NCBI GenBank assembly: GCA_012519415.1
Contig: JAAYQG010000072.1
Coordinates: 1-47,113 of the forward strand
Direction of reading: 5' to 3'
Source: Treponema sp.
GTDB taxonomy: Bacteria; Spirochaetota; Spirochaetia; Treponematales; Treponemataceae
Length of the DNA stretch: 47,113 bases
How positions within the stretch are numbered: position 1 is the first letter of the stretch; every line of letters begins with the position of its first letter. The notes beneath the pieces were generated by a model, which saw nothing but the letters and a program-made list of their open reading frames with translations, ran no database searches and had not been told where the DNA came from. Made by a program: the position numbers and the translations under genes. Below, piece after piece: positions 1-47,113 of the stretch.

Positions 1-25
1 AATTTTCAGCTACAATATAAGCCAT
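1..25 (-). CDS. Start of a gene after the zinc lipoprotein, probably the ABC ATPase
   Basis: On the minus strand an ATG at 25-23 opens a frame reading MAYIVAEN up to the window edge. An AAGGA Shine-Dalgarno lies about six bases upstream, between this ATG and the stop of the zinc-binding lipoprotein. Only eight codons are visible, so the product cannot be read from sequence. Position suggests the ATP-binding subunit of the same zinc importer, because a ZnuA gene is usually followed by its ATPase and permease. That identity is inference from neighbours only. Confidence 0.4.
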
Positions 26-56
26 TAAAAATCCTTACTTTTATTTCTGCGGAATA

Positions 57-1121
57 TTAATTCAATGCTGTTTTTAGAGCATCAAGATTTTTTTTCATTA
101 TATCAAGATAATTTGCACCGGATTCAATATCTTTTGCTGTAATAGATTGCATTGAATTAAGCACTAGAATTTTGGCGTTTTTATTTTCAGTATTAGCAAT
201 AATACTTTGAGCAATTTTGGTATCTGATTTTTCAAGTACAAAAACAACAGGGAGCGAAAGTGCTGAAACTTTTTTCGCTAAAAATGCAATTGTTTCAAAG
301 CTGGCTTCCGATTCTGCGCTGCATCCTGAAAAAGCTGCAAAATAAGTTAATCCATAATCATCGACGAAATATCTGAATGGAAATCTATCGCCAAAAAGGA
401 TTGTTTTTCTTTTTGCAGTTTCAACTACCGTTTTGTAACTTAAATCAAGCTCTTTAAGCATATTGTTGTAGTTTTCTGCATTTGTTTTGTATTGATTTGC
501 ATTTGTTTTATCTAAAATACTGATAGAATCTGTAATTTTACTTATAAATATTTCTGCATTTCTCAAAGAAAGCCATACATGCTCATCATTATGGTTGTGC
601 AAGTGTTCATGGTGATGTTCTTCGCAATCTGCATGGCAATCTGTATGGCATTTTTCTTGGCAACAGGCATGACAAGTAGCCGGACATTCATCATCGTGAT
701 GTTCAGTTTCTTGTATTCCTTCTATGTGTTTTGCAATTTTTAATTTATTGCCTAGAATATCAACAAGGTTAAGGACAATAATATTTGTTTTTGATTCTTT
801 TAATGCGTCTTTTACCCAAATATCAGAGATGCCGCCGACATGAATGAATAAATCACTTGAAGCAATTTTTATCATATCTTGTGCAGTTGGTTGGTAGTTG
901 TGCAAATCTGAACCTTTGTTCATAAGAAGATAAATTTCAAATTTATCTTCATTGCCTGCTGTTATGTTTTTTACCCAATCATATTGAGGAAAAGTTGTAC
1001 AAACAATGCTGAATTTGGTGCTTTTGTTTACATTAGATTTTGAACAACTTAAAACCGATATATTTAGAAAAATCAAAAAACTTAAAACTGAAAAAATTAA
1101 TATATGTTTTGAAAAATTCAT
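57..1121 (-). CDS. znuA: Zinc ABC transporter substrate-binding lipoprotein, ZnuA-like
   Basis: Extracytoplasmic zinc-capture lipoprotein of 354 residues, cluster A-I family. A hydrophobic signal ends in the lipobox VLSC, so Cys26 should be lipidated. The mature part begins with the family pattern SIVCTTFPQYDWV. Likely metal ligands are His74 (in DLHNY) and His181 (in DEHVW). Residues 141-181 form a His/Cys-rich loop with about eight cysteines as well as many histidines; most ZnuA loops are rich in His, Asp and Glu only. Where most family members have a ligand His in an SHDAF-like motif, this one reads GDRFPF, so that ligand is replaced, probably by Asp. The gene follows zur by 19 bases with a GGAG Shine-Dalgarno, so it should be in the Zur-controlled operon. 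Zinc rather than manganese is inferred from the loop and the regulator. Confidence 0.88.
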   Translation of the reverse strand: MNFSKHILIFSVLSFLIFLNISVLSCSKSNVNKSTKFSIVCTTFPQYDWVKNITAGNEDKFEIYLLMNKGSDLHNYQPTAQDMIKIASSDLFIHVGGISDIWVKDALKESKTNIIVLNLVDILGNKLKIAKHIEGIQETEHHDDECPATCHACCQEKCHTDCHADCEEHHHEHLHNHNDEHVWLSLRNAEIFISKITDSISILDKTNANQYKTNAENYNNMLKELDLSYKTVVETAKRKTILFGDRFPFRYFVDDYGLTYFAAFSGCSAESEASFETIAFLAKKVSALSLPVVFVLEKSDTKIAQSIIANTENKNAKILVLNSMQSITAKDIESGANYLDIMKKNLDALKTALN

Positions 1122-1140
1122 AAAAGTAAAACTCCAATAT

Positions 1141-1569
1141 TTATTTACAATGTGTCGTCTTTTTGTTTTTGATGCTACATTTTTTGCAAAGACCTTTTAG
1201 CATTGAATCGATGCAGTCAAGCGAAAAATTATGATGATTGTATAAATGATGTGCAATATCTTTCATAAAATCACATTCAAGATGAAAAATTTTGCTACAC
1301 GATGTGCATTGCATATGTATATGTTCCTGACAAGTATCAACTGTTGCAAGCTGATATTCGCAACTTTCGTTTCCTGTAGATTTGCGTTTTATAAGTGTTC
1401 CGGTTTTAGTTAGTTTTTCAATGTTTCTATAAACGGTAGTTGTGTTTACGGAAAAATTTTGCTCGTCTAAAAAGCGGATAATATCTGCTGCTGTAAAAGC
1501 TTTGTCTGAATGTTTTTCGACAAATTTCATTATTAAATCTTTGGATTTTGTATTATAGCTTTTCTGCAT
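1141..1569 (-). CDS. zur: Fur-family metalloregulator, probably Zur
   Basis: Dimeric DNA-binding repressor of 142 residues, the usual Fur family length. The winged helix includes TTTVYRNIEKL at about 43-53. The regulatory metal site is represented by EHIHMQC (His83, His85) and the structural zinc site by two pairs, C88xxC91 and C128xxC131. It is the first gene of a minus-strand operon with the zinc-binding lipoprotein, which points to zinc sensing rather than iron or peroxide. A perfect 7-1-7 inverted repeat directly after its -10 box predicts autoregulation. PerR or Fur activity is not excluded by sequence alone, but the downstream gene argues for Zur. Confidence 0.85.
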   Translation of the reverse strand: MQKSYNTKSKDLIMKFVEKHSDKAFTAADIIRFLDEQNFSVNTTTVYRNIEKLTKTGTLIKRKSTGNESCEYQLATVDTCQEHIHMQCTSCSKIFHLECDFMKDIAHHLYNHHNFSLDCIDSMLKGLCKKCSIKNKKTTHCK

Positions 1570-1605
1570 TGTGTACTTCTGTAATTTGATAAAAATTTTG
1601 CAATT

Positions 1606-1620
1606 TGCAAATCATTTGCA
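1606..1620. promoter_or_regulatory. Candidate Zur operator, 7-1-7 inverted repeat
   Basis: TGCAAAT-C-ATTTGCA is a perfect 7-1-7 inverted repeat, the spacing used by Fur, Zur and PerR boxes. It abuts the -10 box and covers the predicted start of transcription of the regulator gene, so a bound repressor would block initiation. Two more TTGCA half-site-like words lie just beyond it, at about 1598-1609, in the leader. Binding by this Zur is inferred. Confidence 0.7.
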
Positions 1621-1648
1621 TTTTATTAATACTCGTAATAAGTGTCAA
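1620..1648 (-). promoter_or_regulatory. Promoter of the zinc operon
   Basis: On the minus strand TTGACA (1648-1643) and TAAAAT (1625-1620) are separated by exactly 17 bases. Transcription should start near 1613, inside the 7-1-7 operator, leaving a leader of about 45 bases before the regulator ATG. Confidence 0.75.
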
Positions 1649-1684
1649 GAGAATATAAACTTAAATTTAGAAAATTAATTCGCC

Positions 1685-1716
1685 GCACTGTCAACCTAAG
1701 GCACATACGCCAGTGC
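1685..1716. other. Intergenic hairpin
   Basis: GCACTG (1685-1690) pairs with CAGTGC (1711-1716), with a further GGC/GCC pairing around ACATAC inside. There is no T-run, so this is not a standard terminator. A loosely similar hairpin, also with GG-ACATAC-CC at its tip, follows the gap gene near 32868. Confidence 0.35.
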
Positions 1717-1734
1717 AAAGTCCAGAATCACTGC

Positions 1735-1806
1735 ATAGAATTAAGCTTTGTTCAAGCTTTCAGTTTTTGTAGATTAATCTGAAATTGTAGTCAATCTAAA
1801 GCGAAA
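1735..1806 (-). repeat. Divergent copy of the two-hairpin intergenic repeat
   Basis: Read on the minus strand, this stretch contains GATTGACTACAATTT followed by GATTAATCTA. These match the core of the repeats at 31767-31940 and 35176-35300 in order and spacing. GCTTT and AAAGC flank the core, and a short AAGCTT/AAGCTT hairpin follows. The copy is degenerate and membership is less certain than for the plus-strand copies. Confidence 0.4.
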
Positions 1807-1812
1807 TTGGAA

Positions 1813-2562
1813 TTAAATCTCTAAGGCGGATTTTTCGGTTTGGGTTAATTCTCTTGCTTTGCCTGGGGGTAGTGCAGGGTCGAGAAAAATTGCGCCTTCA
1901 CCTATACGTTTCAGATAAATTACTTCATTGCCAAGCACTGCAAACATTCTCTTTACTTGATGATATTTGCCTTCGTAAATTGTTAATTTACATTCATTTG
2001 GGCTATTTTCCCATGTAAGTTCTGCACTTTTGGCAGTAAATGCTTCTTCGTTATGTTCGCGAGGTATTTCAAGATTGTTTTTGAATCGTTGAATATATTC
2101 TATTTTTTCTGAATCTGAAACCGAATCTCTTAAACGAACAAAATAAGTTTTTGGTACATTTTGCTTTGGTGAAGTTAGTTTATGCGTTAGCTTTCCGTCT
2201 GTTGTAAGAAGCAAAAGTCCTTCTGTGTCTATATCAAGGCGTCCGATAAGATGCAGTTTTCCACCTAAAAAGCGGCGTTTAAATTCTTTGTCAAGCAAAT
2301 CAATTACAGTTTGGTGAATATTGTCTTTTGTTGAACTTACTACACCTGCCGGTTTGTTCATCATAAGATAAACATGAGTACAAAACGATAATTGCTTGCC
2401 GTCAACGGCGACAGAAGATTTTTCCGTATCAACATGAAAATCAGCATTTATTACAACGGCATCGTCAACAGTAACGACGCCGGAATGAATTAGTTTTTTT
2501 GCATCTTTTCTTGATCCATAGCCTGAAGTTGATATTAATTTATCAAGTCTTTCTATAGACAT
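1813..2562 (-). CDS. rsuA: RsuA-family rRNA pseudouridine synthase
   Basis: Isomerises a specific uridine in rRNA; the RsuA branch modifies U516 of 16S rRNA. The 249-residue protein starts with an S4 RNA-binding domain (about 1-60, RLDKLISTSGYGSRKDAKKL). It continues with the catalytic domain, where the conserved Asp sits in GRLDIDTEGLLLLT. The family's closing motif appears as EGKYHQVKRMFAVLGNEV. Length fits RsuA better than the longer RluB and RluF proteins. Its ATG overlaps the TAA of citrate synthase by one base (TAATG), so translation of the pair is probably coupled. The exact target uridine is an inference from subfamily resemblance. Confidence 0.85.
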   Translation of the reverse strand: MSIERLDKLISTSGYGSRKDAKKLIHSGVVTVDDAVVINADFHVDTEKSSVAVDGKQLSFCTHVYLMMNKPAGVVSSTKDNIHQTVIDLLDKEFKRRFLGGKLHLIGRLDIDTEGLLLLTTDGKLTHKLTSPKQNVPKTYFVRLRDSVSDSEKIEYIQRFKNNLEIPREHNEEAFTAKSAELTWENSPNECKLTIYEGKYHQVKRMFAVLGNEVIYLKRIGEGAIFLDPALPPGKARELTQTEKSALEI

Positions 2563-3920
2563 TAGCCACGCTTGTCCATCGGAATATACTGGCGCGGTTC
2601 AAGAACGTTTTTGTAAGCAGGGCGGTAAATGCGGTTTCCGGCAACAACTTCTTCGATGCGGTGTGCAGACCAGCCTGCAATGCGCGAAATTGCAAAAATC
2701 GGTGTAAAAAGCGAGCGCGGAATATTAAGCATTGAATAAACAAAACCGGAAAACAAGTCAACGTTAGCACAAATGCTTTTATCACATTTTTTTTCTTCAC
2801 TAAAAATTGTCGGAGAGAGTTTTTCGATAAGACAATAAAGATTAAATTCCTCAAGACAACCTTTTTCTCGTGCAAGTTGTTCTGCTTTTTGTTTTAGCAA
2901 ATGTGCGCGCGGGTCGCTTATTGTGTAGACAGCATGACCCATTCCGTAAATTAAACCGGAACCGTTGCCGGCTTCTTTTCGCATTATTTTTCTAAGATAA
3001 TCAGAAACTTCTTTTTCGCTAGACCAATCTTTTACATTATGTTTGATTTCATCCATCATAGTCATTACTTGTAAGTTTGCACCACCATGACGACGCCCTT
3101 TAAGTGAACCGACGCCGGCAGCAATAGCGGAATAAGTGTCTGTATCGGCAGATGAAACTACATGAACTGTAAAGCTTGAGTTGTTTCCGCCTCCGTGTTC
3201 TGCGTGAAGAACAAGCGCAAGGTCAAGAAGCTCCGCTTCAAGACGTGTATATTGAGAAGAAAAACGAATAAGTCGCAGAAAATTTTCGGCAGTTGAAATT
3301 GTCGGGTCTGAAAAGTGAATATACATACTCTGTTTGTTATAATAACGTCGTTTAGCTTGATATGCGCTTGATACAAGAGCTGGAAATCTTGCAATAAGTT
3401 CAATACATTGACGTATTACGTTTTGGACACTTACATCTTCTGGAGAATCATCGTAAGAATAACTTGCAAGAACACCTCGAGCCAGTTTATTCATAATATC
3501 TGGAGATGGTGCTTTTAGAATCATATCTTCTGTAAAAAATTCAGGGAGTTCCCGACGGCTGCCCAAAAAATGAGAAAATTCTTCAAGCTGATTTTTTGTA
3601 GGCAATTCGCCGAAAAGCAACAGATAAACTGTCTGTTCAAAACCTAACTGATTATGAGCTTCTGCATCTTCAATGAGCTGTTCAACATCATAGCCACGGT
3701 AATAAAGTTTACCCGGTACAGCTACTTTTATGTCGTTCTGTATTTCGTAGCCGACAACATCTCCAATTTTTGTGAGACCTACAAGAACACCTCGCCCATC
3801 ACAGTCGCGCAGTCCGCTCTTTACGTCATAAGTCTTATAAAGAGATTGGTCAATAGCATTGTTGGCACATGCAAGCTCTGACAGCTTATTTATAAATGCT
3901 TTTTCACTACATTCATCCAA
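2562..3920 (-). CDS. gltA: Citrate synthase, Si type
   Basis: Condenses acetyl-CoA with oxaloacetate to citrate; 452 residues, similar to the long citrate synthases of anaerobes. The catalytic set is visible: His242 in HAEHGGGNN, His329 in GMGHAVY and Asp388 in NVDLFSG. RRHGGAN at about 276-282 belongs to the oxaloacetate site. No other TCA-cycle gene is nearby, so it may feed a partial pathway toward glutamate. The start is unusual: TTG at 3920-3918 with AAGGTGG six bases upstream, and no in-frame ATG nearby. A related 2-methylcitrate synthase activity cannot be excluded from sequence. Confidence 0.9.
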   Translation of the reverse strand: MDECSEKAFINKLSELACANNAIDQSLYKTYDVKSGLRDCDGRGVLVGLTKIGDVVGYEIQNDIKVAVPGKLYYRGYDVEQLIEDAEAHNQLGFEQTVYLLLFGELPTKNQLEEFSHFLGSRRELPEFFTEDMILKAPSPDIMNKLARGVLASYSYDDSPEDVSVQNVIRQCIELIARFPALVSSAYQAKRRYYNKQSMYIHFSDPTISTAENFLRLIRFSSQYTRLEAELLDLALVLHAEHGGGNNSSFTVHVVSSADTDTYSAIAAGVGSLKGRRHGGANLQVMTMMDEIKHNVKDWSSEKEVSDYLRKIMRKEAGNGSGLIYGMGHAVYTISDPRAHLLKQKAEQLAREKGCLEEFNLYCLIEKLSPTIFSEEKKCDKSICANVDLFSGFVYSMLNIPRSLFTPIFAISRIAGWSAHRIEEVVAGNRIYRPAYKNVLEPRQYIPMDKRG

Positions 3921-3973
3921 TTTACACCACCTTGGTTTGTATTTTTATGCGTATTTTGCTAGTTTCAAGCATA

Positions 3974-4002
3974 ATTATACAAATTATCAGTATCATGCGC
4001 AA
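3974..4002 (-). promoter_or_regulatory. Promoter of citrate synthase
   Basis: On the minus strand TTGCGC (4002-3997) and a perfect TATAAT (3979-3974) are 17 bases apart. The expected start near 3967 leaves a leader of about 47 bases, enough to hold the AAGGTGG ribosome site before the TTG start. Confidence 0.5.
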
Positions 4003-4106
4003 TACTTTGAAAACATATTGTGCAAAAATATCCGATTATATTTAATTTATCAAATTTATGCTTGCAAGGATTCCATTTATTTGACTGTTTGTGATAGAGT
4101 GAGCGC

Positions 4107-4403
4107 ATGATTGAATTGACAAGCAAACAGCGCAGAAATCTTGAAAAAATTGCGCACAATATTGACCCTGTTGTTATTGTTGGGGCAGCAGGTGTAACAG
4201 ATGGTGTTATTAACATGGTGCAGGAATCTCTTGCTGTGCATGAACTTATAAAAGTGAAATTCAACGAATATAAGGATGAAAGGTTTGAACTAACATCTAA
4301 AATCTGCAATGATACAGGTGCAGATTTAGTTAGAATAATTGGAAACAAAGCTATTCTTTATAAACAAGCGGAAGAACCTGAAAACAGAAAAATAAAAATA
4401 TAA
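4107..4403 (+). CDS. yhbY: YhbY/CRM-domain RNA-binding protein
   Basis: A stand-alone CRS1/YhbY (CRM) domain of 98 residues, the typical length. The family associates with pre-50S ribosomal particles and acts in ribosome assembly. It begins with the usual LTSKQRRNLEKIAHNIDPVV and has GAAGVTDGVINMVQESL, followed by a helix and IKVKFNEY. The GxxG-like loop of the CRM fold is represented near IIGNKAILYK. It is divergent from citrate synthase. I see no clear Shine-Dalgarno before the ATG and only a weak candidate promoter. No frameshift or truncation is apparent. Confidence 0.88.
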   Translation: MIELTSKQRRNLEKIAHNIDPVVIVGAAGVTDGVINMVQESLAVHELIKVKFNEYKDERFELTSKICNDTGADLVRIIGNKAILYKQAEEPENRKIKI

Positions 4404-4468
4404 TTGATTTTATGCGGTTTTGCATGAATAATTAATTACAGACTGAAATTCTAATAATTTTTAGACTC

Positions 4469-4497
4469 TTATCAAATCAATTAGGATTAAGTATAGT
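4469..4497 (+). promoter_or_regulatory. Promoter placing transcription start at the YihY-like ATG
   Basis: TTATCA (4469-4474) and TATAGT (4492-4497) are 17 bases apart. The expected start is about 4504, the A of the ATG, so the message would be leaderless. No Shine-Dalgarno is present within 15 bases of the ATG, which fits. Confidence 0.5.
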
Positions 4498-4503
4498 TTT
4501 TCT

Positions 4504-5781
4504 ATGAAATTGCATATGAAATTACGTTCGCCGTTTTTTAAAAATATAATTCAATTTTTTACTCTTGTATGTTCGCTTTTTGTAAGGAATGATCTATTAA
4601 TATATGCCGCAGCAGGAGCTTATGGCTTTTTATGTTCACTTGTGCCGATTATCATGTTAATTGCAGGAATTCTTATACGTTTTTTTAAGACTACACCTGA
4701 TGTGATTATCAATATGCTCAGTCAGACAACACTTATGCAGACTTTTGATTTGAATAACATTTTTAATTCCATTTTTTTTGTGCGTAGATTTGGGATTTTT
4801 GAAATAATTATTACTATATTTATTTTATGGATGGCGCGGCGTTTTTTTAGCTATTTAACTCGCGGGTTTAGGCAAATTTTTAGAGACGGTGTTGTTAAAA
4901 GCCCTATGTTTATAAGTGTTATTGCATTTTCTGCTGAAGTTTTACTTGTACTTGGTGTTGCATTGCTTATTTTTGTATTAAATGTTTTTCAATCTTTTAT
5001 AAATTTTACTGGACTTATTTCTTATATCCCTTGGTTTTTGAAAAAATCCGGAGAACTTTTTTTGCGCTTTTTGACATTTGGGATAATGTCTATTGTTATT
5101 ATGCTTTTTTATTATTTTATTACTGGAAGTAAACCTAAACTTTTAGATTGTGCAATTGCTTCAGTATGTTGTACTTTTACTTTTTGGGTTTTTAATATAA
5201 TTTTTCATTTATTCTTAAATATGGGACGATATAATATTGTTTATGGAGTTTTAAGCAATCTTATTGTGCTTCTACTTGAAGTATATGTTTTTTTTATGTT
5301 GCTTTTGTTTTTTGCGGAATGTATTTTTGTAAAGCAATTCTATAATATTCTTGTTTTTGAACAGATTTATCTTTTGCCGCCAAAAAATACAAAACAACTT
5401 TCTGCTGCTTTTATAAGAAGTGTTTTTCAATCGCCTGAATTTTTTATTGCTTCTGAATTGTTGGAACTTAAAAAAAATGAGCCTATATTCAGTAAAAATT
5501 CTAAAAGTGAATGTATTTATTATATTGCGTCAGGTACTGTTTCCTATTTTGAAAATAATCATATTGAATATTTTTCTGCCGGTTCTTTTTTTGGTGAAAT
5601 TGATTGCCTTACAAAAAGAAAAAGACATAGCACTGCTATTGCAGAAACAGACGCAAGACTTTTCTGCGTTTCTTATGATGATTTTAAAGAGCTTTTGAAT
5701 TTTAGCCCTGAAGCAGGTAAAAAAATGGTTAAAACTATGAATTCGTTTTATCTTAGGACTTCAGTTTCGCGATTAGGTTGA
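4504..5781 (+). CDS. YihY/BrkB-family membrane protein fused to a cyclic-nucleotide-binding domain
   Basis: Inner-membrane protein of 425 residues. Residues 1 to about 290 carry roughly six hydrophobic segments in the YihY/BrkB pattern (YAAAGAYGFLCSLVPI near 34-49). The family was once misnamed RNase BN and its transport role is unsettled. Residues 325-410 form a cyclic-nucleotide-binding-like domain: SGTVSYFE, SAGSFFGEID, and the phosphate-binding-cassette arginine at about 374 in KRKRHSTA. The usual Ser after that Arg is His, but the Gly-Glu and Arg are kept. This C-terminal sensor is not part of ordinary YihY proteins. A plausible inference is that cAMP gates or localises the membrane part. 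The window also encodes an adenylate cyclase. The message is predicted to be leaderless. Confidence 0.82.
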   Translation: MKLHMKLRSPFFKNIIQFFTLVCSLFVRNDLLIYAAAGAYGFLCSLVPIIMLIAGILIRFFKTTPDVIINMLSQTTLMQTFDLNNIFNSIFFVRRFGIFEIIITIFILWMARRFFSYLTRGFRQIFRDGVVKSPMFISVIAFSAEVLLVLGVALLIFVLNVFQSFINFTGLISYIPWFLKKSGELFLRFLTFGIMSIVIMLFYYFITGSKPKLLDCAIASVCCTFTFWVFNIIFHLFLNMGRYNIVYGVLSNLIVLLLEVYVFFMLLLFFAECIFVKQFYNILVFEQIYLLPPKNTKQLSAAFIRSVFQSPEFFIASELLELKKNEPIFSKNSKSECIYYIASGTVSYFENNHIEYFSAGSFFGEIDCLTKRKRHSTAIAETDARLFCVSYDDFKELLNFSPEAGKKMVKTMNSFYLRTSVSRLG

Positions 5782-5898
5782 AACTTCAGTTTTGGGATTT
5801 TGCGTTGCCAAAATTTGAGGATTGAGCAATCTCTAAACTACGTGATAGTCTTAGATTTTGTACAAGATTTTATGTATTGTTAAGCTCCAAAAATACTA

Positions 5899-5927
5899 TT
5901 GACAATGAATAAGCTTTTTTATAAGAT
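5899..5927 (+). promoter_or_regulatory. Promoter of tRNA-Leu
   Basis: TTGACA (5899-5904) and TAAGAT (5922-5927) are 17 bases apart, with the expected start near 5934, five bases before the mature tRNA end. Confidence 0.65.
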
Positions 5928-5938
5928 TTTTCCGAAAA

Positions 5939-6022
5939 GCCCGAATGGTGGAATTGGTAGACACGCTAGTTTCAGGTACTAGAGCTTTAACGGGTGTGCG
6001 AGTTCAAGTCTCGCTTCGGGCA
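5939..6022 (+). tRNA. tRNA-Leu(CAG)
   Basis: An 84-base class II tRNA with a long variable arm. The acceptor stem GCCCGAA (5939-5945) pairs perfectly with TTCGGGC (6015-6021), with discriminator A at 6022. The anticodon stem CTAGT/ACTAG encloses the loop TTCAGGT, giving anticodon CAG at 5973-5975. The T-loop GTTCAAG is standard. CCA is not encoded. Confidence 0.96.
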
Positions 6023-6065
6023 AAATCATCTAAAATCTTTCAGTCAAATGTTTTATATGCGAAGA

Positions 6066-6482
6066 TTATGTTGTAGTATTTTTGTTTTCTAGCAGATTAT
6101 GCACAAGAGATACAAGAGCAAATGTTGAAATCGGTTTTAAAATATAATCTATATTTGTTGCTTTTACTTTTTTGAGTATGTCTTCGTCTTCAACGCCTGT
6201 TAAAAAAATCACTGGAATATTTTTTAATGATTTGTTTTGTTTTATTTTTTCGTAAAGATCAAGACCTGACATTTCAGGCATATCTACATCAATAATTATA
6301 AGATTTACATTGTTGCTGTCTAAAATTTGAAGTGCTTCTTTTCCTGTTGCTGCTGAAATAACTTGATAATTCGATTCCAATGAAGACTTAACGTGAATTC
6401 TTATAACTGAATCGTCATCAACAGCTAATATGACCGGTTGCGTATTTTCGTTAGATGATGTTGTTTGAATGATGCTTGTCAT
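6066..6482 (-). CDS. Single-domain response regulator
   Basis: A CheY-like receiver of 138 residues with no output domain. Visible residues are the acidic pair in VDDDSVIR, the phosphoacceptor Asp in IIIDVDMPEMSG, the Thr in FLTGVED and the Lys in ILKPIS. It would pass phosphate between proteins in the cytoplasm; its kinase and target are not in the window. A CheW gene lies divergently 190 bases away, so a chemotaxis-related role is possible, but it could equally serve a diguanylate cyclase or another pathway. The N-terminal 18 residues are Ser/Thr/Asn-rich and look unstructured. No Shine-Dalgarno precedes the ATG; the promoter predicts a leader of only about five bases. Confidence 0.88.
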   Translation of the reverse strand: MTSIIQTTSSNENTQPVILAVDDDSVIRIHVKSSLESNYQVISAATGKEALQILDSNNVNLIIIDVDMPEMSGLDLYEKIKQNKSLKNIPVIFLTGVEDEDILKKVKATNIDYILKPISTFALVSLVHNLLENKNTTT

Positions 6483-6493
6483 AATACGGTGTA

Positions 6494-6522
6494 ATCATAT
6501 CATGCTAAATGAGATAAGTGAA
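6494..6522 (-). promoter_or_regulatory. Extended -10 promoter of the response regulator
   Basis: On the minus strand TTCACT (6522-6517), 17 bases, then TATGAT (6499-6494) preceded by TGA, forming an extended -10. The start near 6487 gives a leader of about five bases to the ATG at 6482. Confidence 0.6.
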
Positions 6523-6603
6523 GGAAAAAAATATTAATTTTCTATAATAAATGACTTTATCGAGCTTTTATAAAATTATTTACCAACTTCTTATTGCAAA
6601 AGC

Positions 6604-6632
6604 TTGTAAAAAAAAAGGTTTCATTGTATTCT
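6604..6632 (+). promoter_or_regulatory. Possible cheW promoter
   Basis: TTGTAA (6604-6609) and TATTCT (6627-6632) are 17 bases apart. No sigma-28 flagellar-type element was seen upstream of cheW. Moderate match only. Confidence 0.35.
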
Positions 6633-6669
6633 GTGATGTGTGTAAACAAAAGCATTAATGGAGGCAGTT

Positions 6670-7149
6670 ATGGCAATCGGCGAGTCGCAGTTTCAGCTTG
6701 TTACTTTTGAGCTTGGTGAAGAACTGTATGGTATTGATATTATGGATGTTAAAGAAATTGTAAAACTTCAGGCCGTTCGTCCAATACCAAATGCTCCATA
6801 TTATGTAGAAGGCATTTTTAACCTACGAAGCGAAATTATTCCCGTTATAAATTTGCATAAGCGTTTCCATCTAAAACCCAGAGAAAAAATAGAAGATGAA
6901 GATGAATTTGAGGGTGGTTTTATCATTATTAATATGGACGGTACAAAAATCGGCATTATAATCGATAAAATTGCCCGTGTTATTCAGATAAAAACTGATG
7001 ATGTAAAAGCTCCGCCGCAGATGCTTACCGGCATTGGTTCAGAATATATAAATGGAGTTGTAAGACAGGAGAATGGATATTTAATTATTTTAGATATTCG
7101 TCGTGTTTTCAATCCTAATGAATTAAAAAAACTGGTTGGCATAAAATAA
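6670..7149 (+). CDS. cheW: Chemotaxis coupling protein CheW
   Basis: Cytoplasmic scaffold of 159 residues that links chemoreceptors to the CheA kinase. It is a single CheW domain: FQLVTFELGEELYGIDIMDVKEIV at the start, then NLRSEIIPVINLHKRF and a closing LIILDIRRVF. The conserved Arg of the receptor-binding surface is in NLRSEI. The start is set at 6670 because GGAGG (6660-6664) lies five bases before it; the upstream in-frame ATG at 6658 overlaps that ribosome site and is unlikely. A single base separates its stop from the next gene, so the two are probably one transcript. An acidic insert (KIEDEDEFEGG) interrupts the middle of the domain. Confidence 0.93.
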   Translation: MAIGESQFQLVTFELGEELYGIDIMDVKEIVKLQAVRPIPNAPYYVEGIFNLRSEIIPVINLHKRFHLKPREKIEDEDEFEGGFIIINMDGTKIGIIIDKIARVIQIKTDDVKAPPQMLTGIGSEYINGVVRQENGYLIILDIRRVFNPNELKKLVGIK

Positions 7150-7150
7150 T

Positions 7151-8212
7151 ATGAAAGTTCCGGTTTTTAGTTCTACTATCCGCAGAAAAGAAATGGATGC
7201 GGTACTCTCATGTATGGTTTCTGAAAAAATCGGACCGGGTGAATTAAATTCACGACTTGTTCAAAGCGTAAAAGAAAATTTTGGTATAGCCGGCTGTGCT
7301 GCTGTAAGAAGTCCTGCTATAGCATTAAAATATGCTATAAAATGTCTTGGTTTGCCAGACGAAAGTTCTGTTATGCTTTCTGCATTATCACCATCGTGGC
7401 AGATTTCTGTTATAAAAGAGCTTGGCTACAAAGTGATTCTGCTTGATGTTGTTGAAGACACTGCTCTTGTTTCTGCTGAAATTGTAGAAAATGGCATGAA
7501 ATGTGGCGGAAATCTATTGATTTTGCATGAAACACTTGGGAATTTGCCTGATTTAGATTCCATTTGCGCTTTAGGAATTCAAATCATAGAAGATATTTCT
7601 CAAAGTGCCGGTGCTTATATTGAAAAGTTGGACGAAGTTGAAAATAATGAGCCTAAAAAAAAATATGCAGGTACTTTTGGTGTTTATTCAATTTTGGGGC
7701 TTGAAGAAAATGATATTATTACAGCTGGTGGTGGTGCTGTTGTAATGGCTGCTAATTACCGTGAATGGGTTGTTCTTAAAAAGTATATTGAAGAAGCTCC
7801 CGTTACGGATTTTTTGCCTGATATTAACAGTGCATTGGCGTTGGTTCAATTAAAAGAAAGAGCTAGAAATGAGCAGATTCGTTTAGAAATGAAAGAAGTT
7901 TATGTTCGTTCGCTTATGCAAGGTAGACATAAAACTTTCGTTTGTCCATATGAAAATGCTGTGTGTGTCGTTTATTCGTTTCCTGTTTTGTTGGCTCATG
8001 GTGCAAAAGAAGTAAAGCAATATGTCGCTAGAAAAAATATAGCTGTTGCAGATGCTTTTGAAATTTCGATTGCTTCCAAATTTGAAGAAATGGCAGCAGA
8101 TTGTCCTGTTGCTCGTTCTCTTGTTCTTAGATGTGTGTTTTTTCCGCTTTATCCGCGGCTTGGCAATACACAAGCTGCAAAAATTGCAAAGGTTTTGGCG
8201 ACTTTGCCGTAA
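7151..8212 (+). CDS. DegT/DnrJ/EryC1-fold protein lacking the PLP lysine
   Basis: 353 residues with the fold of sugar aminotransferases of the DegT/StrS family (fold type I, PLP). Recognisable parts are the start VPVFSSTIRRKEMDAVL, the cofactor-ring Asp region IIEDISQSAGAY (about 145-156) and the segment before the cofactor lysine. There, family members read like NKIITTGGGG, while this protein reads NDIITAGGGA, so Asp188 replaces the Schiff-base lysine. Without it ordinary transamination is not expected. The protein may be a non-catalytic paralogue, a regulator, or a lysine-independent PLP enzyme like the known dehydratase branch, which uses His. It lies between cheW and NAD kinase in one plus-strand run. 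No sugar-nucleotide genes are adjacent. Confidence 0.75.
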   Translation: MKVPVFSSTIRRKEMDAVLSCMVSEKIGPGELNSRLVQSVKENFGIAGCAAVRSPAIALKYAIKCLGLPDESSVMLSALSPSWQISVIKELGYKVILLDVVEDTALVSAEIVENGMKCGGNLLILHETLGNLPDLDSICALGIQIIEDISQSAGAYIEKLDEVENNEPKKKYAGTFGVYSILGLEENDIITAGGGAVVMAANYREWVVLKKYIEEAPVTDFLPDINSALALVQLKERARNEQIRLEMKEVYVRSLMQGRHKTFVCPYENAVCVVYSFPVLLAHGAKEVKQYVARKNIAVADAFEISIASKFEEMAADCPVARSLVLRCVFFPLYPRLGNTQAAKIAKVLATLP

Positions 8213-8222
8213 GGACGGCATA

Positions 8223-9071
8223 ATGAAAAAAAAACGAGCCGTAATTATTATAAATGCTTATAAAGAAGAAGCTCACTTGTTGGCAGAAGATATAAAAACT
8301 TTTCTTGTAGCCGAAAACTGGGATGTTGATTTTGTGAAATTTTCAAGTTCCTGCGAAAAAGCCCCTTTTCATAGTTATGATTTAGCTATAACGCTTGGAG
8401 GCGATGGAACTGTTCTTTTTGCTGCAAGAGTATGTTTTGAAAATAAAATTCCTATTTTCCCAATAAATCTTGGAGAGTTCGGTTTTATTGCAGGAATTCA
8501 AAAAGAAAGTTGGAAAGAGCGATTGTCGTTGTTTTTAAGTGAAAAGCTTCCATTTACGGCGCGCAGTATGATAAATGTAGTTGCTATGCGAAATAATAAA
8601 ACAGTTTTTGAATCATTTGCACTTAATGATGTTGTAGTTTCAGCAGATAAAGCCGCAAAAATTGTATCACTTGGAATTGCATTTAACGGTAACTCTTTCG
8701 GTAGATTCCGCTCAGACGGAATAATTGTTGCAACTTCAACAGGTTCAACCGCTTATTCTGCTGCTGCCGGCGGACCTATAGTAGATCCGGAACTTGATGC
8801 TTTTGTTTTAAGTCCGATTTGTCCTTTTTCTCTTTCTAATAGACCGATTGTTTTGCCGTCATCAGGAGTTCTTTGCATTGATGTTTTGCCTTCTAGGGAT
8901 ACTGGTGTTTCAATAACAGCAGACGGTCAAGTTTCTGCCGGTCTTGAAAGCGGTGATATAGTTATTTTGCAAAAGGCTAAGGAAAAAGTTTTGCTTGCAG
9001 ATTGCGATTCTGCTGCTTTTTATTCAGCTTTACGTTCAAAACTCCGCTGGTCTGGAGGTCCTTGTGCTTGA
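8223..9071 (+). CDS. nadK: NAD kinase
   Basis: Phosphorylates NAD to NADP using ATP or polyphosphate; 283 residues, normal length. Motifs in order are ITLGGDGTVLFAAR (GGDGT), INLGEFGFIAG, and the NAD-binding run FRSDGIIVATSTGSTAYS followed by AAGGPIVDP. The start at 8223 is chosen because AAGGA at 8211-8215, overlapping the stop of the previous gene, gives a seven-base spacer, and the protein then begins MKKKRAVIIINAY as the family does. Its 3' end overlaps recN by eight bases, indicating translational coupling. The pairing of NAD kinase with recN is common among bacteria. Confidence 0.93.
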   Translation: MKKKRAVIIINAYKEEAHLLAEDIKTFLVAENWDVDFVKFSSSCEKAPFHSYDLAITLGGDGTVLFAARVCFENKIPIFPINLGEFGFIAGIQKESWKERLSLFLSEKLPFTARSMINVVAMRNNKTVFESFALNDVVVSADKAAKIVSLGIAFNGNSFGRFRSDGIIVATSTGSTAYSAAAGGPIVDPELDAFVLSPICPFSLSNRPIVLPSSGVLCIDVLPSRDTGVSITADGQVSAGLESGDIVILQKAKEKVLLADCDSAAFYSALRSKLRWSGGPCA

Positions 9072-10770
9072 AGATTTAAATATAAAAGATTTTGCTATTA
9101 TAGATTCAGTTCAGCTTGAATTTACAAACGGCTTTAATGTTCTTACAGGAGAAACGGGTGCCGGTAAATCTATTTTAATTGGTGCTTTATCATTTTTGCT
9201 TGGCGGAAAAGCTGATGTTTCTCAGATTCGTACAGGTGCACAAGAAGCTCGTGTTAGCGGTATAATGTTTATTTCAGAAAAACAGACAGAAGCACTTATG
9301 TGGCTTAAAGAAAGAAACATTGAACTAGAAAATAATCGAATTCTTTTGAAACGCACAATGAAAGATACAGGCAAAACAACAGCTTGGGTTCAAGATACAC
9401 CGGTTACTAAAAACGAACTTGTTGATTTTACAAGTTTTTTGGTTGATATTCACGGTCAGCATGAACATCAGTCATTAATGAAAGTTTCCGAACATAGAAA
9501 ATTTTTGGATGCTTATGCTGGAATTACTTCCCAAGTTGAATCTTTCACACAACTTTACAATCAGCTTGTAGAAAAACGCAAAATTCTCGCTGAAATGAAT
9601 ACATCAGATGAAGAGCGCAATCAAAAGATTGAGTTATTAAAATTTGCAATTGATGAAATTGAAAGTGCAGAACTTAAACCACAAGAGGAAGAAGAGCTTT
9701 CTGCCGAAGAGGCTCGTCTTACACAGTACGAAAAGCTATATGATGAAATAGAACAACTTTCGGAGCTTTTTACAAGTGAAAATGGCTCATTATCTTTGTT
9801 AAAAAGAAGCAGACCGATTTTAGAAAAAGTTTCATCTATAGATACAAGTCTTTCAACTCTTTCAAGCAGATTGGAAACAGCATATTATGAAATTGAAGAT
9901 ATAGCTGAAGAAATAAAATCATATAAAAATACACTTGTTTTTGACCCTGCAAGACTTGAACAAGTACAAGAACGTTTAGCACTTATATATAAATTAAAAA
10001 AGAAATACATAGTTCCAATCGGAAATACAGGAAACACAATAGAAAATTTACTATCTTATAAAGATAATGCACAAGCGCAGCTTGATTCACTTTCGTCTTT
10101 TGAAGGTAATCGTTCCGCATTAACCGCTGAGATTAATGATATTGCAAAAAATGTTTCTGTTATGGCAAAATCAATTTCTGAAAAACGACATGGTGCTGCA
10201 AATGAAATGGCTGAAAAAATTCAGTCTGTTCTTGCTAATCTTGGAATGAAAGGAACTTTGTTTGATGCAGGGCTTTCTGTAAAGGCACAGACAGGTGGTG
10301 TTCAGCGCTGTGGACCGTATGGAGTTGATAATGTTGAATTCATGCTTAGTGCAAATCCGGGCTCTCCGCTAAGACCTCTTGCTAAGATTGCTTCAGGCGG
10401 AGAACTTTCGAGAGTTATGCTCGCATTTAAAACTATTCTTGCAGATACAGACATTACACCAACTTTGATTTTTGACGAAATTGATACGGGAATTGGTGGT
10501 GAAGTGGCTGTATCAATTGGGGAACATATTAAAAAGTTATCTACAAAACATCAGATATTGTGTATCTCACATCTAGCGAATATTGCAGTTTGTGCCGATA
10601 CTCATATAAAGATAGAGAAATCTGTAAATGCTCAAAAGACTTCAATATCGGTTCGTGTAATAACTGAACAAGCTCGCATAGTTGAAATTGCACGTATGCT
10701 TGCCGGCGACAGTGCAAGTGCGGCTTCTTTGGAGCATGCTAGGGTTTTACTTTCTCAATATGGAGGATAA
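9064..10770 (+). CDS. recN: DNA repair protein RecN
   Basis: SMC-like ATPase acting in double-strand break repair; 568 residues, typical length. The Walker A motif is GETGAGKS near the N-terminus, followed by long coiled-coil arms rich in Glu and Lys. The C-terminal half has the signature ASGGELSRVMLAFK and the Walker B run IFDEIDTGIGGE. The start is GTG at 9064: GGAGG at 9054-9058 gives a five-base spacer and the protein starts (V/M)LEDLNIKDFAIID, as RecN proteins do. It overlaps the end of NAD kinase by eight bases. The next gene follows after eight bases. Confidence 0.95.
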   Translation: MLEDLNIKDFAIIDSVQLEFTNGFNVLTGETGAGKSILIGALSFLLGGKADVSQIRTGAQEARVSGIMFISEKQTEALMWLKERNIELENNRILLKRTMKDTGKTTAWVQDTPVTKNELVDFTSFLVDIHGQHEHQSLMKVSEHRKFLDAYAGITSQVESFTQLYNQLVEKRKILAEMNTSDEERNQKIELLKFAIDEIESAELKPQEEEELSAEEARLTQYEKLYDEIEQLSELFTSENGSLSLLKRSRPILEKVSSIDTSLSTLSSRLETAYYEIEDIAEEIKSYKNTLVFDPARLEQVQERLALIYKLKKKYIVPIGNTGNTIENLLSYKDNAQAQLDSLSSFEGNRSALTAEINDIAKNVSVMAKSISEKRHGAANEMAEKIQSVLANLGMKGTLFDAGLSVKAQTGGVQRCGPYGVDNVEFMLSANPGSPLRPLAKIASGGELSRVMLAFKTILADTDITPTLIFDEIDTGIGGEVAVSIGEHIKKLSTKHQILCISHLANIAVCADTHIKIEKSVNAQKTSISVRVITEQARIVEIARMLAGDSASAASLEHARVLLSQYGG

Positions 10771-10778
10771 CTGGAGTT

Positions 10779-11603
10779 ATGGCAAAAATTACCGCCGAGA
10801 GTAGAGAAGCTTTCGCACAAAAAAGTTCCAAGTACAAAGAACTGATAAAAGGCGTTTTTGCAAAAGAAAAAGAGATACTCGCAGAACTTCAGAAAGATAA
10901 ATCTGAAGAAGCCTTAAAAAAGATTCAACTTGCAGAACAGATGATTTATGTAGTTACGCTTTATGTTGCAATTAATAATTTGTCTGTAGAAACAATTGGT
11001 GTAAAAAATGAAGAAAATCTTAATGAAGGCAGAAAAACTATCTATAAAGCAATTATTTATCTTGAAGATGTAGTAACAAATATAGTTGATTCAACTACAG
11101 ACGATTTGAAAGAAAGCTGGGCAAAAATCGAAAGTATTTCTATGGAAAAACGTTATTATCTTTCTCGAAAACTCGGTCTTGCCATTGAGCTTGTTATGGA
11201 AGCTTATGGAGAAAATTCTAAATGGAAATGGTCTTTTGTTGAACTTCAAGGGCGTTTTATTACTGTATCTAAAAATATGTTGGATATGGTAGAAGCATCA
11301 AAAGATTACTTTGATGGACGAGCTGAAAATCATGATGTTGCTGTATATTATATGCGTATGCTAAAAGCAAGACTGCTTAAAGCTGCTGAAGGCTATCGCG
11401 ACCGTTATGAACTTTCGACAAGACGTCCTGATGATATGTTGCTAGGCATAAATTATTTGGGAGCTTATCGACGACTGCTTATTGTTCTTGGAAATGCAGA
11501 AGAAGCTGAAGATGTTAAGAAAAAGGCACAAGTTTGGAAAGAAAAAATGAAAGCCGATATGAAACAGGATATGAAACAAGATAAACAAAAAGCCCAAAAA
11601 TAG
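10779..11603 (+). CDS. Uncharacterised helical protein after recN
   Basis: I do not recognise a named family. The 274-residue protein is soluble, with no signal peptide or membrane segment, and appears almost entirely alpha-helical. It is rich in Lys, Glu and Ala, with charged heptads at the start (EAFAQKSSKYKELIKGVFAKEKEIL) and the end. The C-terminus carries a short internal repeat, MKADMKQDMKQDKQK. The middle (DRYELSTRRPDDMLLGINYLGAYRRLL) is the least repetitive part. It is the last gene of the cheW-DegT-nadK-recN run, eight bases after recN, and a terminator follows directly. Position suggests a housekeeping or repair-associated role, but nothing in the sequence proves one. Confidence 0.7.
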   Translation: MAKITAESREAFAQKSSKYKELIKGVFAKEKEILAELQKDKSEEALKKIQLAEQMIYVVTLYVAINNLSVETIGVKNEENLNEGRKTIYKAIIYLEDVVTNIVDSTTDDLKESWAKIESISMEKRYYLSRKLGLAIELVMEAYGENSKWKWSFVELQGRFITVSKNMLDMVEASKDYFDGRAENHDVAVYYMRMLKARLLKAAEGYRDRYELSTRRPDDMLLGINYLGAYRRLLIVLGNAEEAEDVKKKAQVWKEKMKADMKQDMKQDKQKAQK

Positions 11604-11608
11604 ATTTG

Positions 11609-11640
11609 AAAAAGCTGATAATTTATTAATCAGCTTTTTT
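11609..11640 (+). terminator. Intrinsic terminator after the recN operon
   Basis: AAAAAGCTGAT (11609-11619) pairs with ATCAGCTTTTT (11629-11639) around a nine-base loop, continuing into a T-run. It begins six bases after the stop of the last gene. Confidence 0.85.
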
Positions 11641-11719
11641 TATTTATACGGAATATTTAACAATTTGCGTTAAACTTAGTGCAAATCAAAAGCTACACAA
11701 TTTACATACATCCCATTAC

Positions 11720-11800
11720 GGGTTTCGTAAGATTAAACCTAAAGCTGTAGAAGCAACTCCACGATATAATAACGCTTTGTAGTTTTTTCGTACGAAACCC
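11720..11800 (-). repeat. Long inverted repeat, divergent member of the intergenic repeat family
   Basis: GGGTTTCGTA (11720-11729) and TACGAAACCC (11791-11800) are perfect 10-base inverted arms around 61 bases. Read on the minus strand, the interior holds TTCTACAGCTTTAGGTTTAA directly before the closing arm. This matches TTCTACAGTTTTGGGATTAA at 35277-35296 and its equivalents near 31900. It sits between converging transcripts. The interior is longer than in other copies. Confidence 0.5.
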
Positions 11801-11814
11801 TCATGTTTAAAAAC

Positions 11815-14514
11815 TTAAAATTCTGCAGCTTTAATTGATTCAACTAAATAGTGATAGTTTTGCTCGTTCACTTCAATGTTCAATTCTTCGCCGTCTTTTG
11901 CATTCAAAATCTTTTCACCTAATGGAGAAAGATATGAAATTACACCATTTTCCGGATCTGATTCAAACGGGCCTAAAATTGTGTAAATTTCTTTTTCTTT
12001 TGAATCTTTGTTCAATAGACTGACTGTTGTACCAAAAGAAACTCTTGTAGTTGTAATCGTTGTAGGATCAAATACAATAGCTTTATCAAGATCAGACTGC
12101 AATCTGCTAACTTGCGCATTAAGAAGCCTTTGTTGTTCTCTTGCAGCCTTATACTCGGCGTTTTCTTTTAAGTCGCCTTGTTCGCGTGCTTCATCAATTT
12201 CTTTTGCATTTGCCGGCAGTTGAACATTAATAAGGTCATCAAGCAAAGCTCTATTTTTTTCAAGCATATTCATTGTTACAAGGATGCCTTTGTTCACAGT
12301 TACTTTTTCTTCCGAACCATAGAACTTGAAATCTTTGTAAACATTCAAAATCTTGTTTCGCATATTTTGTTTTATGGCAGGGTCAAGATCTTTTACATCG
12401 TCTACAAGCGTATAAAGGCGAGTAACTGTATCAATATCATTTGAAAGCATATAGTCAAGCAGCATATCGTTCTTAAAGAGAAGTTGTTGAACATTGCGAT
12501 TGATTTTTCTGTTTTCTGTTGTTTCTCTATGATTTTCAATTTCACGGAATGTCAAATCAAGAATATGAATAAGTGTTATCAACTGTTTTTCAAACGGAAT
12601 TTCGACTTCTTGGAACCATTCCTCTTTTTGTGATTCTTTGAAAAAGAAAATAACAGCTTCCCTGTAATCTCTATAATTTTCAAAGCACATTTGAACAAAT
12701 TTAATTAATTTGTCTTTGTATCCGTTTCCAATAAGTGCGTCAATTAAATCTTGAGAAAGAACAGTTGCAAAAAGATTAATGTAAACATCAGACCAATCAG
12801 GTAAAAATTCCTTTATGCAAAAAAGAAAATCTTTTCTCAAAGATGTATTCTTTGTGTCTTTTAGTTCTTTGTAAATTTTGCGCGGATCTTCGAGGTTTGA
12901 AAATAAATCTGCAAAAGAATATTGAAGCCCCGGATTTAATGATGGGTTTGATGCAACAATTCGGCGCACAAGCAAATAAGATGCGATTATTTGTGCATTA
13001 ACTTGGCTGAATGATTTAAGATAACTTACAAAATAATCAAACATTTCTGCAAACTGCTCGGATGTTTTATCCGTTTCTTCATCATTTGCAAATTTCATAA
13101 GAATATCAATTCGTGAGAAGAAATTCTTTTGTGCTTTAAATTCATTAGCAAGTTTTTCTTCTTGTGAAATTGCATGGTCTCGAACTACAAAAAGCGAAAT
13201 ATCACTTGTATCTACGCCAAAAGTAGGATCAGCTTCAAGGATTTTTCTTGCTTGTGTACTCCAGTTTGTCCATTCTGTTGCAGAAAGAACACTTGGAACG
13301 AGTTCTGCTTTTATGCGCTTCATATCACATTTATTATTAAAGCTTTTAATGATGGTTTTAAGTGCTTTTGCTTTATTTTCTTTTATATCTTTTGAAAGTT
13401 CTTCTTTTGATTTTGTTGCTTTAAGAACCCAAATATGATCTTTTGAAAGCGGCTGTAAGGCACTTACTGCCATTTTTAGAGTCATTTTTTTTACGCCGTA
13501 ATTTTTTCCAAAGTTTATAGTAATTTCATCGCTGTCAACTTTGCGGATAATTCCTACGCCCCAAGAACGGTGGAATACGAAATTTTTAGCGTCAAACGAA
13601 ATATGCTTTTCAAAATCAGAAATTGCTTCAAAAATATTTCGCCAGCTCTGGTTTAAGTTTGATACTTTAATATAACTTTCCAACTGGCTATGGTCTGAAT
13701 GTTTTCCACGATAACATTCAACAATTTCTTTACGTGCCCACTGATCTTTATCGTCGTAAGAGAGAATAATTTTCAAAATATCAATAGCCGTATTCCATTT
13801 TTGGTTATCACGGTAATAATTGTAAAGTTCATGAAGAAGAAGTGCAGCTTTTTCTTCGCTTACGGTTTTTGCAACTTTGCGTTGAACGAGATAGAAAAAA
13901 TCAATTTCTTCAGGAATTAAAGAAACAAGTTTTGTCCATGTTTCTTTGATTTGATTTCCTAAATTTTTATTAACAAAGCGAAGAAGGGCTTTTTTGTAAT
14001 ATTCTACAGCTGTTTCGTCATCTTTATCTTGTTCGTATTTTTCTGCAAGAAGTTTTGCAATTTCTGCTTCATCATGGTCAATTTTTACAAGATTTGCATA
14101 AACTTCCCATATTTTTTCATTTCCATCTTCTTTATAACATTCTGCAAGTTTTCTAAGCGCGAATTTGTTGTTTTCATCTTCTGCAAGAATAGAATCGCAA
14201 ATATATGTAACAATATTTGTCTTATGATTATCTATAAAAATTTCAACAAGCGATATAAGTGCCGAATCATCTAGTGTTTTTTGTTTTAGCGAAAGCATTC
14301 CCGAAATATATAATCCGATAATGCTGTTTTTTGTATGCGCAAGGTGTTCATCACAAGCTGCCTTAACTTCATCAATGCAATTTTGTTTTTTTGCTTCTTC
14401 TACTACGGCCGCCAGTTCAAGAAAATGATTTTTTGAGTAATTGCTAATGGCTGCACGTGTCCATTTTTCTTCATTCAGCATATCCTGAACCGATTTCAAC
14501 AGCTCTTCAGACAT
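11815..14514 (-). CDS. greA: GreA-type elongation factor with a long N-terminal helical-repeat region
   Basis: 899 residues. From about residue 760 to the end is a complete GreA: coiled coil with the acidic tip GDLKENAEY (Asp781, Glu784, the residues that reach the RNA polymerase active site to stimulate cleavage of backtracked RNA), then the C-terminal FKBP-like domain. The first 750 residues are helical, with TPR-like repeats early on (LAECYKEDGNEKIWEVYANL, LLAEKYEQDKDDETAVEYYKKAL), and a segment RSWGVGIIRKVDSDEITINFG near 315-335 that resembles a small beta domain. Spirochaetes are known to carry this oversized GreA; ordinary GreA has about 158 residues. An AGGAG ribosome site lies before the ATG. 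It follows a TPR gene by 44 bases on the same strand. Confidence 0.9.
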   Translation of the reverse strand: MSEELLKSVQDMLNEEKWTRAAISNYSKNHFLELAAVVEEAKKQNCIDEVKAACDEHLAHTKNSIIGLYISGMLSLKQKTLDDSALISLVEIFIDNHKTNIVTYICDSILAEDENNKFALRKLAECYKEDGNEKIWEVYANLVKIDHDEAEIAKLLAEKYEQDKDDETAVEYYKKALLRFVNKNLGNQIKETWTKLVSLIPEEIDFFYLVQRKVAKTVSEEKAALLLHELYNYYRDNQKWNTAIDILKIILSYDDKDQWARKEIVECYRGKHSDHSQLESYIKVSNLNQSWRNIFEAISDFEKHISFDAKNFVFHRSWGVGIIRKVDSDEITINFGKNYGVKKMTLKMAVSALQPLSKDHIWVLKATKSKEELSKDIKENKAKALKTIIKSFNNKCDMKRIKAELVPSVLSATEWTNWSTQARKILEADPTFGVDTSDISLFVVRDHAISQEEKLANEFKAQKNFFSRIDILMKFANDEETDKTSEQFAEMFDYFVSYLKSFSQVNAQIIASYLLVRRIVASNPSLNPGLQYSFADLFSNLEDPRKIYKELKDTKNTSLRKDFLFCIKEFLPDWSDVYINLFATVLSQDLIDALIGNGYKDKLIKFVQMCFENYRDYREAVIFFFKESQKEEWFQEVEIPFEKQLITLIHILDLTFREIENHRETTENRKINRNVQQLLFKNDMLLDYMLSNDIDTVTRLYTLVDDVKDLDPAIKQNMRNKILNVYKDFKFYGSEEKVTVNKGILVTMNMLEKNRALLDDLINVQLPANAKEIDEAREQGDLKENAEYKAAREQQRLLNAQVSRLQSDLDKAIVFDPTTITTTRVSFGTTVSLLNKDSKEKEIYTILGPFESDPENGVISYLSPLGEKILNAKDGEELNIEVNEQNYHYLVESIKAAEF

Positions 14515-14558
14515 AAATACACTCCTAATATATTTTGCAGCAACTGCTGCACGAAAAT

Positions 14559-15494
14559 TTATTTTAAATATTCCTCATAAATATTTGCATCTAAAAATCT
14601 AATTTTGAGTAGCACTTCTTGAATATGTGCTCTAGCTTCGTTTGTCATTACATAATGGTCAATGAGCCAAAAATAATGATTTATCAAACGAGGCGCAACC
14701 AAAGCGCGTTCATTGCCGACTTCTTTCAAGTTATTTTCAAGTGCATATATGTTTTGTTTCAGTTTTCCAATTTCAATAGCACGAAGTTCTCTTTTTACGG
14801 AAAAAACACCATATAAAACGCCGTAAACTGGAATCCATTCTTGTAAAACAGCACCGCTGTAACCGAGCTGTTCAGTCTGTTTAATTAAATAGCAAATTAA
14901 TTCTGAATCTAACAAGCTTAAATCAACTTTTTGCGGGTCAATAAAAAACGCTTCTCTAAAAAGCACTTTTGCTGTTCGTTCTTCGCCGCAGAGTGCGTAA
15001 CAATCTGCCATTTCAGACAAAATTGTTGCAGAATCAGACACCATAGAATTAGCTTTATCAAGGTATCTTAATGCTGTTTCGTAGTCGCCAAGTTTTTTAT
15101 GGCATAAACCTGCTTTGCGGTACAAATCTGGATTCGGCTGAATTTTTCCACTGCTGTTAATCATTGAATCGTAACATTCAAGTGCTAAAGAAAAAATTCC
15201 CTGCCTGATAGCATAAATGCTTCTTTCAAAGTACAACCCATCTTTTCCCATCGTTTGTGTAAAATCTTTCCAATTAGAAACGATATTTTCACCTTGTTCA
15301 TAAGGAGAAGAAAGGTTTTGAATGCGAGATAGTTTTTGATTCCAGTAATTTATGCCTTTTAAAGTATACAGAATTTCAATGTTTTCAAGGTCATTTGTGA
15401 GTGCTTCACTTAAAATCTCATTTGCTTTTACCAGTTGACCTTGTTTGAGTAATTCGTATGCTTTTGCTAGTTCATTTTCAGCTTGTGTATTCAT
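14559..15494 (-). CDS. Tetratricopeptide-repeat protein
   Basis: 311 residues, no signal peptide. TPR units are visible in the first 40 residues (AYELLKQGQLVKANEILSEALTNDLENIEIL) and at about 125-185 (LYRKAGLCHKKLGDYETALRYLDKA, then ILSEMADCYALCGEERTAKVLFREAFFIDP). The C-terminal 120 residues are helical without clear repeats. It should act as a cytoplasmic protein-binding scaffold; the partner is unknown. It is the first gene of a two-gene minus-strand unit with the GreA-like protein, so a role with transcription complexes is conceivable. There is no Shine-Dalgarno, and the promoter leaves only about six bases of leader. Confidence 0.78.
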   Translation of the reverse strand: MNTQAENELAKAYELLKQGQLVKANEILSEALTNDLENIEILYTLKGINYWNQKLSRIQNLSSPYEQGENIVSNWKDFTQTMGKDGLYFERSIYAIRQGIFSLALECYDSMINSSGKIQPNPDLYRKAGLCHKKLGDYETALRYLDKANSMVSDSATILSEMADCYALCGEERTAKVLFREAFFIDPQKVDLSLLDSELICYLIKQTEQLGYSGAVLQEWIPVYGVLYGVFSVKRELRAIEIGKLKQNIYALENNLKEVGNERALVAPRLINHYFWLIDHYVMTNEARAHIQEVLLKIRFLDANIYEEYLK

Positions 15495-15506
15495 GATACA
15501 TATTCT

Positions 15507-15534
15507 ATTATACTGAATTGCGGTCTTTAGTCAA
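15507..15534 (-). promoter_or_regulatory. Strong promoter of the TPR-greA unit
   Basis: On the minus strand TTGACT (15534-15529), 16 bases, then a perfect TATAAT (15512-15507). The start near 15500 is only about six bases before the ATG at 15494. Confidence 0.7.
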
Positions 15535-15598
15535 TTGATACATAAGTTTTTTTTGAAACGAGCCAAAGTTTATAATATGTTTTATATGATTAGTCAAG

Positions 15599-15620
15599 AT
15601 GTAAATTTATCTATTTACAT
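15599..15620. promoter_or_regulatory. Palindromic operator candidate before rpe
   Basis: ATGTAAAT (15599-15606) and ATTTACAT (15613-15620) are perfect 8-base inverted arms around TTATCT. The right arm contains the TTTACA -35 box of the rpe promoter, so a dimeric regulator bound here would control initiation directly. The regulator is unknown. Confidence 0.5.
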
Positions 15621-15642
15621 ACTTAACCGATTCGAGTAATAT
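15614..15642 (+). promoter_or_regulatory. Promoter of rpe
   Basis: TTTACA (15614-15619) and TAATAT (15637-15642) are 17 bases apart. The start near 15649 is two bases before the rpe ATG, and there is no Shine-Dalgarno, so the message should be nearly leaderless. A further TATAAT at 15571-15576 lacks a good -35. Confidence 0.55.
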
Positions 15643-15650
15643 GGTAATCA

Positions 15651-16286
15651 ATGAGTAAATTTATTCTTTCGCCGTCAATATTGGCTGCAGATTTTACAAA
15701 CTTAGGCGAATCTTTACGCTTTATTGAATCTAAAAAAGCTGATTGGGTTCATATAGATGTTATGGACGGTTCATTTGTTCCTAATATTACTTTTGGACAG
15801 CCTGTTGTTTCTGCTTTAAGAAAAATAAGCAATCTTCAGTTTGATGTCCATTTAATGATAGAAAATCCGCAGCTACATATATCAAGTTTTGTCGAAGCTG
15901 GTGCTGACTTGATTACTTTTCATTATGAAGCTGCTGTTCATCATCATAGAATTGTTCAGCAAATACATAATCTTGAAAAAAAAGCCGGAATAAGCATAGT
16001 GCCTTCTACTCCGGTTTCTGTTTTGCAAGATATTCTTCCGTTTGTTGATTTGGTACTTATTATGTCTGTTAATCCGGGATTTGGAGGTCAAACGTTAATA
16101 CCTCGCTGTATTGAAAAAATAGCACAGCTTGATGAACTTCGTTCAAAAAATGGATATAATTTCCGCCTTTCTGTAGATGGTGGTATAAATAATAAAACTA
16201 TTGGAATGGCAGTAGATGCTGGTGCTGATGTAATTGTTTCCGGCTCTTCTTTCTTTTCAGGTGATATTGGTATAGACAGAAAGTAG
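15651..16286 (+). CDS. rpe: Ribulose-phosphate 3-epimerase
   Basis: Interconverts ribulose 5-phosphate and xylulose 5-phosphate in the pentose phosphate pathway. The 211-residue TIM barrel is of normal length, perhaps slightly short at the C-terminus. Metal and catalytic residues are visible: SPSILAADF at the start, HIDVMDGSFVPNITFG (His34, Asp36), DVHLMI (His67), MSVNPGFGGQ and the second catalytic Asp in LSVDGGIN. The phosphate site GADVIVSGSSFF closes the barrel. A palindrome overlaps its -35 box, suggesting regulation. The TPR gene that follows begins 70 bases later. Confidence 0.95.
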   Translation: MSKFILSPSILAADFTNLGESLRFIESKKADWVHIDVMDGSFVPNITFGQPVVSALRKISNLQFDVHLMIENPQLHISSFVEAGADLITFHYEAAVHHHRIVQQIHNLEKKAGISIVPSTPVSVLQDILPFVDLVLIMSVNPGFGGQTLIPRCIEKIAQLDELRSKNGYNFRLSVDGGINNKTIGMAVDAGADVIVSGSSFFSGDIGIDRK

Positions 16287-16356
16287 AAAAAATTGGAATG
16301 CTGAAATTTCAAATATTGTTTTGAAATTTATACTGTTATATTTATTGGGAGAAACT

Positions 16357-17064
16357 ATGAAGAAATTAAGACTCTTGTTTTTGATTTGTGTCTTATGTAT
16401 TTGTTGCGTATTTTGTGTATTTGCCCAAATCTCTGACAGTTTATTGCCTGTTTTAGAAGCTTATTCACGAGCAGACTATGCGCAAGCTTCTATGCTTTGT
16501 AAAAAAGGAATGGCGGACAAGACTATAAGCGAATCAGATGCTCTTTATTGGCTTGTGCTTTCGGATATGTCTGCAAATAATTTTGCTTCTGCATTAAATT
16601 ATTCTACAGAATATTTGTCTATGTTTGGCAGCGGTAAAGGAAAAGCTGAAATAATGTATCAGCGAGGACGTGCATTATTTGAATTAAACTATAAAGAAGA
16701 TTCAATAAAACAGCTTTATGATTTTGTAAAGGAATATCCGAACCATGATAAAGTTTCTTTTGGTTTGTTTTGGATTGCAGAATCTTTATATAGTTTTAAG
16801 AGTTATGAACGCGCCGAATTGTTTTATAGAAAAGTTATAGATGAGTATCCTGCAAGTCCAAAACGAGAAGCTTCAGCTTACAGGCTTGAGCTTATTGCGC
16901 AGCGTGAACGCGAAGAAGAGTTGCTTCAGTTGTTAAAAGTTACACATGAAGAATCGCTAAAAGCTGCGGAAGAAAATGAAAAAAGAGTTAAACGTTATGA
17001 GCAAGCTATTCAGGCTTATCAGAAACGTATTTTAGAATTAGAAGCTCAACTGCGAAATCGCTAA
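16357..17064 (+). CDS. Exported TPR protein with C-terminal coiled coil
   Basis: 235 residues beginning with a signal peptide (MKKLRLLFLICVLCICC and then VFCVFAQ), cleaved probably after FAQ. Two or three tetratricopeptide units follow: residues around ADYAQASMLCKKGMADK, then EIMYQRGRALFELNYKEDSIKQLYDF and ASYRL-like helices near KSYERAELFYRKVIDEYP. The last 45 residues are a charged coiled coil (REREEELLQLL and EQAIQAYQKRILELEAQL). The general design resembles periplasmic TPR proteins such as YbgF, though the coiled coil is at the other end. The start is set at 16357, where GGGAGA lies before the ATG. Function is unknown; periplasmic scaffolding is the likely role. Confidence 0.72.
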   Translation: MKKLRLLFLICVLCICCVFCVFAQISDSLLPVLEAYSRADYAQASMLCKKGMADKTISESDALYWLVLSDMSANNFASALNYSTEYLSMFGSGKGKAEIMYQRGRALFELNYKEDSIKQLYDFVKEYPNHDKVSFGLFWIAESLYSFKSYERAELFYRKVIDEYPASPKREASAYRLELIAQREREEELLQLLKVTHEESLKAAEENEKRVKRYEQAIQAYQKRILELEAQLRNR

Positions 17065-17139
17065 ATGTGCAAAATAAACAATGTGAGATTGCGTTTTTTG
17101 TGTTATAGTGTAATATGTTGTTATGGAGTTTGAACTTAA

Positions 17140-18246
17140 ATGGCTGACCAAGAATTAAAAAAAGCACAAGTTCTTTTCAAAAGGCGAAAATTTTCATTAG
17201 TTATCTCTTTGCTTGAGCCAAGAGTCATAGATTATCGTGATTCTTTTGAGTTTTTCTACATATTAGGTGTTTCATGTTTGTATATGGGAGATACGGGAGC
17301 GGCAAAAGATTATCTTCATCGTTGCGAAACAATAGAAGGTTTAAACGTTTCTCTTTTAGTTGCACAAGCTGCAATGTATTTACGACGTGGTGATACAAAC
17401 CAAGCTGTAGAAACTTATTTGACTATCCTTGAATATGAACCGCGAAATAGAATTGCAAATAAAGCCATGACTTTTATCCGTACAAAAGGAGATATTGCTA
17501 CAATATCTCAATGGGTTTCTAATGGACGAATCAAGCGTTTTTATCCTGATCCGGGTTTTTATTTTCCGATTATGCCAATAGCTGCGGTTGTATTGTTTTC
17601 AGTTGTAGTTTTTTTATCTGTTATTTTGATTAAAAATATTGCAGATAAGCGTGTTGCAAAACGCATTTCTCTTAGCGGCAGAAATATTGGTAATCTTGAA
17701 CTTTCATATGATGAAAAACGAAATCCTGTAGATTTGCAAAGTGGAATTGTATACAATACGATTTTAACTTCTGACCAGATTACAGAAGCATATGATAAAG
17801 CAAAAGATTTTTTCTTGGCACATCGCGATAATGAAGCTCAAGTTGAAATAAACAGAATTCTTAATTCAAATGCTTCAAATACAATACGAGAGCGAGCGCG
17901 TACTTTAATGGATTATATGGATGAGCCATCGTTTGAAAATTTAAAAACAAATTATACATTTGAAGAAGTAAACGCAGATCCATTGCTGTATCAAGACTGT
18001 TGGGTTATTTGGAGTGGGCGCGTAACAAATGTGCGTTCAGATGAATCTTTTTATGAATGTGATTTGCTTGTCGGTTATGATGATTGGAAGCGGCTTGAAG
18101 GAATTGTTTCTCTTTCGATGCAGCAACCTGTTTCTATTGATGAAGAGCGACCTGTTCAAGTTCTTGCAAAAATCGAAGTTCGCGATAAAAAGATTTTGTT
18201 AACAGGTAAATCATATTATCAGCCAATATCTTCGGCAAATCAATAA
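17140..18246 (+). CDS. Membrane-anchored TPR protein
   Basis: 368 residues in three parts. Residues 1-120 are TPR-like (AQVLFKRRKFSLVISLLEPR, FFYILGVSCLYMGDTGAAKDYLHRC). Residues about 145-167 form one strong transmembrane helix (IMPIAAVVLFSVVVFLSVILI). The remainder has another helical pair (AYDKAKDFFLAHRDNEAQVEINRIL) and ends in a beta-rich domain (WVIWSGRVTNV, VQVLAKIEVRDKKILLTGKSYY). The beta part could be an OB-like fold, but I cannot name it. It precedes recA by about 210 bases. Function is unknown. Topology suggests the TPR part and the beta domain are on opposite sides of the membrane. Confidence 0.7.
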   Translation: MADQELKKAQVLFKRRKFSLVISLLEPRVIDYRDSFEFFYILGVSCLYMGDTGAAKDYLHRCETIEGLNVSLLVAQAAMYLRRGDTNQAVETYLTILEYEPRNRIANKAMTFIRTKGDIATISQWVSNGRIKRFYPDPGFYFPIMPIAAVVLFSVVVFLSVILIKNIADKRVAKRISLSGRNIGNLELSYDEKRNPVDLQSGIVYNTILTSDQITEAYDKAKDFFLAHRDNEAQVEINRILNSNASNTIRERARTLMDYMDEPSFENLKTNYTFEEVNADPLLYQDCWVIWSGRVTNVRSDESFYECDLLVGYDDWKRLEGIVSLSMQQPVSIDEERPVQVLAKIEVRDKKILLTGKSYYQPISSANQ

Positions 18247-18370
18247 TAATGGTTTTTTCAGTATGAATTAATTTTTATTGAATATTGAAAAAATGTTGAG
18301 ATTAAAATAAAATTTCCGGAATAATTTTTCGGAGAATTTTTAATTATAAAAATAGATTGCTATGCAATTT

Positions 18371-18399
18371 TTGTAATATTTGTGTAAAACTGTTATTTT
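18371..18399 (+). promoter_or_regulatory. Probable recA promoter
   Basis: TTGTAA (18371-18376) and TATTTT (18394-18399) are 17 bases apart, with the start near 18406. The 192 bases before recA hold no gene. A short ATTGC/GCAAT hairpin lies just upstream of the -35, and no standard LexA box is apparent. Confidence 0.45.
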
Positions 18400-18459
18400 T
18401 CTTCTGTGAAAAGTACAAGAAAATTACTTTGCACCTGATTGTATAGTGTGGGAGGAAAG

Positions 18460-19638
18460 GTGGCAAAAATGGCTATTGAAACAACAAATTCGACCGACCA
18501 GTCGGAAAAAATGAAAGCTCTTGAAGCGGCAAGACTACAAATTGAAAAACAATTTGGTCAAGGTTCTTTGATGAAGCTTGGCACAAGAACAGATTCTGTT
18601 GGTATAGAAGTTATTCCTTCAGGGTCAATTATGCTTGATGAAGCACTTGGTATCGGCGGTTACCCGCGAGGGCGAATTATAGAAATTTATGGTCCTGAAT
18701 CTTCTGGAAAAACTACTTTAGCTTTGCATGCTATAGCAGAAGCTCAAAAAATGGGCGGCGTTGCAGCATTTATAGATGCAGAACATGCGCTTGACCCTGT
18801 TTATGCAAAAAACCTTGGAGTCGACATTGATAATTTGTGGGTTTCACAACCGGACACCGGCGAGCAGGCACTTGATATTACAGAAAGTCTTGTGCGCTCT
18901 GGTGCAGTTGATATTATTGTTGTTGATTCTGTTGCTGCATTAACTCCACAAGCTGAAATTGAAGGCGAAATGGGTGATACGCATATGGGACTTCAAGCCC
19001 GCCTTATGAGCCAAGCACTTAGAAAGCTTACAGCAATTATTGGAAAATCAAAATGTATTGTTGTTTTTATAAACCAAATTCGTATGAAAATCGGTATTAT
19101 GTTTGGAAATCCAGAAACAACAACAGGCGGCAATGCATTAAAATTTTATGCTTCTGTTCGTCTTGAAGTTCGACGTATTGAATCAATAGATGCAAAAGGT
19201 GAAGAAGATGCTGTTGGAAACAGAGTGCGTGTAAAAGTTGTAAAAAACAAAGTAGCACCGCCTTTTAGAAAAGTTGAGCTTGATATTTACTTTGGCAAAG
19301 GAATTTCTGCTATTTCAAGCATTCTTGATGCTGCTGTAAAACATGAACTTATTGATAAAAGAGGTGCGTGGTTTTCTATCGGTGAAGATAAAATCGGGCA
19401 AGGTCGTGAAAATGCAATTAAATTCTTAGAAGACAATGCTGATTTTAGAAATGAGCTTGAAGAAAAGCTTAGAATAAAATTGTTTCCAGGACAGATAACG
19501 GCTAAAGAACCACAAAAAAAGACAACACAGCCTGCTGCAGAAATAGAAACAAAAGTTTCAGTTGGAATGCCTGTAAAAACTGAAGCACCTAAAGCTACTG
19601 CAAAAAAAACATCACTACCACCTGAAGAATTGTTTTAA
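18460..19638 (+). CDS. recA: Recombinase RecA
   Basis: ATP-dependent strand-exchange protein, about 390 residues. Motifs are the Walker [10 protein letters not shown], the signature [35 protein letters not shown] (the Walker B flank and DNA-binding loop 2), and [15 protein letters not shown] (loop 1 flank). A 45-residue Lys/Pro/Thr/Ala-rich tail follows the core and ends PPEELF. Two starts are possible: GTG at 18460, four bases after GGAGG, giving VAKMAIE, or ATG at 18469. I prefer GTG because the ribosome site is much better placed for it. folK begins two bases after the stop. Confidence 0.95.
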
Positions 19639-19640
19639 AC

Positions 19641-20183
19641 ATGGAGATTGTTGTTCTAGGCTTAGGCTCAAATATGATGCTTATGCAAAAAAACGGCTTT
19701 TCTGTTTCTTCAGAAGATATTCTGAGCCAAGCGTGTGTTGCTCTTTGCGGATTGCTCAAAAATGTGCGTTTTTCGTCTATATATAAAACGAAACCGCGCT
19801 ATGTTGAAAATCAAGCGGATTTTTACAATATGGTTGTTTCTGGCGAATGGTATGGAACGCCTCAAAACCTTCTACTTGCAGTGCAAAAAATTGAGAATGA
19901 TTTTGGAAGAGAGCGTGCAAAAGCTTGTCTTAAAGGACCACGCACTCTCGATATAGATATAGAACTTTTTGGAAATCAGATTATTAAGGATGAAAATAAA
20001 AATAATCCATTATTTATTCCTCATCCTTTGTTAAATGAAAGGCAGTTTGTACTTGTTCCCTTGCTTGAGATTTTACCTGATTCTGCCGACCCTATAACAG
20101 GACAACCTTTTCGTCAAATTCTTTCAATGTTGTCCGATCAAGGTGTTGAATTATGGAAACGTTACAAAAATCTGAAAGTATAG
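19641..20183 (+). CDS. folK: HPPK, folate biosynthesis pyrophosphokinase
   Basis: Transfers pyrophosphate from ATP to 6-hydroxymethyl-7,8-dihydropterin in folate synthesis; 180 residues, normal length. Family motifs include VLGLGSN at the start, SSIYKTKPRYVENQADFYNMVV, and the signature RERAKACLKGPRTLDIDIELFG with its two magnesium-binding aspartates. IPHPLLNERQFVLVPLLEI follows. The Arg-to-Lys-Ala run before the signature is slightly longer than usual. It is wedged between recA and scpA and overlaps scpA by 31 bases in another frame, so the pair is tightly coupled. No other folate gene is in the window. Confidence 0.93.
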   Translation: MEIVVLGLGSNMMLMQKNGFSVSSEDILSQACVALCGLLKNVRFSSIYKTKPRYVENQADFYNMVVSGEWYGTPQNLLLAVQKIENDFGRERAKACLKGPRTLDIDIELFGNQIIKDENKNNPLFIPHPLLNERQFVLVPLLEILPDSADPITGQPFRQILSMLSDQGVELWKRYKNLKV

Positions 20184-20905
20184 AACAAGACTCTTTAACT
20201 AATTTTAAGCTTGGGCAGTTTGAAGGACCGTTAGATCTTTTGCTTTATCTCATAAAAAAAAATGAAATAAACATTTATGATATTCCAATTGGAGAAATTA
20301 CCGAGCAATATCTTGATTATCTTGATTATACTGTTTCAACAGATTTAGATAATTTAACTGATTTTTATTTACTTGCATCGGATTTACTTCATATAAAATC
20401 GCGTATGCTTTTGCCCGTTAAAGTATCTTTTGAAGATGAAGATATTGAAGACCCGCGACAAGAACTTGTTGACAAGCTTATTGAATATCAGAAATTCAAA
20501 AAACTTTCGGAATTAATGGAGCAAAAAGAAGAAGAAAACGAATGGAGTTTTGAGCGAAAAAAAAATCAACGCATATTACCTTTTGAAGATGAAGAACTAT
20601 GGGAAAAAGTTGATGCGTGGGACTTGCTTAAAATTTTTTCTAAATTAATTTCAACATTTTCTTCAGAGAAAATTCTTGATATTCGTGAAGATATTACAAT
20701 CAGCGAAAAAATGACACTTATGAATGAGTTTTTTGAAAATCAAGGCGAGTGTCTTTTTACTGATTTAATCGTCCGCGAAGGAAATTTGCTTGACGTTGTT
20801 TGTGCATTTATGGCAATACTTGAAGCTGTAAAATTAAAAATTGCGGTTATTTATCAAAACCGTATGTTCGGTGATATTAAACTAAAACCAACCGAGAAAG
20901 AGTAA
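20153..20905 (+). CDS. scpA: Segregation and condensation protein A
   Basis: Kleisin subunit of the SMC-ScpAB condensin that organises the chromosome; 250 residues. The N-terminal kleisin motif FEGPLDLLLYLIKKNEINIYDIPIGEITEQYLDYL is intact, followed by ASDLLHIKSRMLLP. The C-terminal winged helix (LFTDLIVREGNLLDVVCAFMAILEAVKLK) would bind the SMC head. It overlaps the end of folK by 31 bases. scpB starts two bases after its stop, the usual order. SMC itself is not in the window. Confidence 0.94.
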   Translation: METLQKSESIEQDSLTNFKLGQFEGPLDLLLYLIKKNEINIYDIPIGEITEQYLDYLDYTVSTDLDNLTDFYLLASDLLHIKSRMLLPVKVSFEDEDIEDPRQELVDKLIEYQKFKKLSELMEQKEEENEWSFERKKNQRILPFEDEELWEKVDAWDLLKIFSKLISTFSSEKILDIREDITISEKMTLMNEFFENQGECLFTDLIVREGNLLDVVCAFMAILEAVKLKIAVIYQNRMFGDIKLKPTEKE

Positions 20906-20907
20906 AA

Positions 20908-21453
20908 ATGGAGTTACATTTGGAAAAAGAAGCTGCTCTGCTTGAAGCGATTTTTTTTCTTGAAGCAGAACCTTTAGATGATAATTCATTATCAAAAATT
21001 TCTGGACTTGGACTTGAAGTTATTGAGCCTGTTCTTGATTATTTGCAAGAAAAATATGCAAAAGAAGATTCTGGAATTGAACTTGTTCAAATTTCCGGCG
21101 GTTGGATAATTTCACCTAAAGTTGAATTATGGAGTTCGCTAAAAGAACGTTACGGCAAAAAAAGTGATAAAAGACTTTCTCGTTCCGCAATGGAAACTCT
21201 TTCGATTATTGCTTATTCGCAGCCAATTACAAGAGGAGAAATTGAAGCAATTCGAGGTGTTTCTGCTGATAACATGATTAGACTTTTGCTTGAAAGAGAA
21301 TTAATTAAAGAAGTTGGAAAAAAAGACATACCGGGCAAACCAACTCAATATGGCACAACTAAGAATTTTTTAAAGTTTTTCAAATTAAACAGTATTGCAG
21401 ATTTGCCAAAATTACAAGAAACGGAAAGTGAGCGTTTTGAACTTGCAAGATAA
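20908..21453 (+). CDS. scpB: Segregation and condensation protein B
   Basis: Winged-helix partner of ScpA; 181 residues, typical. The first domain begins EKEAALLEAIFFLEAEPLDDNSLSKISGL, and the second has the conserved LSRSAMETLSIIAYSQPITRGEIEAIRGVSADNMIRLLLERELI. It ends in the usual KPTQYGTTKNFLKFFKLNSIADLP. It follows scpA by two bases and overlaps the beginning of the downstream pseudouridine synthase, consistent with one operon from recA to rluB. Confidence 0.94.
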   Translation: MELHLEKEAALLEAIFFLEAEPLDDNSLSKISGLGLEVIEPVLDYLQEKYAKEDSGIELVQISGGWIISPKVELWSSLKERYGKKSDKRLSRSAMETLSIIAYSQPITRGEIEAIRGVSADNMIRLLLERELIKEVGKKDIPGKPTQYGTTKNFLKFFKLNSIADLPKLQETESERFELAR

Positions 21454-22231
21454 CCTGAATCAAAATGATTCAAAAATTCGTTTACAAGTTGCGCTCGCTC
21501 ATGCAGGTGTAGCAAGCAGATGTGCATGTGAAAAAATCATCACAGAGGGACGTGTTAGCGTAAATGGCAATCTTGTAACAGAACTTGGAACAAAAGTGTC
21601 GAAAGACGACATTATTTGCGTTGACGGAAAACAAGTTTTTAAAGAAACAAATAAAAGATACATACTTTTGAATAAACCTATAGGTTATGTATGTTCACTT
21701 TCTGAAGAAAAAGAAAGAAACAATGAACCGGCTAGAAATCTTGCGATTGATTTATTGAAGCCTTATTATTCTGAACGCCTTTATAACGTAGGCAGGCTTG
21801 ATATGTATTCTTCCGGTTTGATTTTGTTTACAAATGACGGTAATTTTGCTGCTGTTGTTTCTCATCCGTCTGCTCAACTTGAAAAAGAATATATTGTAGA
21901 AACTTCAACGTCTTATCCTCGTTTTCTTCCTGAAAAATTTATGAAAGGAATTCGTGTTGACGGTGTTTTCTACAAATGCAAATTTGCAGAAAATATTTCA
22001 TCTCGCAAAATGCGTGTTGTTCTAATTGAGGGAAAAAATCGTGAAATAAGACGTGTAATTGAATCTTTTGATTTGCGAATAAAATCATTAACACGAATTA
22101 GAATCGGTTTTCTTTCTGCTGAACTGAAAAATGGCGAAATGTTAAAAGTTGGTGCATTTAGAGAACTTACCGAAAAAGAAGTTGCAGATATTCTAAAATT
22201 GTGCAATCAAAATAAAGAAAGAACTATCTAA
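21428..22231 (+). CDS. rluB: RluB-like rRNA pseudouridine synthase
   Basis: Second RsuA/RluB-family enzyme of the window, about 267 residues. An S4 domain (RLQVALAHAGVASRCACEKIITEGRVSVNG) precedes the catalytic domain with its Asp in VGRLDMYSSGLILFTNDG and the closing EGKNREIRRVIESFDL. Position directly after scpA-scpB is the classical place of rluB, which modifies 23S rRNA near position 2605. The start is uncertain: GTG at 21428 overlaps the scpB end by 26 bases; TTG at 21443 or an upstream ATG at 21395 are alternatives, none with a clear Shine-Dalgarno. The S4 domain begins near 21470 in any case. Confidence 0.85.
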   Translation: MSVLNLQDNLNQNDSKIRLQVALAHAGVASRCACEKIITEGRVSVNGNLVTELGTKVSKDDIICVDGKQVFKETNKRYILLNKPIGYVCSLSEEKERNNEPARNLAIDLLKPYYSERLYNVGRLDMYSSGLILFTNDGNFAAVVSHPSAQLEKEYIVETSTSYPRFLPEKFMKGIRVDGVFYKCKFAENISSRKMRVVLIEGKNREIRRVIESFDLRIKSLTRIRIGFLSAELKNGEMLKVGAFRELTEKEVADILKLCNQNKERTI

Positions 22232-22284
22232 AATACTTTGTTGTAATTGCAAAAAAGTTATGATGTTTTGATACTGGAGAAATT

Positions 22285-22917
22285 ATGGTAGTGGCAATTG
22301 ACGGTCCTGCAGGTGCGGGAAAAAGCACTATAGCAAAAGAAATAGCAAAACGACTTAATATTACATTTTTGAATTCCGGTAGTTTTTATAGAGCTATTAC
22401 TTTTTCCCTTTTGAACTCGAATATCAATCTTTTTGATGAAAAAGCAGTAACAGACCATGCTTTAAGCTTAAACATAGAATATGTAAACAGCCGTTTGATA
22501 TTAAACGGAGTAGATGTTGAAGATAAACTCCATACAGATGAAATAGATGAAAAAGTTTCCGTCGTATCTTCGATTTTGAACATAAGACATATTGTTAATG
22601 ATAAAATCCGTTTACTAGCAAAAAAAATAAGTATTGTTTGTGAAGGCAGAGATATGACAACAGTTGTTTTTCCCGATGCGGAATATAAATTTTATCTTGA
22701 TGCTTCGATAGAAACACAAGCTTTGCGTCGGTTCAAACAAGGAGTTAGCAACCTTTCTTTGGAAAAAATTAAAATTTCAATTCAAAAACGAGATGAACTT
22801 GATAAAAATAAAGTAGGCGGTGCGCTAAAAATTGCATCTGATGCAATTTACATAGATACTTCAGACTTGACGATAGACCAGGTTTGTGAGATAATCCTAA
22901 GCAAAATTCACATATAA
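22285..22917 (+). CDS. cmk: Cytidylate kinase
   Basis: Phosphorylates CMP and dCMP with ATP; 210 residues, slightly shorter than most. The P-loop is IDGPAGAGKSTIAKEIAKRL, followed by the acceptor-site motif LNSGSFYRAITF. CEGRDMTTVVFPDAEYKFYLDAS holds the conserved GRD(I/M)xTVVFPxA run, and the lid region follows as RRFKQGVSN. The usual RD of the late motif appears as QKRDELDKNK. GGAG lies seven bases before the ATG. rpsA begins nine bases after the stop; cmk-rpsA is a widespread pair. Confidence 0.93.
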   Translation: MVVAIDGPAGAGKSTIAKEIAKRLNITFLNSGSFYRAITFSLLNSNINLFDEKAVTDHALSLNIEYVNSRLILNGVDVEDKLHTDEIDEKVSVVSSILNIRHIVNDKIRLLAKKISIVCEGRDMTTVVFPDAEYKFYLDASIETQALRRFKQGVSNLSLEKIKISIQKRDELDKNKVGGALKIASDAIYIDTSDLTIDQVCEIILSKIHI

Positions 22918-22926
22918 GGGTTTAAT

Positions 22927-24642
22927 ATGGCAGAGAAGGATGTGGTAATGAATGAATCTCAAGACGCTAAAGAGAACATTCAGACACAATTACAGGAAGA
23001 ATATCTTAAAAGTCTTGATTCACTTGAAGAGGGACAAATAAGAGAAGGCGTAGTAATCCAAGTAACATCGGATCAGGTTTTTGTTGATATTGGCTATAAG
23101 TCAGAAGGGCGGATTCCAAATTCGGAGTTTTCAATTCTTCCGAAAATTGGTGATAAAGTGAATGTTGTTCTTGTTTCTAAAGAAGGGCGACATGGTGAAG
23201 TTATTGTTTCTAAACAAAAAGCAGATAGCAAAGCAGCTGTAAAAGTTATTCGTCAAGCATTTAATGACAAAACACCTATTGAAGGCGTAATTGAAAAAGT
23301 AGTAAAAGGCGGATTTAGTGTAAATTTTGGCGGTGATACAACTGCATTTTTGCCAATCAGTCAGTCAGATACATCAAAAGTTGATAATCCTGAAAAGTTA
23401 ATCGGTGTAAAAAGTAAATTTTATATTGACCGTTTGTATTCAGATAATAAATTAAATGTTGTAGTAAGTCGCAGAAAATATCTTGAAGAAACTATGCATG
23501 CTAACCGAGATGCATTTTTCAATGATGTAAAAATCGGCAGTACTGTAGAAGGTGAAGTTAAAAGTTTTACAAGTTTTGGTGCATTTATTGATTTGGGCGG
23601 TTTTGATGGATTACTCCACATTAATGATATGAGCTGGGGACATGTTACTCGTCCTAAAGATTTTGTAAAAAAAGGTCAAAAAATCCAACTAAAAGTTATT
23701 CGTCTTGACCCTGAAGAAAAACGTATTAATCTTTCGTTAAAGCATTTTACGGAAGACCCTTGGCTTCACTTTGAAGAAAAATATCATGTTGATGATATTG
23801 TAAAAGGAAAAGTAACAAAACTAACGGAATTCGGTGCTTTTATTGAACTCGAAGAGGGAATTGAAGGGCTTGCTCATATAAGTGAATTTTCTTGGGTTAA
23901 AAAGATTAACAAACCGGAAGATGTTGTAAAAATCGGTGATGAAGTTGAATGCATGATTCTCGGCTATGATATTCAAGCCGGTCGTGTTTCTCTTGGATTA
24001 AAGCAATGTACTGAAAATCCATGGGATACTATTGCTGAAAAATATCCTGTTGGCACACGTTTGTCTGGCGAAGTTGCAAAAATTACAAATTCCGGTGCTT
24101 TTATAAAAATCGAAGACGGTATCGATGGATTTCTTCATGCAGATGATTTGTCATGGACAAAAAAAGTTAAACATCCGGGCAGCGAAATATCTGTAGGTCA
24201 GAAAATAGATGTTGTTGTTATTGAAAATGATCCTGAAATGCATCGTATTAAAGTTGGTGTAAAACAGCTTTCAAATGATCCATGGAAAGCTTTCTGTGAA
24301 AATTACCGACATGGTTCAATTATTGAAGGCGAAGTCGTTTCAATTACTGATTTTGGCGTATTTGTTCGAGTAGATGGTGGAATTGAAGGCTTGATAAACA
24401 AGGCAAATCTTTCAGAAGATCGCGAAGTTCCTTATGAAGAAGCTATCAAAAAGTATAACGTCGGTGATAAAATTAAAGTGTTTATTGTTGATATTCATCC
24501 TGAAAAACAAAAAGTCGCTTTCTCAGTTCGTGATATTAAACGTGTTCAGGAACGTGAAGATATGGCTCGTTATATGTCATCAAATCAAAATGAAAAAGAA
24601 GCAGCTTTTACCCTTGGTGATATGATTAAAAACAAGAAGTAA
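22927..24642 (+). CDS. rpsA: 30S ribosomal protein S1
   Basis: Binds mRNA on the small ribosomal subunit and helps initiation at weak ribosome sites; 571 residues with six S1 domains. Each is visible by its opening: REGVVIQVTSDQVFVDIGYK, EGVIEKVVKGGFSVNFGG, EGEVKSFTSFGAFIDLGG, KGKVTKLTEFGAFIELEE, SGEVAKITNSGAFIKIED and EGEVVSITDFGVFVRVDG. Domains three to six are the most canonical, with GLLHINDMSW-type closings. AAGGG lies seven bases before the ATG. A terminator follows after about 20 bases. A full-length S1 is relevant here because many genes in the window lack a Shine-Dalgarno. Confidence 0.96.
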   Translation: MAEKDVVMNESQDAKENIQTQLQEEYLKSLDSLEEGQIREGVVIQVTSDQVFVDIGYKSEGRIPNSEFSILPKIGDKVNVVLVSKEGRHGEVIVSKQKADSKAAVKVIRQAFNDKTPIEGVIEKVVKGGFSVNFGGDTTAFLPISQSDTSKVDNPEKLIGVKSKFYIDRLYSDNKLNVVVSRRKYLEETMHANRDAFFNDVKIGSTVEGEVKSFTSFGAFIDLGGFDGLLHINDMSWGHVTRPKDFVKKGQKIQLKVIRLDPEEKRINLSLKHFTEDPWLHFEEKYHVDDIVKGKVTKLTEFGAFIELEEGIEGLAHISEFSWVKKINKPEDVVKIGDEVECMILGYDIQAGRVSLGLKQCTENPWDTIAEKYPVGTRLSGEVAKITNSGAFIKIEDGIDGFLHADDLSWTKKVKHPGSEISVGQKIDVVVIENDPEMHRIKVGVKQLSNDPWKAFCENYRHGSIIEGEVVSITDFGVFVRVDGGIEGLINKANLSEDREVPYEEAIKKYNVGDKIKVFIVDIHPEKQKVAFSVRDIKRVQEREDMARYMSSNQNEKEAAFTLGDMIKNKK

Positions 24643-24660
24643 TTTTCCAAAGTTTAAGTT

Positions 24661-24696
24661 AAAAATGCATTGCTTTTTAGCAGTGCATTTTTTTTA
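24661..24696 (+). terminator. Intrinsic terminator after rpsA
   Basis: AAAAATGCATTGCT (24661-24674) pairs with AGCAGTGCATTTTT (24679-24692), with one G-T wobble and a four-base loop, followed by a T-run. Confidence 0.88.
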
Positions 24697-24767
24697 TAAA
24701 AGTGATGTCCAAAACAAACTGGATACAAAAACTTTTCAAGCAACATAAGGGAAGGGGGCGGAAACTT

Positions 24768-25640
24768 ATGAATAGCGGATTTAATTCAGCCGAATTAATG
24801 CCAATAGTGTCAGTTTCAAGCGTTATGCGCAGCCTTGAAACATTGCTACGTCATTTGGTTTTATCTTCTGTTCCGGTTCTTTTTGTTGGAGAAAAAGGAA
24901 CCGGTCGTGCTTATTTTGCAAGGTATTTGCACCGTAGCGGAAACAAAGCAGATAAACCTTTTGTAAGACTAATATCAAAAGATTTAACAACAGAACGATT
25001 TGAACAAGCTTTGGCAGTAAATCCCGGAATGGTTTTTATTGATGAAGTTGCAGATGCTTCTTTAGAAATTCAGCAAATGTTGCTTGAAATTGTATCTTCA
25101 GAAACTTCTGAAAATTCATGCAGAATATGTTGTTCTACGTCTGAAAATCTTGAAGAAAAAGCAGCACACAGCAAATTTTCTTCTGAGCTTTATTATAGAC
25201 TAGCTGTCTTACCTGTTCATGTTCCTGCATTAAGAGAAAGAGCTGATGATATTCCGCAACTTGCTCAAATTTTTTTATCCGTATATTCAAAGCGATATAA
25301 CAAGCGTTTTTCTTGTTTTTCAGATGAAGCTTTAAATAGCTTGATAAATGCTTACTGGCCGCAAAATTTGTTGGAATTTGAATCATGTATTGAAAGAGCT
25401 TGTGCTATAGCAGCTCCTCCCGTTATAGAAAAAGAAGATTTGCGCTTGAACATATTGGGAGTTTCTGGTATTTTTACAAGTACTGATAAAAGCCTTAAAA
25501 CGGCAGTAGATCAGTTTAAAAAACAATATATTACACAAATACTTGCAGAAGTAAGATGGAATCAAACTGAAGCTGCAAAAGTACTTAATATTCAACGAAC
25601 TTATTTATCTCGCTTAATTAAGGAATTGAACATTAAATAA
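24768..25640 (+). CDS. Degenerate NtrC-like AAA+ protein with Fis-type helix-turn-helix
   Basis: 290 residues resembling the central and C-terminal parts of sigma-54 activators. The P-loop reads GEKGTGRA (41-48), with Arg where the nucleotide-binding Lys belongs. Walker B-like MVFIDE is at 88-93 and the sensor region LRERADDIPQLAQ at 155-167. The sigma-54-contacting GAFTGA loop is absent; the stretch between P-loop and Walker B is too short for it. A Fis-type HTH closes the protein (NQTEAAKVLNIQRTYLSRLIKEL, 265-287). It is therefore likely a DNA-binding regulator that does not activate sigma-54. ATG 24768 is preferred, with GGAAACTT upstream, because the in-frame ATG at 24705 lies almost inside the rpsA terminator. 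The gene is probably cotranscribed with the TPR gene 12 bases downstream. Confidence 0.78.
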   Translation: MNSGFNSAELMPIVSVSSVMRSLETLLRHLVLSSVPVLFVGEKGTGRAYFARYLHRSGNKADKPFVRLISKDLTTERFEQALAVNPGMVFIDEVADASLEIQQMLLEIVSSETSENSCRICCSTSENLEEKAAHSKFSSELYYRLAVLPVHVPALRERADDIPQLAQIFLSVYSKRYNKRFSCFSDEALNSLINAYWPQNLLEFESCIERACAIAAPPVIEKEDLRLNILGVSGIFTSTDKSLKTAVDQFKKQYITQILAEVRWNQTEAAKVLNIQRTYLSRLIKELNIK

Positions 25641-25652
25641 ATAGGAGAATTT

Positions 25653-26351
25653 ATGTCACAAGAAGAGCAAAAACGTTTGGGCGAAAAAGAAAAAAAGACG
25701 TTTTCTGATTCATTGACTTCATTTTTTGTAAAATTTAGATTTGTTATTTTAGGGTTTATTGTATCACTTATTGTTGCCGTTGTCGTTGTTAGTGTTATTT
25801 CTTATTTTACTGAAAAATCTGTAAAAATGGGACTTTCGGAAATAGATACAATTACAAGCGAATTTGCTGTTCTTAAAGTTTCAGAATCATCAGATTCTGC
25901 AAAAGAAGATGAGCTTATTGCTCGTGCACAAGCTGTTGTCGATAAAAGGAACCCTACAATTGTAACTGTTAGAGCGCAAATGATTATTGCTGAAATTCAG
26001 TATTCAAAAAAGAATTATGAAGCTGCTCGCACCGCATGGCTTGCTGCTGCAGAAGCTGATAAAAAATCTTACACATACGGCTTGTGCAATTATCAATGTG
26101 GTATTGCAAGCGAAGAATTGAAAGATTTTGATAATGCTGTTCTTTATCTAAAAAAAGCTTCGGAAGCAGAAAACTTTTCTAACGTTCCGCGTGCTTTATT
26201 TAATATTGGTCGTATTGAAGAAACACGTGGTAATGCAGATAAAGCTGCCGAATCTTACCAGAAACTTGTTGCAGATTATCCGTCTAATCAATGGTCAAGT
26301 CTTGCAAAATCTCGTTTAATTACTCTTTCTATCGAGGGTAAAATTAACTAA
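25653..26351 (+). CDS. Membrane-anchored TPR protein
   Basis: 232 residues. A charged N-terminus (EEQKRLGEKEKKTFSD) is followed by one transmembrane helix at about 29-53 (FVILGFIVSLIVAVVVVSVI). TPR units then occupy about 105-225, for example AEIQYSKKNYEAARTAWLAAAEAD, YQCGIASEELKDFDNAVLYLKKA and ALFNIGRIEETRGNADKAAESYQKLVADYP. The design resembles YfgM-type proteins (one helix, periplasmic TPRs that dock partners of the secretion or assembly machinery), but identity is not certain. TAGGAG lies six bases before the ATG. It is followed by a lipoprotein gene after 17 bases, so a cell-envelope role is likely. Confidence 0.75.
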   Translation: MSQEEQKRLGEKEKKTFSDSLTSFFVKFRFVILGFIVSLIVAVVVVSVISYFTEKSVKMGLSEIDTITSEFAVLKVSESSDSAKEDELIARAQAVVDKRNPTIVTVRAQMIIAEIQYSKKNYEAARTAWLAAAEADKKSYTYGLCNYQCGIASEELKDFDNAVLYLKKASEAENFSNVPRALFNIGRIEETRGNADKAAESYQKLVADYPSNQWSSLAKSRLITLSIEGKIN

Positions 26352-26368
26352 ATACGGGGAGATTAAGA

Positions 26369-27022
26369 ATGCAAAATGTAAAAATAATTTCTTTATTTTT
26401 AAGTTCATTGATTTTTATGTTTTGCGTTTCTTGTGGCGTAAGTTCTTCATCTTCTGCGTCAAGTCCAACATCTGCACATTCGCCATCTGCAGATGATCCG
26501 ACTCAAAATTATTTTAAATTTGTAACAGATTCACTTAATTATTCATCGTATGGAGATGCGTATAAAGGAACGGAAATATATTATAAAATATATACATCTG
26601 TTTCAGTTCTTATAAATGAACATGATAATATCGCTTCTTCAACAAGCGGAGCAACCGCGAAAAGTAAATTTGACTCATTAAATTATAAATTATTAAATGG
26701 TGCGCAATATATTATTCCTCCTTCAAAATTTAATCAAACTGTTGAAATAAGACTTATAGATGAAACTTCATATGTAAAAGGCATAAAAATCGACGGTTCT
26801 TTGTTTGCACTTCCTACAAGGTATACTGGAGGAAAGTCTTTTCAGTTTTCTTCAACTGATTTTCCGAAGGTTAGCGATTTAGACTTTAATGGCACTGAAA
26901 CTTCTGTTGGACCATGGTATGTTGCAGCATATGCAGTTTCTGTGCTGGTTAACCTATCAGATAGTCCGCCTACTAGTTATTCTTTGCCTAAATATTTAGG
27001 TTATGTTAAGGTTTATTATTAA
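26369..27022 (+). CDS. Lipoprotein of unknown function
   Basis: 217 residues. The signal peptide ends in a lipobox near FCVSCG, so Cys22 should be lipidated. It is followed by a Ser/Pro/Ala linker (SSSSSASSPTSAHSPSADD). The body is rich in Tyr, Ser and Asn, with predicted beta strands (YKGTEIYYKIYTSVSVLI, ETSYVKGIKIDGSLFALP) and ends YLGYVKVYY. I do not recognise a family. GGGGAG lies seven bases before the ATG. It is the last gene of the three-gene run starting at 24768 and is probably exposed in the periplasm or on the surface. Confidence 0.7.
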   Translation: MQNVKIISLFLSSLIFMFCVSCGVSSSSSASSPTSAHSPSADDPTQNYFKFVTDSLNYSSYGDAYKGTEIYYKIYTSVSVLINEHDNIASSTSGATAKSKFDSLNYKLLNGAQYIIPPSKFNQTVEIRLIDETSYVKGIKIDGSLFALPTRYTGGKSFQFSSTDFPKVSDLDFNGTETSVGPWYVAAYAVSVLVNLSDSPPTSYSLPKYLGYVKVYY

Positions 27023-27099
27023 AAGCGCGATTTTGTTTTACTGCTTGGCAAAAACAACTTGTGGTTCAATTTTATTTATGCAACACAACGCAACTTGAT

Positions 27100-27119
27100 T
27101 TGTTCGACAGATTGAACAA
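27100..27119. other. Hairpin between converging genes
   Basis: TTGTTC (27100-27105) pairs with GAACAA (27114-27119). It lies in the 160-base gap between the lipoprotein and the converging FecR/FGE-like gene. There is no T-run typical of a terminator, and nothing else is clear in this gap. Confidence 0.3.
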
Positions 27120-27182
27120 TAAGAACGTTCGGATGATTGTTATCTATTACTCACTCGTGTCGCTTGTCGCAAGTAGTTTCAT

Positions 27183-29729
27183 TTATTCGCTATTTCTTGC
27201 AATTCTAAAACCTGTTGTAGACGATTTTTCTTGTGGTTTTTGACTTTCTCTGAATGTGGCAGTAGCTCTTTGCGAGGGACTGTTGTAGTTGCCGCCTCGA
27301 ATTACACGCTCTGTACCAGAAGCTGCTCCGATAGGATTTATTTCCGTATTTTTTCGGTAATAGCCGAACCAATCCCAGCACCACTCTGAAACATTTCCTA
27401 CAAGATTTTCAATGTGATATTTTCCGGTTGATGGATGAGGTATATTTTCGCTTGTTTCTTTTGTCCATGCAAAAGAATCTTTTGAAAGCACTTTTGCCGC
27501 ATATTCCCATTCAGCTTCTGTTAAAAGCCTATATCCATTTGATTTTTGGTTCCAAATTACATTTGTGTCAGAAATATAATAAGCTGGTTCCAATCCCTGA
27601 AGCATACTGAGTTTATTGCAGTAATCTACAGCATCAAACCAAGAAACATTAGTTACCGGAAGGTTTTCCTCTGCCTCGTTTGTTTCTTTTCCCATAACTT
27701 GATTGAATTGTTTTCGCGTAATTTCTGATTTTCCTACAAAATAACTTGAAAGCTGAACTGTATGTTCACCTTTTTCGTAGCTTGTTCCTGAATCGTTGCC
27801 AATTACAAAAGTAGATTCAGGAACGAATACCATTTCAGGCAGTTCTATTTTTTCGGAATTTTCAATATTTTCAGATTTAATTAAAAAGCTTCTCATATCA
27901 GAAGAAAAATTTCCGTTGGTTATTTTCCAGTAATAAAATCCCGGTTCAAGTTTTGTTGAAACTTTAAAAGCTGTTGTTTTAATTTTTGCGTCTATTATAA
28001 GTTCCTCAAAATTCATGTTTTTTGAAACCATAAATTGGCTTTCGATTGGCAAATTCGTTTCAATTGAAAAAATCGTTTCTGAAAAATCTTTTTGAGTTAT
28101 TATAAGGTTATCGCTAGGCGAAAGTGCTTTTAAATAAGGTGTCTGCGAAAGCGGATAAAATGTTTTAACTTCCGAAAGCGGAGCTATATTGCCTTCTTTA
28201 TCTGTAAATGTCACAGCCCAGTACCAATGTTTTCCGTCAGCAATATCGTATTGGTTCGTATTAAGAGAAAAATATGTTTGACTACATTCTATTTCTGCAA
28301 CCGGATTTTTTAATCTTGGATTGTCGGCAACTTTTAATGTATAAGAAACTGCGCCAGAAGCAGAAGACCAGTTAAAAAGTATAGGCTGGCGACCGTTTGC
28401 TGTATAGGCAATATTATTATCTTCTGGTTTATACGTTACGACAGATTTTAGCGATATAGGTTTTTGCACTTTAAACGTATTAGTTTCGCTTACATATTCT
28501 ATTACTTTAACAGAATCATCGTAAATGGGAACAACTTGCCAATACCAAGTGCCAAATTCCAATGTATCAATTTTTGCTTCTGTTTTGGCTGTTGTAAATC
28601 GAAGTATCGGATTTTCCATTTTATTATTATCAGCTATTTTAAGTTCATAGCCGCGTGCAAAATCATCAGCAGTCCAGTTAAATTGTATACCGTTTTTTGC
28701 GGCTCTATAAGTAAGGCCCATATTATTTACAGGCTGTAATTTCTTTATTGGAACAATTGAAAGAACGGATATTGTGCCTTGTACTACAGATTCTTCATAA
28801 ATTTTTCCGGTTTTAGAAACAGGATATGCTTTCCAGTACATTGTTCTGTTTGGTAGCTTAAAAACAGCTTCTTGTGTTTTTACGGTTTGATTTTTATACG
28901 GGTAAGCTCCGTCTTTATCATAAGACAATTCAATGCAAGTGGAAGTATCGGGTGTATAATTTAGCGATTTCCAACGGAATGTCATCGAAGCAGTTTCATT
29001 ATCCGGTTTTATGATTTTTTGTGTAGCTTTTGGGCTTGTCATAATAATTGCAGGCTGTTTTAGTTCATACCCATCGCTGCTCATAATAATTTGCGAGCCA
29101 GCACTAAGTTCTACAATGGAACCGTCGCTTCTGCTTTGACGAACAGTACCTTTTTCAACAGAAACACTTATATGATGACTTGATATTGTTGGACTAGCTG
29201 AAGTTTCATCCGATAGAATAATCGGAGTTACAGCTTCATCAGTCCAAGGGAGCATTTCAGGTTGTATATTCATAGAAACAATTGAATCTTCGCTAATTTC
29301 AAGAGTTTCTCGTCCTGCTTTGAGTGTAATTCTTTCCGGTGTTTTAATTGAAACTGAACCTGAAGTTATTTTTAAATTTGCTTTATCGGTTTCTGGTAAA
29401 ATTTCAATCAAACTATTATGCGACATATTTATAACTGTGCCAGAATCAAATGTAATTTCAGCTTCGGCGGAAGAAGTTGTGCGCACAAAGTCTCCAACAT
29501 AAAGTGGAGTATTTTCTCGAATTATATCCCAAACAAGGCGGTCTCTAAAACGTCTTTGCACGGATTTGACTCTATTGGTGAGATATGCAATGGGTTTTTC
29601 ATCTGTGCGAAGACTTGTTTTGTGGACATCTAAAAAATACCCAAAAAGAGAAAAAATAATTCCTATGGAGCAAATGAGAATTATAACTTTATCAGATGTC
29701 TTGAATTGAATATTTCTTTTCTTCTGCAT
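27183..29729 (-). CDS. FecR-like and FGE/sulfatase-modifying-like surface protein
   Basis: 848 residues. One N-terminal membrane helix (13-33, VIILICSIGIIFSLFGYFL) anchors the protein outside the membrane. Next is a FecR-like beta domain (about 60-240: VGDFVRTTSSAEAEITFDSGTVINMSHNS, GSVSIKTPERITLKAG). A run of fibronectin/Ig-like beta modules follows (repeated FNWTADDFARGYELKIADNN and FNWSSASGAVSYTLKVADNP). The C-terminal 210 residues are an FGE-sulfatase/SUMF1-type domain (MVFVPESTFVIGNDSG, TNVSWFDAVDYCNKLS, GYRLLTEAEWEYAA, GNVSEWCWDWFGYY, RVIRGGNYNS, TGFRIAR). Where true formylglycine-generating enzymes have a catalytic Cys after RGGSW, this one has SPSQRATATFR, so it is probably a binding domain, not an enzyme. 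It overlaps the cyclase gene by 38 bases and is likely cotranslated. Confidence 0.83.
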   Translation of the reverse strand: MQKKRNIQFKTSDKVIILICSIGIIFSLFGYFLDVHKTSLRTDEKPIAYLTNRVKSVQRRFRDRLVWDIIRENTPLYVGDFVRTTSSAEAEITFDSGTVINMSHNSLIEILPETDKANLKITSGSVSIKTPERITLKAGRETLEISEDSIVSMNIQPEMLPWTDEAVTPIILSDETSASPTISSHHISVSVEKGTVRQSRSDGSIVELSAGSQIIMSSDGYELKQPAIIMTSPKATQKIIKPDNETASMTFRWKSLNYTPDTSTCIELSYDKDGAYPYKNQTVKTQEAVFKLPNRTMYWKAYPVSKTGKIYEESVVQGTISVLSIVPIKKLQPVNNMGLTYRAAKNGIQFNWTADDFARGYELKIADNNKMENPILRFTTAKTEAKIDTLEFGTWYWQVVPIYDDSVKVIEYVSETNTFKVQKPISLKSVVTYKPEDNNIAYTANGRQPILFNWSSASGAVSYTLKVADNPRLKNPVAEIECSQTYFSLNTNQYDIADGKHWYWAVTFTDKEGNIAPLSEVKTFYPLSQTPYLKALSPSDNLIITQKDFSETIFSIETNLPIESQFMVSKNMNFEELIIDAKIKTTAFKVSTKLEPGFYYWKITNGNFSSDMRSFLIKSENIENSEKIELPEMVFVPESTFVIGNDSGTSYEKGEHTVQLSSYFVGKSEITRKQFNQVMGKETNEAEENLPVTNVSWFDAVDYCNKLSMLQGLEPAYYISDTNVIWNQKSNGYRLLTEAEWEYAAKVLSKDSFAWTKETSENIPHPSTGKYHIENLVGNVSEWCWDWFGYYRKNTEINPIGAASGTERVIRGGNYNSPSQRATATFRESQKPQEKSSTTGFRIARNSE

Positions 29730-31551
29730 TTATGTCCACTTTTGCTAAATTAGGCTCTTCATAACCTAATAACGAGCGAAGTTCTTTTAATGTTGAAACT
29801 TGCTGAAAATCTGCAAGAGGTGTACCAACAGTATTTTTTAATGCTATAACCGCAAAAATACGAATAGGCTGGCTTTTGCCTTTTACAGAAACTGAAGGCA
29901 TTTCTTCAGCAATAATATCATCTTTTACAAGTTCAAACGTTTGTTCCGAAATTAGAATATCTGTACAAAGCAATTTGTTTATAGATTCAATTCTAGAAGC
30001 AAGATTTACAGTATCACCAATAACAGTATATTCCATTCTTTCTTTTGAACCGATTTGCCCTGCAGTTACATCACCACTTGAAATGCCGCAACCAAATTGA
30101 ATCGGTTCTTTGTTAGCTTTGTTTTCTTCTTCATTTAATTTTATTAAAGCATTGCGCATCATTAATGCGGTAGTTATAGCTGAAAGGGCATCTGCTTTTG
30201 GAGATTCACCTGCCAGCGGCGCACCCCAAACAGCCATTATTGCATCTCCAATGAATTTATCTACACAACCGCCTGTTTGTGTTACGCATTCTACCATTCG
30301 CTCTAAATAGCGATTCAAAAAAGCAACAAGGTTTTCCGGTGTCATTTTTTCAGCTTTTTCAGTAAAACAGCGAATATCTGCGAAGGAAATTGTTGCTTTT
30401 CTGTTTTCTCCGCCAAGTTTAAGCTCGCCGCGTGTTGCACGTTCGGCAAGTTCTGTATTTATAAAACGTCCAAACGTTTCTTTCAATCTATCACGTTCAG
30501 CTAGTCCTTGTCCCATTTGCTCAATACTTTCTGCAAGTACGGAAAGTTCATCATGTGTGCGCCGCTTAATCGACACTTCAAACTGACCTTGCTCAATTTT
30601 TTTTACAGCACTTGTTAATTCTTCAATAGGAACACTTATTGTTTTTGAGATAAACCAAACTATAAGAATTGCAGTAAAAAGAAGTGCAAGTTCAAGCCAT
30701 AAGTTTCGGCGCAATGCTGTTTGCAATGCTTCAAATACAATATTATCTTGAATTTGTGTAATTATTGTAATTTCATCTGAAAGCAGCTTATAAAATGAAG
30801 CAAAATATTCAGAATTATTATTGCCTTTGTAGACTAACTGTTGTTGTCTGGCTTTGCTTTCTGAAATTATGTTGTAAATTTTGGTTCCTTTAATATTTTG
30901 AGGTTCGGTAAAGGAGTCTTGGTCGTTTGAAATTAGAATATCACCTTCCGCATTTATAAGAATTGATTCATTTGTACCACTAGAAAATGTTTCTGCTAAA
31001 CTTTCCGGAGAAAAAAGCACAAGAACCGCTGATGTTTCCCCATTAAGCTCAAGAGGTAAAATTAATGCAAGTAGCTTTGATTTAAAATAAGGTGCTGCAT
31101 TTAGAATGATTGTTTCGCCGCTTTCAGCTCGGTCAAAATATATGCTTTGCTCTTTTATGTATGCTGCAATATCTTTTTCATCAATTCCTAGTGGGTAGAG
31201 CATTTGTGTATTAAAAAGCTGGGCGAAACCGCTTACAGAAATTGCTCCAATCATTCTGTTACCGTCAAAAAGTGAATCAATGTGGTCATCTGCTATTGAT
31301 GAATCAGTCGTGTTCATTACATTGATTATAAACGATGTGTTTGTGATTATGGAATTTAGAAAAATTTCAGTTTCTAAAGCGGTATGTTGGTTTAATGAAA
31401 AATTATTATTTTCTGCTGTAATGCGTACATCTTCGCGAATAATATTCGTAATTATAGTTGTAGAAACAAAAAGTGCTGCGAGAACAATAGCAATAATGAT
31501 TATAATTAACTTAAAAGCAATAGGGCGCAAAGCCCTTTTATGATTATTCAT
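29692..31551 (-). CDS. Membrane class III adenylate cyclase with extracytoplasmic sensor and HAMP
   Basis: 619 residues. Transmembrane helices at about 11-38 and 284-304 flank an extracytoplasmic sensor of about 245 residues that resembles a Cache-type domain. A HAMP linker follows (about 300-355, SVPIEELTSAVKKIEQG). The cyclase domain is complete: Asp392 in FADIRCFT and Asp436 in DKFIGDAIMAVWG for metals, Lys432 for adenine, and Asn516 and Arg520 in GDTVNLASRIES for catalysis. This set predicts cAMP rather than cGMP. It should turn an outside signal into cAMP. Two other proteins of the window have cyclic-nucleotide domains. A TTGTTA-17-TAAAAC pair upstream (about 31594-31566) may be its promoter, leaving about seven bases of leader. 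Confidence 0.9.
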   Translation of the reverse strand: MNNHKRALRPIAFKLIIIIIAIVLAALFVSTTIITNIIREDVRITAENNNFSLNQHTALETEIFLNSIITNTSFIINVMNTTDSSIADDHIDSLFDGNRMIGAISVSGFAQLFNTQMLYPLGIDEKDIAAYIKEQSIYFDRAESGETIILNAAPYFKSKLLALILPLELNGETSAVLVLFSPESLAETFSSGTNESILINAEGDILISNDQDSFTEPQNIKGTKIYNIISESKARQQQLVYKGNNNSEYFASFYKLLSDEITIITQIQDNIVFEALQTALRRNLWLELALLFTAILIVWFISKTISVPIEELTSAVKKIEQGQFEVSIKRRTHDELSVLAESIEQMGQGLAERDRLKETFGRFINTELAERATRGELKLGGENRKATISFADIRCFTEKAEKMTPENLVAFLNRYLERMVECVTQTGGCVDKFIGDAIMAVWGAPLAGESPKADALSAITTALMMRNALIKLNEEENKANKEPIQFGCGISSGDVTAGQIGSKERMEYTVIGDTVNLASRIESINKLLCTDILISEQTFELVKDDIIAEEMPSVSVKGKSQPIRIFAVIALKNTVGTPLADFQQVSTLKELRSLLGYEEPNLAKVDINAEEKKYSIQDI

Positions 31552-31610
31552 GTAACATATCTAAGTTTTAGCTTTGGCGATACTATGTAACAATTGATGT
31601 TATGTGATAG

Positions 31611-31683
31611 TCGGAATGACAGGATTTGAACCTGCGACATTCTGGTCCCAAACCAGACGCGCTACCAGCTGCGCTACATTCCG
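31611..31683 (-). tRNA. tRNA-Pro(TGG)
   Basis: 73 bases on the minus strand. Acceptor CGGAATG (31683 side) pairs with CATTCCG (31618-31612), with discriminator A. The anticodon stem TCTGG/CCAGA encloses TTTGGGA, giving anticodon TGG. The T-arm GCAGG-TTCAAAT-CCTGT is standard. CCA is not encoded. Confidence 0.95.
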
Positions 31684-31694
31684 AAATTCGTTTA

Positions 31695-31713
31695 AGTATA
31701 CAATCAGTATACT
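31695..31713 (-). promoter_or_regulatory. -10 region and inverted repeat upstream of tRNA-Pro
   Basis: AGTATAC (31695-31701) and GTATACT (31707-31713) are inverted arms around AATCA. On the minus strand each holds TATACT, and the one at 31700-31695 lies 12 bases before the tRNA, in the right place for a -10. The -35 is poor. Confidence 0.4.
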
Positions 31714-31766
31714 ACCCAAATTATTTTATGTTATTATAATATCGAAAAAGAGAGGAATAGTCAATA

Positions 31767-31844
31767 GGCGTTTTGCTTTGGGATTGGAGCTACAAATTTG
31801 GGTTTATGTTAGCAAAACGCCAAGTTTGTGCTCGCACAAACTTG
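31767..31844 (+). repeat. Two-hairpin intergenic repeat, copy A
   Basis: GGCGTTTTGCT (31767-31777) and AGCAAAACGCC (31811-31821) pair perfectly around a core with GGAGCTACAAATTTGGG. A second hairpin follows at once: AAGTTTGTG (31822-31830), loop CTCG, CACAAACTT (31835-31843). Copy B begins 19 bases further. The unit lies in the 460-base gene-free stretch between tRNA-Pro and the DUF4867-like gene. Confidence 0.7.
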
Positions 31845-31862
31845 TGGATTGGGCGTTCGGTT

Positions 31863-31940
31863 GGGTTTTGCGTTTGGGCTGGAGCTACGAATTTGGGATT
31901 AATCTAGCAAAACCCGTAGTTTGCGGCGAGCGCAAACTAC
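31863..31940 (+). repeat. Two-hairpin intergenic repeat, copy B
   Basis: GGGTTTTGC (31863-31871) and GCAAAACCC (31907-31915) pair around GGAGCTACGAATTTGGG and ATTAATCTA. The second hairpin is GTAGTTTGCG (31916-31925), loop GCGAG, CGCAAACTAC (31931-31940). Compared with copy A, both arms of both hairpins have changed together. A weaker, partial third unit follows to about 32000 (GGGATTAATTTAAATTTGGG). Confidence 0.7.
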
Positions 31941-32090
31941 AAGGCTTGTGTGTTGGGTGGGATTAATTTAAATTTGGGGGGAATAATCTAGTGAAGCTTG
32001 ATAATTTGGTGTAATGGCTTTTTATGTACTATATATTTATTCTATTCATATCGTTCAGAATGAATCTTTCGGCGAAACTCCCTATGTTGT

Positions 32091-32118
32091 TTGCAAATAA
32101 TATGATTTAATATATAAG
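32091..32118 (+). promoter_or_regulatory. Promoter of the DUF4867-like gene
   Basis: TTGCAA (32091-32096) and TATAAG (32113-32118) are 16 bases apart, with the start near 32125, leaving room for the GGAGGG ribosome site. Confidence 0.45.
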
Positions 32119-32148
32119 AATCTATTAATTTTGGAGGGCTATATAGAA

Positions 32149-32790
32149 ATGAAAATCAAACCGGTGTTCAATCATTCATTTGAAAAATATGGAAAAATTC
32201 TTAAAGGCTATGATATAGAATCTTTGCTCGAAAAACTTGAAGCTTCTACTGCAAAACCGGCTAATGTTATTTATACGCCAAGCGATGCGGCTCTTGAATC
32301 AATTTCTGCAGAAGCGTTTTCTAAAAATGCTTTTGGCGGAATGCCAGTTCAGGTTGGTTATTGTAATGGACAGAATACAAAGCTTAATTGTCTTGAATAT
32401 CATCGCGGTTCGGAAATAAATATTCCTGCAAATGATATTGTTCTTTTGCTCGCTCCGCTTCAAGCTGTAAAAAACGGAAAGCTCGATACGAATCTTGTTG
32501 AAGCATTTTATGTTCCAAAGGGAACTGTTGTTTTAATTTATGAAACAACTTTGCATTATGCGCCATGTAATGCCGTAAAGAAAGGCAAAGTTTCTAAAGA
32601 CGGATTCCGTGTTATTGTTGTGCTTCCAAAAGATACAAATACGGAAAAGCCTGAAATCAAAGAAATCGATTTTGAAGACAAACTGCTTTGGGCACGCAAC
32701 AAGTGGCTAATTGCTCACCTTGAATCAAATGAAGCAAAACAAGGTGCTTTTGTCGGTTTGATAGGCAAAAATATTGATCTTGCAAAATAA
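32149..32790 (+). CDS. DUF4867-like protein
   Basis: 213 residues, cytoplasmic, no signal peptide. It resembles the DUF4867 family, small proteins of gut anaerobes that often occur near carbohydrate genes. The middle has a cupin-like feel: CLEYHRGSEINIPANDIVLLLAPL, then EAFYVPKGTVVLIYETTLHYAPC, with His and Glu that could bind a metal. The enzymatic role is unknown to me. The start is ATG 32149, preceded by GGAGGG; it stands alone between tRNA-Pro and the converging gap gene and ends in a shared terminator. It may act in sugar metabolism, as an inference from family habits only. Confidence 0.65.
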   Translation: MKIKPVFNHSFEKYGKILKGYDIESLLEKLEASTAKPANVIYTPSDAALESISAEAFSKNAFGGMPVQVGYCNGQNTKLNCLEYHRGSEINIPANDIVLLLAPLQAVKNGKLDTNLVEAFYVPKGTVVLIYETTLHYAPCNAVKKGKVSKDGFRVIVVLPKDTNTEKPEIKEIDFEDKLLWARNKWLIAHLESNEAKQGAFVGLIGKNIDLAK

Positions 32791-32805
32791 AATCTAAAAC
32801 ATAAT

Positions 32806-32843
32806 AAAAAAGCCCGATTTTGATTAAAAAATCGGGCTTTTTT
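32806..32843. terminator. Bidirectional terminator between the DUF4867-like gene and gap
   Basis: AAAAAAGCCCGATTTT (32806-32821) pairs with AAAATCGGGCTTTTTT (32828-32843). It is A/T-flanked on both sides, so it can end transcription from either direction. Confidence 0.88.
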
Positions 32844-32867
32844 ATTATGCACTTTTAAGCTTGATTC

Positions 32868-32905
32868 GTGCGGAGGGACATACCCCGAACGCACTGCATC
32901 GGGGT
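32868..32905. other. GC-rich alternative hairpins in the gap 3' region
   Basis: ACCCCGA (32882-32888) can pair with TCGGGGT (32899-32905). GTGCG (32868-32872) can pair instead with CGCAC (32890-32894). The two are mutually exclusive. The stretch is much richer in G and C than its surroundings and lies between the gap stop and the terminator. Its role is unknown. Confidence 0.35.
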
Positions 32906-32915
32906 TCGTTCATTA

Positions 32916-33995
<1,080 letters not shown>

Positions 33996-34119
33996 TTAAT
34001 GCAACGCTTATGTTTATAAAAATCTACTTGAATAAAAAAGAAAGTCTATATAGAATTCAAAATATATAAAACATCATTATTTTTTGCAGTGAATCTTGAT
34101 ATTTGTTTTTGAGGGATTT

Positions 34120-34596
34120 ATGAAGAGATTTTTTCTTTTGTTTTTATTGATTGTTCCGCTATGCGTTTTTTTTTCATGTTCAACTAAAAAATATGCACCT
34201 GACCCATATGCAAATAGCATTAGACCGTCTATTTATGGGGAATGGGTTTTGCGGAGCATGAAAGATTCAGATAGCACATATGAAATTACTTCTGAAGTTA
34301 CTCTTGTTTTTCCTGAAAAACCTCGAAACGGGCTACATGGTTCAGCTGGCGTAAATTTCTACAACGGAACAGCTGATATTACAGATAAGGGCTTTTTTTG
34401 CGGAACTATCGCTGTTACTTCCATGTTTGGTGATGAGGAAGATATGGAAACGGAAGCCAATTTTCTTAGATTATTGAAATTATGCGATACTATATCTGTA
34501 GAAACTTTACCGCCGGCTGATAAAGAACGCCTTGAAATGAGGCTGCTTGTATTGTCAAATAATGCAGAAGCTGTTCGGCTCGAATTTGTTCAGTAA
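34120..34596 (+). CDS. META-domain-like lipoprotein
   Basis: 158 residues. The signal peptide MKRFFLLFLLIVPLCVFF ends in FFSC, a usable lipobox, so Cys20 should be lipidated. The mature part begins after a short linker with IYGEWVLRSMKDSDSTYEI, then LVFPEKPRNGLHGSAGVNFYNGTADI and a Met/Glu-rich segment. This order (GEW-L at the start, a G-GSAG-N-Y-G motif in the middle) is that of META/HslJ-like envelope proteins. The start is set at 34120 behind GAGGG. Function is unknown; such proteins are tied to envelope stress. It stands alone, divergent from gap. Confidence 0.65.
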   Translation: MKRFFLLFLLIVPLCVFFSCSTKKYAPDPYANSIRPSIYGEWVLRSMKDSDSTYEITSEVTLVFPEKPRNGLHGSAGVNFYNGTADITDKGFFCGTIAVTSMFGDEEDMETEANFLRLLKLCDTISVETLPPADKERLEMRLLVLSNNAEAVRLEFVQ

Positions 34597-34662
34597 ATTT
34601 TCAGTTGGAAATTTTTAGTAGATGATGAATAAAAACTTGATATTCACACAAAATAAGAATGA

Positions 34663-34668
34663 TATGAT
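34663..34668 (+). promoter_or_regulatory. Extended -10 promoter of the AlaX-like gene
   Basis: TATGAT preceded by TGA forms an extended -10. The start near 34675 is about five bases before the ATG at 34680. A TTGATA upstream is 20 bases away, too far for a standard -35. Confidence 0.5.
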
Positions 34669-34679
34669 ATATTTTTAGA

Positions 34680-35168
34680 ATGAACAAACAAACAGATGAA
34701 AATAAATTAAATGTGCCTAAAAAAGATTATTGCACTCCTATGCATACTGCTGAACATATTCTAAATCAGGCAATGTGTCGCAATTTTGGCTCCGACCGTG
34801 CTTTTAATGCACATATAGAAGCAAAAAAATCAAAATGTGATTATCATTTTAATGATTCTTCTAAAATACCAACAACAGAAGCTCTTATAGTTTTAGAAGC
34901 AGAAGTAAACGATATTATTTCAAGAAATCTTGAAGTTACAAGTCGCATTGTTACGCGTGAAGAAGCTGCAAAAGTTGCAGATTTATCAAGACTTCCAAAA
35001 GATGCAAGCGAGATGGTTCGGCTTGTTTTTGTAGGTGATTATGACGTATGTCCTTGCATAGGCACTCATGTTTCAAATACAAAAGAAATAGGAAAATTTC
35101 GCATTATAAGCACAGATTTCAATGATGGCGTTTTTCGCATACGCTGGAAAGTTGAGGGGAAAATTTGA
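34680..35168 (+). CDS. AlaX-like tRNA editing-domain protein
   Basis: 162 residues corresponding to the second additional domain of alanyl- and threonyl-tRNA synthetases. In other bacteria stand-alone forms (AlaX) hydrolyse mischarged Ser- or Gly-tRNA-Ala. The zinc site is visible as HTAEH (His22, His26) and CIGTH (Cys126, His130). The N-terminal beta-barrel half of larger AlaX proteins is missing, so it is the short type. The actual tRNA substrate cannot be told from sequence. The message should be nearly leaderless, and no Shine-Dalgarno is present. A repeat element begins directly after the stop. Confidence 0.82.
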   Translation: MNKQTDENKLNVPKKDYCTPMHTAEHILNQAMCRNFGSDRAFNAHIEAKKSKCDYHFNDSSKIPTTEALIVLEAEVNDIISRNLEVTSRIVTREEAAKVADLSRLPKDASEMVRLVFVGDYDVCPCIGTHVSNTKEIGKFRIISTDFNDGVFRIRWKVEGKI

Positions 35169-35175
35169 AATTGGG

Positions 35176-35300
35176 GGGTCGCTTTTGGGGTAATTCCATA
35201 ATTTTGGGATTAATTTGGCGAACCTTCGTAGTTTGCGGTTTCGCAAACTACAAGGATTTTTTTGATGTTGGATTGGTTCTACAGTTTTGGGATTAATCCA
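35176..35300 (+). repeat. Two-hairpin intergenic repeat, copies C and D
   Basis: Copy C: GGGTCGC (35176-35182) pairs with GCGAACC (35218-35224) with one mismatch, around a core containing TTTTGGGATTAATTTGG. The second hairpin is GTAGTTTGCG (35228-35237), loop GTTT, CGCAAACTAC (35242-35251), with the same arms as copy B and a different loop. A partial copy D (TTCTACAGTTTTGGGATTAA at 35277-35296) follows and forms TGGATT/AATCCA. Copy D runs into the 3' end of the converging receiver/ATPase gene. Confidence 0.68.
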
Positions 35301-36627
35301 GTATGGGCAGTTCTGATGGAATTGCAACTTGTTTTTTAAGTTCTTCTAGTTGTGCTGTCATACTAATTATTTTCTTGTTAGAATTCAAAAGCCGTTGTGC
35401 CAGCAGTTTTGATAAAAAAATACCGTAGTGGGGGTTTCGTCTAATTAAATTCAGAAACGAAACTTTTGGTACTTTTATTAGTTTTCCGCCGCCTATTGAC
35501 ATAACTGTTGCAGAACGTCTGTCATTTAGAAGAAAAGCCATTTCGCCAATAAACATATCGTTTGGAGAGAGAACGGAAACAAGTTTATTGTCTGTATAAA
35601 TTGCATATCTTCCGCTTACAATAAAATACAAATCATTGCTCATTTCATTTTCTCTACATACAATTTGGCGGTCTAAAAAATTTATATTTGCAAAAGATTG
35701 CATAATGCTCGGAATTGTATTTGCAGCATCTTTTAAGTTGTTTATTTCAAATGTTACTTCGTTGCCTTTTTCATTATAAGATAGCGAAGATACAAGACTT
35801 TCCGAAAGCTTCATGCCTCTGCCATGTGTTCCTTCTGAAAAGTCTGCATTGAGGTACTTTCTCCAATCAAAACCAGCTCCGTCATCACGAATAACAAATT
35901 TAGATTTAGTATGTCCAATTGCATATGCGATGCGGATTTTTCTGGAGGCTATTTCCGGCTGTTTGCATTTTTCTTTAATAAGCGAAAGAATGTTGCCGCC
36001 GTTTTCTAGCCATGCTGATTTTTCTTCATATGTTATGTTACAGTTTCCATGCTCAAGCGCATTTGTCAAAAGCTCCATAAGAACAGTTTGCAAAGAATAA
36101 AGGTCATCGTTGCTTATGCGGTTGGAACTATACATATAACCAACAAGAAAACGCGTATACAGCCTAAAATCCATAGGATCGCAACCGCATACAAATGAAC
36201 CTGTTTCTTTTCCACCAAAATTGTCCTGCATTCCTCTGTTAAATAAAAAATGCTGGTTTCGCCACAAAATGCGTAATAAGCGTGTAAAGTTTTCTTTGAA
36301 ATTTATTAAAGTTTGAACTATAAGAATGTTCGGGTCTTTTTGTTCATCAACAGCTTGTGCTTCCGCAGCATTTGAAACAACAGCAATAATGCCACCGTTA
36401 TGTAGCCATGGATCAGAATTAATAGTTGCAATGATGCGATGACAATCAATTTCGCTAGATGTAAAGTCTATAACTTTTATTTCAGGAAGCTCATAATCTA
36501 TGAAACTTAAAGCTGCGTCTGTGTCGGTGTAGAAATCAGCATCAAAATAATTAGCGTATTTTTTACAACTTAGTTGCACAGTGTCAATAACCTGCTGGTT
36601 TGTAGAAGCAACAAGAATCTTTTTCAT
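35293..36627 (-). CDS. Receiver-like / GHKL ATPase / cyclic-nucleotide-binding protein
   Basis: 444 residues in three domains. Residues 1-120 form a receiver-like fold (ILVASTNQQVIDTVQLSC) with Asp54 in KVIDF at the phosphorylation position, but only part of the acidic pocket is clear. Residues about 150-300 are a histidine-kinase-like ATPase of the anti-sigma/RsbW kind: N-box ELLTNALEHG, then RDDGAGFD and GTHGRGMKLSESLVSSL. No His phosphoacceptor domain is seen. Residues 315-420 are a cyclic-nucleotide domain with a canonical pocket (FIGEMAFLLNDRRSATV; Glu362, Arg371). It probably integrates a phosphorelay and cAMP to set the ATPase, perhaps as a Ser kinase or anti-sigma factor. ATG 36627 is chosen because the promoter lies right before it. 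Its last codons are supplied by a repeat copy. Confidence 0.82.
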   Translation of the reverse strand: MKKILVASTNQQVIDTVQLSCKKYANYFDADFYTDTDAALSFIDYELPEIKVIDFTSSEIDCHRIIATINSDPWLHNGGIIAVVSNAAEAQAVDEQKDPNILIVQTLINFKENFTRLLRILWRNQHFLFNRGMQDNFGGKETGSFVCGCDPMDFRLYTRFLVGYMYSSNRISNDDLYSLQTVLMELLTNALEHGNCNITYEEKSAWLENGGNILSLIKEKCKQPEIASRKIRIAYAIGHTKSKFVIRDDGAGFDWRKYLNADFSEGTHGRGMKLSESLVSSLSYNEKGNEVTFEINNLKDAANTIPSIMQSFANINFLDRQIVCRENEMSNDLYFIVSGRYAIYTDNKLVSVLSPNDMFIGEMAFLLNDRRSATVMSIGGGKLIKVPKVSFLNLIRRNPHYGIFLSKLLAQRLLNSNKKIISMTAQLEELKKQVAIPSELPILD

Positions 36628-36635
36628 AATAACAG

Positions 36636-36641
36636 AGTATA
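36636..36641 (-). promoter_or_regulatory. Extended -10 promoter of the receiver/ATPase/cNMP gene
   Basis: On the minus strand TATACT (36641-36636) is preceded by TGG, an extended -10. The expected start near 36629 is two bases before the ATG at 36627. Confidence 0.5.
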
Positions 36642-36711
36642 CCATATTTTTGCCGAAAACAAGAGCATAATTTAACAAAAATAAATATTTTAATAGTATT
36701 ATATATTTTGG

Positions 36712-36740
36712 TTGACGTTTTTAGACTAAAAGAGTACTAT
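36712..36740 (+). promoter_or_regulatory. Strong promoter upstream of the small ORF and corA
   Basis: TTGACG (36712-36717) and TACTAT (36735-36740) are 17 bases apart. The start near 36747 gives a leader of about 40 bases to the small ORF and about 195 bases to corA. Confidence 0.7.
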
Positions 36741-36787
36741 CCCACTATGCTTTTTTGCATATTATTCGTTTTTTTAGGAGGCGCATA

Positions 36788-36871
36788 ATGGATCCATATC
36801 CTAGTTGTAGTCATAATGATTCTTTTTTAACAAATGCGCTTTCTGTAACACATTTATATAAAATGAACTAA
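36788..36871 (+). CDS. 27-residue small ORF in the corA leader
   Basis: ATG at 36788 is preceded by a perfect AGGAGG (36776-36781) six bases away, the best ribosome site in the window. The frame runs MDPYPSCSHNDSFLTN and on to YKMN and a TAA at 36869-36871. It lies between a strong promoter and corA, 69 bases before the corA ATG. After the stop, AAGTTG (36870-36875) can pair with CAACTT (36887-36892), and GGC-GC with GC-GCC up to the corA ribosome site. This arrangement fits a leader peptide, but a short membrane or cytoplasmic peptide is also possible. It is not rich in Pro, Asp or Glu as MgtL-like leaders are. The ribosome site and start resemble those of corA (GAGGCGCAT-ATG), so it may derive from a local duplication. 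Confidence 0.55.
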   Translation: MDPYPSCSHNDSFLTNALSVTHLYKMN

Positions 36872-36940
36872 GTTGCAGGGCGCTTCCAACTTGGCAGCTT
36901 TGAAAAATATTTTCGAGCAGCCCCAAAACAAGAGGCGCAT

Positions 36941-37951
36941 ATGATTACTTTTTGGCAACAAGAAAATGGAAAACTTGTAAAACGTGAAAATGACACAATC
37001 GATGAGAATAAAAAACTTTGGGTTGATGCTCGTTCTGTAACACGCGAAGATATTCGCATTCTTGAAGAAGAATATGGTGTTCAAAAAGATCATATTCTCG
37101 ATATTCTAGACCAAGATGAACTTTCGCGAATTGAAAAAGATGATTATGTACTTATAATAATGCGTCTGCCGATTTTTGAACCTGCAAATGATATAAGTTA
37201 TTTTACAATTCCGCTTGGCATAATTTTTTTGGAAACTACAATCATTACAATTTGCTGGACTGACTGCGAAGTACTTAAAGATATAAGTGCAAACAGACTC
37301 CGCAACTTACGACTAAATGATTTTCCGGCTTTTATAATTCAGATTATGAACAGAGCAGACTCAACATTTTTGCGATACCTAAAAGAAATAAACAGAAGAT
37401 CCGCAACAATTCAGACTGAAATGCAAGTTTCAATTAGAAATACGGAACTTTTACATTTATTGAACCTTCAAAAATCTCTCGTATTTTTTACTACATCTTT
37501 GAAAAGCAATCAGCTTTTACTTGAAAAGATTTCTAAAACACGCTTGATTTTTCTTGATGAAGATGACAAAGATTGGCTTGAAGATGTTGAAATTGATAAT
37601 AGACAAGCCATTGAAATGGCAGACACTTATAGCGATATTCTTTCTGGCATAACAGAAGCTTTTTCTTCTATTATCTCAAACAATATGAATATCGTAATGA
37701 AACGCTTGACTGTGATTTCTCTTGTAATGGCAGTTCCGACACTTATTACAAGTTTTTTTGGCATGAATGTGCCGCTGCCGTTTGGAAAAGCCGGTTGGCT
37801 TGGCGGCTTTGTAATAACTATAATTTGCTTTATTTCAGCTTTAGGAGCTTGGATTTTGATTGACGGCAAAAATACTAATTACAATCAAAAGAAACATATT
37901 CGTAAAAGACATCGTAGATCTTCAGCTTCATCAATTGAGTATGTTGAATAG
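36941..37951 (+). CDS. corA: CorA-family magnesium transporter
   Basis: Pentameric Mg2+ (or Co2+) channel of the inner membrane; 336 residues. A large cytoplasmic N-terminal domain (about 1-250) with a long stalk helix is followed by two transmembrane helices. The signature GMN is at 274-276 at the end of the first one, in ITSFFGMNVPLPF. The second is VITIICFISALGAWILI. The short loop between them lacks the MPEL type of sequence and reads PLPFGKAGWLGG. The tail is strongly basic (KKHIRKRHRRSS). GAGG lies five bases before the ATG. A leader ORF and possible hairpins precede it, which suggests control after transcription start. Confidence 0.92.
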   Translation: MITFWQQENGKLVKRENDTIDENKKLWVDARSVTREDIRILEEEYGVQKDHILDILDQDELSRIEKDDYVLIIMRLPIFEPANDISYFTIPLGIIFLETTIITICWTDCEVLKDISANRLRNLRLNDFPAFIIQIMNRADSTFLRYLKEINRRSATIQTEMQVSIRNTELLHLLNLQKSLVFFTTSLKSNQLLLEKISKTRLIFLDEDDKDWLEDVEIDNRQAIEMADTYSDILSGITEAFSSIISNNMNIVMKRLTVISLVMAVPTLITSFFGMNVPLPFGKAGWLGGFVITIICFISALGAWILIDGKNTNYNQKKHIRKRHRRSSASSIEYVE

Positions 37952-38037
37952 CTTATAAGTTGAAATTCATTTTATCCGCTTTGTTTGCCTGCGCATCAAA
38001 TTAAATTGCACAATACCTTATCAGTATGAACTAACAT

Positions 38038-38613
38038 CTATCTTAAAGCTGAAGCTTCGAGTATGCGACGAGGTTCATTCATTATATTCGGCTTTGAAAT
38101 TTGAGGATTTTTTGCTTGCCTTCCAATATTCCATTGTCTAGTTTGATATTTTTGCAATCTGAATGTTTCCACAATACAACAGAATTTATCTGCAATACTA
38201 ACAAGCCATCCTTCTTTTGTTTTTGGCACATTAAGTGTAAGCGGGAACATATGATTGATTATAATATCTTCTTCTATAGTATTTACATAAAAATCCCGTT
38301 TTGCATTTTCAAGTGCAATCTTCGGATGCTTAAAACAGTGCCAGCTTGGGCATCTTTGTTTGTCATGCCAATCATACAAAAAATAATCATGAAGAAGCGC
38401 ACCTGTTATAAGAGATTTTTCATCAATGTTAATATTAAAAAAGCAGGCAAGCTTTAAACTTATAGTTGCAACATTAAGGCTGTGGTTAAATACTGAAGTT
38501 TTGCCATGTTGCACAAACTCTTTTGACGCAAGAAATTGCGTTTTTTTAATAAGTTGCTTTAAAATGTCATCAAGCAACTTTATTTGACGTATTGTCAATG
38601 TTATAGCTATCAT
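38038..38613 (-). CDS. HD-domain phosphohydrolase
   Basis: 191 residues from ATG 38613. The HD metal-binding set is visible: His44 in FNHSLNVA, His75-Asp76 in ALLHDYFLYDW and Asp142 in SIADKFC. This is the arrangement of small HD hydrolases whose substrates are nucleotides or cyclic nucleotides; the real one is unknown. Basic residues and a helix precede the domain. An in-frame TTG at 38625 is an alternative start. The ATG sits in the loop between two perfect 11-base inverted arms, and the promoter places the transcription start about two bases before it, so regulation at this site is likely. Confidence 0.8.
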   Translation of the reverse strand: MIAITLTIRQIKLLDDILKQLIKKTQFLASKEFVQHGKTSVFNHSLNVATISLKLACFFNINIDEKSLITGALLHDYFLYDWHDKQRCPSWHCFKHPKIALENAKRDFYVNTIEEDIIINHMFPLTLNVPKTKEGWLVSIADKFCCIVETFRLQKYQTRQWNIGRQAKNPQISKPNIMNEPRRILEASALR

Positions 38614-38630
38614 TAATTCTGACAATACGT
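38587..38630. promoter_or_regulatory. 11-base inverted repeat across the HD-gene start
   Basis: ACGTATTGTCA (38587-38597) and TGACAATACGT (38620-38630) are perfect inverted arms, with centres 33 bases apart, about three helical turns. The right arm overlaps the -10 and the left arm is inside the coding region. In RNA form the arms would pair with the ATG in the loop. Confidence 0.5.
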
Positions 38631-38651
38631 TTTATTTTATGTTTTTGTCAA
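38622..38651 (-). promoter_or_regulatory. Promoter of the HD gene
   Basis: On the minus strand TTGACA (38651-38646), 18 bases, then TATTGT (38627-38622). The start near 38615 is two bases before ATG 38613. Confidence 0.5.
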
Positions 38652-38773
38652 TATTAAGATTGTAAGAAGAGTGTAAGGAAAATGTAAAGAAAATATGAAT
38701 TTTTTCAAACGTTTTTAAACATTTTTAATTAAAAAAAACACCAGATTAACCCCGAATTTGTATCATAATGTAA

Positions 38774-38830
38774 TTGTGCGCTTCCCCGTTAGCACAACAA
38801 AACCACAAAAAAATCCTTGTCGGTTACAAG
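38774..38830 (+). other. First hairpins of the sugar-transporter leader
   Basis: TTGTGC (38774-38779) pairs with GCACAA (38792-38797), and CTTGT (38816-38820) with ACAAG (38826-38830). They are the upstream part of a 330-base gene-free leader before the sugar-binding protein. I could not fix a promoter for it and recognise no known riboswitch. Confidence 0.35.
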
Positions 38831-38889
38831 AAAATTCCAAATTAAGAAGATTATCCTCTAAATCAGCAAAAAAATCCGAATTTTTATTT

Positions 38890-38915
38890 ATGATTTTATA
38901 GTTTAATAAAATCAT
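38890..38915 (+). other. Leader hairpin
   Basis: ATGATTTTAT (38890-38899) pairs perfectly with ATAAAATCAT (38906-38915), four bases before the terminator hairpin of the same leader. Confidence 0.45.
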
Positions 38916-38918
38916 AAT

Positions 38919-38959
38919 AAAAAGCACAGAACATATTCAAATGTTTTTATGTGCTTTTT
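38919..38959 (+). terminator. Leader terminator or attenuator before the sugar ABC operon
   Basis: AAAAAGCACA (38919-38928) pairs with TGTGCTTTTT (38950-38959), with an inner AACAT/ATGTT pairing. The short T-run makes it an intrinsic terminator. It either ends the leader early (attenuation) or marks the end of an unseen upstream RNA. Confidence 0.6.
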
Positions 38960-39029
38960 GCAAAAAGGAGGGGTGAGCAAGTTTTACTTGTTCATTGCGG
39001 CAAAAAAAAGTGTTGCTTTTTTAGACGCG

Positions 39030-39050
39030 TTTTGTCAAGTTTTGACAAAA
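39030..39050. promoter_or_regulatory. 21-base palindrome upstream of the sugar-binding protein
   Basis: TTTTGTCAA (39030-39038) and TTGACAAAA (39042-39050) are perfect 9-base arms around GTT. The right arm contains TTGACA, but no good -10 follows at the usual distance. Operator for a sugar-responsive repressor is the likely role; an RNA hairpin is possible too. Confidence 0.5.
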
Positions 39051-39094
39051 TCCAAACTCAATTATTCACCAAGTCAAAAAATAAGGAGACTTGT

Positions 39095-40177
39095 ATGAAA
39101 AAAATTTTAGCTATTCTTTTAGTATTGTGCTTGATTTTAACAGGTGTTTTTGCCGGTGGAGGCAGAGAATCTTCAGATGCAATTAAAATCGGTGTTTCAA
39201 TGCCAACACAGAGCTTACAGCGCTGGAACCAAGACGGTTCAAACATGAAAGCCAAACTTGAAGCAGCCGGCTATAAGGTTGACCTTCAGTATGGTGGAGA
39301 TAACGATATTCCAACACAAGTTGCACAAATCGAAAACATGATCATGTCAAATTGCAAAGTTATCGTTATTGCAGCTATTGACGGTTATTCTTTGACAGAA
39401 GTTTTGAAACAAGCTCAAGATAAAGGCATTCAAGTTATCGCTTATGACCGCCTTATTATGAACAGTGATGCAGTTTCTTATTATGCAACATTCGATAACT
39501 ACAAAGTTGGTCAATTCCAAGGCGAATATATCAGAGATAAACTTAATCTTGATAAAAATGATGGAAAAACATACAACATTGAACTTTTTACAGGCGACCC
39601 TGCTGATAACAACGTAAACTTCTTCTTTGGTGGAGCAATGGATGTTCTTACTCCATATATTAAGAGTGGAAAGCTTGTTGTAAAATCTGGTCAGACAACA
39701 AAAGCACAATGTGCAACACCAGGCTGGTCTACAGAAGAAGCTCAGAAACGTATGGAAAACCTTATTACTGCTAACGGCTATGGTCCAAAAGGAACAAAAC
39801 TTGATGCAGTTTATTCTTCAAACGACTCTTGTGCAAACGGTATTACAAACGCACTTATCAACGCAGGTTATACAAAAGACAACTTCCCGATTATCACAGG
39901 TCAGGACTGCGACATTGTAGCTGTTAAGAACATGATTGCCGGAACACAAGCTATGTCTATTTTCAAAGATACACGTACTTTGGCAGCAAAAGTTGTTGAA
40001 ATGGTTGATGCAATCTGTAAAGGTACAAAAGTTGATGTAAATGATACAAAAACTTACAACAACGGTATAAAAGTTGTTCCTTCATTCCTTTGTGAACCAG
40101 TATTCGGTGATATTAATAACTACAAATCATTGCTTATTGATAGTGGTTATTACACAAAAGCTCAGCTTGGTCTGTAA
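39095..40177 (+). CDS. chvE: Monosaccharide ABC transporter substrate-binding protein, ChvE-like
   Basis: Periplasmic sugar-binding protein of 360 residues (pentose/hexose family). A signal peptide (MKKILAILLVLCLILTGVFA) precedes the periplasmic-binding fold IKIGVSMPTQSLQRWNQDG. Sugar-contact positions are suggested in MPTQSLQRW, AAIDGYSL, AYDRLI and TGQDCD. LFTGDPADNNVNFFFGGAMDVL is typical of the multiple-sugar-binding ChvE group, which favours glucose, galactose, xylose or arabinose. The exact sugar cannot be read. ATG 39095 has AAGGAGA at 39083-39089. It is the first gene of the binding-ATPase-permease operon. Confidence 0.9.
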   Translation: MKKILAILLVLCLILTGVFAGGGRESSDAIKIGVSMPTQSLQRWNQDGSNMKAKLEAAGYKVDLQYGGDNDIPTQVAQIENMIMSNCKVIVIAAIDGYSLTEVLKQAQDKGIQVIAYDRLIMNSDAVSYYATFDNYKVGQFQGEYIRDKLNLDKNDGKTYNIELFTGDPADNNVNFFFGGAMDVLTPYIKSGKLVVKSGQTTKAQCATPGWSTEEAQKRMENLITANGYGPKGTKLDAVYSSNDSCANGITNALINAGYTKDNFPIITGQDCDIVAVKNMIAGTQAMSIFKDTRTLAAKVVEMVDAICKGTKVDVNDTKTYNNGIKVVPSFLCEPVFGDINNYKSLLIDSGYYTKAQLGL

Positions 40178-40192
40178 TTTGTAATTGAATGT

Positions 40193-40230
40193 GCGGCGAC
40201 TTTGCAATTGCAGGCCGCCGCCTTTTTTTT
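40193..40230 (+). terminator. Intercistronic terminator after the sugar-binding gene
   Basis: GCGGCG (40193-40198) pairs with CGCCGC (40216-40221), followed by eight T. It should stop part of the transcripts, giving more binding protein than ATPase and permease. Confidence 0.8.
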
Positions 40231-40261
40231 ACAAAATCCTAGAAGGGGGAAAAGCGAATTT

Positions 40262-41806
40262 ATGGCAAATTACTTGCTTGAAATGAAAAATATTACCAAA
40301 ACGTTTCCGGGTGTAAAAGCTTTGAGCGAAGTAAACTTGCAAGTTGAACAAGGTGAAATTCATGCACTTGTAGGCGAAAATGGTGCAGGGAAATCTACAC
40401 TAATGAACGTTTTGAGCGGCATTCATCAGTTTGGCACATATGAGGGTGATATTTTATTTGAAGGTCGTGTATGTAAATTTGAAAAAATCAAAGATAGCGA
40501 AGCAAAAGGTATTGTAATTATCCATCAAGAATTAGCTCTTGTTCCTCAGCTGACAATCGGCGAAAATTTGTTTCTTGGTAATGAACGAGGTTCTACTGTA
40601 AGAATTGATTGGGACGAAACATTCGCAAAAGCTGATGAATATTTGAAACTTGTAGGTCTTGATGAATCTTCGAGAACTTTAATAAAAGACATTGGCGTTG
40701 GTAAGCAGCAGCTTGTTGAAATAGCAAAAGCTCTTGCTAAAAACGTGCGTCTTTTAATTCTTGATGAACCTACTTCGTCTTTGAACGAATCGGATTCAAA
40801 AAAATTACTTAATTTACTTTTAGAATTCAAAAAGAATGGAATGACTTCTATTCTTATATCTCATAAATTGAATGAAGTTTCTTATGTTGCTGATAAAATC
40901 ACAATTATTCGTGATGGAAAAGCGATCGAAACTCTTGATAAAGAAAAAGATGATATAAGCGAAAGCAGAATTGTTGCCGGTATGGTTGGGCGTACAATAA
41001 CAGACCGCTTTCCAAAAAGAGAATCTAAAATTGGAGATGTTTCATTTGAAGTTAAGAACTGGAATGTTGACCATCCGCTTTATGAAGGAAGAAAAGTCTG
41101 CAACGATATAAACATTAAAGTTCACAAAGGCGAAGTTGTCGGCATTTCCGGTCTTATGGGTGCAGGACGCACAGAATTTGCAATGAGTGTTTTCGGTCAT
41201 AGTTACGGCAGAAATATTCGCGGCAAAGTTTTTATAAACGGAAAAGAAGTTAATCTTAAAAGTGTCCGCGAAGCAATCAATAATAAACTTGCTTATGTAA
41301 CTGAAGATCGGAAAGGAAACGGACTTGTTCTTTCTAATCCAATTTCAATAAACACAACTCTTGCGAAGCTTGATAAGATTTCAAAAAACCTTATTCTTGA
41401 TAAAGATCTTGAGTTTAAGTATGCAAATGAATACAAGGATAAGCTTAAAACAAAAACACCGAGTGTAACTCAACTTGTAAGCAATCTTTCCGGTGGTAAC
41501 CAACAGAAAGTTCTTTTAGGCAAGTGGATGTTTGCAGATCCGGACATTTTGATTCTTGATGAACCGACTCGTGGAATTGATGTCGGTGCAAAATATGAAA
41601 TTTACTGCATTATCAATCAGCTTGTATCAGAAGGAAAATCTGTAATAATGATTTCTTCTGAACTTCCTGAAATTCTTGGCATGAGCGATCTAATTTATGT
41701 TATGAATGAAGGTCGAATAATTGCAGAAATGCCAAAAAATGAAGCTTCTCAAGAAGCAATTATGTCTTGCATCTTGAAGTCTGACAATCGCACACTTTCC
41801 GAATAA
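40262..41806 (+). CDS. mmsA: Sugar ABC transporter ATP-binding protein, MmsA/GguA type
   Basis: Tandem ABC ATPase of 514 residues. The first domain has Walker [10 protein letters not shown], the signature-like [13 protein letters not shown] and Walker [12 protein letters not shown]. The second has the degenerate Walker [11 protein letters not shown] usual in this family, signature LSGGNQQKV and Walker [15 protein letters not shown]. This split (only part of the P-loops standard) is normal for monosaccharide importers. The start is ATG 40262 ([21 protein letters not shown]), about twelve bases after an AGGGGG run, a longer spacing than usual. It is the second gene of the operon. Confidence 0.94.
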
Positions 41807-41849
41807 TACGAAATTTTGCGGTAAAATTGAGTTTATGGGAGATTTTTCT

Positions 41850-43031
41850 ATGACGAACATGGTTAAAGTAAAAGAAACATTAAAAAAGAATACAATGCTC
41901 TTTGCTCTTGTTGTGGTAGTTGTTCTGTTTCAAGTATTAATTACAGGAGCAGATCGTGGTTCTCTATTGAATCCGATGAACGTTTCTAATATTATCAGTC
42001 AAAACAGTTATGTTCTTATTCTTGCAACCGGTATGTTGTTATGTATTTTAACAGGCGGAAACATTGACCTTTCAGTTGGTTCTATTGTTGCGCTTATTGG
42101 TGCCGTAGCAGGAAAAATGATGGTAGAGAATAATTGTAATATTTGGCTTACAATTATTGTCTGCATTTTGCTTGGAATAGCCATTGGTGCATGGCAGGCT
42201 TTCTGGATTGCATACATTCGTATTCCACCGTTTATTGTAACTCTTGCCGGTATGCTTTTATGGCGCGGTGTTGCATTGCTCATTCTTGATGGCCTAACAA
42301 TTGCTCCGTTTCCGGAGAACTATCTTAAAATGTTTACAAGTTTTATTCCCGGAAATGCTGATAAAGCAACAGTTTTGCTTGTTACAATGGTTATATCTGT
42401 TGTAATTTGCATAATTATGATTATTACACAAATTGTAAATCGTGTAAAACGAGAACGAAAAGGTTATGAAACAGAGTCTATTGTTTCGTTTATTTTTAAG
42501 CTTGTTGTATTAACTGCTGTTATTATTTATTTTTCATATCTTCTTGGGAATCACAAAGGAATTCCTGTTGTGCTTATACTGATTGCTGCAATAGTAATTA
42601 TATACGGTTATTTTACCGAAAATACTGTACCCGGCAGATATTTCTACACAATGGGCGGCAACGAAAAAGCAACTCGTCTTTCAGGTATTAACACAGACCA
42701 TGTTTTGTTTGCTGCTTATACAAATATGGGCTTTTTGTCTGCTGTTGCCGCATTAGTTTGTATTGCACGTTTTAATTCAGCAGCTCCTTCTGCCGGTACA
42801 AGCTACGAAATGGACGCAATAGGTTCATGCTTTATCGGCGGTGCTTCTGCTTATGGTGGAACAGGTACTGTTGGCGGTGCGGTAATCGGTGCAATTTTTA
42901 TGGGTGTTTTGAATAACGGTATGTCAATACTTGGAATTGACTCTAACTGGCAAAAAGCCGTTAAAGGTATTGTTCTTCTTGCTGCTGTTATTTTTGACGT
43001 TATGTCTAAAAAACGTAGCCGAGCAAGCTGA
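41850..43031 (+). CDS. mmsB: Sugar ABC transporter permease, MmsB/GguB type
   Basis: Inner-membrane channel of 393 residues with about ten hydrophobic segments. The family motifs GGNIDLSVGSIVALIGAVAG and AYGGTGTVGGAVIGAIFMGVLNNGMSILGID are intact. MGGNEKATRLSGI is the loop that contacts the ATPase. It is longer than xylose- or ribose-type permeases, with an extra segment in the middle (RVKRERKGYETESIVSF), as in the multiple-sugar group. ATG 41850 is preferred, seven bases after GGGAGA; ATG 41835 overlaps that site. It closes the operon and is followed by a terminator. Confidence 0.93.
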   Translation: MTNMVKVKETLKKNTMLFALVVVVVLFQVLITGADRGSLLNPMNVSNIISQNSYVLILATGMLLCILTGGNIDLSVGSIVALIGAVAGKMMVENNCNIWLTIIVCILLGIAIGAWQAFWIAYIRIPPFIVTLAGMLLWRGVALLILDGLTIAPFPENYLKMFTSFIPGNADKATVLLVTMVISVVICIIMIITQIVNRVKRERKGYETESIVSFIFKLVVLTAVIIYFSYLLGNHKGIPVVLILIAAIVIIYGYFTENTVPGRYFYTMGGNEKATRLSGINTDHVLFAAYTNMGFLSAVAALVCIARFNSAAPSAGTSYEMDAIGSCFIGGASAYGGTGTVGGAVIGAIFMGVLNNGMSILGIDSNWQKAVKGIVLLAAVIFDVMSKKRSRAS

Positions 43032-43067
43032 AAATAACTAAAAATTATAAAATAGCTTAAATTACAT

Positions 43068-43113
43068 AAGCTCGGTTCTGTAAATAGCTTCCGTACAGTT
43101 CCGAGCTTTTTTT
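43068..43113 (+). terminator. Intrinsic terminator after the sugar ABC operon
   Basis: AAGCTCGG (43068-43075) pairs with CCGAGCTT (43101-43108), with inner CTGTA/TACAG pairing, followed by a T-run. Confidence 0.88.
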
Positions 43114-43234
43114 ATGCACTTTGTCTTGTATTGTAAGAATTGTGCCGCCATGTTTCTTAGGTTCAGTTTATGGATTTTTCCATTTTATAAAAAACTCATA
43201 AAAAACTCAGCTTTTGATTTTTTTAACTTTTACT

Positions 43235-44902
43235 TTATTGGTGCGTTATTTGATTATTTACAAGAGCATAAATATAATCGCCTGTTTTTTCGATTTTTCT
43301 TACAACATCAAGATAATAAAGCTGTTCTTTAACATTTTCGCCGTTTTCAATTCGCTTACGAATATCTTTTTTGAGCTGTTTTTTTCGTTTATCGATTTTA
43401 TTTTCAAAATCTTGTGTCTTTTCTTTTTGTTCATTCGTTATGCCAAGAATAAACAATCCGGCAACATATTCAAAGAAAACTCGAACCTCTTCAAAATAAT
43501 CTATAATTATTTTGTGAAAATCTTCATCAATGGATGATGATTTGTCAAGTTTGCCGATTGAAAAAAGAAGCGAACAGCATTCATCGCTTAGCACTTCAAG
43601 TCCGTCTGTATGATGAATCAGTTGCGTGAGTAGTTTCCTCATATTAGAATTCACAGATGGAAGTCTTTCGCATTTTAAGAGAAAATCTGTAATTGAATCT
43701 TTCATCTGGTCAACATAATCTTCCAATAAGTTAATTCGTTGATGATGTTCATTTTGATTTTCAGTTGTACTTTTTAAATTGATAAGCGCATTATAAAGCA
43801 CATCAAACATATCCATAACTTTTCTTGTCATTATATGTATTTCTTTTTGAATCTGGCTGATATAAAATTCAACGCCTGCATGACTTGAAGCAAAAATAAT
43901 AGGAAATTTGTAATGCGCACTGTCTATATGATCTTCGCCTTTTATAATATGAGAAACTAAATCGGCAATCTGTCTTGTAAACGGCAGAAAAACAAGAGTA
44001 GCGCAAATGTTGAATACAGTGTGGAGCATTGAAATGTGGGTTGTAATATTTTCCTGCGGAGTGCCTGGCACAATTAAGTCAATAAGTTTTAAGAAATGGT
44101 TGAAAACGCATAATGCTAAAAATGTTCCTGCAATATTGAACAAAACATGAACAAAAGCTGCGCGCTTTGCATTTGTATTTGCTTCAAGTGAAGAAAGAAT
44201 TGCATCTATTGTTGTGCCGATATTGCTTCCTAAAACGAGTGCCGCTGATAATTCCCACGAAAGAGAACCGTTAAATGCCATTGTAAGAATAATTGCGGTC
44301 ATCGCAGAAGATGAATGTATTATTGCAGTAAAAAACGCACCAGCAAGAACGCCAAGAATTATTCCTCCAAACCCAAGATTGGTAAAATTCTGTAAAAACT
44401 GAACAGAATCGGCATTTAGCGAAACTGATTTGCTTAAAAAATCAAGACCGCAAAATAAAAGCCCAAAACCCATAAAAACATCGCTAAAATTATGAATCTT
44501 GAATTTTTTGAATTTCTTTAAAATAAATCCGATTCCAAAAAGGGGAATCGAAATTGCAAAAACACTAAAACTAAACCCAAACAAAGAAACAATCCAAGCT
44601 GTAACTGTTGTTCCGATATTTGCACCAAAAATTACGCCGATGGCTTGTGTAAGATTCATAATTCCGGCGTTTACAAAGCTTACAACCATTACCGTTGTTG
44701 CGCTGCTAGACTGAATAATTGCAGTTATAGCAAAACCTGTAAAAACTGCTGAAAATCTGTTTCCGGAAATGACATTCAAAAGTTTTTGAAGACTTTTTCT
44801 AGAACCTTTTTGAATGCCGTTAGAAAGCATATCCATCCCAAAAAGAAGCAAGCATAAACTTCCGATAAAACTAAAAAACTTTGTAATAATCGCACTAAAC
44901 AT
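43235..44902 (-). CDS. Na/Pi cotransporter family protein with PhoU-like tail
   Basis: 555 residues. The membrane half (about 1-330) has the family's inverted repeats, each with a QSSSATT-like motif: AIIQSSSATTVMV at 61-73 and AIIHSSSAMTAII near 195-207. The second has His where Gln is usual, which may change ion coupling. The C-terminal part (about 340-545) is helical and resembles PhoU domains. It should import phosphate with sodium. No pho regulator or pst gene is adjacent. It has a near-leaderless promoter and no Shine-Dalgarno. The 120 bases downstream, up to the sugar operon's terminator, hold nothing I recognise. Confidence 0.87.
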   Translation of the reverse strand: MFSAIITKFFSFIGSLCLLLFGMDMLSNGIQKGSRKSLQKLLNVISGNRFSAVFTGFAITAIIQSSSATTVMVVSFVNAGIMNLTQAIGVIFGANIGTTVTAWIVSLFGFSFSVFAISIPLFGIGFILKKFKKFKIHNFSDVFMGFGLLFCGLDFLSKSVSLNADSVQFLQNFTNLGFGGIILGVLAGAFFTAIIHSSSAMTAIILTMAFNGSLSWELSAALVLGSNIGTTIDAILSSLEANTNAKRAAFVHVLFNIAGTFLALCVFNHFLKLIDLIVPGTPQENITTHISMLHTVFNICATLVFLPFTRQIADLVSHIIKGEDHIDSAHYKFPIIFASSHAGVEFYISQIQKEIHIMTRKVMDMFDVLYNALINLKSTTENQNEHHQRINLLEDYVDQMKDSITDFLLKCERLPSVNSNMRKLLTQLIHHTDGLEVLSDECCSLLFSIGKLDKSSSIDEDFHKIIIDYFEEVRVFFEYVAGLFILGITNEQKEKTQDFENKIDKRKKQLKKDIRKRIENGENVKEQLYYLDVVRKIEKTGDYIYALVNNQITHQ

Positions 44903-44911
44903 AAGATTGAT

Positions 44912-44917
44912 ATTATA
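44912..44917 (-). promoter_or_regulatory. -10 of the Na/Pi cotransporter gene
   Basis: On the minus strand a perfect TATAAT (44917-44912) is nine bases before the ATG at 44902. The start near 44905 leaves a three-base leader. The -35 is weak. Confidence 0.5.
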
Positions 44918-45007
44918 CTCAAAAAATGATATTTGTAATCAAATATTCTGTAAATTTTTGTGAAATTTCAAAATATTTTATGATATAAGAAACTTTTTAA
45001 CTTTTTC

Positions 45008-45016
45008 TGATATAAT
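45008..45016 (+). promoter_or_regulatory. Extended -10 upstream of the second HD gene
   Basis: TGATATAAT is a perfect extended -10. The start near 45023 leaves about 83 bases of leader, in which GAAAATAAATT is repeated twice (about 45071-45092) before the GAGGG site. Confidence 0.5.
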
Positions 45017-45105
45017 TGCATGAGAAATTGCGAACTTTATTTTACACTATCGTAAATATTAAAAATATATGAAAATAAATTGAAAATAAATTAAAGAGGG
45101 AATCA

Positions 45106-45720
45106 ATGAGTATTGAAAATTTTTTAGCCGGCGACAATGAAAAAATAAATCAGCTTTTGCTTTTTTCCGCTGAAGTTAACAAAATGACTTCTATAATGAG
45201 AAAAACTCTTGTTGTAGACGGAAGTCGACCTGAAAACGATGCAGAGCATTCATGGCAAATTGCATTGATGTGTATGATTTTTAAGGACTTTGCACCGGAA
45301 GGCACAGATATTTGTCGAGCTGTTCAGATGTGCATAATTCACGATTTAGTTGAGATTTATGCCGGCGATACTTATGCTTACGATGTTGAAGGAAACAAAA
45401 TCAAGGCGAAACGTGAAGCAGAAGCGGCAGATAAACTTTTTTCTATGCTTCCAGAAGAATTGGGTGAGGAATTGCGTAAACTTTGGGAAGAATTTGATGA
45501 AATGGAAACTCCCGATGCTAAATATGCAGCTGCAATGGATAGAATTCAGCCCTTTTTTCACAGTACTCTTACAGATGGTCATACTTGGAAAATAGGAAAT
45601 CCGTCTTTTGAAATGGTCGATGAGCGAATTAGTGTAGCTAAAGAAATAATTCCCGAAATTTCAAGTTGGTATAATAAAAACATTCAAAGAGCTTTTGAAA
45701 AAGGCTGGCTCAAAGAATAA
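45106..45720 (+). CDS. HD-family hydrolase, YfbR/5'-deoxynucleotidase-like
   Basis: 204 residues. The HD motif set is NDAEHSWQIALMCM (His48), CIIHDLVEIYAGD (His79, Asp80) and a later Asp in AMDRIQPFF. This order and the ENDAEHSW signature match the HD_3/YfbR-like group, which dephosphorylates deoxynucleoside monophosphates in other bacteria. The actual substrate here is inferred. GAGGG lies five bases before the ATG. The following lipoprotein gene starts 31 bases after the stop and may share its transcript. No truncation is visible. Confidence 0.87.
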   Translation: MSIENFLAGDNEKINQLLLFSAEVNKMTSIMRKTLVVDGSRPENDAEHSWQIALMCMIFKDFAPEGTDICRAVQMCIIHDLVEIYAGDTYAYDVEGNKIKAKREAEAADKLFSMLPEELGEELRKLWEEFDEMETPDAKYAAAMDRIQPFFHSTLTDGHTWKIGNPSFEMVDERISVAKEIIPEISSWYNKNIQRAFEKGWLKE

Positions 45721-45751
45721 AAATATAATAATTATTAAATGCAGGACAACA

Positions 45752-47113
45752 ATGAAAAAAAGAAAATATATTTTGTGCATTTATGCTTTAATTATATTGC
45801 TAACAGTTTCTTGTAAAAAAAATTACGATTTACGCAATGAAAAATCTGCCGCCGACCAAATTGTAGAAGACTTAAAAACAAAGAAAATTATTTTTATAAG
45901 TGAAAACCATGATGAAGTGTATCCAATCATTTTTTTGACAGAGCATTTAGAGAAATTTTATGAAGAAGGACTTCGTTATATTTTTTTAGAAGCCGGAGAT
46001 GACGGTTTTTTAGGAGATACAAATCTAAGCGATTACACATTTAATATTGTTCCACCTTGGAGCACTTTTGCTTGTAAATATGAGCAGCACTTAATGGAAA
46101 TTGAAATACAAAGAATAAATAATGTTCACAAAGATGCACCAATAAAAGTTATATGGCCAGAACATAATCTTGTTCTGCCAAATTCAAGAGATGTTTCAAT
46201 AATTCTGAACTGTAGAGATAATCATATTCAAAAAGAAATAATTGATGTTTTAGAAAAATCAAAACCAGAAGAAAAAGCAATTGTTTTTTATGGAAGTGCT
46301 CACGGTTCAAAAACTCCTGAACAGAATTATGCTAAGCATGAATTAAATCCTAATTGGAAAACTATAGGCGTTTATTTATCTGAATATTATGGAAGCAATT
46401 TTTCTTCATTTTTCTTAGATTATTTTAAGCCTTATAAAAAGGAAAAATCAGTTTTTTCTAAAAACAACACTTGTGTTACTTTATCTGAACAAAATCTTAC
46501 TAATTATGTTCCAGAAGAATATAAAAGTAAATATGATTATTTTTGTGTTTATAAAGAAGCGATATTTGGTGTAATTTATCCTTATATTAATGATGTTAAA
46601 ATTAAAATAGCTTTAAAAAACAAGGTAAATAAAATTCAGTCTGAAAAACCAGAAGATAAAAATGCAGAAACAGAAACTTTTGGAATAATAGAAAATTTAT
46701 TATTTGTTTATTATCAAAAATATGCACAAACAAATAATCAAAAACAAGAGATAGGGGAACTAGAAAAATATATTGAATTTTTATATTCATACGGCTGGAT
46801 TGAAGATTATTTATATGAGCCTGCAAATGATGAACGAATAGGCTACGTATTATGCAATATGAATCGTGCAAAAAAAATTGCTCCAAATAACGACATCTGG
46901 CCTCAATATTGGATAAGCTATTTTGAAACGGAAAAAGCAAAATATTCAGGCAAAAAGAATGATTATAAAAAAGCATTGGCAGAGTGGAATAAACTTTTAG
47001 AAAATGACTTATTGTACGCTTCACCGGTTTTAAAACTAACGTACCAAAAAATATCAATGTGCGAAGAAAAGCTCGGCAATACCGAAAAATCACAATATTA
47101 CAGACAAAAAGAA
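45752..47113 (+). CDS. ChaN/EreA-like lipoprotein with C-terminal helical repeats, cut by the window edge
   Basis: At least 454 residues; no stop before the window ends. The signal peptide MKKRKYILCIYALIILLTVSC ends in a lipobox, so Cys21 should be lipidated. KIIFISENHDEVYPIIFLTEHLEKFYEEGLRYIFLEAGDDG resembles the start of ChaN- and EreA-type proteins (GExH motif, here SENH). A later IVFYGSAHGSK supplies the second His, as in that superfamily. From about residue 390 the sequence becomes TPR-like (YWISYFETEKAKYS, YKKALAEWNKLL, KISMCEEKLGNTEKSQYY). The substrate is unknown: haem, iron or a small ester are possible. AGGA lies five bases before the ATG. An antisense frame at the end is not considered real. 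Confidence 0.6.
   Translation, partial: MKKRKYILCIYALIILLTVSCKKNYDLRNEKSAADQIVEDLKTKKIIFISENHDEVYPIIFLTEHLEKFYEEGLRYIFLEAGDDGFLGDTNLSDYTFNIVPPWSTFACKYEQHLMEIEIQRINNVHKDAPIKVIWPEHNLVLPNSRDVSIILNCRDNHIQKEIIDVLEKSKPEEKAIVFYGSAHGSKTPEQNYAKHELNPNWKTIGVYLSEYYGSNFSSFFLDYFKPYKKEKSVFSKNNTCVTLSEQNLTNYVPEEYKSKYDYFCVYKEAIFGVIYPYINDVKIKIALKNKVNKIQSEKPEDKNAETETFGIIENLLFVYYQKYAQTNNQKQEIGELEKYIEFLYSYGWIEDYLYEPANDERIGYVLCNMNRAKKIAPNNDIWPQYWISYFETEKAKYSGKKNDYKKALAEWNKLLENDLLYASPVLKLTYQKISMCEEKLGNTEKSQYYRQKE

Follow-up and report, generated by a model that had tools for sequence, protein, structure and literature searches.

A genus-specific family of intergenic two-hairpin repeats, similar in kind to REP, BIME and BOX elements, in rumen spirochaetes

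The genome of a rumen spirochaete (Treponema sp., GCA_012519415.1) carries about 240 copies of a previously unnamed, genus-specific family of intergenic palindromic repeats. The copies share one two-hairpin structure, their stem arms covary, they lie between genes, they occupy different sites in different species and they form local tandem runs. We regard this as a new family that is REP/BIME/BOX-like in kind. With a probability of roughly 0.72, its members are DNA repeats that would fold when single-stranded and would be spread by an enzyme acting in trans. Open-literature searches returned no description of the family and none in Treponema. With these copies, and diverged versions in sister species, it is a well-sampled family in a group for which no published description was found. 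Because the arms covary without a clear G-U excess, it offers a good test case for how palindromes are kept up and spread without a recognisable REP transposase.

The analysis started from a stretch of 47,113 nucleotides (contig JAAYQG010000072.1; the window), in which the first-pass annotation had noticed two neighbouring copies, A and B, of a two-hairpin repeat. Both copies were located and fold as a first hairpin (H1) followed by a second (H2), with the coordinates and scores given in Table 1. The arms differ between the two and yet pair in each, as had been claimed (GGCGTTTTGC/GCAAAACGCC and CAAGTTTGTG/CACAAACTTG in A, GGGTTTTGC/GCAAAACCC and GTAGTTTGCG/CGCAAACTAC in B). The DNA folds are stable, with minimum free energy z-scores of −4.3 for A and −4.0 for B and none of 200 shuffles equally stable, and the RNA folds are likewise stable (z about −4 to −5 against shuffled sequence). 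The further copies named in that annotation fared unevenly. The one at 35176-35300 on the plus strand proved to be two units, C and D. The one at 1735-1806 on the minus strand was matched weakly and folds unremarkably (z = −1.5), which makes it borderline and at best a decayed copy. The one at 11720-11800 on the minus strand is a stable imperfect palindrome (GGGTTTCGTA...TACGAAACCC, z = −3.6) that falls outside the family by both covariance models described below (15 bits and E=0.79 with R2; absent among the R1 matches at E<=1e-3). The window also holds a perfect 22-bp inverted repeat at 32800-32849 (CATAATAAAAAAGCCCGATTTT / AAAATCGGGCTTTTTTATTATG), a bidirectional-terminator-like hairpin just past ORF 32131-32790.

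Table 1. Repeat units and neighbouring features in the window.
Feature	Position	Strand	Details
Unit A	31767..31846	+	H1 arms 31767-31776 and 31812-31821, with a core loop of ~35 nt between them; H2 31821-31844; R1 85.8 bits, R2 72.7 bits
Unit B	31862..31942	+	H1 arms 31863-31871 and 31907-31915; H2 31916-31940; R1 103.5 bits, R2 79.7 bits
Linker between A and B	31847..31861	+	GATTGGGCGTTCGGTTG; type recurs in other arrays of the same genome
Probable trailing unit, degenerate	31943..31998	+	GGGATTAATTTAAATTTGGGG..AATAATCTAG; recognised by eye; similar ones end other arrays
Unit C	35173..35253	+	Starts 4 nt past the end of ORF 34680-35168(+); R1 66.9 bits, R2 59.5 bits
Unit D, degenerate	35256..35327	+	Head to tail with unit C; R1 29.9 bits, E=0.00043
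Possible decayed copy	5761..5836	+	Overlaps the end of ORF 4504-5781(+); R2 21.8 bits, E=0.04; repeat family D1
Possible decayed copy, borderline	1740..1810	-	First placed at 1735-1806; R2 23.2 bits, E=0.022
tRNA-Pro(TGG) gene (context)	31611..31683	-	Promoter-like -35 box TTGACT (31764-31759) directly adjoins unit A at its start

A unit is about 81 bp long and consists of an H1 stem of 9-10 bp around a conserved core of ~35 nt, with an H2 stem of ~10 bp and a loop of 4-5 nt directly behind it, so that the H1 arms span only part of the unit. By eye, the loop core resembles two tandem ~20-mers (TTTGGGATT-GGAGCTA-CAAA and TTTGGGATT-AATCTA-GCAAAA). Units are joined head to tail through short linkers, such as GGATTGGGCGTTCGG, into mosaic arrays of 1-8 units, in which GAGCTAC-type and TTTAATCTAAAA-type units alternate and other hairpin modules are interleaved. 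Neighbouring units are nearly identical in some arrays, which points to local tandem amplification. A second recurrent module within arrays is made up of three hairpins (GCACTTTAATCAGACGTCCTTGTCTGATTAAAGTGC, CGAGTTTTGCTTCACAAAACTCG and CACTGCGTCCTTGCAGTG); it was seen on contig C122 of the same genome (4205-4300; about 1205-1300 of locus L034) and again on C14, C153, C125, C67, C80 and C187.

Sixty copies were aligned (alignment A1) and used to build covariance model R1, while a separate model, R2, was built from the copies of relatives. Further copies and covariation beyond chance level, the two things on which the first-pass annotation had staked its family, were both found. A BLAST search with a 91-nt query gave 89 matches in the 2.45-Mb genome, and R1 gave at least 150. 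In 262 kb of loci around matches, R1 returned 239 matches at E<=1e-3, a number that includes an inverted duplication on contig C84 and a few contig-end repeats, possible duplicates from assembly, and that is nevertheless a lower bound on the copy number as only stretches around matches were counted. An HMM that also scores partial units marked 295 stretches in ~95 clusters, many of them at contig ends. The duplication on C84 (4100-12300) is large, carries identical arrays and flanks on both arms and is either real or an assembly artefact.

Seven of the eight genomes of the genus contain the family by R1, with no R1 match in the remaining one (G003). Copies are numerous in the window's genome and in G001, G004, G006 and G007, and few in G005 and G002. 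None of 237 genomes from other genera of the same family gave an R1 match under stricter filters. A wider search with R2 produced five single matches, all weak, from two other genera; these were not accepted as members, as the two whose alignments were examined share mainly an H2-like hairpin. An exact-pattern scan of named genomes found a Spirochaetaceae MAG, RGIG8276, from water-buffalo rumen, along with two unrelated single matches, and viral contigs, phages and plasmids gave no match. Comparison with Rfam identified only two tRNAs and no family for the element. In one relative (G005), most of the recovered copies have a different core sequence, with the H1 and H2 layout unchanged. Other palindromes, for example of the TCATTCCGAACTCGTTTCGGAATC and TCTGATTCTGATAACGAATCAGA types, lie beside these different-core elements (loci L093, L104 and L199).

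The covariation record is unusually clean. Among the copies of the genome that carries the window, 93.9% of stem cells were paired, and 125 cells had changed on both sides compared to 57 in shuffles, with 0 of 500 shuffles reaching the observed score. In the relatives (alignment A3), 95.7% were paired, changes on both sides occurred in 17 of the 19 stem pairs, and 304 double-changed cells were counted where 73 were expected, again with 0 of 500 shuffles reaching the score; slid controls paired in 25-48% of cells. Alignments A2 and A3 were fitted to the model structure, and double-changed cells overstate independent events because certain arm classes are shared by many copies through common descent. 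The margin is large despite this fitting and kinship inflation, and the alignment of the relatives is the stronger test.

Paired arms of this kind could serve as RNA, either as 3' UTR hairpins acting in mRNA stability or termination or, as the first-pass annotation had offered among its options, as a family of small RNAs. The covarying stems themselves, the stable RNA folds, the many units whose start coincides with the stop codon of the gene before them and two terminator-like minus-strand sites, where H2 is followed by TTTTGC, agree with such a role, although the T-tract at those sites is only four long. If one transcribed strand were under selection, G-U should clearly outnumber A-C among the imperfect pairs. 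This excess was not seen: stem mismatches were 39 G-T to 25 A-C in the copies of the window's own genome and 17 to 16 in the relatives, or 56 to 41 overall. Arrays also showed no consistent orientation to genes across this genome and the relatives. Specifically, gene 3' ends met the 5' edge of an array (sense) 24 times and the 3' edge (antisense) 35 times in the former, and 32 and 24 times, respectively, in the latter, and arrays between tandem genes were sense in 11 cases and antisense in 21 (p=0.11). In 56 arrays, a divergent gene starts beside the 5' edge, which rules out the plus strand as that gene's 3' UTR. Taken with the lack of an Rfam family, these counts make a structured RNA unlikely, and the small-RNA suggestion is not upheld. 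The similar G-T and A-C counts and the mixed orientation indicate that the arms are more likely maintained as DNA than as a strand-specific RNA; function of both strands as transcripts would likewise yield a near-equal ratio.

The placement of the arrays is closely tied to gene boundaries. None of the ~95 clusters in the genome lies within a retained ORF, though 79% of the fetched sequence is coding; the ORF caller was a rough one, and short ORFs made of the element itself were dropped. In the relatives, 6 of 63 clusters fell within putative ORFs called in the same rough manner. Arrays begin at or inside the end of the upstream gene (median 4.5 nt) or at a median of 55 nt from the start of a divergent gene, and near divergent genes they often start immediately beyond a promoter-like -35 box; outside the window, such boxes were recognised by eye. 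The 5' edge of arrays in the window's genome is nearer to gene ends than the 3' edge, an asymmetry that may be partly a detection artefact since degenerate trailing units are missed.

Sites differ between species. The tRNA-Pro promoter at the window site is also found in G004, G006 and G007 as far as AGTCAATAGG; beyond it the sequences diverge and no array follows. An array is missing at this site from all seven relatives, and the downstream synteny differs between species. After the C33 gene, the element is present in the window's genome and in G001, G006 and G007, where the C-terminal residues and the stop codon are encoded by the element itself (YYGQ|SVSH*, YYGQ|GRFALGSI*). It is absent from the more distant G005 and G002, which end in YYGQN* or YYGQGK*, and the locus is rearranged in G004. 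At two further shared loci, the arrays differ between species and are sometimes inverted. Dispersal is indicated by pairs of units whose cores are 95-99% identical and whose 5' flanks are unrelated. At the sites compared, neither a fully matched empty site with both flanks conserved nor a target-site duplication was found.

Copy number, covariation and intergenic location thus bear out the first-pass suggestion of a dispersed element with maintained structure, REP-like or MITE-like. The likeness to REP and BIME sequences (PMC3733652, PMC2817692) lies in the high copy number, the intergenic location, the short stems with alternative complementary residues, the clustered mosaic arrays and the termini that provide stop codons. 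REPs are described as intergenic, with alternative complementary stem residues and with TAG stop codons supplied to genes (PMC3733652), and these shared traits, the many intergenic palindromes and the presence of Y1_Tnp genes in two relatives (G001 and G005) speak for a classical GTAG-type REP/REPIN population driven by a RAYT tyrosine transposase. In contrast to REP and BIME, however, the element has units of 81 bp with two hairpins and a conserved loop of 35 nt, arranged in predominantly head-to-tail arrays in the window's own genome, and it has neither a RAYT nor a GTAG or CGTC end tag. In alignment A1, GTAG occurs only as the start of an H2 arm in one subclass, where it is paired with CTAC, and other subclasses have CAAG, so a GTAG tag beside the stem is not a feature of the family. 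No Y1_Tnp gene was detected in the 98% complete genome with the highest copy number, nor in G004, G006 or G007 despite their tens of copies. The Y1_Tnp genes of G001 and G005 are bordered by other hairpins, with no R2 match in loci L189 or L190. The transposase search proposed in the first-pass annotation therefore gave nothing in the genome itself, and within the genus the presence of the gene does not track copy number, which makes a RAYT-driven population highly improbable. In G001, locus L190 (528-1030) contains a small Y1_Tnp gene flanked on either side by sequence of the CCCCGACGCTCTGCGTCG type; it is IS200-like and unrelated to the element.

Frequent G-T pairs in REPs have been read as a sign of RNA function (PMC3733652), whereas the G-T frequency is not clearly raised in the rumen spirochaete element. 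Palindromic repeats with a CGTC tag are reported in Spirochaetes with no dedicated transposase known (PMC3733652). The present family is likewise palindromic, high in copy number and without a known dedicated transposase, but it differs from them in sequence and architecture. Their CGTC lies at one end of a stem of 8-9 bp, and A1 showed no CGTC at the ends of the units. CGTC-like REPs of the CATTGCGAGG...GCAATC type were seen in G001, G006 and G007 (L190 about 1890-1935, L091 and L098), in G007 in the same intergenic region as the element family. BOX elements have a modular boxA-boxB-boxC structure. As far as the description of those of Streptococcus pneumoniae goes (PMC3049150), they are similarly modular, stem-loop forming, built of repeated modules and dispersed between genes, but differ in module order and boundaries.

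Two other mobile elements deserve comparison. A MITE, that is, a non-autonomous insertion-sequence derivative with terminal inverted repeats, would likewise be short, palindromic, dispersed and variable in site between species, but we consider it very unlikely here: the inverted arms of H1 bracket just a portion of the unit, MITEs do not usually form mosaic arrays joined head to tail, and no target duplication was recognised by eye in the flanks inspected. An identity as integron attC sites, or as what is left of cassette arrays, was considered because treponemes carry chromosomal integrons. The attC sites described in Treponema (PMC3607928) resemble the element in folding as single-stranded DNA and occurring in series, and integron integrase (IntI) matches above the cut-off exist in G004 and G007. 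On the other hand, the units lack established R/L boxes and are scattered across ~95 sites with no cassette genes. In the genome richest in copies, all recombinase matches are weak (71 bits, the cut-off being 265 bits); in G003, which has zero copies, the IntI match is split; and no element match lies in the IntI loci L210-L212. With no integron integrase in the genome itself and no element beside the existing IntI genes, this explanation was rejected as extremely improbable. The integrases in question score over 417 bits and lie at G004:C28:36594-37529 and G007:C95:9613-10548.

We therefore return to intergenic DNA repeats moved in trans as the preferred reading. The family would spread and persist as DNA, with hairpins forming when the sequence is single-stranded, for example in replication. 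New sites may arise when a folded unit is copied by an enzyme acting in trans that was not found in this analysis; the Y1_Tnp and integron integrase searches yielded no candidate. One tentative and rather unlikely version is a REP-like population whose dedicated enzyme has no relation to RAYT tyrosine transposases, acts on folded single-stranded DNA, spreads the repeats and maintains their palindromes. Arrays could grow and shrink through slippage or recombination between units. Perfect arms may be kept either because the hairpin is required by that machinery or through template switching from one arm to the other, which would correct mismatches. Insertions in genes and promoters would be cleared by purifying selection, leaving arrays that start at a stop codon or immediately beyond the -35 box of a divergent promoter, and any effects on neighbouring transcripts would be secondary. 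As many contigs end in an array, some of the fragmentation of these rumen assemblies is probably due to the family as well.
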